This document shows positions 1 through 43,083 of a DNA stretch of 43,083 nucleotides, in pieces (positions within the stretch are counted from its first letter, which is position 1; each line of letters opens with the position of its first letter). Below the pieces are notes generated by a model. That model searched no databases and had not been told where the DNA came from. It worked only from the letters and a program-made list of their open reading frames with translations. Source of the stretch: Peptococcaceae bacterium (GTDB lineage: Bacteria > Bacillota > Desulfitobacteriia > Desulfitobacteriales > Syntrophobotulaceae); assembly GCA_012517475.1 (NCBI GenBank), contig JAAYUV010000082.1, positions 1 to 43,083 on the forward strand. The letters run 5' to 3'. Made by a program: the position numbers and the translations under genes.

Positions 1-218
1 AATGTGTCGTTAGAGTTTCATCAGAATTTTCAAGTATGAATTTCATTCACTGCACCTGCCTGGTGAAATTTTCCCTGTTTAACTATTTCAATTATACCAA
101 GCAGCTTAGCCGATTAATAGTTATTTAATCACGGATTCAGGTGAAAATTTTTCTGGGTATTTATTACAGGTTATCGTAAAATAAAATTATCAAAACCCAT
201 GAAGAGGAAGATTATTGT

Positions 219-1997
219 ATGCTTACAAAGGCCAGAGAAGCCTTGCAAAAATATTTCGGCTACCAGGACTTCAGAGGCGGGCAGGAAAAAGTGATTGAAA
301 GCCTGCTGAACAGGCAGGATACCTTGGCGATTATGCCTACAGGTGCAGGCAAATCCGTCGCCTATCAGATTCCTGCACTTTTGTTTGAGGGGATCACCCT
401 TGTGATCTCACCGCTGATCTCCTTAATGAAAGATCAAGTGGATAATCTTCAGCAATCCGGAGTGCCGGGAACTTTTATTAACAGTTCTTTATCGAAAAAA
501 GACACTTGGGCAAGAATCCAAAAGGTACAGAAAGGGGAATATAAGTTACTTTATCTTGCTCCTGAACGTCTGGAGTCTGAGGAATTTCTGGAAATGCTAA
601 AGTCTCTGCCAATAGGTTTTGTGGCGGTGGATGAGGCTCACTGTGTGTCGCAATGGGGCCATGATTTTCGCCCCAGTTACCTGAGGATTAACAATTTTCT
701 GCAGCTATTGCCGGAAAGGCCGTTGGTAGGCGCCTTTACCGCAACTGCCACGGAAGAAGTAAAAGAGGATATCAATAGACGTCTGGGATTGAGAAAAGCC
801 AGGGTCTTTGTCACGGGATTTGACAGGCCCAATTTAAATTTTACTGTTTTACGGGGAGAAAACAAAAAATCCTTTATCCTGGATTACCTGAAAAATGTTG
901 CACAATACTCCGGGATTATCTATGCGGCTACACGCAAAGAAGTGGATAAGGTCTATGATTTACTTATGGACAAAGGTTTTAAGGCAGGGCGTTACCATGC
1001 TGGAATGGCCGATTTAGAGAGAAAGGAAAGCCAGGAGAAGTTTATTTATGATGAGGTATCCGTTATGGTCGCCACCAATGCCTTCGGGATGGGGATTGAT
1101 AAATCCAATGTGAGGTTTGTAATTCATTACAATATGCCGAAGAATATGGAATCCTATTATCAAGAGGCGGGGAGGGCAGGCCGGGATGGCGAACCCGCCG
1201 AATGTATTCTTCTTTTTGGTCCCCAGGATGTCCAGATCCAGAAGCTTTTGATTGAACAGAGCGTATCAAGCCCCCAACGTCAGACTAATGAATACAAAAA
1301 GCTTCAGGCTATGGTCGATTACTGTCATGCTTCCCGCTGCTTAAGGAAAACCATCCTGGAATATTTCGGAGAAGACGGTGTGGCGGATTGGTGCGGAAAC
1401 TGCAGCAACTGCGAGAAACAAAAAGAAAGTGTTGATGTGACCGTTGATGCCCAGAAGATTTTATCTTGTGTTTACCGGCTTCAGGGTCGTTTTGGCATGT
1501 CGATGGTGGCAGAAATATTAAAAGGTTCTTTGAACAAGAAGATCGTGGAATTGAAGTTTGACAGGCTCTCCACCCATGGAATCATGAAAGAAATGCCATT
1601 GCAGGAGATTAAAGACCGGATTAACTTTCTTGCCGCTGAAGGGTATCTTCAGATTTCTACAGGCCAGTACCCGGTAGTAAAATTAACAGCCAAAGCAGTA
1701 CCGGTCCTCAAAGGACAGGAGAATGTGTACCAAATTCAGTTAATCCGCAAGGAAGTATCCATCTCCGATGCCGAAAGGATTTTTGAGCGGCTGAGAGCTT
1801 TGCGCAGGCAGATTGCCCAGCAGGAAGGACTCCCGCCTTATATGATTTTTCAGGACAGCACGTTAAAAGAAATGGCCAAGAACTGTCCGCAGGATTTGAA
1901 AGCCTTACTGAAGATAAACGGCGTCGGGGAGAAAAAACTGGAGAAGTACGGAGAACTGTTCTTAGAGGAGATCAGAAAGGGTGCAGCGTCAGAATGA
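219..1997 (+). CDS. recQ: ATP-dependent DNA helicase RecQ
   Basis: A 3'-5' superfamily 2 DNA helicase acting in recombination and stalled-fork repair in the cytoplasm. At 592 aa it has the usual RecQ length and domain order. Visible motifs are Walker A TGAGKS at residues 41-46, DEAH at 138-141 followed by the RecQ-specific CVSQWGHDFRP, and the arginine-finger motif QEAGRAGRDG at 315-324. A zinc-binding domain follows with Cys 369, 374, 392, 395 and 398, then a winged helix, and an HRDC domain from about 515 to the end with the helix-hairpin-like INGVGEKKLEKYG. The ATG at 219 follows a GAGGAAG-type ribosome site. I see no convincing promoter in bases 1-218 and no other gene there. The gene converges on trpA, with 19 bases between the two stop codons. 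Confidence 0.97.
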   Translation: MLTKAREALQKYFGYQDFRGGQEKVIESLLNRQDTLAIMPTGAGKSVAYQIPALLFEGITLVISPLISLMKDQVDNLQQSGVPGTFINSSLSKKDTWARIQKVQKGEYKLLYLAPERLESEEFLEMLKSLPIGFVAVDEAHCVSQWGHDFRPSYLRINNFLQLLPERPLVGAFTATATEEVKEDINRRLGLRKARVFVTGFDRPNLNFTVLRGENKKSFILDYLKNVAQYSGIIYAATRKEVDKVYDLLMDKGFKAGRYHAGMADLERKESQEKFIYDEVSVMVATNAFGMGIDKSNVRFVIHYNMPKNMESYYQEAGRAGRDGEPAECILLFGPQDVQIQKLLIEQSVSSPQRQTNEYKKLQAMVDYCHASRCLRKTILEYFGEDGVADWCGNCSNCEKQKESVDVTVDAQKILSCVYRLQGRFGMSMVAEILKGSLNKKIVELKFDRLSTHGIMKEMPLQEIKDRINFLAAEGYLQISTGQYPVVKLTAKAVPVLKGQENVYQIQLIRKEVSISDAERIFERLRALRRQIAQQEGLPPYMIFQDSTLKEMAKNCPQDLKALLKINGVGEKKLEKYGELFLEEIRKGAASE

Positions 1998-2016
1998 GGC
2001 TGCAGGAACCGTCATC

Positions 2017-2838
2017 TTATTCATCCAATGCTCTACGCAGATTCCTTACAAATTCCCCGACAGAAGCGATAGCCTGGTCAGGGCTGCCGGATTCAGCGAT
2101 CTTCTTCACAATGGCACTGCCGACAATCATGCCGTCACAGTGCCTTTTCAATTCCCTGACCTGCTCAGGGGAGGAGATGCCAAAACCAACGGCACTGGGA
2201 GCGGTTTTAAACCGGTTAATGCGTCCGAAAAATTCTTCGAAATCGGTAGTAAAACTTGAACGGACACCGGTTACCCCCAAGGAAGAAACACAATACAGGA
2301 ATCCTTGGGCATGGCTGGCAATGGTTTCGATCCGACCGGCCGAAGAAGGGGCTACCAAACGGATCAGGCGGACACCGGTGCGACGGGCTTCTTCCGCAAT
2401 CTCTTCGCTTTCTTCATAGGGCAGGTCAGGGATAATCAGTCCGTCCACGCCCTTTTCCTGGCATTGATCCAAGAACTTTGCTTTGCCGTATTGAAGGATA
2501 CAATTGACATAAAGCAGGAATACCAGAGGAATATCCGTATTCTTTTTCCCTGGATTTGTTCTTAAATCCGAAACCAGTTCAAAAAGACGGTCGATACGGA
2601 CATCATTTTTCAGGGCGCGCGTATTTGCCGCTTGAATCACCGGTCCTTCGGCGATGGGATCGGAGTAAGGGACTCCCAATTCGACCAGGTCGGCGCCTGC
2701 ATCTTCCATAGCTACAACCAGCCGGCGGGTAGTATCCAAATCAGGATCGCCTGCAGTCACAAAGGTGATCAGAGCTTTTTTCCCTTGTGCCAGTTTTTGT
2801 TGAAACTTTTTGTCTATCCGGTTGGTGTTAGTATTCAT
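2017..2838 (-). CDS. trpA: Tryptophan synthase alpha subunit
   Basis: Cleaves indole-3-glycerol phosphate to indole and glyceraldehyde-3-phosphate. The indole is channelled to TrpB in the alpha2beta2 complex. At 273 aa it is a full-length (beta/alpha)8 barrel. The catalytic Glu lies in [12 protein letters not shown] and the catalytic Asp in the same motif, followed by [10 protein letters not shown]. The phosphate-binding region [11 protein letters not shown] and a later GSAIVKKI are present. It is the last gene of the trp operon. Its start overlaps the end of trpB by 11 bases, which suggests translational coupling. No T-rich terminator lies between it and the convergent recQ. Confidence 0.97.
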
Positions 2839-4033
2839 TCAAAGCCACCTCCAAATACTCAGCGATCTGAGCGACATCCTTATCCCCGCGGCCCGATAAA
2901 TTAATAACAATGATCTGGTCGGAGGACATTACCGGCGCGAGCTTAACAGCATGGGCAATCGCATGGGCCGATTCAATGGCGGGGATAATGCCTTCCGTTA
3001 CGGCCAGGAGCTGAAAGGCTTCAACTGCTTCCTGGTCTGTAGCACAGGCGTATTCTGCCCGCCCGGTATCATAAAGCCAGGCATGTTCCGGTCCGATTCC
3101 CGGGTAATCGAGCCCTGCCGAGATGGAGTAAACCGGCATAATTTGTCCTTCATCATCCTGCAGGAAATAAGATTTCATCCCGTGAAAGACACCAACACTC
3201 CCTTTGGTGATCGTTGCGGCATGTTCCGGGGTATCTATCCCTTTTCCGGCAGCTTCTACTCCGATCATCCGGACTTCCTGATCTTCAATAAATGGATAAA
3301 AAAGTCCCATAGCATTACTTCCCCCGCCCACACAGGCGATCAGGCAGTCAGGAAGCCTTCCGGCTTGCAGTTGTATTTGCTCTTTGACTTCTTTTCCAAT
3401 AATGCTTTGAAAATCACGAACCATCATCGGGTAGGGGTGAGGTCCCATGACCGAACCTAAAACGTAGAAGGTATCGTTGACCCGGGCTGTCCATTCCCGC
3501 ATGGCCTCATTGACGGCATCCTTCAGGGTGGCGGTGCCTGAATCGACGGCTTGTACCGTTGCACCCAGCAAGTTCATCCGAAACACATTGAGGGCTTGTC
3601 TTTCCGTATCTTCCCGGCCCATAAAAATCTTGCATTCCAACCCGAACAAAGCTGCGGCCGTAGCGGTGGCAACCCCGTGTTGTCCGGCTCCGGTTTCAGC
3701 AATAACTCGTTTTTTCCCCATCTTAACAGCCAGAAGGGCCTGGCCTAAAACATTATTGATCTTGTGGGAGCCGGTATGGTTCAGGTCCTCCCGTTTTAGA
3801 TAAATTTTGGCGCCTCCCAGCTTCCGGGTTAACTTTTCCGCATAATAGAGTAAAGAGGGACGTCCTGCATATTCTGCGAAAAGGCGGGATAATTCCCGCT
3901 GGAATTCGGGGTCAGTTCGATAGGTTTCATAGGCTTCTTCCAATTCCAGTAAAGCGTTCATCAATGTTTCGGGAACGTATTGTCCGCCGAAAATCCCGTA
4001 TCTTCCCCGTTTTTTTGTATGATTAATTCTCAT
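2828..4033 (-). CDS. trpB: Tryptophan synthase beta subunit
   Basis: PLP enzyme that condenses indole with serine to form tryptophan. The PLP lysine is in [15 protein letters not shown], and the phosphate-binding loop [10 protein letters not shown] is present. The open frame extends upstream to 4126. I place the start at the ATG at 4033 ([17 protein letters not shown]) because an AGGAGG ribosome site sits just before it and TrpB proteins normally begin this close to the [11 protein letters not shown] motif. This gives 401 aa, typical of the short TrpB1 class. The start overlaps the end of trpF by 11 bases. Confidence 0.96.
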
Positions 4034-4649
4034 CACTGCACCTCCTGGCGGTTTGGATAAAATCTCGGATCTTTTCCCGGTCTTTGAGGCCGCCCGTTTC
4101 CACCCCGGAACTGACATCGACCCCATAAGGATGTAAGGCTTCTACAGCTGTCTGCAGATTGGAGGGGTTGAGTCCGCCGGCAAGGATATAGGGGCGGGGG
4201 AAGTCCTGCAGGAGTTTCCAGTCAAACACTTCTCCGGTTCCCCCGGCAAGGCCTTCCTTATAAGCATCCAGTAATAGCAGATCGCAGGTAATACCGGAAA
4301 CATCTGCCAGAATAGCTTGATTTTGAACCCGGAGTGCTTTAATGATTTGAATCCCTTCAGGCAAAAGGCTGCGCAGTTTGCTCATATATGGGTTATCTTC
4401 ATGGCCATGCAGTTGAACTGCCGCCAAACCGCAAAACTGGGTGATCGCTGCAATTTCTTTACAATCCATATTCACAAAGACTCCGACAGGTTTGATCAGA
4501 GGGTCAAGGTTTTTGATCAGGGAGGCTGCCCGGGAACGCGTTATCCTGCGCTTGCTTTCGGCAAAGACAAAACCGGCGTAGTCCGGCAGAAAACTATTCA
4601 CAGCATCAACGTCTTCATTCCTGGTAAGCCCGCAAACTTTTACTTTCAT
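4023..4649 (-). CDS. trpF: Phosphoribosylanthranilate isomerase
   Basis: Amadori rearrangement of phosphoribosylanthranilate to CdRP, the third dedicated step of tryptophan synthesis. At 208 aa it is a complete small TIM barrel. The N-terminal KVCGLTR carries the catalytic Cys. AVQLHGHE, the catalytic-Asp strand [10 protein letters not shown] and the phosphate-binding [10 protein letters not shown] and GVDVSSGVE segments follow. It is a separate protein here, not fused to TrpC as in enterobacteria. Its ATG overlaps the trpC stop by four bases. Confidence 0.96.
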
Positions 4650-5425
4650 TGCTTTTCCTCCTTGCAGGTCTTAAGCAAAGACTCAGGGTTATCGGACCGC
4701 ATCAGCATTTCGCCGATCAGGACGGCGTCTGCTCCGGCATTTTTCATGCGCCCGGCTTCAAGCGGGGAGGAGATCCCGCTTTCGGCAACGGCAAGTGTAT
4801 CAGAGGGTATAAGCGGGCGCAATTTTTCAAAGGTTCCCAGATCGACTTCAAATGTATGAAGGTTCCGGCTGTTAATGCCAATGATTTTTGCTCCGCAGGC
4901 GGCAATCCGTTTGACTTCTTCTTCGTCATGGGCCTCAAACAGGCAGTGCAGCCCAAAACGGCTGGCGAGTTCATAAAGCCTGAGCATGGTTTTATCTTCC
5001 AGGATCGCAGCAATGAGCAGGATGGCATCGGCTCCCAGTGCCCGGCTTTCCAGCACTTGGCGTTCGTCAATAATGAAGTCCTTACGCAGAACCGGTATTT
5101 CGACATGTTCTTTAATCTCAGTCAAATAATGGTCTTCGCCCAGAAAATAATGGCGTTCGGTCAGAACAGAAATGGCCGAAGATCCGCCTTTTTCATAAGT
5201 GGCTGCAATTTTTTTATAATCAAACGACCTGGAAATCATCCCTTTGGAAGGAGAAGCGCGTTTGACCTCTGCAATGACCGACAGTCCCGGAAGAGCCAGT
5301 GCCTGGTTGAAATCCCTGGGTTCAGGACGGGTAAATGCCTGGTGCTCCAGCTCTGAAAAGGGGATGCGGAATAAGCCTTTTTCCAAATCGGAACGTTTTT
5401 TGGCAACAATTTCGTTTAAAATCAT
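4646..5425 (-). CDS. trpC: Indole-3-glycerol phosphate synthase
   Basis: Closes the indole ring, converting CdRP to indole-3-glycerol phosphate. The 259 aa begin with the usual MILNEIVAKKR helix. Substrate and catalytic lysines and glutamates are visible in VIAEVKRASPSKG, in VLRKDFIIDE and in IIGINSRNLHTFEVD. AVAESGISS and VLIGEMLMRSDNPE form the phosphate site. The start overlaps the trpD stop by four bases and the stop overlaps trpF by four bases, so the genes are tightly coupled. Confidence 0.97.
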   Translation of the reverse strand: MILNEIVAKKRSDLEKGLFRIPFSELEHQAFTRPEPRDFNQALALPGLSVIAEVKRASPSKGMISRSFDYKKIAATYEKGGSSAISVLTERHYFLGEDHYLTEIKEHVEIPVLRKDFIIDERQVLESRALGADAILLIAAILEDKTMLRLYELASRFGLHCLFEAHDEEEVKRIAACGAKIIGINSRNLHTFEVDLGTFEKLRPLIPSDTLAVAESGISSPLEAGRMKNAGADAVLIGEMLMRSDNPESLLKTCKEEKQ

Positions 5426-6453
5426 ACCGGTGACTCCTTAAAACGGTTTGATACTTCGCGGTAAGCTTTGAGCTGTGCCCAGGCCATTCCCTCATCAATG
5501 GTTTGGGCAGCCAGTTGCAGACCGTCCTGAATGGTCTTCGTTTTCCCTGTCAGATAAAATGCCGCAGCCGAGTTGAGCAATACAATATCCTTTTTTGGTC
5601 CTTCAAGATTCCCTGACAGGATGCCCTTAATGATTTCCGCATTTTCACCGGCTTCTCCCCCTCGTACTTCGCTTAGACTGCATAGTTCAAGTCCGAGGGA
5701 TTCCGGGTCGAGGATATAGGATTTCATGATCCCTTGCCGCGATTCATAAACTGTGGTCGGGGCAGAAAGAGAAATTTCATCCAGGCCGTCATGACTGTAG
5801 ACGGTCATGATATTACGCACACCAAGATTGGCCAAAGCTTTCGTCAGGGGTTCAATAAGATGCTCATCGCATACGCCCAGTAACTGGTTGGGAACACGGG
5901 CCGGATTGGCTAAAGGACCAAGAATATTGAAAATCGTCCGTAAACCGAGTTCTTTTCGCGGGCCGGCAGCATATTTCATGGATTTGTGATAACCCGGGGC
6001 AAACATGAAACATAAACCGGTTTGCTGCAGACAGGCAGCTGCTGCTTGGGGAGAAAGGTTAATATTGGTTTCTAATGCTTCCAAGACATCCGCACTCCCG
6101 CATTTGCTTGAAACAGAACGGTTCCCGTGCTTAGCCACAGGGACACCGGCAGCCGAAACAATAAAAGCGGAACAAGTCGAAATATTAAAGGTATTGGCTC
6201 CATCTCCGCCCGTTCCCACAATGTCCAGCGCCTCAATGTTTCCCAAATCTACTCTTTCCGCTTTTTCCCGCATGACGTGGGCACAGCCGGATATTTCCTC
6301 AATACTTTCTCCCTTGATGCGGAGGGCAACAAGAAAGGCGCCGATCTGAGCCGGAGTAGCCTCGCCGTTCATGATCTCCGTCATGGCTTGCTCGGCTTCA
6401 GCAAATTCAATGCTTTCCAGGTTACTGAGTTTAGCGATGGTATCTTTAATCAT
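5422..6453 (-). CDS. trpD: Anthranilate phosphoribosyltransferase
   Basis: Transfers phosphoribose from PRPP to anthranilate. The PRPP-binding signature DIVGTGGDGANTFNIST is intact, and KHGNRSVSSKCGSADVLEALE follows it. The open frame runs up to 6588, but the start is best placed at the ATG at 6453 (MIKDTIAKLSNLESIEF). An AAGGAGG site sits directly before it, inside the end of trpG, and the extra N-terminus would overlap trpG by about 130 bases. The resulting 343 aa match the usual family length. It lies four bases after the trpG stop and is not fused to it. Confidence 0.96.
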   Translation of the reverse strand: MIKDTIAKLSNLESIEFAEAEQAMTEIMNGEATPAQIGAFLVALRIKGESIEEISGCAHVMREKAERVDLGNIEALDIVGTGGDGANTFNISTCSAFIVSAAGVPVAKHGNRSVSSKCGSADVLEALETNINLSPQAAAACLQQTGLCFMFAPGYHKSMKYAAGPRKELGLRTIFNILGPLANPARVPNQLLGVCDEHLIEPLTKALANLGVRNIMTVYSHDGLDEISLSAPTTVYESRQGIMKSYILDPESLGLELCSLSEVRGGEAGENAEIIKGILSGNLEGPKKDIVLLNSAAAFYLTGKTKTIQDGLQLAAQTIDEGMAWAQLKAYREVSNRFKESPV

Positions 6454-6457
6454 AGGA

Positions 6458-7036
6458 TTATACCTCCTTGCGATAAGATAAAAAATTATTGATAATCTTG
6501 ATACCCTCAGGGGTAAGGACAGATTCCGGATGAAACTGTACTCCAAAAACCGGCAGGTATTGATGAGAGACTCCCATAATGAGTCCATCCCGGGTTTCAG
6601 CCGTTACCACTAATTCGGCAGGCAGGGTTTTTCGATCAACCACCAGGGAATGATATCGGCCAACTTGAATGGCAGGGGGGAGACCCATAAAAAGCGGACT
6701 TTTCTCATCCAGTTTTACCTCGGAAGTTTTGCCGTGGACCGGAATGGGTGCATGCCTAATCATTCCGCCGTAGGCTTCCCCGATGGCCTGGTGCCCCAAA
6801 CATATTCCCAGGACAGGAATCTCACCGCCCAGTTCCCGGATCAGTTCAATACAGATTCCGGCATCCCGGGGAAAACCGGGGCCGGGAGAGATAATAATTT
6901 TCGTAGGCTGAAGTTCTTTGATTTCTTCCGGAGTGATTTTGTCGTTCCGAATGACTCCCACATTGGGATTAATGCTTCCGACATATTGATAAAGGTTATA
7001 GGTGAAGGAATCATAGTTATCTATAATTAAAATCAT
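6458..7036 (-). CDS. trpG: Anthranilate synthase glutamine amidotransferase subunit
   Basis: Class I glutamine amidotransferase that supplies ammonia to TrpE. The 192 aa carry the oxyanion region ISPGPGFPRDAG, the nucleophilic Cys in LGICLGHQAIGEAYGG, and the catalytic His-Glu in FGVQFHPESVLT. Its ATG overlaps the trpE stop by four bases. Proteins of this type may also serve folate (PabA role). Nothing in the sequence separates the two roles, but the position directly after trpE argues for tryptophan synthesis. Confidence 0.96.
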   Translation of the reverse strand: MILIIDNYDSFTYNLYQYVGSINPNVGVIRNDKITPEEIKELQPTKIIISPGPGFPRDAGICIELIRELGGEIPVLGICLGHQAIGEAYGGMIRHAPIPVHGKTSEVKLDEKSPLFMGLPPAIQVGRYHSLVVDRKTLPAELVVTAETRDGLIMGVSHQYLPVFGVQFHPESVLTPEGIKIINNFLSYRKEV

Positions 7037-8514
7037 TGAAGATTTCCTGCCTCTCGCAAAGCTTTCAGTAAGGCTCCGGCTTTGATCTTTGTCTCTTCAT
7101 ATTCATTCTCAGGCACGGAGTCGGCGACAATCCCGCAACCCGCCTGGACATAGGCCTTATCATCTTTAAAAAGAATAGTCCGGATCGTGATACAGCTGTC
7201 CATACTTCCGTTAAAAGAGATAAAACCGATAGCACCGCCATAAATGCCCCTTCTTGTCGGTTCCAGCTCATCAATGATTTCCATGGCCCGGATTTTTGGA
7301 GCACCGGAGAGGGTCCCTGCGGGCAGAACAGACATCAGGGCATCAAAGGAGGTCCTGTCTTCACGTAATTCCCCGCGTACGACAGAGCCAAGATGCATAA
7401 CGTGGGAATAGCGGAGGATATTCATATATTCCGTTACCTGTACTGTGCCAAATTTGGCAACTTTACCGATATCATTTCGTCCCAGATCCACCAGCATGGC
7501 ATGTTCGGCGAGTTCTTTGGGATCTTCCAGCAATTCTCTTTCCAAGCGTTGATCCTCTTCTTCCGTTTTTCCCCTTTTCCGGGTTCCGGCAATCGGGCAG
7601 GTTTCGATGACTCCGTTCTCACACCGCAGAAGCATCTCGGGGGAAGCTCCAACCAGAGAGTAATCGTCAAATTTTAAGAAATACAGGTAGGGAGACGGGT
7701 TCGTAACCCTGAGATAGCGGTAAACATTCAGCGGTTCAACATCTGCCGGCAGGTGAAAACGCTGGGATAAAACAACTTGAAAAATGTCGCCGTTGGTGAT
7801 ATATTCCTTGGCTTTCAGGACGATCTTTTTGAAATATTCTTTTTCCATGTTGCTTTGGACTTCAAGTGGACCACAATTGTTGTGGGAGTTTCTTGAAACT
7901 TTGGCCAAAGATCCCGAATCTTTGATGGTACGGGCGAGAGCGTACAGCCTTTCCACAGTGTGGGCGTAATTGAGCTCCAGGTCCCCTTTGGTCGGCATGT
8001 TCACAATCAAAACCAATTTTTGCTTGAGATGGTCAAAAACAATGGTTTCATCGACCAGCATAAAATGACAAGCCGGCACATCCAAATCGTCGTGGGGAGG
8101 GTTTGGCAAGTTCTCCACACTGCGGATCAGATCATAGCCGAAGAACCCGACCAAACCTCCGGATAGCCTTGGCATTCCGTCAACGTTGGCCCCTTTATAG
8201 CGGTTCATCATTTCTTCTATAATGCGGTAGGGATTGCCCTCCCGGCGTTCGGCACTGCCGTCCCGGTACAGAAGGACAGCGGAGCTGCCCTGGATCCGGA
8301 TGGTTAAGAGGGGGTCTTTGCCAATAAAGGAATACCGGGCCCATTTTTCGCCTCCCTCAACACTGTCCAGCAGAAAACAGTAAGAACTGGTGTCATTGAA
8401 CCTTTTAAACACGCTGACCGGAGTTTCCATATCGGCAAATGTTTCCAGGGCTACCGGTACAAAATCCACATTTTGCGCTTTGAGCAGGGCTTCTTCGAGA
8501 GATGGGTAAATCAT
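7033..8514 (-). CDS. trpE: Anthranilate synthase component I
   Basis: Converts chorismate plus ammonia to anthranilate, the committed step of the tryptophan branch. The 493 aa carry the N-terminal regulatory region with FLLDSVEGGEKWARYSFIG, the equivalent of the feedback-inhibition motif usually written LLES. The C-terminal chorismate-binding domain has PIAGTRKRGKTEEED, LVDLGRNDIGKV, SGAPKIRAMEIID and GIYGGAIGF. The ATG at 8514 follows an AGGAGG site at good spacing. It is the first gene of the operon, behind the T-box leader. Feedback inhibition by tryptophan is expected from the family and was not tested. Confidence 0.97.
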   Translation of the reverse strand: MIYPSLEEALLKAQNVDFVPVALETFADMETPVSVFKRFNDTSSYCFLLDSVEGGEKWARYSFIGKDPLLTIRIQGSSAVLLYRDGSAERREGNPYRIIEEMMNRYKGANVDGMPRLSGGLVGFFGYDLIRSVENLPNPPHDDLDVPACHFMLVDETIVFDHLKQKLVLIVNMPTKGDLELNYAHTVERLYALARTIKDSGSLAKVSRNSHNNCGPLEVQSNMEKEYFKKIVLKAKEYITNGDIFQVVLSQRFHLPADVEPLNVYRYLRVTNPSPYLYFLKFDDYSLVGASPEMLLRCENGVIETCPIAGTRKRGKTEEEDQRLERELLEDPKELAEHAMLVDLGRNDIGKVAKFGTVQVTEYMNILRYSHVMHLGSVVRGELREDRTSFDALMSVLPAGTLSGAPKIRAMEIIDELEPTRRGIYGGAIGFISFNGSMDSCITIRTILFKDDKAYVQAGCGIVADSVPENEYEETKIKAGALLKALREAGNLQ

Positions 8515-8568
8515 GTTCCAATGCCTCCTTTTCCATTAAAATAATTAAATAAAAGTCTATAAGAAAAT

Positions 8569-8607
8569 AAAAAACGCCTGTCTTTGGAAATATTCCAAGG
8601 ACAGACG
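8569..8607 (-). terminator. Attenuator terminator of the trp T-box
   Basis: On the minus strand, CGTCTGTC, TTGGAA, a three-base loop, TTCCAA and GACAGGCG form a long stem (8607-8575), followed directly by six T's (8574-8569). Its 5' side lies just after the T-box sequence, so the antiterminator and terminator would be alternatives. Confidence 0.9.
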
Positions 8608-8859
8608 ATTCATCTGCGGTGCCACCTTGATTGACTTGAATTGCAAAAAAACAAGCCCATCTTAGCAGGATGCCAACACATCCCCCGTTTTGTAACGCTA
8701 ACGCCGCGTCGGACATTACTCACGGACAAAGCCGCTTTCCTTCCGCCTTCAAGAGCCCATTTGCCAATCCGGTTCCTGCCGCGCTTCCACCTGCCGCAGC
8801 TCTCTGTAAGGACGTATATTGACGTTACTTCTCTATCAGAAGTTTATGATATATATTTT
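8569..8859 (-). promoter_or_regulatory. tRNA-Trp T-box leader of the trp operon
   Basis: A transcribed leader of about 290 bases between the promoter and trpE, with T-box landmarks in order on the minus strand. These are an AGTA motif in AGAGAAGTAACG, an AGAGAG stem I element, a candidate TGG (Trp) specifier at 8759-8757 followed by GCTCTTGA, and the T-box proper AAGGTGGCACCGCAG around 8627-8614. A terminator hairpin follows. The four-base tRNA-end contact is TGGC. It pairs with an acceptor end GCCA, and so fits the G discriminator base of bacterial tRNA-Trp. Uncharged tRNA-Trp should favour the antiterminator and open trp expression. The exact stem pairings are inferred by eye. Confidence 0.92.
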
Positions 8860-8865
8860 TCAGTT

Positions 8866-8894
8866 ACTATATCATTCCTTGCTTTGTCTGTCAA
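8866..8894 (-). promoter_or_regulatory. Sigma-A promoter of the trp operon
   Basis: On the minus strand, a perfect TTGACA at 8894-8889, a 17-base spacer and TATAGT at 8871-8866. Transcription would start near 8859, just ahead of the T-box stem I. Confidence 0.85.
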
Positions 8895-9004
8895 TCGTTT
8901 GCAGTTATGGTTATTTACTTCAATTAAAATAATGTGTAAGATTGAAAATATAAAAGCGCAATATTTCATTCATAAAATTATATATAGAATATATGAGGGA
9001 TAAC

Positions 9005-9163
9005 GTGCAAATACTAGTCGATGCTGATGCCTGCCCTGTTAAAGATATCATTATCAGGACCGCCAGAAACAATAAAATCCCGGTTACGATGTTCATCGAC
9101 ATCTCTCACCAACTTGATGATGAGTATAGTATCATCGTTTCGAATTGGCATTGCAGCGTCTGA
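9005..9163 (+). pseudogene. 5' remnant of a UPF0178 (YaiI/YqxD) family gene
   Basis: A GTG start preceded by GAGGGA opens a 52-codon frame beginning VQILVDADACPVKDIIIRTA. This is the conserved N-terminus of UPF0178/DUF188 proteins (related to PIN-like nuclease folds), which are normally about 145-150 aa. Similarity continues through IPVTMFIDISH and then ends at a stop at 9161-9163. The next bases keep only faint resemblance in shifted frames, and by 9206 a promoter for the next unit begins. I read this as a truncated, decaying gene, not a short functional protein. Confidence 0.8.
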
Positions 9164-9205
9164 TTGGCAAATTTGAAACTCGATAATTAATATTTTGCGT
9201 TTTAT

Positions 9206-9234
9206 TTGACATATATTAATGGAAAATGTAAAAT
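9206..9234 (+). promoter_or_regulatory. Sigma-A promoter of the 115-aa / CBS-GGDEF unit
   Basis: TTGACA at 9206-9211, 17 bases, TAAAAT at 9229-9234. It lies 32 bases ahead of the ATG at 9267, which has an AGAAGGG ribosome site. Confidence 0.85.
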
Positions 9235-9266
9235 ATTGTATGTACAATTGAAAGAAGGGTTTTTTT

Positions 9267-9614
9267 ATGGGAAAGACATATTCAACAAAGAAAGCCGATA
9301 TTGTTATACGCCTGTCTGAGTTTGAAATGCCTCCTATGCAAGATGTTCTTATTGTTGGGAAAAAAGCCCCTATCGGACCCGAAGCGGCCAGAAGAATGGT
9401 TGATATTCTGTCACCCGAACAATACGAGATTATACAGATGGATCATCCGGTCATTGAAGCGATTGTCATAAGAAAGTCACTTATGAATATTCTTGAACAG
9501 GATAAGCTGATTACTACCATTATGGAAGAGGGAGGCAAGATTGCTAACGACCAAATGATTATTAAAGCTCAGGTAAATATTACCCTTGAGGTTAGCAAAT
9601 CGATTGAATTATGA
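9267..9614 (+). CDS. Hypothetical protein, 115 aa, coupled to a GGDEF protein
   Basis: I do not recognise this family. The protein is soluble-looking, with no signal peptide or membrane segment. It starts MGKTYSTKKADIVIRL and contains a Pro/Met-rich patch (EFEMPPMQDVLIVGKKAPIG at about 19-38). A mixed alpha/beta pattern and an amphipathic C-terminal half with alternating charged and aliphatic residues follow. It is first in a two-gene unit with its own good promoter, and its TGA overlaps the next ATG by four bases. Translational coupling suggests that it works with the CBS-GGDEF protein, perhaps as a sensor or partner. That is inference from position only. Confidence 0.75.
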   Translation: MGKTYSTKKADIVIRLSEFEMPPMQDVLIVGKKAPIGPEAARRMVDILSPEQYEIIQMDHPVIEAIVIRKSLMNILEQDKLITTIMEEGGKIANDQMIIKAQVNITLEVSKSIEL

Positions 9615-10471
9615 TTAAAAAAGTTTCTGAAATTATGGATGTGAATTTTTTAAAGGTAGGGCCCCTGGATTGTGTTTCCGCCATGAAAAATATTGCCCTG
9701 GAGAAGAATATTAACTATTTTCCTATAGTTGAGAACAATAAAACTATTGGGGTAGTTACATATAAAGAGTTGATTCAAGCCCATCCCAACCGGATAGCGG
9801 TGGATGCCATGACCAAAAACTATTCAGTTATTACTCATGAGATGTCCATCTGGGAAGTGAAAAGCATTTTTGAAGATGAGTCTGCTGATCTCCTGATTGT
9901 TGAAAAAAACAAAAAACCGGTAGGGTTAGTAACACCCTCTTTATTAGAAAAGGAATTTCAAAAACACTTTGATTTGCTTACCGGGCTTCCGAAAACGGAT
10001 TATATTTTATATCAGGCTTATGAACTGATAAAAAGGGAGAACGAAATCTCGATCATTTTTATTGATGTAAACAATTTTGGAATTATAGATAAAAAGTACG
10101 GACATGTCAATGGGGATATTGTCTTAAAAGAAATTGCCAATACGCTTAATCAGCATAAACCCGAAAAAACATACATTTGTAGATTTGGCGGGGATGAATT
10201 TGTTATCCTGACTCCTTTTCAGGTTGAAGTTACAAACAAAATTGCTCAGGAACTGCTGGATATCATTGCGACAAAAACATTCTGCAACGGATTTAAAATT
10301 TCTATTTCTGCAGGGATATCCGGAGGAAGAAGAATAACCGGCAGAATATCCGACAGTTACTCGACTGTATTAAATCTAATTAATATTGCAAGTCTGGCTT
10401 GCAGTCAGGCGAAAATGAATACGGACACAATTAGGATAGAAATTAGTTCAGAAAGTATGGATATTGCTTGA
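9611..10471 (+). CDS. CBS-domain diguanylate cyclase-type protein
   Basis: Two N-terminal CBS motifs (about residues 1-56 and 62-117) form a probable Bateman module that binds an adenine nucleotide. They lead into a GGDEF domain (about 120-280). The GGDEF start DLLTGLPKTDYI, the metal-site strand IFIDVNNFG (about 149-157) and RFGGDEF (191-197) are intact, so c-di-GMP synthesis from GTP is plausible. Where an RxxD inhibitory site would stand upstream of GGDEF, the sequence reads KPEK, so product inhibition through a classical I-site is unlikely. There are no membrane segments, so it is probably cytoplasmic. It ends just before a bidirectional terminator at 10527-10569. Confidence 0.9.
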   Translation: MIKKVSEIMDVNFLKVGPLDCVSAMKNIALEKNINYFPIVENNKTIGVVTYKELIQAHPNRIAVDAMTKNYSVITHEMSIWEVKSIFEDESADLLIVEKNKKPVGLVTPSLLEKEFQKHFDLLTGLPKTDYILYQAYELIKRENEISIIFIDVNNFGIIDKKYGHVNGDIVLKEIANTLNQHKPEKTYICRFGGDEFVILTPFQVEVTNKIAQELLDIIATKTFCNGFKISISAGISGGRRITGRISDSYSTVLNLINIASLACSQAKMNTDTIRIEISSESMDIA

Positions 10472-10526
10472 TCATAAATATGTTCGAGAAACTTAAGCAT
10501 TTTGATACTCAATTCAGATTATATTT

Positions 10527-10569
10527 AAAAATGGAAGCATCTTTTTTCGGAAAGATACTTCCATTTTTT
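10527..10569. terminator. Bidirectional terminator
   Basis: AAAAATGGAAG-ATCTTT pairs with AAAGAT-CTTCCATTTTTT around a short TTTCGG loop. It has T's on the plus strand after the stem and A's before it. It sits between the GGDEF gene (+) and the flavoprotein gene (-), which converge here, and can serve both. Confidence 0.88.
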
Positions 10570-10588
10570 TGTTTTCATTTGAACCGGT

Positions 10589-11173
10589 TTAAGAAGTCGT
10601 TTTGATTTGCTTTAATAGTTTTGCCATATTCTTCCCCAAGGTTTCAAAGGTTTTGATTCCTTCGGCGTCTTTTTGAATATCCCCAGGCAAGAGGGACAGC
10701 GTCATATTCCAATAGTTTGAAGAGACGATTACCATTTCTGCAATACCAAAAAAGAAATTGATCGCTGCATAAGTGAAATTCGCACCCGCCCGGCGGGCTG
10801 AAACGACTGCAGTACCTACTTTGCCGCGCAGCATCTCACCGCCGTTTGATCTGTTTACGTAGCCGCACCTGTCAATAAGGGCTTTTACCTCCGTCGCTAC
10901 ATTGCTGAAGTAGGTTGGCGAGCCGATAATGATTCCGTCGGCTTCCTGCATTTTCTGGATAAAATCGTTCATTTCATCATCCTGGCGGGCACAGCGGTTA
11001 TCTTTATTTTCCCGGCATTTCCCGCATGCAAGACAGCCAAATACTTTCCGTCCCCCTAATTGGACCAATTCTGTTTCGATGCCTTCCTTTTCCAATTGTT
11101 CCAGTACAATTTTAATACTTTGGGCGGTATTTCCGTTTTTTCTCGGGCTACCGTTAAATGCAACTACTTTCAA
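10589..11173 (-). CDS. Iron-sulfur flavoprotein (NADPH-dependent FMN reductase family)
   Basis: A 194-aa flavodoxin-fold protein. The N-terminal FMN phosphate loop is NGSPRKNGNTAQ (about 7-18), and GSPTYFSNV forms a second flavin contact. A compact Cys motif at residues 47, 50, 53 and 61 (CLACGKC then C) is the pattern of the archaeal and clostridial Isf iron-sulfur flavoproteins. It probably binds a 4Fe-4S cluster beside FMN. Such proteins move electrons between ferredoxin or NAD(P)H and small acceptors, including oxygen species. The exact substrate cannot be read from the sequence. It stands alone on the minus strand. Confidence 0.88.
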   Translation of the reverse strand: MKVVAFNGSPRKNGNTAQSIKIVLEQLEKEGIETELVQLGGRKVFGCLACGKCRENKDNRCARQDDEMNDFIQKMQEADGIIIGSPTYFSNVATEVKALIDRCGYVNRSNGGEMLRGKVGTAVVSARRAGANFTYAAINFFFGIAEMVIVSSNYWNMTLSLLPGDIQKDAEGIKTFETLGKNMAKLLKQIKTTS

Positions 11174-11379
11174 ACCAATTACCCCTTTAAATCAATTTAC
11201 CTTAGAATATCTTTATCATAAACAATACAGACCCATCTAACAAGTGCTCTCCTTTGTCCATCAGGAGAATTCTTTGTATTTATTTTACTATGGCCATTCA
11301 CTGATAGACCGGTCATTAATCTCCTGCTCAAACTAAGGTATAATGAAGATGTTATTATGAAGGATACGGGAGAAAAGAA

Positions 11380-14300
11380 ATGAATAAACTAAGGTTTATC
11401 TATGGCCGGGCCGGCAGCGGCAAGACAAGTTACTGCCTCCGGGAAATGAAAAAACGAATTGAGGACAGGGTGAACCATCCTTTGGTATACCTTGTTCCTG
11501 AGCAATATACCTTTCAGGCGGAAAAGGATTTGATCCGGGTCGTGGGGAGGGGGGGCATCCTCAAAACCGAAGTACTCAGCTTCCGAAGGTTGTCCTTCCG
11601 GGTTTTCAATCAGGTTGGGGGTATAACCTACCCTCACATTCATCCGGCAGGAAAATGTATGATGATATACAGAATCCTGGATAAAATGAAGAATGATATG
11701 AGTTTTTTTCATCAAGCGGCAGACAGGGAAGGTTTTGTCAATACGATATCTGAGCTGATCACTGAGTTTAAAAGGTATTCCGTTACACCGGAGAAACTGA
11801 TGACGGCCTGTGATGGGCTGGAGCGAAATGAATTATTAAAAGAAAAACTTTCTGAGCTTTCTCTAATTTACAGCGAGTTTGAAAGGATTATCGCACAGCG
11901 TTACCGTGATTCCGATGACGATTTGACTGTTGCCGCCCAAAAGATACCATCCTGTAATTTGTTTGATAACGCTGAAATCTGGATCGATGGATTTGCCGGT
12001 TTTACTCCACAGGAGTATAAGGTGATTGAGAATTTATTAGCGAAAGCAAAAAGGATTAATATTACGCTTTGTAGTGATTCCCTCGAAGAAAGTACCGGGA
12101 GTACGGATGTTTTTGCATCCGCCAAACGTGTCCGGCGAAAGATGGTATCCATTGCCAAAGAATCCGGAGCCGGGATAGATTCACCTATCTGTTTGCAAGC
12201 GCAGCCATTGCCGCGTTTTCAGCATAGTCGTGAGCTTTCTCACCTGGAAGAAAATTTATATGCTTTCCCCTATCGATTCTATCCGGATAAGACAGAAAAT
12301 CTATCTTTGTTTTCTTCCGTTCATATTTTTGCTGAAATCGAAGCTGCTGCCAGGGAGATTATCTGTCTCTGCAGGGACCAGGGGATGCGTTACCGGGATA
12401 TCGCATTGGTAACCAGGGATTTGAAAAAGTATGAAAGTCTCATCGAAATTATTTTTAAAGAATATGGGATACCCTTTTTTCTGGACCGGAAGAGGGATAT
12501 TACCAATCATCCTTTGGTACGGCTCATTCTTTCCATGCTGGATATTTTTAATCAGCAATGGTCCTATGAAACTGTTTTTCGCTATTTGAAGACGGGTCTC
12601 ACCGGGGTGGATAGGGAAGCGGTTGATCTGATTGAAAATTATGTTTTGGCCTGCGGAATTCGGGGCAATCGCTGGACAGGGGATGAGGATTGGAAGATGA
12701 GCCCGGATCTTCTTCCAAATGAAAAGGATCTGAGCATAAACGACAAAAACTTAGAGAAAATTAATCAAATCCGTAAGGAGGTTACAAAGCCCTTATTGGA
12801 ATTCCGCCACAAAATAAAGGGGAGAAGAAAAACAGCGGAAATCTGCGGGGCCCTGTATGATTTTCTATGTGCCCTGGGTGTACCGGAAAGGATGCAGGAA
12901 ATGATTAACGGTTTCCGGGAAGAGGGAAAACTTGATTTGGCTAACGAATACAGCCAGGTATGGAATATTGTCATGGATGTATTTGACCAAACGGTTGAGG
13001 TTATGAGTGAGGAAACCATCGGATTAGAAAGGTTTTCCAAAATCTTAAAAATTGGTTTTGGAGAATATCAGGTAGGGCTTATCCCCGCTTCCCTGGATCA
13101 AGTACTTGTTGGCAGTGTGGAACGTTCCAGAAGTCATGAGATCAAGGCTTTATTTATTCTCGGAGTCAATGACGGAGTGTTTCCCTCTTCGGTCCTGGAA
13201 GAGGGCATATTATCCGACCAGGATAGATCGGTTTTGATAAATGCCGGAATAGAACTGGCCTGTGATACCCGAACCAGGGCTTTTGACGAACAATACCTGG
13301 TTTACCGGGCTTTGACCACTGCGAATCAGTTTTTACGGGTAAGCTGGCCCATTGCCGATCAGGAAGGCCGCACCATGCGCCCCTCCATCATCGTCTCCAG
13401 ACTGAGGAAGATATTTCCCCAAATCAAAGAAAGCAGTAATCTTCCGGGGCTTATTTCGGCGGAAGAAGAAATGGAATTTGTAACAGGCGGATCTCCTTCT
13501 TACAGAAAGATGATTGCAGAAATCCGCAAGAAGTATGAAGGCGCGGAAACTCATCCCATATGGGAGGAAGTATACCGCTGGTATAGTACGGAAGACAGGT
13601 GGCGGACAACATGCAGCCTGATTCCCAAAGCAATATTACACAAAAATATTGCTCTGCCCGTAAGTCAGGATAAGATATTTTCTCTTTACGGGACTCCGGC
13701 TTATACCAGTGTTTCCAGGCTGGAAAAATTCACGGCATGTCCGTTTGCCTTTTATGTGCAATATGGTCTTGGAGCAAAGGAAAGGAAGATCTACCGTTTA
13801 AGCCCTCCGGATGTAGGCACTTTTATGCATTCTGTGATTGAGACGTTTTCCCGATATGTTCTGGAAAAAGATATTTCCTGGAGGGATCTGGACCGGAAAT
13901 GGTGTCAGGAGAGGGTGTCTGCCATCATTGACGAGATGCTGACAAAAATGCAGGGTTCAGGGTTGGCTGCATCGAAGCGTTATACGGCCCTGACTTTAAG
14001 ACTAAAAAGGGTGGTCACCAGGGCAGTATGGCTGATTGCCGAACATATCAGGAGAGGTAGTTTTGAGCCGTTAGGTTATGAAATGGGCTTCGGAGAAGGG
14101 GAAGAATTTCCGCCGATTGTAATTGAAATGGAATCGGGCCAAAAGATTAACCTGACAGGGAAGATAGACCGGGTTGATGCTTTTAAAACGGAAGAAGGAA
14201 CCTACCTGCGGGTGGTGGATTATAAGTCGGGAGCCAAAGACTTTAAACTGTCTGATGTGTTTTATGGTATTCAAATTCAATTAATAACCTATCTCGATGC

Positions 14301-14820
14301 TTTAGGAAACAGTGACTCGGGACTTGGGGACCCGGTCCTTCCCGGAGGAGTTTTGTATTTCCGGATAGATGATCCTGTCATAAAAGGACATGGGAAAATA
14401 ACCGAAGAAGAAATTGAACAGGCCATCATGAAAGAACTCCGGATGAAAGGGTTGCTTTTAGCCGATGTAAGGCTGATCAAAGAAATGGATAAAACCATTG
14501 ACGGATCTTCGCTGATTATTCCGGCCAGGATCAATAAGGGAGATGTGCTGGGCCGATCTTCGGCAGCCACTCAGGAACAATTTTACGTGTTAAGAACCTA
14601 TGTCAGAAAACTTTTGACCGGGCTTTGTGATGAGATCATGAGAGGAAATGTATCCATCAGACCCTATAAAAAAAAGAAGCTCACTTCCTGTACTTATTGT
14701 GATTACGCTGCAGTATGCCAATTTGATACTACGATGAAAGAAAATACGTATAAACTGCTTTATGATCAGAAAGATGGGGTAATTTGGGAGCTTATGAAAG
14801 AAAAGGGCGGTGAACAGTAG
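11380..14820 (+). CDS. addB: Helicase-nuclease AddAB, subunit AddB
   Basis: The AddB subunit of the double-strand-break processing enzyme that acts at Chi-like sites in Firmicutes. At 1146 aa it has the usual length. It shows Walker A GRAGSGKTSYC near the N-terminus, a Chi-scanning inactive helicase core, and a C-terminal RecB-type nuclease domain with YLRVVDYKSGAKD. The four Cys of the AddB iron-sulfur staple are visible: one in FTACPFAF near residue 787, and three in CTYCDYAAVC near 1104-1113. The ATG follows GGGAGAAAAGAA. A TATAAT at 11339-11344 may be its -10 box, but I see no good -35. The stop overlaps the addA GTG by one base. Confidence 0.96.
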   Translation: MNKLRFIYGRAGSGKTSYCLREMKKRIEDRVNHPLVYLVPEQYTFQAEKDLIRVVGRGGILKTEVLSFRRLSFRVFNQVGGITYPHIHPAGKCMMIYRILDKMKNDMSFFHQAADREGFVNTISELITEFKRYSVTPEKLMTACDGLERNELLKEKLSELSLIYSEFERIIAQRYRDSDDDLTVAAQKIPSCNLFDNAEIWIDGFAGFTPQEYKVIENLLAKAKRINITLCSDSLEESTGSTDVFASAKRVRRKMVSIAKESGAGIDSPICLQAQPLPRFQHSRELSHLEENLYAFPYRFYPDKTENLSLFSSVHIFAEIEAAAREIICLCRDQGMRYRDIALVTRDLKKYESLIEIIFKEYGIPFFLDRKRDITNHPLVRLILSMLDIFNQQWSYETVFRYLKTGLTGVDREAVDLIENYVLACGIRGNRWTGDEDWKMSPDLLPNEKDLSINDKNLEKINQIRKEVTKPLLEFRHKIKGRRKTAEICGALYDFLCALGVPERMQEMINGFREEGKLDLANEYSQVWNIVMDVFDQTVEVMSEETIGLERFSKILKIGFGEYQVGLIPASLDQVLVGSVERSRSHEIKALFILGVNDGVFPSSVLEEGILSDQDRSVLINAGIELACDTRTRAFDEQYLVYRALTTANQFLRVSWPIADQEGRTMRPSIIVSRLRKIFPQIKESSNLPGLISAEEEMEFVTGGSPSYRKMIAEIRKKYEGAETHPIWEEVYRWYSTEDRWRTTCSLIPKAILHKNIALPVSQDKIFSLYGTPAYTSVSRLEKFTACPFAFYVQYGLGAKERKIYRLSPPDVGTFMHSVIETFSRYVLEKDISWRDLDRKWCQERVSAIIDEMLTKMQGSGLAASKRYTALTLRLKRVVTRAVWLIAEHIRRGSFEPLGYEMGFGEGEEFPPIVIEMESGQKINLTGKIDRVDAFKTEEGTYLRVVDYKSGAKDFKLSDVFYGIQIQLITYLDALGNSDSGLGDPVLPGGVLYFRIDDPVIKGHGKITEEEIEQAIMKELRMKGLLLADVRLIKEMDKTIDGSSLIIPARINKGDVLGRSSAATQEQFYVLRTYVRKLLTGLCDEIMRGNVSIRPYKKKKLTSCTYCDYAAVCQFDTTMKENTYKLLYDQKDGVIWELMKEKGGEQ

Positions 14821-17800
14821 TGGCCGATAGCAACTGGACAAAGGAACAATGGGACGTGATTAACGCCGAAAACTCTAATCTTCTGGTGGCTGCTGCCGCG
14901 GGGGCCGGCAAAACTGCTGTATTAGTCCGGAGAATTATCCGAAAGATCACAGAGCATGAACATCCGGCAGATATTGACAGATTGCTTGTAGTTACTTTTA
15001 CCAATGCCGCTGCCGCGGAGATGCGGGAAAGAATTGCCGAAGCGATCGCTTCAGAACTGGAAAAAAATCCGGATAACCGGGAAATTCAAAGACAACTGAC
15101 TTTATTGAATAAAGCAAGCATCACCACGATTCACTCCTTTTGCCTGGAGGTCATCCGAAGCAATTTCCATCAGACGGAATTGGATCCTAACTTCCGGATT
15201 GCCGATGAGACGGAAGCACTTCTCCTAAAAAATGAAGTTTTGCAGGAATTGTTTGAAGAGATATATGAAGAAGAAACAGAAAATGAAAATTTCTTTGCTC
15301 TTCTGGAGTCTTACGGGGGAAACAGGGATGATCAAATCCTGCAGGATATGGTATTGAACCTCTATTCCTTTACCAGAAGCTGTCCATGGCCTGAGAAATG
15401 GCTTAAGGAAATGGCCGCAAGTTTTAGCCCCCGGGAAAGACAAGATTTTAGCACAACTTCCTGGGGTCAGGTTTTATTCGAATCCATCCGGATCAAACTG
15501 GAAGGACTCAGGGAGAATATGCTTACAGCCATGGGGATAATCCGTTCAGACAGGGGTTTAGAAAGATACTATCCGGTTTTCGAGGGGGAAATTAATTTTT
15601 TAACCCAAATATCCGGCCTATGTCTGGATTCTACCAGCGAAACCTTGTGGGATGATTTTTATATCAAATTCAGTTCCCTGGAATTCAAGAAGCTCCCCCC
15701 TGCAGCAAAAGATGCAGATCAAGGAAAACAGCAAATCGTTAAAGAGATACGGGACGATGTCAAGAAACAATTGAATAAAATCAAAGAAAGAATCTTCTAT
15801 GCTGATTCCAGAGAAATATTCAGTGATCTTCAATCCATTCAACCTCTCATGCAGTGTTTGGTGGATCTGGTCATTACCTTTGGCAGGAAATATTCTGAAA
15901 AGAAAAGGGAAAAAGGGATTGTAGACTTTAATGACCTGGAACATGGTTGTCTGGAAATCCTTTCTGAATACGATGAATTGGAAGAAATCAAGCCTTCCAA
16001 AGTTGCTCTGGTTTATCGCGAGTGTTTTGAGGAAATCCTTATTGACGAATATCAGGACAGCAACCTGATTCAGGAAATGATCCTGGGTTTGATTTCCAAA
16101 GTCGATGAGCACAAGCCTAATGTTTTTATGGTCGGAGATGTGAAGCAAAGCATTTATCGCTTTAGACAGGCCAAACCGGAATTATTTCTGCAAAAATACA
16201 ATACCTATTCTATGGATCAGGCGAGCCTGTTTCGTAAGATTTTACTATTTAAAAATTTCAGGAGTCGTAAAGAAGTTATCAATGCTGTAAACGATTTGTT
16301 TAAACGAATTATGTCCGTGTCAGTGGGAGAATTGGATTATTCGGATGATGAGGCTTTAAACTTCGGGGCTCAATTTCCGGATTGTTTGGCCGAACAGCAA
16401 ATAGCGGGGGGAGCAGCCGAATTGCATCTGATCGAGACCGGTAAGGGTGAAGAAAATCTTCAAGTGGGAACTGATGCCGGAACGGAATCTTCAGAAACCG
16501 ATGATCCTGGGGAAGACGGTTTTGAAGATGAGGAAATGTTGGATAATATTCAATGCGAAGCACGCATGGTTGTACGCCGTATTCAAGAACTGATGAGGAC
16601 TGATGAAAATGGAAAATACTTCGTGGTGTTTGATAAAAACAGGCAGGAATACCGTAAAGTTACTTATAAGGACATCGTGATCCTTCTGCGAACCACGAAG
16701 AATTGGGCGGAGATTTTTCGGGATGAGCTGGCAGCCGGGGGGATACCCGCTTTTGCAGATACGGGTACCGGTTTCTTTCAGACTCCGGAAGTCCAGGTTA
16801 TGTTATCTTTGCTTCAAATCATTGATAATCCAATGCAGGATATCCCGCTACTGGCAGTGCTGCGCTCTCCTCTTGTTTCTTTTTCAACCGATGAGCTTGC
16901 GGAATTGCGTCTGGCTAAGCGGCAGGTTCCTCTTTATGAGGCTTTGAAGGTATTGGCTGAAAAAGGGAAAGAGGATGCAAATCCGGCATCGGAAAAAGCT
17001 GCCGTGTTTTTGAATCATCTTTTTACTTGGCAGAAAATGTCCCTGTATATGTCAACAGATCAACTTTTATGGCAGCTTTATACCGAAACAGGCTATTATG
17101 GGCTTGTGGGCGCTATGTCTGCGGGTGAGCAGAGACAGGCCAACCTCCGTATTTTGTTTGAAAGGGCAAGGCAATATGAGGAAACGAGTTATAAAGGATT
17201 ATTTAATTTCATCAACTTTGTTGATAAGTTAAAAAATAATAAAGGGGACTTGGGAAGTGCCAAAATACTCGGGGAAAATGATAATGTAGTACGGATTATG
17301 AGTATCCATAAAAGTAAGGGCTTAGAATTCCCGGTAGTAATTCTTTCGGGCTGCGGTAAGAAGTTTAACCTTCAGGATATGAATAAAAGTGTTTTGTTCC
17401 ATCAAGAGTTGGGGATTGGACCGGATATTGTGGATTATAAGGTTCGGCTGGCTTATCCTTCCCTTCCCAAACAGGCCATTCGGGAAAAAATCAAGAAGGA
17501 AACTTTGTCTGAGGAAATGAGGATATTGTATGTAGCTTTGACAAGGGCAAGGGAAAAACTTATTATTACCGGTTCGGTAACGAGTATTTCCGGATCAATG
17601 GAGAAATGGTCAAGGAGTACTGAAGATATAAAAAATCGAATTCCCGTTTGCGAAATCCTTCAAGGCGAGAAATATCTGGATTGGATTGGACCAGCTTTAA
17701 TAAGAGGATTTGATACCGAGGCTTTAAGAAAAAGTAATGAAATATGGGATCTACGAATATGGAATAAGGCCGATATAGCAGGTTCCGCTATAAAGGAAGA

Positions 17801-18587
17801 ACAGGATGAAGAGATCTTCCTTGCCTGGCTTGAAAGCCTGTCTGAACAGAAAGAACAGGGATGTGACACTGATTCTGATTTGAGAGAAAAAAAGACCTTA
17901 ACAAAAGAATTGAGGGGAGAAGTCAGAAGGAGACTGAGCTGGCAATATCCCTATAGCGGTTTAGTTAAGGCGCCTGCCAAAATTTCGGTAACGGAGCTGA
18001 AGAGGCATTATGAAGAAGAACAACAGACTCCAGAACATCTCTTTAAAATGAAAAAACCTTTATTCCTTGCGGGAAAAAAGGGATTAACCGCTGCAGAAGC
18101 GGGAACGGTTATGCATTTTGTTATGCAGCATCTTGATTTTGGAAATGGCGATATAGAAAAACAGATCAGCTTATTTATTGCTCAAGACCTTCTGACAAAG
18201 CAGCAGGCAGAAAGCGTAGATCCGGATAAAATACGGAGGTTTACGGATTCCCTGTTGGGAAGGAGAATGCTTTCTTCGGAAATAATTGAACGGGAAGTTC
18301 CATTTAATATGGAAATCCCTTGTCATGAGATCGTCGAAGGAGAATACGATCCCGAAAAAATACTTTTGCAAGGGGTTATCGATTGTTACTTTGAAGAACC
18401 AGACGGTTTGGTGCTGATCGATTATAAGACTGATACCGTTCCGGAAAGCGGGCTTGAGGAAATCGAAGCAAGATATCGGACCCAGATTTCTTATTACAGC
18501 AGGGCCTTGGAATTGTTAACAGGAAAGAGAGTAAAAGAAAAGTACATCTATCTCTTCAGCTCTGGGGAACTCGTGAGATGCCAATAA
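14820..18587 (+). CDS. addA: Helicase-nuclease AddAB, subunit AddA
   Basis: UvrD/Rep-type 3'-5' helicase with a C-terminal nuclease; partner of AddB in recombinational repair. The 1255 aa show Walker A AAAAGAGKT (about 24-32), VTFTNAAAAEMRERI, ITTIHSFC, Walker B LIDEYQDSN, VGDVKQSIYRFRQA, SIHKSKGLEFPVV and LYVALTRAREKL. The nuclease motif VLIDYKTDTV lies near residue 1198. Translation starts at a GTG that shares one base with the addB stop, so the two subunits are co-translated. No clear terminator follows. Confidence 0.97.
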   Translation: MADSNWTKEQWDVINAENSNLLVAAAAGAGKTAVLVRRIIRKITEHEHPADIDRLLVVTFTNAAAAEMRERIAEAIASELEKNPDNREIQRQLTLLNKASITTIHSFCLEVIRSNFHQTELDPNFRIADETEALLLKNEVLQELFEEIYEEETENENFFALLESYGGNRDDQILQDMVLNLYSFTRSCPWPEKWLKEMAASFSPRERQDFSTTSWGQVLFESIRIKLEGLRENMLTAMGIIRSDRGLERYYPVFEGEINFLTQISGLCLDSTSETLWDDFYIKFSSLEFKKLPPAAKDADQGKQQIVKEIRDDVKKQLNKIKERIFYADSREIFSDLQSIQPLMQCLVDLVITFGRKYSEKKREKGIVDFNDLEHGCLEILSEYDELEEIKPSKVALVYRECFEEILIDEYQDSNLIQEMILGLISKVDEHKPNVFMVGDVKQSIYRFRQAKPELFLQKYNTYSMDQASLFRKILLFKNFRSRKEVINAVNDLFKRIMSVSVGELDYSDDEALNFGAQFPDCLAEQQIAGGAAELHLIETGKGEENLQVGTDAGTESSETDDPGEDGFEDEEMLDNIQCEARMVVRRIQELMRTDENGKYFVVFDKNRQEYRKVTYKDIVILLRTTKNWAEIFRDELAAGGIPAFADTGTGFFQTPEVQVMLSLLQIIDNPMQDIPLLAVLRSPLVSFSTDELAELRLAKRQVPLYEALKVLAEKGKEDANPASEKAAVFLNHLFTWQKMSLYMSTDQLLWQLYTETGYYGLVGAMSAGEQRQANLRILFERARQYEETSYKGLFNFINFVDKLKNNKGDLGSAKILGENDNVVRIMSIHKSKGLEFPVVILSGCGKKFNLQDMNKSVLFHQELGIGPDIVDYKVRLAYPSLPKQAIREKIKKETLSEEMRILYVALTRAREKLIITGSVTSISGSMEKWSRSTEDIKNRIPVCEILQGEKYLDWIGPALIRGFDTEALRKSNEIWDLRIWNKADIAGSAIKEEQDEEIFLAWLESLSEQKEQGCDTDSDLREKKTLTKELRGEVRRRLSWQYPYSGLVKAPAKISVTELKRHYEEEQQTPEHLFKMKKPLFLAGKKGLTAAEAGTVMHFVMQHLDFGNGDIEKQISLFIAQDLLTKQQAESVDPDKIRRFTDSLLGRRMLSSEIIEREVPFNMEIPCHEIVEGEYDPEKILLQGVIDCYFEEPDGLVLIDYKTDTVPESGLEEIEARYRTQISYYSRALELLTGKRVKEKYIYLFSSGELVRCQ

Positions 18588-18668
18588 CTTTTATCTTGAA
18601 TACATGTTCATTTCAAATAAACGACATAATAGGGATAATAACCATTTATCGTAATAAGGGTGGATGAA

Positions 18669-19145
18669 ATGGATAAAGAACAACTGATTTCCCGTTTGAA
18701 TTGGTTTTACAGTCTGGAATTGAACCAGGTGGATCTCTACAAATCTCAAAGCAAAGCATTCGAAAATGAATATGCAGGGCTTGTCTTCGAGCAGCTTTCT
18801 TCCATTGAACAGGGACATGTGGAAAACATCGGTATCAAGATCAAGGAATTGGGAGAAAAACCGACAACTATAGGGGATGTGCTTTCTCCTTTCATCGGAC
18901 ATATTGCGGGCAAGATACTCGGATCGAGGGATCTGCCGGAAGTGTTAAAAATAAATACGATGATTGAGCAAAAAGCGATGAAAGATTATAAGGGTCTGAT
19001 AGAAGATTTGAAAAACAGCGACTACGGGAGCGGAGAATTAATCAAAATTCTCCAAAATAATTTTATTGATGAAAATCTTCATACCGAATGGTTTAAGACA
19101 AAACTCTCGGAATTGCAGACTGTTGAATTTTCTCTAATACCCTAA
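18669..19145 (+). CDS. Ferritin-like di-iron domain protein
   Basis: A protein of about 158 aa whose four-helix pattern carries the full set of di-iron ligands. These are Glu in the first helix (SLELNQ), EQGH in the second, Glu in MIEQKAM in the third, and ENLH in the fourth. I chose the ATG at 18669 because AAGGGTGG precedes it at good spacing; a GTG nine bases upstream is an alternative. No export signal is seen. Relatives include rubrerythrin-like and ferritin-like oxidoreductases acting in peroxide or oxygen defence or iron handling. The specific role is unknown. It lies 81 bases after addA, too far to be sure of co-transcription. Confidence 0.8.
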   Translation: MDKEQLISRLNWFYSLELNQVDLYKSQSKAFENEYAGLVFEQLSSIEQGHVENIGIKIKELGEKPTTIGDVLSPFIGHIAGKILGSRDLPEVLKINTMIEQKAMKDYKGLIEDLKNSDYGSGELIKILQNNFIDENLHTEWFKTKLSELQTVEFSLIP

Positions 19146-19279
19146 AATTTGTGCTCTATGGAGTTTTATATATTCAAAATATTTCAGGCTGCTGGATATT
19201 TTTTAGGCCCATCGGGAATATCTTTCTAAGTAGAGGTAAATTAGGAGAAAGAATTTGCTGTTGGGAAGGGGCTTGGTAA

Positions 19280-20356
19280 ATGCAAATTGATATCCATCAC
19301 AGCGGTATTTATGTGATTTGCCGAATCAGCGGGATGAAGAGCAAATTTGCTGAAATCGTAGCCTATGCATCCCAGTATGTGGATGATGCGGTCTTCAAAT
19401 ATGCGCTAAAGTTTAAAAATGGGGGATATTTTAAGCAGGTTCAAACTGCACATAAACTTTTATCTCCAAAAAATTTTGATTTTGATGAAGCTTTAGAGAT
19501 CTGGATGCCTTTTCACTTTTTACCAAAGGGCGGGGACAGTTCCGATGGTCTGGTAACGGCGCCTGATTCCAAAATAATGGCATTATTGCTTGAGGATATC
19601 CGCTGTTCTTCCCCCAGCCATCTTCTTTATAGATTGGGAATCGGACTGCACTGTTTTGCCGATGCTTTTTCTCATCAGGATTTTATGGGATTTAATGATT
19701 CCTATAATGATGTACACCTAATTCAAAGTGTGGAGGAGAAAGGAAATAAAGAAAATCCAGGACGTTTATCACTCAGGCTCCTGGACAGATGGAGCTCAGA
19801 CAGCATGTCCATGGGGCATGGAGAGGTTCTGAATAATCCGGATCTCCCGTATGCAGAATGGGCGTACAGCCGGGGTTCTAAAACCTTTAGAATTCGGAAT
19901 ACGGAAGAAAGGTATCTGCCTGCTCTCAAGAATATATATGATTATCTTAACTACTTTTTAGGTAAAAATTCTCAATACTGTGCTCATTTTAAAATCAGGG
20001 CTTTCGAGGACTATCTTGAAAAGTTTAGATGGATCCTGTCTTTTAAGGGAAGTCCGGAAGAAAGACACAGGAATTGGCTTAAAAAAATAAAAGAAAACTA
20101 TTTTGAATTTGCGGATTTTGATGATACGGACCGCAATATCGGATATGATGAAAAACGCTGGTTCAGTCAGGCTGTTGAAGCCATCAAAGTGTCAAAAGCA
20201 ACCCACCATCATTATCAAAAGTACGATTACCATATGTTTAGAAAAAAAGACGGCTTTGAGGATTCAGACTGGGTTAAATTTATGCAAGCCGCTGCAGAAC
20301 ATCAGTTTTTAATTATTCATTGTCTTCTCCCGGAATCAGGTTTAATTATCGGGTAG
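19280..20356 (+). CDS. DUF6765-type protein, putative metal-dependent hydrolase fold
   Basis: 358 aa resembling the DUF6765 family. It has MQIDIHHSGIYVI at the start, AYASQYVDDA, WMPFHFLP and the His/Asp-rich GIGLHCFADAFSHQDFMG. The conserved HxxxDxxxxH spacing is like the metal site of zinc-dependent phospholipase C-like proteins, so a metalloenzyme is likely, but no reaction is established for this family to my knowledge. There is no signal peptide or membrane segment. An AAGGGG site lies before the ATG. The family assignment is from memory of the motif set. Confidence 0.7.
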   Translation: MQIDIHHSGIYVICRISGMKSKFAEIVAYASQYVDDAVFKYALKFKNGGYFKQVQTAHKLLSPKNFDFDEALEIWMPFHFLPKGGDSSDGLVTAPDSKIMALLLEDIRCSSPSHLLYRLGIGLHCFADAFSHQDFMGFNDSYNDVHLIQSVEEKGNKENPGRLSLRLLDRWSSDSMSMGHGEVLNNPDLPYAEWAYSRGSKTFRIRNTEERYLPALKNIYDYLNYFLGKNSQYCAHFKIRAFEDYLEKFRWILSFKGSPEERHRNWLKKIKENYFEFADFDDTDRNIGYDEKRWFSQAVEAIKVSKATHHHYQKYDYHMFRKKDGFEDSDWVKFMQAAAEHQFLIIHCLLPESGLIIG

Positions 20357-20430
20357 AATTTTCTTGAACCATATAAAACATGAGTAACAACTTTAACCGA
20401 TGATCATATACATAGTATGATAATTAATAA

Positions 20431-20459
20431 TTGACAGCATAATCATCCTTCAGTATAAT
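20431..20459 (+). promoter_or_regulatory. Perfect consensus sigma-A promoter
   Basis: TTGACA at 20431-20436, exactly 17 bases, TATAAT at 20454-20459. Upstream, ATCATA (20403-20408) and TATGAT (20416-20421) form a small inverted repeat that could bind a regulator. The promoter serves the short unit that ends at the terminator at 20727-20760. Confidence 0.9.
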
Positions 20460-20503
20460 AAACAAAAATGAAAAATTCCGAATGATCAAATCAGGAGATT
20501 GCA

Positions 20504-20674
20504 ATGGGAACGTCAGATAAGAGTTCTGTAAAACAATTCAACAACTTGTTTAGCTTTATTTATTTTAGCCTGTGGTATTTTGGCTTTTATTTTACCACCG
20601 GCTATTTTTGGTTGTTTTACAAAAAAATACTCTTATCTAATGAGCATCTGGAAAGGATTTATCAGACTACCTGA
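20504..20674 (+). CDS. Small hydrophobic protein, 56 aa, unknown
   Basis: ATG with an AGGAG site nine bases ahead, 45 bases downstream of a perfect promoter. The product starts MGTSDKSSVKQFNNLF. It has one very aromatic hydrophobic stretch (about 15-40, with IYFSLWYFGFYF and GYFWLFY) and ends in a charged tail (KKILLSNEHLERIYQ). This looks like a single-pass membrane protein. I recognise no family. The +1 frame of the same stretch also reads as a membrane helix (LALFILACGILAFILPP) but has no start codon. The true product could therefore be a frameshifted relic or the transcript could be non-coding. Confidence 0.5.
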   Translation: MGTSDKSSVKQFNNLFSFIYFSLWYFGFYFTTGYFWLFYKKILLSNEHLERIYQTT

Positions 20675-20726
20675 TCAAATCCGATCCGATACCCAAAATC
20701 CTTAAAATAGTCCATCGTTACTGTTT

Positions 20727-20760
20727 AGAAGGCTCATTAGAAAAATGAGTCTTCTTTTTA
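20727..20760 (+). terminator. Intrinsic terminator
   Basis: AGAAG-CTCATT pairs with AATGAG-CTTCT around a short A-rich loop and runs into TTTTTATTT. It closes the short unit started at 20431 and separates it from aroF. Confidence 0.85.
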
Positions 20761-20800
20761 TTTAAGCGCGCGCAGTTCAATAAAATTTGGAGGTATTACG

Positions 20801-21817
20801 ATGATTATTGTAATGAAACCCAGAACTCCCCAGGAGGAAATCATGAAGATCAGGAACAAAATTCAAGAATTAGGATGCGAAATCCATGAATCCCAAGGTG
20901 TAAACTATCATATTTTTGGACTGGTGGGAAATACCAATACGGTAGATCCGGATAGAATTCTGGCTATCGAGAGTGTGGAAAAAGTTATTCATGTGCAGGA
21001 ACCCTATAAGATTGCCAACAGACTTTTTCATCCTGAAGATTCGGTCATTAAAATAAGTGACAAGAAAATTGGCGGGCAAAACTTTGCGGTAATTGCCGGT
21101 CCCTGTTCAGTAGAAAGCAAAGAACAGATTATAAGCATTGCCGAAGACGTTAAAAGTGCAGGCGCCGGATTCTTAAGGGGAGGGGCCTTCAAACCAAGAT
21201 CCTCACCGTACAGTTTCCAGGGGTTAAGGGAAGATGGACTTGAACTGCTGAAAATAGCCAGGGAAAAAACCGGTCTTCCTATCGTCTCTGAACTTATGTC
21301 TACGGAACATCTGGAAAGGTTTATCGAAGATGTTGATGTCATCCAGATCGGAGCCAGAAATATGCAGAATTTTGAACTCTTAAAAGAAGTTGGCAAAACG
21401 CGCAAACCCATTATTCTCAAAAGAGGTTTGTCTGCGACTATTGAAGAACTTCTTCTGGCAGCGGAATATGTTCTTGCCCAAGGAAATGAGAATGTCATCC
21501 TTTGTGAAAGGGGAATCCGAACTTTCGAAACGTATACACGCAATACCCTGGACCTTGGTGCAATTCCAGTCATTAAGAAATTAAGCCATTTGCCTGTTAT
21601 TGTTGATCCCAGCCATGCAGGAGGACTTTGGTGGTTGGTTGACCCCATGGCCAAAGCGGCGATGGTAGTCGGCGCAGACGGCGTTATGATCGAAGTGCAT
21701 AATGATCCTGCCAATGCCAGATGTGATGGTCAGCAATCCCTGAAACCGGAGAAGTTCAGCACACTCATGAACTCGCTCAAGGAGCTTGCAAGGATCCAGG
21801 GAAAAGTCATCAATTAA
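20801..21817 (+). CDS. aroF: 3-deoxy-7-phosphoheptulonate (DAHP) synthase, type I-beta
   Basis: First step of the shikimate pathway: PEP plus erythrose-4-phosphate to DAHP. Of 338 aa, about the first 80 form a ferredoxin-like regulatory domain (MIIVMKPRTPQEEI to IHVQEPYKIANR). This is the arrangement of the Thermotoga-type enzyme, where Tyr or Phe binding inhibits activity. The catalytic barrel has FAVIAGPCSVES, LRGGAFKPRSSPYSFQG, PIILKRGLSA and VDPSHAGG. GGAGG precedes the ATG. It leads the aroF-tyrA-aroA-aroC-pheA operon. No T-box or other leader is visible in the 40 bases after the upstream terminator. Confidence 0.96.
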   Translation: MIIVMKPRTPQEEIMKIRNKIQELGCEIHESQGVNYHIFGLVGNTNTVDPDRILAIESVEKVIHVQEPYKIANRLFHPEDSVIKISDKKIGGQNFAVIAGPCSVESKEQIISIAEDVKSAGAGFLRGGAFKPRSSPYSFQGLREDGLELLKIAREKTGLPIVSELMSTEHLERFIEDVDVIQIGARNMQNFELLKEVGKTRKPIILKRGLSATIEELLLAAEYVLAQGNENVILCERGIRTFETYTRNTLDLGAIPVIKKLSHLPVIVDPSHAGGLWWLVDPMAKAAMVVGADGVMIEVHNDPANARCDGQQSLKPEKFSTLMNSLKELARIQGKVIN

Positions 21818-21860
21818 CATTCTTTCTTGCAAATCGGATATATAACTTGGGGGTGGAGTT

Positions 21861-22715
21861 TTGGAAGAACCGGACTTTAGACAATTAGAAATAACTATAG
21901 TAGGGTTAGGACTGATTGGTGGATCCTATGCCTTAGCTTTACGAAAGATGAATCCCAAAAGACTATGGGCCATCGATATCCGGAGAGATGTTTTGGAACA
22001 AGCAGAAAACAGGGGTATTATCGACGGAGGATATATAGAAGGGGCTTCCGTTCTGAAACGTTCCGATTTGGTTATTATTTCTGTTTATCCGGAATTGACA
22101 ATAAGGTTTGTTAAGGAGAACCTGTCTCTTTTTAAACCGGGTTCTGTCCTAACAGATACAGCCGGAATCAAGAAAAAGGTAATCGATAATATTTATGGTT
22201 TTTTGCGGGACGACCTTGATTTCGTCGGGGGACACCCTTTGGCAGGCAAGGAATGCAGCGGGTTTGCTCATGCTTCGTCAGATATCTTCATGGGAGCGAA
22301 TTATATTGTAACGCCTGTACCTGAAAATAAAGAATCAAGCCTTAGGCTTATGGAAAAGATGATCAAAGGGATCGGGTGCAGGGAACCCATCCTGATGAAT
22401 CCCGCCAAACATGACGAAGTCATCGCCCTAACCAGCCAATTGCCTCATTTGATAGCCGCAGCTCTCATGAACAGTTCCGAATTGGAAAATATCGGGAGCC
22501 TGATTGGGGGAAGTTTCAGAGATGCTACCCGGGTGGCGAAAATGAACGTCAAGCTGTGGGGAGAACTCCTCATGGAAAATAAGGAGAATGTTTTGACAGA
22601 ACTTGATATTTTTGTGGATAATATAACCAGATTGAGAAATGCCTTACAGGCGGAGAACAGCACCTCCCTGGCGGAGCTTTTAAATAAAGCCAATCAGGCC
22701 CGAGAAAAGTTTTAA
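21861..22715 (+). CDS. tyrA: Prephenate dehydrogenase
   Basis: Oxidative decarboxylation of prephenate to 4-hydroxyphenylpyruvate with NAD, on the way to tyrosine. The N-terminal Rossmann motif is TIVGLGLIGGSYALAL, followed by the TyrA signature VGGHPLAGKECSGFAHA and the helical domain with GGSFRDATRVA. At 284 aa there is no C-terminal ACT domain, so feedback control by that route is absent. Translation starts at a TTG preceded by GGGGGTGG. It is 43 bases after aroF. Whether the true substrate is prephenate or arogenate cannot be decided by eye. Confidence 0.93.
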   Translation: MEEPDFRQLEITIVGLGLIGGSYALALRKMNPKRLWAIDIRRDVLEQAENRGIIDGGYIEGASVLKRSDLVIISVYPELTIRFVKENLSLFKPGSVLTDTAGIKKKVIDNIYGFLRDDLDFVGGHPLAGKECSGFAHASSDIFMGANYIVTPVPENKESSLRLMEKMIKGIGCREPILMNPAKHDEVIALTSQLPHLIAAALMNSSELENIGSLIGGSFRDATRVAKMNVKLWGELLMENKENVLTELDIFVDNITRLRNALQAENSTSLAELLNKANQAREKF

Positions 22716-22727
22716 GGAGGACTCTAT

Positions 22728-24011
22728 GTGAAAAGTATAAAGATAGAACCCCGTAAACTGCAAGGTCTTATTCCAATACCTCCTTCAAAAAGTATCAGCC
22801 ATAGGGCAGTCATTTGCGCCGGTTTGGCCGAAGGAATCAGCGAAATTGAAAATGTAGTGTTTTCGGAAGATATCGCGGCTACGCTGGACGGGATGAGTGC
22901 TATGGGTACAAAGGTCCTTTGCGCCGATATCAACGAGGATGGGATACCTTGTGTTATCAGGCTCAAGGGGACCTCCGAACTCAAAATCCCCGGTGAGATG
23001 ATCAACTGCCGTGAATCAGGATCCACCCTGCGTTTTCTTATTCCGCTGGCATGCAAAACGGGAGACAAGGCGACTTTTACCGGAAAGGGGAAATTGGTAG
23101 AGCGTCCCTTGGATGTGTATTATCAGATATTTCAAGAACAGGGAATTGAATACCTCACGGAGCGGGGTTATCTTCCCCTCACTGTCAAGGGAAGCCTCAA
23201 ACCGGGAAATTATAAAATTCAAGGCGATGTCAGCTCACAGTTTATCAGCGGGCTCCTGTTTCTCCTTCCTTTGCTGGACGGGGATTCGAGGATTACTGTA
23301 ACAACAGAGTTGGAGTCCCGGGGATATATTGATCTGACCATGGATGTGCAGAAGAAGTTCGGTATCCTGGTAGAAAATGAAAATTATAAGGAATTTTATA
23401 TAAAGGGAAATCAAAAATACCGGAGCTGCAATTACCGTGTTGAAGGAGATTACTCCCAGGCTGCATTCTGGCTGGTGGCCGGGGCTTTGGGCGGGAAAAT
23501 AAACTGCCTGGATTTAAACCCTTATTCCCTCCAGGGTGACCGGGCTATCGTAGATATTGTCAGGCAGATGGGGGGAATAATTGAATGGAAAAACTTCGGG
23601 TTGGAAGTTCAGGCTTCTAAAACTCACGGGACTATCATTGATGCAGGTCAATGCCCGGATTTGGTTCCTGTGCTTACTGTTTTAGCTTCACTCAGTGAAG
23701 GGATTACCCGGATCGTCAACGCAGGGAGGCTTAGAATTAAGGAATCCGACAGGCTTAGGGCAATGACCACGGAGTTAAACAAGCTAGGTGCCAGGATTCA
23801 GGAACTGGACGAAGGACTTTTCATAGAAGGGGTAAAGAGCCTTCAGGGGGGAACTGTCGACAGTTGGAATGATCACCGGATTGCCATGGCTTTGGCAATA
23901 GCCTCGACCAAATGTAACGGCCCCGTAGTTCTTACAGGATTCGAAGCAGTAAAAAAATCTTACCCTCATTTTTGGAGAGATTTTACATCAATGGGAGGAA
24001 GATATTCATGA
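22728..24011 (+). CDS. aroA: 3-phosphoshikimate 1-carboxyvinyltransferase (EPSP synthase)
   Basis: Joins shikimate-3-phosphate and PEP to give EPSP. The 427 aa carry the substrate lysine in PPSKSISHRAVICAGLAEG, ESGSTLRFLIPLA, GDVSSQFISGLL, RIKESDRLRAM and WNDHRIAMALAIA. The GTG start follows AAGGAGG 12 bases after tyrA. The stop overlaps the aroC ATG by four bases. The motif after ESGSTLRF has Ala at the end of IPLA, and the GNAGT of class I enzymes is replaced by RESGST, as in class II-like bacterial forms. Confidence 0.96.
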   Translation: MKSIKIEPRKLQGLIPIPPSKSISHRAVICAGLAEGISEIENVVFSEDIAATLDGMSAMGTKVLCADINEDGIPCVIRLKGTSELKIPGEMINCRESGSTLRFLIPLACKTGDKATFTGKGKLVERPLDVYYQIFQEQGIEYLTERGYLPLTVKGSLKPGNYKIQGDVSSQFISGLLFLLPLLDGDSRITVTTELESRGYIDLTMDVQKKFGILVENENYKEFYIKGNQKYRSCNYRVEGDYSQAAFWLVAGALGGKINCLDLNPYSLQGDRAIVDIVRQMGGIIEWKNFGLEVQASKTHGTIIDAGQCPDLVPVLTVLASLSEGITRIVNAGRLRIKESDRLRAMTTELNKLGARIQELDEGLFIEGVKSLQGGTVDSWNDHRIAMALAIASTKCNGPVVLTGFEAVKKSYPHFWRDFTSMGGRYS

Positions 24012-25105
24012 GCGGAGTATGGGGAGAGTTCTTAAAGATTTCTATATTCGGGGAATCCCACGGCAAATGCGTTGGAATCATCGTTAACGGCCTGCCCGCA
24101 GGGCTCGAACTGGATCTGGCTTTTATCCGGAGGGAATTAGACAGAAGGGCCCCGGGAAAATCCTTTGCTACAGCTAGACAGGAAGAAGACGAATTTGAGA
24201 TTATAAGCGGTTATTTTAATAACCGGACAACCGGTTCTCCGCTTAGCTTTGTTATCAGGAATAATGATCAACATTCCCGGGACTATGAAGAAATCAAAAA
24301 CATTATGCGGCCTGGGCATGCTGATTTTACCGCCTGGAGCAAATATAACGGGTTTCATGATTACCGGGGCGGCGGGCATTTTTCAGGCAGACTTACTGCC
24401 CCTCTTGTTCTGACAGGTGCGATTGCCAAACAAATCTTGATGAAAAAGGGCATCGTCATTGGCGGACACATTTTAAGCATCGGAAATATCGCGGATACGC
24501 AGATTGATCCGGTAAACCCGGATCCTGAACTGCTCCTGGCGGTGAGGACTAGGCTTTTTCCGGTTATCTCAGAGGAACAAGGCAAGCTTATGCAGGAAAG
24601 CATAATTCAGGCAAAGACTGAGCAGGATTCTTTAGGCGGGGTTGTGGAAACAGCAATCGTCGGACTGCCGGCAGGAATAGGGTCTCCCTTTTTTGATTCT
24701 GTGGAAAGTAAACTGGCGCATCTCCTCTTTTCAATTCCTGCAGTGAAAGGGGTAGAATTTGGTGCAGGGTTTGCCATAACCGAAATGAGAGGAGCTGTGG
24801 CGAATGATGAATTCAGGCTTCTGGAAGGTCAGGTTAGGACAGCTACAAACCACAGCGGCGGAATTCAAGGCGGAATAACCAATGGAATGCCGGTAATTTT
24901 CAGAACAGCCTTCAAACCAACTCCATCCATCGCCCGGGGGCAAAAAACCGTAGATATAAGCACCATGCAGGAAGTTGAAATTCGCATTCAGGGAAGGCAT
25001 GATCCATGTATTGTTCCCCGTGCGGTACCGGTTGTAGAAGCTGCTGCAGCCATTGCCTTATTGGAAATGATGATAGAAAAGGATGGGACATTGTGGATGA
25101 TATAA
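24008..25105 (+). CDS. aroC: Chorismate synthase
   Basis: Makes chorismate from EPSP with reduced FMN as cofactor; this is the branch point shared with the trp operon in this window. The 365 aa show FGESHGKCVGIIVNGLPAG, MRPGHADFTAW, YRGGGHFSGRLTAPLV, GGIQGGITNGMPV and RHDPCIVPRAVPV. The frame is open back to 23972. I choose the ATG at 24008 because it overlaps the aroA stop as ATGA and puts the conserved GExLKISIFGESHG motif at its usual place. Confidence 0.96.
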   Translation: MSGVWGEFLKISIFGESHGKCVGIIVNGLPAGLELDLAFIRRELDRRAPGKSFATARQEEDEFEIISGYFNNRTTGSPLSFVIRNNDQHSRDYEEIKNIMRPGHADFTAWSKYNGFHDYRGGGHFSGRLTAPLVLTGAIAKQILMKKGIVIGGHILSIGNIADTQIDPVNPDPELLLAVRTRLFPVISEEQGKLMQESIIQAKTEQDSLGGVVETAIVGLPAGIGSPFFDSVESKLAHLLFSIPAVKGVEFGAGFAITEMRGAVANDEFRLLEGQVRTATNHSGGIQGGITNGMPVIFRTAFKPTPSIARGQKTVDISTMQEVEIRIQGRHDPCIVPRAVPVVEAAAAIALLEMMIEKDGTLWMI

Positions 25106-26202
25106 ATCAACTGGAGATTCTCCGTCAACAAATTGATGAAATCGATTCGGCCTTACTCCAGCTCTTTGAAGCCAGAATGGAAAAATCTCTGGAGATAGCC
25201 GATCACAAAAAGAGTCACAATGCAGGGATTCTGGATGAGGCCAGGGAGAAAAAAGTTTTGGAAAAAGCCGGGCAAGTTAATAACCCGAAATTAAAAAAAT
25301 ATGCGGTTCAGTTTTTTATCTCCATGATGAATATCAGTAAAGACTTACAAGGGGAACGTATCAGACCCATCAAAAAAGAGACGGTAGGCTTTCAGGGGCT
25401 GCCGGGTTCTTATAGTGAGCAAGCGCTTCTGCAATTTTTTGGTGAGGGAACAGATCGTCATCACTTTGGAAGTTTTGAAGACGTCTTTAAAGCCTTACAG
25501 TCTGCAGAGATCGATTATGGAGTACTGCCTTTAGAGAATTCCTTTACGGGCGGAATTGCTGAAGTCTATGATTTGCTCTGCCATTTTGGTTTTTACATCA
25601 TAGGGGAAAAATGTGTTGAGGTAGACAACAATTTGCTGGCTATAAACGGTGCCGTTTTGGAAGATATCCGTGAAATCTATTCTCATCCCCAGGCTCTCCT
25701 GCAGTGCAGCAGGTTTCTCAAATCCCATCCGGAATGGAATACGGTTTCCTGCAGCAATACCGCTGTAAGTGCCAAACACGTGGCAGATTCCTGTGCATTG
25801 ACAAAAGCGGCGATTGCCAGCAAAAGAGCAGCAGAATTATATGGGCTTACCATCCTGGCAGAAGGTATTAACAATAATAAAAATAATTTTACCCGGTTTA
25901 TTATAATTGGAAGAGACCTAATCCCCAAACAGGAAAACAATAAAATCAGCATGGCCCTATCCATCGCGCATGAACCGGGATCACTCCATAGAATTCTCAG
26001 CCATTTTGCTAAGAACGGGCTAAATATGCTCAAAATTGAATCTCGTCCTATTCCGGGAAAAACGTGGGAGTATCTTTTCTATATAGATTTTGAAGGGAAT
26101 CTGGAGAGACAGGATGTCAAGAAAGCGGTTGATGAAATAAAAATAGATAGTACCTATTTTAAATTGCTGGGAAACTATTCCTCAAATTATCCTTCAGCCT
26201 AA
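25093..26202 (+). CDS. pheA: Bifunctional chorismate mutase / prephenate dehydratase (P-protein)
   Basis: Chorismate to prephenate to phenylpyruvate. Residues 1-85 or so form an AroQ chorismate mutase (LEILRQQIDEIDSALLQLFEAR). Then comes prephenate dehydratase with GFQGLPGSYSEQAL, YGVLPLENSFTGGI and the TRF motif in NFTRFIIIG. A C-terminal ACT domain follows with HEPGSLHRIL and the Phe-binding IESRPIPGKTWEY. The frame extends upstream into aroC to 25006, but that part is a Cys-rich shadow of aroC. The GTG at 25093 (VDDINQLEIL) gives 369 aa and a 13-base overlap with aroC. Inhibition by phenylalanine through the ACT domain is expected from the family. Confidence 0.95.
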   Translation: MDDINQLEILRQQIDEIDSALLQLFEARMEKSLEIADHKKSHNAGILDEAREKKVLEKAGQVNNPKLKKYAVQFFISMMNISKDLQGERIRPIKKETVGFQGLPGSYSEQALLQFFGEGTDRHHFGSFEDVFKALQSAEIDYGVLPLENSFTGGIAEVYDLLCHFGFYIIGEKCVEVDNNLLAINGAVLEDIREIYSHPQALLQCSRFLKSHPEWNTVSCSNTAVSAKHVADSCALTKAAIASKRAAELYGLTILAEGINNNKNNFTRFIIIGRDLIPKQENNKISMALSIAHEPGSLHRILSHFAKNGLNMLKIESRPIPGKTWEYLFYIDFEGNLERQDVKKAVDEIKIDSTYFKLLGNYSSNYPSA

Positions 26203-26276
26203 AATAATCTATATAATTATTTCTTTTTCGACTATAATATTATTTGTAACAAACATTTTCGGTTGGAGGCTGTTGA

Positions 26277-26666
26277 ATGAAACAAAGCAGTAAAGACAAA
26301 TATCTTTCCCAGAAAGGAAAAACAAGCAGCAAAGGAAAAAGGGGAAGTTCTTCCGTTCAGCAAAAGAAGCCCCTTGCTCCCTTTGAAAAACTGGTTCTTT
26401 TTCTCCTTTTTATTTTTTTAATTGCAGCCCCTTTGGCTTTCTTTGTCAATAAGTCCATTATGATTTATGTTGGACTTGTTAACTACTTCATTCTTGGAGC
26501 GGCAATTACGGTGAGACCGGATTATGTAGTTGAAGTAATGCGCAAAAATAATAAGAGGTTTGAAGAACTGTATGGACAAAGAGTTGACAGGCTCTTAATT
26601 ACAATCAGGGTGTTCGGCATTATATTCGTTGCAATGGGAGCTGCGTTTTTCTATTTCTTAACCTAA
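26277..26666 (+). CDS. Small membrane protein, paralogue of the next gene
   Basis: 129 aa. A strongly basic, Ser/Lys/Gly-rich N-terminus (about 1-40) is followed by three hydrophobic segments: VLFLLFIFLIAAPLAFF, IYVGLVNYFILGAAI and FGIIFVAMGAAFFYFL. A charged loop (VVEVMRKNNKRFEELYG) separates the last two. GGAGG precedes the ATG, and a TATAAT at 26234-26239 is a possible -10. I do not recognise the family. It aligns along its length with the product of 26767-27093 (FEK start, IAA, IYVG/VYAG, IKP/VRP, then EVxxKxN). Confidence 0.75.
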   Translation: MKQSSKDKYLSQKGKTSSKGKRGSSSVQQKKPLAPFEKLVLFLLFIFLIAAPLAFFVNKSIMIYVGLVNYFILGAAITVRPDYVVEVMRKNNKRFEELYGQRVDRLLITIRVFGIIFVAMGAAFFYFLT

Positions 26667-26766
26667 AATGTGAAACCATATGGCTTAATTTACCTGCACC
26701 AATTCTTAGATTTATCAATTATAATAGAGGTTGCATCAATATTTTCTCATGGTGAGGGTAATTTAT

Positions 26767-27093
26767 ATGAAGTTTTTTTTAGACAAATCAAGAACTACAT
26801 TTGAGAAAATAATAGCAATCCTTGTTATTGTGTATATTATTGCCGCCGTTATAGGCTGCAACTTTGATTTGAATATTTTGGTTTATGCCGGTTTTGGAAC
26901 CTACGTAATCATTGGTTTAATTGCATTGATCAAACCAGGTATTATGTTTGAAGTCTTAAAAAAAGAAAATGAAGATTTTTTGGTTAGAAATCAAAAAAAG
27001 ATTCCGCTCATCAAAGCTGGTTTCCGATTCGGGGGATTTGCTTTGTCCCTCCTCGGATGTGCCTTGACTTATGTATTTATTGTTTATTATTAA
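26767..27093 (+). CDS. Small membrane protein, paralogue of the previous gene
   Basis: 108 aa from the ATG at 26767 (MKFFLDKSRTTFEKIIA), chosen for the GAGGG site upstream; a TTG at 26731 is possible but has no ribosome site. Three hydrophobic stretches (AILVIVYIIAAVIG, LVYAGFGTYVIIGLIAL and GFALSLLGCALTYVFIVYY) match the layout of the neighbour at 26277. The charged loop EVLKKENEDFLVRNQKK matches too. It lacks the basic N-terminal extension. Its own TATAAT lies at 26720-26725. The function is unknown; two related small membrane proteins may form a hetero-oligomer. Confidence 0.75.
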   Translation: MKFFLDKSRTTFEKIIAILVIVYIIAAVIGCNFDLNILVYAGFGTYVIIGLIALIKPGIMFEVLKKENEDFLVRNQKKIPLIKAGFRFGGFALSLLGCALTYVFIVYY

Positions 27094-27176
27094 TCTTTCC
27101 AATATCTCGCAAAATCACTTAACAGGCATAACATTTAGTTTTTAAAAATATCAAATTCAAAATAATTTATTTAGAC

Positions 27177-27209
27177 CTGTCCTCGCCAAGTTGGTAGAGA
27201 CAGTTTTTT
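27177..27209 (+). terminator. Probable intrinsic terminator
   Basis: CTGTC at 27177-27181 pairs with GACAG at 27199-27203 around a loop that can also pair CCAA with TTGG. TTTTTTG follows. It would end transcription of the paired membrane protein genes. Confidence 0.65.
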
Positions 27210-27313
27210 GTTTTCACGTGTATTATTTTGTTCGTAACTTAGGTTACCGCGCAGTGAGACATAATGAATTATATTAGGTACATAAAGAAGAAAAAATAAC
27301 GAGGTGATATGAA

Positions 27314-28075
27314 ATGATTAGAAAAATTGTTGAAATAGACCAGGAAAAATGCAATGGCTGCGGGCTGTGTATTGATGCCTGTCACGAAGGAGCTTTACAA
27401 TTGGTGAACGGAAAAGCCGTTCTGTTAAGTGATGAATACTGCGACGGATTGGGGGACTGTTTGCCCGAGTGCCCGACAGATGCTATTCGGATTACCGAAA
27501 GGGAAGCTGTCGATTATAATGAGGAACTCGTTAAGAGTAAACAGCAAGCAAAGAAAGAGACTGCAATGAAGCAAGAAAGACGTACGGTTCCGGAAAGTCC
27601 ACGGGCGCATGCAGGTTGTTCCTGCCCGGGGACAAGATCTGCCGTGATCAAACCTGACACTCAGGTCGCTAAAACCGCTGAGAGGGATATGACAGAACGT
27701 CCCTCTGAATTGAGACAGTGGCCGATTCAGTTGAATCTGATCAACCCGCAGGCTTCCTATCTGCAAGGCGCCGATTTACTGATAGCAGCTGATTGTACCG
27801 CATACGCCTACGCGTCATTTCATGAAAGATTTATGAAGGATAGAATCACATTGATCGGATGTCCTAAACTGGATGATAATGATTATTATACTGAAAAGAT
27901 TGCCGAGATCCTGCAAAGAAATCATCCCCGCAGCATTAAAGTGGTCAGAATGGACGTACCCTGTTGCGGCGGAATTGTCAGAGCAGTGAAAGAAGCCATG
28001 CTGAAATCCGGAATAATTGTTCCCTATAGTGAGGTGACGGTTAATTCCCAAGGTCAGATTATCAACGAACAGTAA
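27314..28075 (+). CDS. 4Fe-4S ferredoxin-type protein with Cys-rich C-terminal domain
   Basis: 253 aa. The N-terminal ferredoxin domain has Cys 13, 16, 19 and 23 in a classical CxxCxxCxxxC. A variant second motif CDGLGDCLPECP has Cys 43, 49 and 53. A linker of low complexity follows (about 65-120, Lys/Gln/Glu-rich, with an isolated CSC). Then comes a C-terminal domain with four more conserved-looking Cys in AADCTAYAYA, LIGCPKLDD and DVPCCGGIV. Similar proteins occur widely in anaerobes without a settled function. Electron transfer or metal-cluster handling is likely. An AGGTG site precedes the ATG. Confidence 0.85.
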   Translation: MIRKIVEIDQEKCNGCGLCIDACHEGALQLVNGKAVLLSDEYCDGLGDCLPECPTDAIRITEREAVDYNEELVKSKQQAKKETAMKQERRTVPESPRAHAGCSCPGTRSAVIKPDTQVAKTAERDMTERPSELRQWPIQLNLINPQASYLQGADLLIAADCTAYAYASFHERFMKDRITLIGCPKLDDNDYYTEKIAEILQRNHPRSIKVVRMDVPCCGGIVRAVKEAMLKSGIIVPYSEVTVNSQGQIINEQ

Positions 28076-28197
28076 TAGATGGTGAAGTAAACCAGTACCT
28101 TGTTAACCCTAAAATTATAATATAATGGCGAGCAGATTTCTTTTAAGACAAGGCGGAGGATTGAGTTTGAATAATTCAATAGAGAGAAGGGATAATA

Positions 28198-28245
28198 TGA
28201 AAGCGGCAGTAAATCAAGACCTCTGTATAGGATGCGGGTGTTAGA
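28198..28245 (+). pseudogene. Ferredoxin N-terminal stub
   Basis: ATG-initiated frame MKAAVNQDLCIGCGC followed by TAG. The sequence is the start of a small clostridial ferredoxin up to the third cluster Cys, then stops. No ferredoxin-like sequence continues in any frame downstream. An AGAAGGGATA lies upstream, and an in-frame TTG at 28168 with CGGAGG may be the older start. A TATAATATAATGG stretch near 28116-28128 may be its promoter. I read it as a gene cut by deletion. The rest of 28076-28343 holds nothing else I can name. Confidence 0.65.
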
Positions 28246-28400
28246 TTATTTGAAACAGAATAGAGAAGAAAGAAAATCGGAAAGAAATAAATGAAATAAA
28301 CGCCGGGGGCAAGGGAAAAAACCTCGCTATTGAGAATTATTTATTGTTTTGTGTAATATTACGGACGCAAATGCCGAAAAATGAATGGAGTGGTTGCGGT

Positions 28401-28889
28401 TTGAGTTATCAACAATCCGATATTTTGGAGATCCAGCCTTTGATAGAACAGATCTTCCCCAATTTGCGGGAAGTGCCTGTTAATTCCATTTCATCTTCCA
28501 TCTTTGGGACAGGAGAACAAAAAAAAATATATTTACTGATCGTAGGTGATGATCGTTTAATAAACCCATTTCTGGCAGATACTCAGGATGAGGCTAAATC
28601 CAAGATCGTGACAATCGCCGAAAAGTGCCAGAACAAGATTAACTTTGATCTGATTATGGAGTTTAATTTTTATTTCAGGAGGGGAGGAAAGGGTACTTTT
28701 AAAGTAATGTTTCAGGCCGCACATCCGGAAATGCAGAAACAATATGTTCAGGCTTTAAAAGAAATTGAGAACTTATGTTTCATCATTGCGGATCAGGAAA
28801 GAAACATTCGTAAAGTATTCGAAGTTGACTGGTATTATTATAAGAATAAAAAGGTTATCGAAAAAATTGTTACGGCTAACGGATATTAA
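28401..28889 (+). CDS. Hypothetical protein, about 162 aa
   Basis: I do not recognise this family. The frame is open from 28344, but a TTG at 28401 (LSYQQSDILEIQPLIEQIF) has a GGAGTGG site at good spacing and starts where the sequence begins to look protein-like. It is soluble with alternating beta and helix pattern: KKIYLLIVGDDRL, FDLIMEFNFYFRRGGKGTFK and a charged helix MQKQYVQALKEIENL. It has an unusual aromatic end, DWYYYKNKKVIEK. It is followed by its own terminator. Confidence 0.65.
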   Translation: MSYQQSDILEIQPLIEQIFPNLREVPVNSISSSIFGTGEQKKIYLLIVGDDRLINPFLADTQDEAKSKIVTIAEKCQNKINFDLIMEFNFYFRRGGKGTFKVMFQAAHPEMQKQYVQALKEIENLCFIIADQERNIRKVFEVDWYYYKNKKVIEKIVTANGY

Positions 28890-28936
28890 TATTGGAATGA
28901 TATTGATGAACTAATTTATGATTCAAAGAGTTTTTT

Positions 28937-28961
28937 AGTCTCCGATATGGAGGCTTTTTTT
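28937..28961 (+). terminator. Intrinsic terminator
   Basis: AGTCTCC-GATAT-GGAGGCT (one G-T pair) followed by seven T's. Confidence 0.8.
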
Positions 28962-29005
28962 CTTTGCAGTTTGAAGTAGTTTTTCATTTTTTTCCGTCTA
29001 TAAGG

Positions 29006-29285
29006 ATGAAGGAAAGGAGGGGAATAAAGATAGACCATGAGACGATTGTTCGAATGGCATTACGTGGCGATCAAGATGCCTTTCGATCCTTAGTGGAAGA
29101 ATACAAAAGCTTAGTTTATGTTATTTGTCTTAAGGCCGTTCTCGATCCATACGAAGCAGAGAATTTAATAGAGCAGCAAGCAGATCGCCATTGAGGAGAA
29201 AATCAGTGTTAGAACGGTGGAAACCAGATTATACCGCGGGAAGAAGATCCTAAGAAAATGCTTTGCGGAGTTGAGCAAAACATGA
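29006..29285 (+). pseudogene. ECF sigma factor with internal deletion
   Basis: The first part (29006-29194) encodes an ECF sigma region 2 start: DHETIVRMALRGDQDAFRSL, VYVICLKAVLDPYEAENL, then a stop. The other end survives in the next frame at 29178-29285: KQIAIEEKISVRTVETRLYR, GKKILRK, then TGA. This is the helix-turn-helix of region 4.2. The middle (rest of region 2, linker and first half of region 4, roughly 80-90 codons) is missing and the frame is shifted. An AAGGAGG lies at 29014-29020 with an in-frame ATA at 29024 and 29030, so the original start may also be damaged. The terminal TGA overlaps the anti-sigma ATG as ATGA, showing the old operon layout. Confidence 0.85.
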
Positions 29286-29725
29286 ATAGGAAAAGGAAGA
29301 ATGCTCACTGCTATAAGCCGGAAGAATGGAAGGCGTACCAAGCAGGAGTTTTAGGAGAATCTGAACAAATCAAAATGGAAGAGCATCTCCTCGTTTGTAT
29401 GGAGTGTATGGAAACTTACCTAAGTCTCATCGAGGAGTCTGTATTTGATGAGAACTTACCGAAGCTAAGTGAAGAATTTACAGAAAAATTATTGTCTTCT
29501 ATAGAAAATGAAAAAAGATGGCAAAAAGCATCTGTTCCGGTCAGAAACATTTCGTCGGGCAAAAAGGATAAGGAAGTGAGGAATAACAGGGTAAACTTGT
29601 TCGTGTCCTATTGTGCTGCAGCCGGTATAGCGATGTTCTTCTGGGTGGGAGGATATTTTGATCATTTAGCGGGAGTTTTGACCAAAGAGGCAGAGAACTG
29701 TCATGCAAAAGGTGTCTCATCCTGA
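29282..29725 (+). CDS. Zinc-finger anti-sigma factor, partner of the broken sigma factor
   Basis: 147 aa starting MNRKRKNAHCYKPEEWKAYQ. The ZAS motif Hx3Cx2C is present (EEHLLVCMECMETYL), typical of anti-sigma factors that hold an ECF sigma factor at the membrane. One transmembrane segment lies near 103-120 (NLFVSYCAAAGIAMFFWVGG), with a short external tail. I start at 29282, where ATGA overlaps the sigma remnant, and not at the upstream in-frame ATG at 29258. With its sigma factor destroyed, this gene has lost its evident cognate target unless it binds another sigma factor. Confidence 0.82.
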   Translation: MNRKRKNAHCYKPEEWKAYQAGVLGESEQIKMEEHLLVCMECMETYLSLIEESVFDENLPKLSEEFTEKLLSSIENEKRWQKASVPVRNISSGKKDKEVRNNRVNLFVSYCAAAGIAMFFWVGGYFDHLAGVLTKEAENCHAKGVSS

Positions 29726-29915
29726 CAAATACCAAGAGGTTGCGTTTTTCGGTGATTTCTTTAAAAAGGATCAATTCTCGGGTAAGGCAGGTAAATATAT
29801 TGGTATTGGGCTTATTGCTGTAGGATGTATCATGATCTTTGACAAGATCGTCATTCCCCAGAGTTTCTATGGGTTTCATGCTGATAGCAACCGGGATCCT
29901 GCTTTTAATGAGTGA
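29703..29915 (+). CDS. Small membrane protein fragment (DUF5668-like), probably truncated
   Basis: 70 codons: MQKVSHPDKYQEVAFFGDFF, a basic stretch, then one hydrophobic helix (KYIGIGLIAVGCIMIFDKIV) of the kind found in LiaF/DUF5668 proteins. The last 20 or so residues lie over the start of the next gene in another frame and look random. It overlaps the anti-sigma gene by 23 bases and the following gene by 77. I suspect a deletion that removed the end of this gene and the original start of the next one. Confidence 0.45.
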   Translation: MQKVSHPDKYQEVAFFGDFFKKDQFSGKAGKYIGIGLIAVGCIMIFDKIVIPQSFYGFHADSNRDPAFNE

Positions 29916-30921
29916 ATTGCAGGGGTTTAACGGGGCGGGACTGGTGCTTCGCTGGTGGCCTGTAATCCTTATTGTTTTAGGAATAGAGATCTTAGTCTAT
30001 ATTGTTTTTTCGCATGAAGAACAGCCTAAAATAAAATTTGACGGATTAAGCATATTTCTGGTAATTTTGCTGATTTTAATCAGCTCCGGGGCATATGCGG
30101 CAAGCTCCTTTATGAAAAGTGATTTCTCCAAAGGGTTTTTCAGTCAGATCGGCTATTTCAAAAACGAGTCCATCATTAATAAAACCTTTGATATTGATGC
30201 GGCAAAAGTAAAGAAGCTGCAGGTCAATAACAGCAGGGGACAGGTTCAGATCGACCGATACAGCGGGGATAAGATCAAAGTGGATGCAGCGATCATCATC
30301 AAAAATAATGATGAAGAAAAAGCAGTTAAACTTGCTCAGGATTTAGTAGAAGTAACAGAAGGAGAAACTCTGACCTTAAATACCAGAAGTATAAGTGTTT
30401 TAGAAGATAACCGGGGTTATCAGTTTACGGTCAATTATGCCGTAAAAGTACCAAAAGAACTTACTTTTGAAATCAACAACAAATTTGGTGAAATCAATCT
30501 GGAGAATCTTACCGGCAACATTTTTGTAAACGGGAAATTTGGGAAAATAGAAGTGGCGAACATTCAGGGGGATGCCCGGATTGAAAACGCCTTCGGGGAA
30601 ACAAAAGTCCAAAATGTCACTGGTAAGGTGGCGATAGACAATGAACAGGGAGAGATCTTCTACGCCAGTAAGCAAGCAGCGAGGAATGATATTACGCTGA
30701 ATTGTAAGATGGGAGGGATTAATGTAGAATTGCCGCGTGATCAGCAAGGGACATTTAATCTCTACACAAAGTTCGGAAACATCAATTTTAAGGGATTTAG
30801 CTCGGAACTCCCAATACAAAAGGATAATACCAAACAGGAAATGAAAGGCATCATCGGGACGGCATCTCCCCAGATTACAGTGAATGCGGATCATGGCGAA
30901 ATTTCCCTGAGCGGTAAGTAG
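29839..30921 (+). CDS. Membrane-anchored DUF4097-type protein
   Basis: About 350-360 aa. Two N-terminal helices (MGFMLIATGILLLMSEL and WWPVILIVLGIEILVYIVF) have the DUF5668/LiaF look. A third membrane helix (LSIFLVILLILISSGAY) precedes a long extracytoplasmic domain. The latter repeats short beta-rungs (FGEINLENLTGNI, FGKIEVANIQGDARI, FGETKVQNVTGKV, FGNINFKGF), as in DUF4097 right-handed beta-helix proteins. Such genes commonly accompany ECF sigma/anti-sigma pairs or cell-envelope stress operons. The start is unclear: TTG at 29839 or ATG at 29869, neither with a good ribosome site. Confidence 0.8.
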   Translation: MTRSSFPRVSMGFMLIATGILLLMSELQGFNGAGLVLRWWPVILIVLGIEILVYIVFSHEEQPKIKFDGLSIFLVILLILISSGAYAASSFMKSDFSKGFFSQIGYFKNESIINKTFDIDAAKVKKLQVNNSRGQVQIDRYSGDKIKVDAAIIIKNNDEEKAVKLAQDLVEVTEGETLTLNTRSISVLEDNRGYQFTVNYAVKVPKELTFEINNKFGEINLENLTGNIFVNGKFGKIEVANIQGDARIENAFGETKVQNVTGKVAIDNEQGEIFYASKQAARNDITLNCKMGGINVELPRDQQGTFNLYTKFGNINFKGFSSELPIQKDNTKQEMKGIIGTASPQITVNADHGEISLSGK

Positions 30922-30938
30922 AATATTGTATGCTAAAC

Positions 30939-30985
30939 AAGCTCACTGTCTTATACCTTTCGTAAAAAGACATGTTGAGCTTTTT
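30939..30985 (+). terminator. Intrinsic terminator
   Basis: AAGCTCA (30939-30945) pairs with TGAGCTT (from about 30976), and inner GTCTT pairs with AAGAC. A T-run follows. It ends the anti-sigma/DUF4097 unit before the convergent dipeptidase gene. Confidence 0.7.
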
Positions 30986-31010
30986 AATTCTAAACCTAAA
31001 ACAATTTTAT

Positions 31011-32411
31011 TTATTGTCCGTTATCAGCTAAAGCTTTCAGTGCCAGAGCATAGATTTCCGTGCACCGGAGCAGGTGGTCTATTCCGACGTATTCATCCGG
31101 CTGGTGCTCAACTTTGGGCATCCCCGGAAAAGTTGGACCGAAGGCGACTGCTTTCTTAAAAGCTTTGGAAAATGTAGTGCCGCCCATTCCTAATGGTTTT
31201 GCATCTTTTTCCCCTGTGAAATTTTTATATACATCCAGCAGTTTCTTAATGTTAGGGTCATCCTCGGGGAAACTCAGAGATTCAAGGGAATCGATAAAGG
31301 TAAGTTTCCCATGAAATGCTTTGAAAGCTTTCTCAACTTTTGGTTTGACGGAGTCAAGCTTCTCCTTAGCCGGGAAGCGGATATCTATCCTTAGGGTAAC
31401 ATTTTTTTCGTCCATAAAAATATATCCGGGGCTTACCGTAAGTTTTCCCGTTAGTTCGTCTTCCAGTTGAAGCCCAAGGGATTCCCCGAAAAATTCCATG
31501 CCGATTCGGCTGCAATAGGTTTGGATGAAATCCTTCTGCTGTCCATCAAGATCCAAATCGTTTAAAAACTTCATGAGCTGTGAAATCGCATTTTGACCTT
31601 CATTACAGATAAAAGCATGGGCGGATTTTCCCTTGGATATGAGTTTTAAGTCCGGCGAATCTTCGTTCAGACTAATATCATATCCTGTTTGTTTTTTGAA
31701 GCGCTCAAGTTTTTCTGATACGGTCTGCTTATGATTACTATTTATCCGGAGGGTGGCTTCGCAGTAATCAGGAACAATATTAAGGGACTCCCCTCCCCCT
31801 TTTATCTCATAAACCATCGTTCCGATACCCTTTTTTGAAGAGTCCGGGTCCAGTTCTTTCCGTACTTCTAACCACAACAATCCTTTTTCTGCTATGACAA
31901 CCGGGAATTTTGAATCCGGAACAAAGGAAAAGTCCGGTTCAGTTATCTCCTGCAAAAGTTTTGGAGTGGTATTCCAAACACCTTCTTCATCAATGCCGAT
32001 AATAATCTGAATCTTACAGTCTGGTTGGATTCCTGAGTCCTTGAAGGCTTTTAAAGCATACAGCGCGGAAAGTGCCGGGCCTTTATCATCAATTGCTCCC
32101 CGCCCAAAAATTTTTTGATCTTCAATCAGGCCTTCAAAAGGAGGGACCCGCCAACCGCTTCCCTCTGGAACGGTGTCAAGGTGAACAATCATACCAAAGG
32201 TGCTTTTTCCTTCCCCATATTCAATCAGCCCGCCCAGACTATTTACATTGCTGGTTTTAAAGCCCATCTTTTGTCCTTTATCTAAGTAAAACTCCAAGGC
32301 CTTTCTCGTTCCTTCCTGGTCCCCTGAAATACTTTTAATCCGGATACAGTCTTGTACAGCTTGAATTAAATCTTCTTTATAGGAATTGATGATGTCTTTT
32401 AACTCTTTCAT
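31011..32411 (-). CDS. Dipeptidase PepV-type (M20 metallopeptidase)
   Basis: 466 aa, the length of PepV/Sapep enzymes that hydrolyse dipeptides in the cytoplasm with two zinc or manganese ions. Metal and catalytic residues are visible in FGMIVHLDTVPEG (His, catalytic Asp), FGRGAIDDKGP (bridging Asp), IIIGIDEEGVW (catalytic Glu pair) and FVPDSKFPVV. A C-terminal GGTTFSKAFKKAVAFGP is also typical. A GGAGG site lies ahead of the ATG. The gene stands alone. Its substrate range cannot be deduced by eye. Confidence 0.92.
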   Translation of the reverse strand: MKELKDIINSYKEDLIQAVQDCIRIKSISGDQEGTRKALEFYLDKGQKMGFKTSNVNSLGGLIEYGEGKSTFGMIVHLDTVPEGSGWRVPPFEGLIEDQKIFGRGAIDDKGPALSALYALKAFKDSGIQPDCKIQIIIGIDEEGVWNTTPKLLQEITEPDFSFVPDSKFPVVIAEKGLLWLEVRKELDPDSSKKGIGTMVYEIKGGGESLNIVPDYCEATLRINSNHKQTVSEKLERFKKQTGYDISLNEDSPDLKLISKGKSAHAFICNEGQNAISQLMKFLNDLDLDGQQKDFIQTYCSRIGMEFFGESLGLQLEDELTGKLTVSPGYIFMDEKNVTLRIDIRFPAKEKLDSVKPKVEKAFKAFHGKLTFIDSLESLSFPEDDPNIKKLLDVYKNFTGEKDAKPLGMGGTTFSKAFKKAVAFGPTFPGMPKVEHQPDEYVGIDHLLRCTEIYALALKALADNGQ

Positions 32412-32559
32412 AAAACCTCCGTGTCAAAAAAATAAAGCTTGGATCTCTTCATCCCGCAGTTCTAGTATTATATTTTCAATGCGGAAATATGATTTGGTTA
32501 TGATTTATGTTTTATACTCTGGAATATGTCCGAAAATGTAAAATATATGTTAAAATAGG

Positions 32560-32582
32560 TTCAAGCTTTAGTAAAGCTTGAA
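32560..32582. promoter_or_regulatory. Perfect 10-bp inverted repeat near a promoter
   Basis: TTCAAGCTTT and AAAGCTTGAA face each other across AGT. A TAAAAT (32551-32556) lies just upstream and could be a -10 box, which would place the repeat at the very 5' end of the transcript for 32657. It could be an operator or an mRNA-end hairpin. No T-run follows, so it is not a terminator. The remaining bases 32412-32656 show no gene. Confidence 0.5.
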
Positions 32583-32656
32583 ATACACCACGTGTGACGA
32601 GAATTTAAGATTTCGAGGGAAATAAGAAGAGGGTAGGGGCAGGGAGGACAAAAGAA

Positions 32657-33550
32657 ATGAATGGGTTACGCTATGTGTTTGGGTTATGTCTCGTTTTTTT
32701 TGCAGTAATTATCGGTCTTCAAAGTGGAAATGGCAATACGGGAAATGGTAAGGATTTATTAAGAACTACTGATGTAGTTGAGGCTTTTTATCAACATGGA
32801 ACGGAAATCACTCTTTCGCATGACCTTTCACCGGCAGAGTTCCTGATTGAAAATAAGCTGCCGGCAATATATGAATTTCCCGGAAGCGGGGAAAAACTTT
32901 TTATTTATGAGTTTTCCGATATGAACCGGAGAAATGAGGCTTTGGCGGGGATCTATCAACAGGGCTCTTTAGACAGTACGGAAGGATTCAGAAGACTGCA
33001 GTATGAACAGGAAAACCTGATCAATCCGATCAGAGCCAAAAATATTCTTTTAATTTATGTAATACAGTATGATTCCAAAGTTGTCAGCGAGATCAAGGAT
33101 GTCGCCTCTCTGGATAAATTCACCAGTCTTTTTGCACCCAATCTGGAGCTGATCAAAAACATAGTCCTGGAAGATTTGAATGACGGGGTAAAAATACTAT
33201 ACCAGGGCAAAGGTCAGGCGTGGGAAGGAAAAGTTCTCTTAGAATATTATCAGTATTCCTGGATAGATGAAAGCGGCAAAATTCGCAGTGAAAGCTGGAG
33301 TAACGAAAATTTCTGGGTGAAGTACCTTGGCAAAGATTCAAAACTGATCAAGCAAATCGTATGCAGTTATCATGGTCCTGCAGGAAACGGACAAGGAGTT
33401 TTTGAATACGCCGACAGGTCTTTGGACAAGGATGGATATGTAAATCTTGGTTCGTCCGGAGGGACCGGCATGGTCAATACGAATGGTGAATATTTTATGA
33501 CCATTGGCTGGGGGGAAAAGAGTGAAACTTTTACCCTTGAAAAACCTTAA
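32657..33550 (+). CDS. Hypothetical exported protein, 297 aa
   Basis: The N-terminus (LRYVFGLCLVFFAVIIGLQS) is a signal peptide or membrane anchor. The rest is hydrophilic, Tyr-rich and beta-strand patterned, including FPGSGEKLFIYEFSD and the C-terminal GEYFMTIGWGEKSETFTLEK. I recognise no family. The Cys in the hydrophobic stretch is too early to make a convincing lipobox. It is transcribed alone, with an inverted repeat upstream and a strong terminator downstream. Ribosome site GGGAGGA. Confidence 0.75.
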   Translation: MNGLRYVFGLCLVFFAVIIGLQSGNGNTGNGKDLLRTTDVVEAFYQHGTEITLSHDLSPAEFLIENKLPAIYEFPGSGEKLFIYEFSDMNRRNEALAGIYQQGSLDSTEGFRRLQYEQENLINPIRAKNILLIYVIQYDSKVVSEIKDVASLDKFTSLFAPNLELIKNIVLEDLNDGVKILYQGKGQAWEGKVLLEYYQYSWIDESGKIRSESWSNENFWVKYLGKDSKLIKQIVCSYHGPAGNGQGVFEYADRSLDKDGYVNLGSSGGTGMVNTNGEYFMTIGWGEKSETFTLEKP

Positions 33551-33589
33551 TCAATATTGGCTTCATTATAACAGATAGGCTCATTAGTT

Positions 33590-33622
33590 AGCCGGGAGAT
33601 AAGTTGTTTCTCCCGGCTTATT
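33590..33622 (+). terminator. Strong intrinsic terminator
   Basis: AGCCGGGAGA (33590-33599) pairs perfectly with TCTCCCGGCT (33609-33618), followed by TATTGTTT. Confidence 0.8.
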
Positions 33623-33667
33623 GTTTATGTCGGTTTTTATTTGAACATAGCTTTTTTTAGGATAAGA

Positions 33668-33718
33668 TTGACAGTTACATTGAACTAGTGTACCATATAG
33701 ATAGTGCACTAGTTCAAT
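33668..33718 (+). promoter_or_regulatory. Promoter and 12-bp operator of the GntR-type operon
   Basis: TTGACA at 33668-33673 with TACCAT at 33691-33696 (17-base spacer). ATTGAACTAGTG (33679-33690) fills the end of the spacer. Its perfect complement CACTAGTTCAAT (33707-33718) lies 16 bases further on, across the start site. A dimeric repressor bound here would block RNA polymerase, as known for YtrA-type GntR autoregulation. The binding protein is most likely the product of 33736; that is inference. Confidence 0.8.
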
Positions 33719-33735
33719 GCTAAAGGGGTGAAGGA

Positions 33736-34104
33736 ATGAATTTCGATAATACAGCTCCAATTTATATTCAAATTATGAATTTGATTAAAAAAGATATTAT
33801 CCTTGGAAGGATGCAGTTGGGTGAAAAGCTGCTCTCAACAAGGGAGTATGCCCAAAATCTGAAGGTAAATCCCAATACCATGGCAAGGGTCTTCAATGAG
33901 CTGGAAAGAGAAGGAGTAACTTTTACCAAACGAGGAGTTGGGACTTTTATTACAGAATCGGAAGAGAAGGTGGAAAGGTTGAAAAAGGAAATGGCAGAAG
34001 ACATTGTAAGAAACTTTATTGAAGGAATGTTAGAATTGGGGTTTAATTTCAACGATATGATCGAATTGATAAAACATCGCCTGGAGAAGGAGGCTGTCCA
34101 ATGA
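33736..34104 (+). CDS. GntR family regulator, YtrA-type
   Basis: 122 aa, the short form of GntR regulators: a winged-helix N-terminus and a brief C-terminal helix pair without a ligand domain. It starts MNFDNTAPIYIQIMNLIKKD, has the helix-turn-helix around LLSTREYAQNLKVNPNTMAR, and has the wing EREGVTFTKRGVGTFI. YtrA-type regulators normally sit at the head of an ABC transporter operon and repress it. That layout is kept here, with its stop overlapping the ATPase ATG by four bases. The regulator itself looks intact although both downstream transporter genes are broken. Confidence 0.92.
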   Translation: MNFDNTAPIYIQIMNLIKKDIILGRMQLGEKLLSTREYAQNLKVNPNTMARVFNELEREGVTFTKRGVGTFITESEEKVERLKKEMAEDIVRNFIEGMLELGFNFNDMIELIKHRLEKEAVQ

Positions 34105-34798
34105 CAACCGTATTAAAAGTCGAGAACTTAAGCAAAGGTTTTTTTCGCAATAAGGCTCTTGACCACCTTAACCTTGAAATAGAAAAAGGGAAGGTCTATG
34201 GGATCTTGGCCCTAATGGAAGCGGAAAAACTACTTTCTTTAAAATTCTGACCGGATTGGTTAAACCGTCATCCGGAAGAGTATTGATTAACGGGTCGGAA
34301 GTCAGTTCCCGGACCAAAAAATATACGGCATATATGCCTACAGAAGATTATCTTTTCAATTGGATGAAAATTAATAAAATCATTAATTTTTTCGATGACG
34401 TGTATGAAGATTTTGACAGGAACAAAGCCTTGGAATTTTTGAACTTTATGCAGCTAACTGAGGATATGAAAATCAGTTCACTTTCAACCGGGATGAAGGC
34501 CAGGCTTAAACTTGTCTTAACGATGGCGCGGCGAGTTGACCTTTATCTTTTGGATGAACCGCTTAACGGAATAGATCTTATATCCAGGGAGAGGATTATT
34601 CAAATGATTATCTCTTCGCTTAGTGAGGAGAGTACAATGCTTATTTCCAGTCACTTGGTCAATGAACTAGAGACCATTTTGGATGAAATTGTTTTTTGGG
34701 ATAAGGGGAGTGTGCTGCTTTCCGGAAATGCAGAAAAATTCAGGATAGAAAAAGGATGCTCCATAGAGGAGTTATATAAGGAGGTTTATCATGGGTAA
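34101..34798 (+). pseudogene. ABC transporter ATPase with a one-base frameshift in Walker A
   Basis: The frame opens at ATG 34101 (MTTVLKVENLSKGFF), overlapping the GntR stop, and reads normally to KVYGIL near 34208. There GCCCTAATGG should read GGCCCTAATGG: one G is missing. The frame then ends at a stop at 34248-34250. In the shifted frame the Walker A GPNGSGKTTFFKILTGL and everything after it are intact. This includes the signature LSTGMKARLKLVLTMAR, Walker B DLYLLDEPLNGID and the H-loop LISSHLVNELE. As read, no complete ATPase is made. It could be a real lesion or a base-calling error; the broken permease next to it favours a real loss of function. Confidence 0.85.
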
Positions 34799-35034
34799 TC
34801 TCATAAAATATGAGTTCATCAGAAAATGGCGGACCCTGTGTGTTTTTTTGGCAATTATTTTAGGAATGAATGCAGTTGTCATCTATGAACTGCGCTCGGG
34901 TGTTAATTCTTATTATTCAAAATGGAACTATTCAATATTCACATTTCGCAGTCTATATTCTTCTTCAGATATTAATTGGGTTGTGCTGGTTTCTTCTTTC
35001 CGCTTATTTATTGGATAGAAAAATTGATTTATAA
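34791..35034 (+). pseudogene. ABC-2 type permease reduced to its ends
   Basis: ATG 34791 with AAGGAGG opens MGNLIKYEFIRKWRTLCVFL and a first membrane helix (FLAIILGMNAVVIYEL), then runs to a stop at 35016-35018. In another frame the preceding bases read LCWFLLSAYLLDRKIDL and stop at 35034, the typical last helix and tail of ABC-2 permeases. The hundreds of residues expected between are missing. The start overlaps the ATPase end by eight bases. Confidence 0.75.
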
Positions 35035-35057
35035 ACTATATTCAATTTTTGCCTGAG

Positions 35058-35086
35058 GGGCTTTGCTTTGAAGTAAAGCCCTATTT
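35058..35086 (+). terminator. Weak terminator-like hairpin
   Basis: GGGCTTT and AAAGCCC pair around a ten-base loop. The tail CTATTTACTTT is poor in T's, so termination is uncertain. It lies between the broken permease and the convergent MarR gene. Confidence 0.4.
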
Positions 35087-35103
35087 ACTTTGGTGATGAT
35101 TTT

Positions 35104-35541
35104 TTATTCCAGTTTGCGGTTAAGAGTGTCTTTTAAAATCGTAAGGCTTTCAATGATAGAATCCATTTGTTGAGGAGGAATATCCTCCAGAATATCTTCA
35201 AAATATTTATCCAGATTAGCATCCATATTCTCATGTTTCGCCTGATGTTCAGGAGTTAAATTGACAAATACTACCCGGCGATCCTCTGTGCTTCGCTGGC
35301 GGGAGACTACCCCATGATCCTCCAATCTGTCGACGATTCCCGAAACGGTGCTGTTTGTAAGTCCCATTTTTTCGCTGAGCTCACTAATCTTCATTTTTCC
35401 GTTATGGGCAAGATTGTATATAATCATGGTTTGAGGTACGGTAAAATCACCTAGATCCAACTTGTTTTTTAAGCATTTATCAATGAGAGACCGGATTTCT
35501 TTTAAAAGAGTAAGCAAGGGGTGATTTTCATTTTTTTCCAT
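35104..35541 (-). CDS. MarR family transcriptional regulator
   Basis: 145 aa, full length for MarR. The winged helix-turn-helix is visible as KISELSEKMGLTNSTVSGIV, followed by DRLEDHGVVSRQRSTEDRRV with the wing arginines and Asp of the family. The flanking helices would form the dimer interface. AAGGAGA precedes the ATG. No partner gene is adjacent: upstream is a divergent HD-GYP gene, downstream the wrecked ABC operon. The ligand and targets are unknown. Confidence 0.92.
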   Translation of the reverse strand: MEKNENHPLLTLLKEIRSLIDKCLKNKLDLGDFTVPQTMIIYNLAHNGKMKISELSEKMGLTNSTVSGIVDRLEDHGVVSRQRSTEDRRVVFVNLTPEHQAKHENMDANLDKYFEDILEDIPPQQMDSIIESLTILKDTLNRKLE

Positions 35542-35656
35542 GGGTTTCTCCTTAGATTTGTTGTATTATGATCCCTGTTGCTGAATTATTTTTACACCAT
35601 AAAGATACCCCTCTTAAGGGAAAAATAAACATAGTAACAAAATGTACTTTTATGCC

Positions 35657-35834
35657 TTGAATTTTTCGAAAAAATTCAAAATTTTATTATTAATCTTACA
35701 AATTTTTTGTTTTTTTTATGGTATAATTTGTTAGCCTGGATACATAAATAGGCCATATTTCAGTAAAAAAATGTCATTATCTTGATGAAATAGGTCTTTT
35801 ATCCGATATTTTTCCCGAATATAAATGGTACAAT
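35657..35834 (+). promoter_or_regulatory. Promoter region and leader hairpin upstream of the HD-GYP gene
   Basis: The 359 bases between the MarR and HD-GYP genes hold no ORF of note. TTGAATTTTT-CG-AAAAAATTCAA (35657-35679) is a near-perfect AT-rich palindrome. An extended -10 (TGGTATAAT, 35719-35727) has no good -35. In the leader, AGGCC-TATTTCA (35750-35762) can pair with TGAAATAGGTCT (35786-35797), followed by TTTTA; this resembles a weak attenuator. A second extended -10, TGGTACAAT, lies at 35826-35834. I found no known c-di-GMP riboswitch core here. Confidence 0.45.
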
Positions 35835-35900
35835 ATTCTCAATGTTTGTATAACGACCTAATAGATAGATATTTTCTGTATTTGCGGAGTGTAGGATTAT

Positions 35901-36968
35901 ATGAGACTAGTTAATATAGCCTATGTCGATGAAGGATCCATATTAGCCAGGCCTGTCAGGAGCGCAAATGGAAGAGTTCTTCTTGGAGAAGGGGTGACTC
36001 TAAACCAGAATTTTTTAACTAAATTAAAACAATTAGGCTATGATATGCTTTTTATACGGGATGACCGTTTTAAAGATGTAGAAATCAATAATGCTGTTTC
36101 GGAAAAAACCAAGGAAATTGCCTATAACGCCATTTGCACGATCACCACTGCGGTTGATAATGATTCAAATACTAACATTGATGCAGATTCTGTCCGCTTC
36201 GCCGTTTTGAATATTATGGAAGATCTGATGTATAGTTTTGATATCCTTAGCAACTTAACCGATATCATGGGATATGACGAATATACTTTTCATCACTCAG
36301 TAAACACAACTGTCCTGGCTTTAATTCTGGCGATGGGTAAAGGATATACCCAATCAAAGCTGTTGGAATTAGGAATGGGTGTGCTTATGCACGATATCGG
36401 AAAAACAAATGTTCCGAAAGAGATATTGCATAATAAAGGCAAACTTAACGAGAAAGAGTTTGAAGAGATTAAAAAGCACTCTGCTTATGGGTTTGAATTC
36501 ATAAGAAAGAATCGTGATTTTAGTATCCACTCTGCACACGTGGCTTTTCAGCATCATGAAAAATGGATGGGCGGCGGTTATCCCCGGGGGCTTAAAGGAA
36601 CAGAAATTCATGAATTTGGAAGGATTGCTGCGGTAGCGGATGTATATGATGCATTGATCAGCAAGAGGCCATACCGTGATGCGATGGAGCCCTACCAGGC
36701 TTACGAATTCATCCTGGCCCAATCCGGTCATCAATTTGACCCGGAAATTGTTAGGTTATTTACGAAGTATGTTGCAGTATATCCGACCGGAACGGGAGTA
36801 GAACTGAGTAATGGTCTAAGGGGTAATGTCATCGGGCAAAATGCCTCTCTTCCGAACAGACCTATTGTTAGGGCGATTTTTAAGGAAAATGATCCATTGG
36901 AACAACATATTGATTTTGATTTATCCAGACAGCTCAACATTATGATTACCAAGATTGAAAATAGGTAA
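35901..36968 (+). CDS. HD-GYP domain protein (putative c-di-GMP phosphodiesterase)
   Basis: 355 aa. The N-terminal 100 or so residues (VDEGSILARPVRSANGRVLL, GEGVTLNQNFLTKLKQLGYD) are a short domain common before HD-GYP. The catalytic domain has HHSVNTTVLAL, MHDIGK (HD near residue 163), EEIKKHSAYGFEFI, QHHEKWMGGGYPRGLKG (the HHExxxGxGYP signature near 218) and DVYDALISKRPYR. The metal ligands look complete, so hydrolysis of c-di-GMP is plausible. No membrane segment is seen. It could oppose the GGDEF protein at 9611 in this window. A terminator follows. Confidence 0.92.
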   Translation: MRLVNIAYVDEGSILARPVRSANGRVLLGEGVTLNQNFLTKLKQLGYDMLFIRDDRFKDVEINNAVSEKTKEIAYNAICTITTAVDNDSNTNIDADSVRFAVLNIMEDLMYSFDILSNLTDIMGYDEYTFHHSVNTTVLALILAMGKGYTQSKLLELGMGVLMHDIGKTNVPKEILHNKGKLNEKEFEEIKKHSAYGFEFIRKNRDFSIHSAHVAFQHHEKWMGGGYPRGLKGTEIHEFGRIAAVADVYDALISKRPYRDAMEPYQAYEFILAQSGHQFDPEIVRLFTKYVAVYPTGTGVELSNGLRGNVIGQNASLPNRPIVRAIFKENDPLEQHIDFDLSRQLNIMITKIENR

Positions 36969-36985
36969 AGAGATAAAAAAAGCAA

Positions 36986-37012
36986 AACAACCTACCCGCT
37001 AGGTTGTTTTTG
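36986..37012 (+). terminator. Intrinsic terminator
   Basis: AACAACCTA pairs with TAGGTTGTT around CCCGC, followed by TTTTTG. Confidence 0.9.
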
Positions 37013-37045
37013 ACGTCCGTGGAAGGCAAGGGCACAGTCCTGTTT

Positions 37046-37089
37046 ATTATCGAACATTTTCTATAAAAACATAAAAAATGTTCGGTTTT
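37046..37089. promoter_or_regulatory. Tandem inverted PurBoxes (PurR operator)
   Basis: The B. subtilis PurBox consensus is AWWWCCGAACWWT. On the minus strand, 37089-37077 reads AAAACCGAACATT, a perfect match. On the plus strand, 37046-37058 reads ATTATCGAACATT, with one mismatch. The two face each other across 18 bases just upstream of the pur promoter, the B. subtilis arrangement. Binding by PurR, with PRPP as inducer, is inferred. The same bases can also form a hairpin followed by TTTTTT, so a role as a terminator for upstream transcription is possible. Confidence 0.8.
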
Positions 37090-37093
37090 TTAA

Positions 37094-37122
37094 TTGACCC
37101 ATGCAATTTTGTCGGGTAAAAT
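37094..37122 (+). promoter_or_regulatory. Promoter of the pur operon
   Basis: TTGACC at 37094-37099, 17 bases, TAAAAT at 37117-37122. It begins five bases after the second PurBox and about 65 bases before the purE ATG. Confidence 0.8.
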
Positions 37123-37187
37123 ATCCATAGACGCAAAAAATAGAAAAATTGCAACTCTAATTGTTTTATGATTAAGGAGGAAATGAT

Positions 37188-37685
37188 ATGGTTTCCGTTG
37201 GAGTGGTAATGGGCAGCGACTCTGATTTCGGAGTAATGGAAGAAGCTATTAAAACTTTAAAGCAGTTCGGAGTAAGTTATGAAGTCAAGGTTTCCTCTGC
37301 TCACCGTACTCTCAAACGTACTGTTAATTGGGTGGAAAACTTTGAAAATGCAGGTGGAAAAATCATCATAGCCGGCGCGGGACTCGCCGCTCATCTTCCG
37401 GGAGTGGTGGCAGGAGCTACCACCTTGCCGGTAATCGGTGTCCCAATCAGAAGCGGTGCTTTGGAAGGCGTAGATGCTCTTTATGCGATTGTCCAGATGC
37501 CTCCGGGTATTCCGGTTGCAACCGTAGGAATTAATGGCGCGCGTAATGCCGCACTCCTGGCTGTTGAAATGTTAAGCATAGAGGATATGGGGCTCCGCGA
37601 TGCGCTTAAGGCTTACAGAAAGAAAATGGCAGAAGAAGTCGAAGCCAAAGATAATGCTCTCCTGGAGAAGTTGAATTCCCTTTAA
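37188..37685 (+). CDS. purE: 5-(carboxyamino)imidazole ribonucleotide mutase (PurE)
   Basis: Carboxylation step of purine synthesis leading to CAIR. The 165 aa carry MGSDSDFGVM, the active-site SAHRT, IIAGAGLAAHLPGVVAG and VQMPPGIPVATVGI. Residues following SAHRT (LKRT) differ from the usual SAHRTP. No purK lies beside it; the gene may be elsewhere, or the enzyme may use CO2 directly as class II PurE does. That cannot be settled from this window. AAGGAGG precedes the ATG. First gene of the operon. Confidence 0.95.
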   Translation: MVSVGVVMGSDSDFGVMEEAIKTLKQFGVSYEVKVSSAHRTLKRTVNWVENFENAGGKIIIAGAGLAAHLPGVVAGATTLPVIGVPIRSGALEGVDALYAIVQMPPGIPVATVGINGARNAALLAVEMLSIEDMGLRDALKAYRKKMAEEVEAKDNALLEKLNSL

Positions 37686-37724
37686 TATTAATAAAAATGA
37701 ACGCTACGGAAAAGGAGAATACCC

Positions 37725-39023
37725 GTGATTGAAAGATACACTCTTCCCGCTATGGGAAGAATATGGGAAGATGAATACCGGCTGCAACTGTGGCTTAAAA
37801 TCGAGATTGCTGCTTGTGAAGGTTGGGCTGAGATCGGAAAAATCCCGGCAGAAGCAGTTCAGGTAATTAAGGAAAAAGCAGCTTTTTCCTGGGAACGGGT
37901 CAAAGAGATTGAAGAGACAACCCATCACGATGTACTGGCATTTTTAACAAACCTGGCTGAAAACGTCGGGGATGAAGCAAAATATATTCACTTGGGGCTT
38001 ACGTCTTCCGATATGCTGGATACGGCTCTCTCTTTGCAGCTGGTTGAGGCTACGGATATTATTCTGGCCAAGATGGATAAACTGATTGATGTACTCGGAG
38101 CAAAAGCTTTGGAGTATAAGGATACCTTGCAGATGGGAAGATCACACGGGATTCATGCTGAACCCATCACTTTCGGATTAAAATTTGCCCTTTGGTACGA
38201 TGAAATGAAACGGCAGAAAGAAAGATTGCTGTTTGCAAAGGAGGAGATCCGTGTCGGCCAAATTTCGGGGGCAGTCGGAACTTTTGCCAATGTTGATCCG
38301 CGGGTTGAGGAATGGGTATGCAAGAGTCTTGGTTTAAAGCCGGCCCCGGTATCTACCCAAATCATTCAAAGGGACCGTCACGCCTTCTATGTTGCCGTCC
38401 TGGCAGGGATTGCTTCTTCCCTGGATAAGATTGCTACGGAGATTCGTAATCTTCAGCGTACGGATGTTCATGAGGTGGAAGAACCATTTGCCAAAGGGCA
38501 GAAAGGTTCTTCAGCCATGCCCCATAAAAAGAACCCCATCATTGCAGAACGAATTTGCGGAATGGCTCGGCTGATCAGAGGAAATGCCCAGGTTGCATTT
38601 GAAAATGTGGCACTCTGGCATGAAAGAGATATTTCCCATTCTTCGGCCGAAAGGGTTATCCTGCCGGACAGCACGATCGCTCTGGATTATATACTGCAAA
38701 AGATGATTCAAACGCTGGAAGGGTTAAGGGTTTTCCCGGAACAGATGTTGGAGAACATCGAAAAAGTTTATGGACTGATCTTTTCCCAGAGACTGATGCT
38801 CTCCTTGGTTGATAAGGGGATCAGCAGGGAAACTTCTTATGCCTGGGTGCAAAGAAATGCAATGAAGGCCTGGGATACCCGATCTTCTTTCAAGGATTAT
38901 GTCCTGCAGGATCCCGAAATCATGAGTGTTCTTACCGGTAAAGAAGTGGAAGAGCTGTTTGATTATGGGTATCATACCAAGAATGTTGATTATATCTTCA
39001 AACGGGTGGGTTTACTTAAGTAA
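37725..39023 (+). CDS. purB: Adenylosuccinate lyase
   Basis: Acts twice in purine synthesis: on SAICAR to give AICAR, and on adenylosuccinate to give AMP. The 432 aa show TTHHDVLAFLTNLAE, HLGLTSSDMLDTA, MGRSHGIHAEP with the catalytic His, and the fumarase-family signature GSSAMPHKKNP with its catalytic Ser in a mobile loop. The start is a GTG (VIERYTLPAMGRIW) after AAAGGAGA, 39 bases after purE. Confidence 0.96.
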   Translation: MIERYTLPAMGRIWEDEYRLQLWLKIEIAACEGWAEIGKIPAEAVQVIKEKAAFSWERVKEIEETTHHDVLAFLTNLAENVGDEAKYIHLGLTSSDMLDTALSLQLVEATDIILAKMDKLIDVLGAKALEYKDTLQMGRSHGIHAEPITFGLKFALWYDEMKRQKERLLFAKEEIRVGQISGAVGTFANVDPRVEEWVCKSLGLKPAPVSTQIIQRDRHAFYVAVLAGIASSLDKIATEIRNLQRTDVHEVEEPFAKGQKGSSAMPHKKNPIIAERICGMARLIRGNAQVAFENVALWHERDISHSSAERVILPDSTIALDYILQKMIQTLEGLRVFPEQMLENIEKVYGLIFSQRLMLSLVDKGISRETSYAWVQRNAMKAWDTRSSFKDYVLQDPEIMSVLTGKEVEELFDYGYHTKNVDYIFKRVGLLK

Positions 39024-39096
39024 ATTCATGATCAACTTACGTGTATTTATTAGCAGATGCTTATGAAATCAATTATTTTATTGGAGGGTTATAAAA

Positions 39097-39816
39097 ATGG
39101 AAAAACTGGCGATGTTGTATGAGGGGAAAGCAAAGAAAATCTATGATACCGATGACAAAAATTATTTCTGGGTCGAATATAAAGATGATGCCACCGCGTT
39201 TAACGGAATTAAGAAGGGAACTATTGCTGACAAAGGAATTATTAATAATAAAATGTCTGCTATGATGTTTACTTATCTTGCCCAAAACGGCGTAAACACC
39301 CACTTTGTAGAATTAATTAATGACCGGGTTCAGATTGTCAGACGTTTAGAAATGATTCCCCTGGAAATTGTTGTCCGGAATATTGTTGCAGGCAGTTTAT
39401 CCAAACGAGTCGGAAAAGAAGAAGGTTTTGTATTGGCTTCTCCTGTTTTTGAACTTTATTACAAAGATGATAACCTGGGAGATCCAATGGTAAATGAAAC
39501 TCATGCCATCGCTTTGGGTTGGGCTACCATGGATCAAATCAATGCCATGAAAGATATTGCACTGAAAGTGAACGAACTGATGATGGCAATTGTGGCCAAA
39601 GCCGGAATAGACCTGGTAGATTATAAATTGGAATTTGGGGTATGCAACGGAAAGGTGATGCTCGGGGACGAAATCTCTCCGGATACCTGCCGTTTTTGGG
39701 ATAAAGATACTCAGGAAAAATTGGATAAGGACCGTTTCCGTCGGGATCTTGGCAAAGTGGAAGAAGCATATGTAGAAGTGTACAGCCGTATTAAGGAGGC
39801 TATTGCCAATGCTTAA
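39097..39816 (+). CDS. purC: SAICAR synthetase
   Basis: ATP-dependent ligation of aspartate to CAIR. The 239 aa contain [14 protein letters not shown] at the nucleotide site, [13 protein letters not shown], the substrate-binding [17 protein letters not shown] and the signature LVDYKLEFG with [14 protein letters not shown]. It follows purB after 73 bases with GGAGG before the ATG. Its 3' end carries the ribosome site of purS. Confidence 0.97.
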
Positions 39817-40051
39817 GGCCAATGTCACCGTTGTTTTAAAAAAGAGCATCCTTGATCCACAGGGGAGCGCCGTGGAAAAAGCCCTGAAAAGTATGAAATA
39901 CCCTGTGGAATCTGTGAGAATCGGCAAATTTATGGAAGTAACCTTAGCGGAGGCTGATAGGGGCAAGGCAGAGGAAATCATGCATGAAATCTGCCGCAAG
40001 CTCTTATCCAATCCTGTTATTGAAGATTATTCCTTTGAACTGGAGGGCTGA
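39809..40051 (+). CDS. purS: FGAM synthase subunit PurS
   Basis: 80-aa structural subunit that bridges PurQ and PurL in the three-part FGAM synthase of Gram-positives. The start [20 protein letters not shown] is typical, followed by [10 protein letters not shown] choose the ATG at 39809, with AAGGAGG at 39794-39800, over the TTG six bases earlier. It overlaps purC by eight bases. Confidence 0.95.
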
Positions 40052-40053
40052 AC

Positions 40054-40761
40054 TTGAAGATCGGCATTGTACGTTTTCCGGGTTCAAATTGTGAGGTTGA
40101 TTGCCTGGAGGCCTGGCGTGTAGCTGGGGAGGACCCGGTAATGATCTGGCATCAGGAAACCTCTGTCAAAGGGTATGACCTCATTGTCTTACCCGGTGGT
40201 TTTTCTTACGGAGACTATCTGCGTACGGGAGCCATCGCCCGTTTTTCACCCATCATGGACGATGTGATCAGGTTTGCTAAAAGCGGGGGGCTTGTCTGGG
40301 GAATCTGCAACGGCTTTCAAATCCTGACTGAATGCGGGCTTCTCCCGGGGGCTTTACTGCGTAATGCCGGACTGCATTTTATTTGCAGCCCTCAGTATCT
40401 TAGGGTAGAGCGTACGGATCTTGCTTTCACCGGAGAATACCGCCAGGGGCAAATTATCCAGATTCCCGTTAATCATGGGGAAGGAAATTATACAGTCGAC
40501 GATGAAGGTCTTGCCAGGCTTAAGGCCAATAACCAGATTGTTTTTCGCTATGTAACGCTGGAAGGTGAAGTAACTGATCAAGGGAATCCTAACGGTTCAC
40601 GGGAAAATATTGCGGGAATTGTCAATAAGGAAGGCAATGTGTTAGGAATGATGCCACATCCGGAAAGAGTTGTGGAAGAATCAATCGGAGGGGTCGATGG
40701 AAAGGGAATGTTTATTTCGATCCTGAAACACTGGGAGAGGAGAACACAGCATGGAGCCTAA
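40054..40761 (+). CDS. purQ: FGAM synthase glutaminase subunit PurQ
   Basis: Class I glutamine amidotransferase that feeds ammonia to PurL. The 235 aa carry [32 protein letters not shown], the nucleophile in [19 protein letters not shown] and the His-Glu pair in [11 protein letters not shown]. The start is a TTG two bases after purS, with GAGGG ahead. The stop overlaps purL by 11 bases. Confidence 0.96.
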
Positions 40762-42949
40762 AGTTTGGAGGGAAATGGGTCTAACCGATGAAGAATATGC
40801 TAAGGTAAAAGAACTCATGGGAAGAGAGCCTAATTTTCTGGAAATAGGTGTTTTTTCCGTTATGTGGTCAGAACATTGTTCTTATAAAACCTCTAAACCT
40901 ATCCTGAAAAACTTTCCCACCAAGGGACCCCAAGTCCTTCAAGGACCTGGGGAAAATGCGGGGATTGTTGATATCGGTGATAACCTAGCGGTTGTGTTTA
41001 AAATGGAATCTCATAATCATCCTTCGGCTATTGAACCGTATCAGGGAGCGGCAACCGGAGTAGGCGGAATCCTTCGGGATGTTTTTACTATGGGAGCCCG
41101 TCCTGTAGCAGTACTGGATGCTTTGCGCTTTGGTCCTTTGGACGAAGGGAACAACAAATATCTTTTTAGCGGTGTAGTAGGCGGAATAGGCGGTTACGGC
41201 AATTCCATAGGCATCCCGACTGTTGGAGGAGATGTCTATTTTCATTCTTCATACAGCGGTAATCCTTTAGTGAATGCGATGGCAGTCGGGCTTCTGGAAC
41301 ACCGGCATATTGCCAAGGGCGTTGCTTCCGGGGTAGGGAATCCGGTTATGGTAGTAGGAGCCCGAACCGGCAGGGATGGTATTCATGGAGCTACTTTTGC
41401 TTCTGTTGAACTGAGTGAAGAATCCGAATCCAAGCGATCCGCAGTTCAGGTTGGCGATCCTTTTATGGAGAAACTTTTGATGGAGGCCTGCCTGGAGCTG
41501 ATTCAGGCTGATGCCCTGGTTGGTATTCAAGATATGGGGGCCGCAGGCTTGACCAGTTCTTCTTCTGAAATGGCAGGCAGGGGAAACAGCGGGATTGAAA
41601 TGGATTTAAGTTTGGTTCCCCGCCGGGAAACGGGAATGACCCCATATGAGATCATGCTTTCCGAATCTCAGGAACGGATGCTGGTCGTACCCAAAGCCGG
41701 AAGAGAAAAAGAAGTTGAAGAAGTCCTAAACCGTTGGGGTTTGGAAGCAACAGTAGTAGGAAGGGTCACTGGGGATGGGATGCTGCGTCTTCTTGAGGAT
41801 GGTAAAATGGTTGCAGAAATTCCTGTGAAAGCATTGACTGAAGAAGCGCCGGTATATCATAGACCATCAAGGGAACCTCAATATTATCAGGAATTGAAGG
41901 GTATTTCTATGGAAGGCTTTAAAATGAAAGATTCCGTAGAAAATGTTCTGCTCGCTTTGCTGGCTAATCCAACCATTGCCAGTAAAGAGTGGGTTTACAG
42001 GCAATACGACCATCAGGTAGGAACGAATACCGCGGTCGTTCCCGGTGGTGATGCAGGTGTTCTTCGTGTCAGGGGTACCAAAAAGGGGATCGCGATGACG
42101 ACTGACTGCAATTCACGTTACGTTTATCTTGATCCATATATTGGCGGTGCATTGGCTGTAGTTGAAGCTGCACAAAACATCGCCTGTGTCGGAGCTAAAC
42201 CTTTAGCGATTACTGATTGTTTGAATTTTGGCAATCCTGAAAAACCGGAGATCTTTTGGCAGTTTGAACAAGCCTGTGCCGGTGTGGCTGAAGCCTGCAG
42301 AGTCCTTGAGACTCCTGTAACCGGAGGCAATGTCAGTCTTTATAATGAGACGCCAGGTATGGCCGTTTATCCCACCCCGATGATCGGGATGATTGGTTTA
42401 TTGGAAGATTTAGATCTGGTTCTATGTAATCACATAAAAACCGAGGGGGAGCAAATCTATCTCCTGGGTGAATTAGAGGGTGAACTTGCAGGTTCAGAAT
42501 ATCTTGCAATGTTTGAAAACCTGGAAGCCGGTGCCCTGCCGGAATTAAATCTGAAAAATATTAAGGAAATTCTCACTTTCCTTCTGAAACTGAATGGCAA
42601 GGGATTACTAACGGCTGCTCACGATATTTCGGAGGGTGGTTTGGCCGTGGCTTTGGCTGAAATGACTGTTCAGTACGGTGCGTCAGTGAATCTGGAGACC
42701 GCGGATAAGCTAAAGGCCTTGTTCGGCGAGCGTTTGGGGAGAATTCTTATTTCCACCACAAAAGGGAATGCGGCAAAGATAGAATCGCTTGCGCACCAGG
42801 CGGGGGTTTCGTTGCGTCATCTTGGGGAAAGCGGTGGAAAAACCCTGACGATTATGGTAAACGGATCAAAATGTCTCGATGTTTCTTTAGATAAATATCG
42901 TCCGGTCTTTGAACGCACAATCCGTAATATCATGAATTCTGATAATTAG
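40751..42949 (+). CDS. purL: FGAM synthase large subunit PurL
   Basis: ATP-dependent conversion of FGAR to FGAM. At 732 aa it is the short PurL that needs PurS and PurQ, unlike the 1300-aa enterobacterial form. Motifs seen are [40 protein letters not shown] split over the catalytic region, [17 protein letters not shown] and the second-half [21 protein letters not shown] precedes the ATG. It is the last complete gene in the window. Confidence 0.97.
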
Positions 42950-43083
42950 TTTCCCCTGATAAAGTCCAGTCAAACAAAAACTAATCTCCGGATTCCTTCC
43001 CAGTTATACTCAGATTTATCCCGTTATTTCTTTTCTTTGTCTTAGTTTGTCTTCACCTTGAGCATTTTGGCAGCTCTTAGAAG
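42950..43083. other. Window end after purL, no gene seen
   Basis: 134 bases without a convincing start, ribosome site or terminator. The next pur gene, if the operon goes on, would begin beyond the window. Confidence 0.5.

Follow-up and report, generated by a model that had tools for sequence, protein, structure and literature searches.

The locus examined here raises the question of what has become of an ECF sigma factor gene that is reduced to its two ends while the gene of its anti-sigma factor still follows directly behind: has the sigma factor alone been discarded beside a healthy anti-sigma factor, or is its gene one casualty among several? The window, meaning the whole stretch of 43,083 nucleotides analysed from a Peptococcaceae bacterium, was compared with 24 genomes besides its own, of which 12, all from the same family, carry the anti-sigma gene. 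The locus is best understood as a dispensable, self-activated ECF sigma operon that is being lost through several separate internal deletions (probability about 0.86). The sigma gene itself comprises the following pieces.

29030 to 29169 (end approximate), plus strand: remnant of sigma region 2, located by tblastn from relatives
29165 to 29171, no strand assigned: junction of the sigma deletion, net ~293 nt lost relative to G002
29172 to 29285, plus strand: remnant of sigma region 4.2 with the stop codon (PF08281, 26.1 bits; 86% identity to G002 over 37 aa)

Consistent with the initial annotation, which had described sigma ends in two frames with the middle lost, the regions 2 and 4.2 are read in different frames and the intervening part is absent, both from the sequence and by reference to the relatives' orthologs; tblastn with the intact relatives' sigma factors returns two matches in the window, whose adjacent ends lie at 29172-29176. 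Alignment to related sigma genes, proposed there for sizing the deletion, places the loss of ~293 nt out of frame, judged from the aligned end points against G002 as the closest intact relative. In each of the 12 anti-sigma-bearing relatives the sigma frame runs without interruption over 181-186 codons, as read by three-frame translation (ORF listing made several of them look N-terminally broken). A programmed frameshift joining the two halves was considered and rejected, for ~97 codons are absent rather than shifted and the relatives have one open frame. The region 4.2 remnant taken alone exceeds the PF08281 cut-off of 25.7 bits, and in the genome scan it scores 23.3 bits, under the cut-off; PF04542 (region 2) gives no match to the window's sigma remnant at E<=1, the intact ortholog L006 reaching 58.7 bits vs a cut-off of 24. 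No full-length copy of the lost sigma factor was found elsewhere in the genome at E<=1e-20.

29282 to 29725, plus strand: anti-sigma ORF; zinc-finger N-domain and membrane segment present, conserved C-terminal tail gone

The coupling that the initial annotation had pointed out is kept, with the ATGA at 29282-29285 forming the overlap of sigma stop and anti-sigma start. Its description of the anti-sigma factor as intact does not stand. The frame is open and retains the N-terminal HxxxCxxC domain (HLLVCMEC in the alignment) together with the membrane segment, and the Pfam score for zf-HC2 is 19.2 vs a cut-off of 22.2 (26.4 in L006). The C-terminal tail (..IQxGWTxK...xKKE), aligned in 12/12 relatives, is missing from the window, where the frame runs on into the remnant of the next gene, DUF6677. 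Disabling of the anti-sigma gene, which had been named as evidence against a sigma-only loss if seen in other strains, is found in part within the window's own genome. The N-domain, being open and motif-complete, may lend the remnant some residual function.

The damage extends to the rest of the operon, which in its complete form consists of sigma factor, membrane anti-sigma factor, DUF6677 membrane protein and LiaF/toastrack-like protein, preceded by a ferredoxin gene.

27314 to 28075, plus strand: 4Fe-4S (Hdr-like) protein, intact, left flank; full-length matches in relatives, present in G001
28197 to 28244, plus strand: ferredoxin stump of 15 codons (MKAAVNQDLCIGCGC and stop), read from the sequence
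28344 to 28889, plus strand: ORF of 181 aa, no match to the relatives' loci
29695 to 29700, no strand assigned: deletion junction between anti-sigma and DUF6677, net ~639 nt
29700 to 29861, plus strand: remnant of the DUF6677 membrane protein, 54 codons, 79-80% identity to G002
29861 to 29865, no strand assigned: deletion junction between DUF6677 and LiaF-like gene, net ~211 nt
29863 to 30921, plus strand: LiaF/toastrack-like protein minus its first 8 residues, from profile and relatives' matches
31011 to 32411, minus strand: peptidase-like gene, intact, right flank; matched in relatives, present in G001

The larger of the two downstream deletions took the anti-sigma tail plus the first ~170 aa of the DUF6677 gene, and the smaller one the DUF6677 C-end plus the first 8 LiaF-like residues. 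At the place corresponding to the stump, L005, L006 and L017 have intact ferredoxins of 62-65 aa. The interval from the ferredoxin stump to the sigma promoter (28240-28960) has no match in the relatives' loci that were fetched, and the 181-aa ORF within it has no Pfam or NCBIfam match at E<=1. Disabling lesions here are thus paired with intact orthologs elsewhere, the pattern of a decaying operon. The remnants do not diverge clearly faster than the intact orthologs, which counts against erosion unless it is young; the deletions must therefore be recent.

Comparison with the congener G001 reveals where the process leads. There, the Hdr-like and peptidase genes are ~76 nt apart, with no match between them for ferredoxin, sigma, anti-sigma, DUF6677 or LiaF, in an otherwise conserved order of pheA, Hdr-like, peptidase, 297-aa ORF, HD-GYP and purE; the assembly is 82% complete and the locus itself lies on a 207 kb contig. 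The same five-gene search was empty between the flanks in G004, G005 and G006 of genus g4, where the spacing is ~43-50 nt. Because the operon is absent from G001 and from G004-G006 while G007 and G008, of the same genus as the latter three, keep it, the presence/absence pattern indicates that it was probably lost at least twice. The window shows an intermediate of this loss, and G001 its end point.

34071 to 34910, plus strand: GntR-linked ABC operon, broken by comparison with relatives; missing from the G001 stretch

A second locus in the window shows the same fate. Its ABC ATPase carries a frameshift near 34206, only the first 73 of ~290 aa are left of the permease, and the syntenic stretch of G001 has no match for the GntR-ABC operon, so that both loci found broken in the window are absent from the congener. 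Among the window genes matched in the relatives' stretches, the aro, phe, pur and addA/addB genes have full-length matches. Given that anti-sigma, ferredoxin, DUF6677 and LiaF-like genes are cut as well, and that G001 lacks both broken loci, the operon is seen as midway through erosion. The erosion is most likely real, recent and operon-wide, rather than a loss of the sigma factor only beside a healthy anti-sigma factor.

28972 to 29002, plus strand: ECF-type promoter TGAAGTA-N16-CGTCTATA, retained; aligned with the relatives' sigma-upstream element and recovered by pattern search
29015 to 29022, plus strand: Shine-Dalgarno AGGAGGGG of the sigma gene, read from the sequence
29030 to 29032, plus strand: ATA codon at the sigma Met position; AUA or AUC in 12/12 relatives

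In the 11 of 13 sequences measured, the ECF -10 element lies upstream of the Met-position codon and ends 22-27 nt from it, the two others, G002 and G021, having variant -10 elements. In a pattern search of 13 genomes, each of 8 relatives has 1 match, all at the ECF operon, G000 has 2 and 4/13 genomes have none; a reversed control pattern gives 0-4 matches per genome, which makes the pattern weak as evidence of a regulon. A further match in the window's genome, at L105 (contig C22, 36141-36171) with an 18-nt spacer, may be due to chance. A terminator-like stem lies at 28937-28955, just 5' of the ECF promoter, and 28060-31000 contains 14 matches to the sigma-70 consensus, none of which is strong, where shuffled sequence gives 7.9 (sd 2.9). 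From what is known of the protein families, the sigma factor of the intact relatives is likely to recognise the TGAMGTA...CGTCTATA promoter in front of the operon that encodes it, with the anti-sigma factor presumably tethering the sigma factor to the membrane. In the window's genome the sigma factor can no longer be made, and the ECF promoter is orphaned for that reason. We regard the truncated anti-sigma ORF as most probably inert, and either silent or expressed at a negligible level; this loss of expression, like the order of the deletion events, is what we infer from the lesions.

The genome does encode other sigma factors of the type. Among the loci read (17 of the 30 matched in a region 4 genome scan), a further seven ECF-type sigma genes appear intact; their products share 24-28% identity with an intact ortholog of the lost sigma factor. 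A close paralog, such as the second ECF sigma with a matching region 2 that the initial annotation had suggested looking for, is not among them. A functional orphan anti-sigma factor left by selective sigma loss appears, from the sequence, to be a weak idea, because the protein is truncated, the one conserved promoter that can be recognised for the operon, of ECF type, has lost its sigma factor, and the other ECF sigma factors are this distant. A literature search for an orphan anti-sigma factor led to a publication whose main text did not yield the term. Among the three fates initially offered for the anti-sigma gene (inert, titrating a paralogous sigma factor, or expressed by read-through), "inert" fits best and titration is unlikely, given a genome without a close sigma paralog.

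Erosion of the operon could additionally follow an order, in which the sigma gene breaks before the anti-sigma gene, as toxins do before antitoxins, because a free sigma factor is harmful. A second locus of the genome bears on this idea.

L032 1359 to 2117 (contig C30, ~4.6-5.4 kb): second gutted sigma and anti-sigma locus, from comparison with G010

Here, a region 2 stump and a region 4 lie in different frames ahead of an anti-sigma gene, roughly 85-90 residues are missing relative to the intact sigma version of G010, and the anti-sigma factor is full-length, aligning with G010 over 146-148 of 148 residues at 74-77%. The gene downstream of it, presumably DUF2953-like, appears frameshifted. 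The genome has 3 zf-HC2 matches, and 2/3 adjoin a gutted sigma gene followed by a retained anti-sigma N-domain (C115, C30); the converse, a broken anti-sigma beside a whole sigma, occurs in 0/12 of the relatives' operons. These are, however, two cases in one genome, and an equal chance of either gene going first gives 2/2 with a probability of 0.25; moreover, the anti-sigma gene on C115 is damaged too and does not tell the order. Ordered decay, which would add to the erosion reading, is for these reasons a tentative proposal that we hold to be rather doubtful. The second gutted sigma, located on another contig, also counts against the explanation that the deletions are assembly errors. A fragmented assembly of 115 contigs, with several clean junctions within ~1.7 kb and remnants without extra divergence, would invite that suspicion; the lesions found, however, fall only in loci wholly absent from the same-genus genome, while biosynthetic and housekeeping genes are whole, and we consider assembly error improbable. 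Least probable is that the remaining anti-sigma factor is kept to titrate another ECF sigma factor of the cell, for which an open frame with zinc-finger N-domain and seven candidate partners could be cited, but these partners are only distantly similar to the orthologous sigma, the C-terminal tail is gone, no sigma factor of the lost group is left for the promoter and the congener has dropped the whole operon.

The erosion of the operon leaves in place the codon at which the sigma gene may start. The decaying copy of the window still keeps promoter, Shine-Dalgarno and AUA. At the sigma Met position (x-D-x-E-x-I/V), ATA is found in 10/12 and ATC in 2/12 relatives (L003-L013, L017), in most of them ~6 nt after a Shine-Dalgarno of the AGGAGGGG type; P is ~1e-4 for 10 ATA of 12 in a calculation that ignores relatedness. 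In seven of the 12 relatives, neither this codon nor the frame upstream of it offers an ATG, GTG or TTG (2 of the seven have an in-frame CTG), and the other 5, as well as the window, have an in-frame ATG near or overlapping the Shine-Dalgarno. A script that looked for canonical starts no more than 5 codons away from the aligned start came up empty in 11/12 relatives; in 4/12 it found none even as far as 10 residues into the protein. On the same two measures, 19 other window genes as controls gave 0/70 and 0/70 gene-by-genome cases and the three downstream operon genes gave 1/30 and 0/30, the control set being limited to matches of >=35% identity whose first aligned residue lies no more than 12 residues into the query. 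The relatives thus show a conserved non-canonical codon after a strong Shine-Dalgarno, with a canonical start absent at the expected place, as in SigR. In more distant homologs, namely G024 and eight family f2 genomes, the sigma start is ATG, TTG or unclear.

From these alignments, the conserved AUA/AUC looks like the non-canonical start of the sigma factor in the intact relatives. The family's infC genes point to the use of non-canonical starts in these cells, since ATT or ATC opens the 20 infC loci listed out of 23 (L113-L135). Other starts may nevertheless be considered. Translation may begin leaderless at the in-frame ATG overlapping or adjoining the Shine-Dalgarno in 5 relatives and the window, or inside region 2, where G011 and G012 have GTG and G011-G013 have TTG. 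One could also imagine that G002 and G003 start at an upstream ATG in another frame and then slip by -1 on GGGAAAA; between promoter and AUA, though, no ATG of any kind occurs in G011, G012 or G013. A literature search did not find an AUA-started sigma gene as the normal state; the available part of the literature describes an ATG-to-ATA mutant of E. coli rpoS and, for Listeria reporters, ATA as weaker than ATG and stronger than ATT (PMC13068326).

Regarding known systems, the operon shares features with several. SigW/RsiW-like ECF systems also pair the sigma factor with a zf-HC2 anti-sigma factor, and SigW is the best model for the region 2 remnant (25.5 bits vs a cut-off of 209); their downstream genes are different. 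The operon promoter, of the TGAMnn...CGTCTA type, appears to resemble those of SigW. The last gene combines a DUF4097 toastrack with LiaF-like membrane segments as in LiaF/LiaG (LiaG model, 42.9 bits vs a cut-off of 285), whereas the Lia operon belongs to a two-component system and the present one to a sigma/anti-sigma pair. The infC gene encodes IF3 and has an AUU start; it resembles the sigma gene here in that a strong Shine-Dalgarno precedes a non-canonical AUN start, and differs in being the IF3 gene rather than a sigma factor gene.

The closest analogy is with SigR-RsrA. In Feeney et al. 2017 (PMC5472188), Streptomyces sigR is described as starting with GTC (GTT in 2/34 species) and as repressed by IF3, the system becoming constitutive when the start is changed to ATG, GTG or TTG. 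By that account, the two systems have in common the ATGA overlap of the sigma and zinc anti-sigma genes, a non-canonical sigma start (with an extended Shine-Dalgarno in sigR and a strong one here), a canonical start codon close by, within the Shine-Dalgarno, that misleads annotation, and an autoregulatory promoter. They differ in the start itself (GTC/GTT there vs AUA/AUC here) and in the anti-sigma factor, RsrA being a redox anti-sigma factor, whereas the one here is a membrane anti-sigma factor whose operon also includes DUF6677 and LiaF-like genes. The window's own sigma factor is moreover broken, and IF3 repression is established for sigR but a supposition here. We consider it reasonably probable that in this family of Firmicutes the whole ECF sigma group starts at AUA/AUC and that IF3 and initiation fidelity would limit the sigma factor relative to its anti-sigma factor, a second and independent case of the SigR principle, with an AUN codon like that of infC.

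Lastly, gene decay itself is ordinary, but it has been caught here in a clear intermediate state, and the two gutted sigma genes provide a concrete, countable prediction as to which member of a sigma/anti-sigma pair decays first. Of greater value is the conserved AUA/AUC start of the intact relatives. If this start is real, the SigR result would not be peculiar to Streptomyces, the use of a poor start codon to limit the sigma factor against its anti-sigma factor would have evolved in another phylum, and the sigma genes of many genomes may be annotated from the wrong start.
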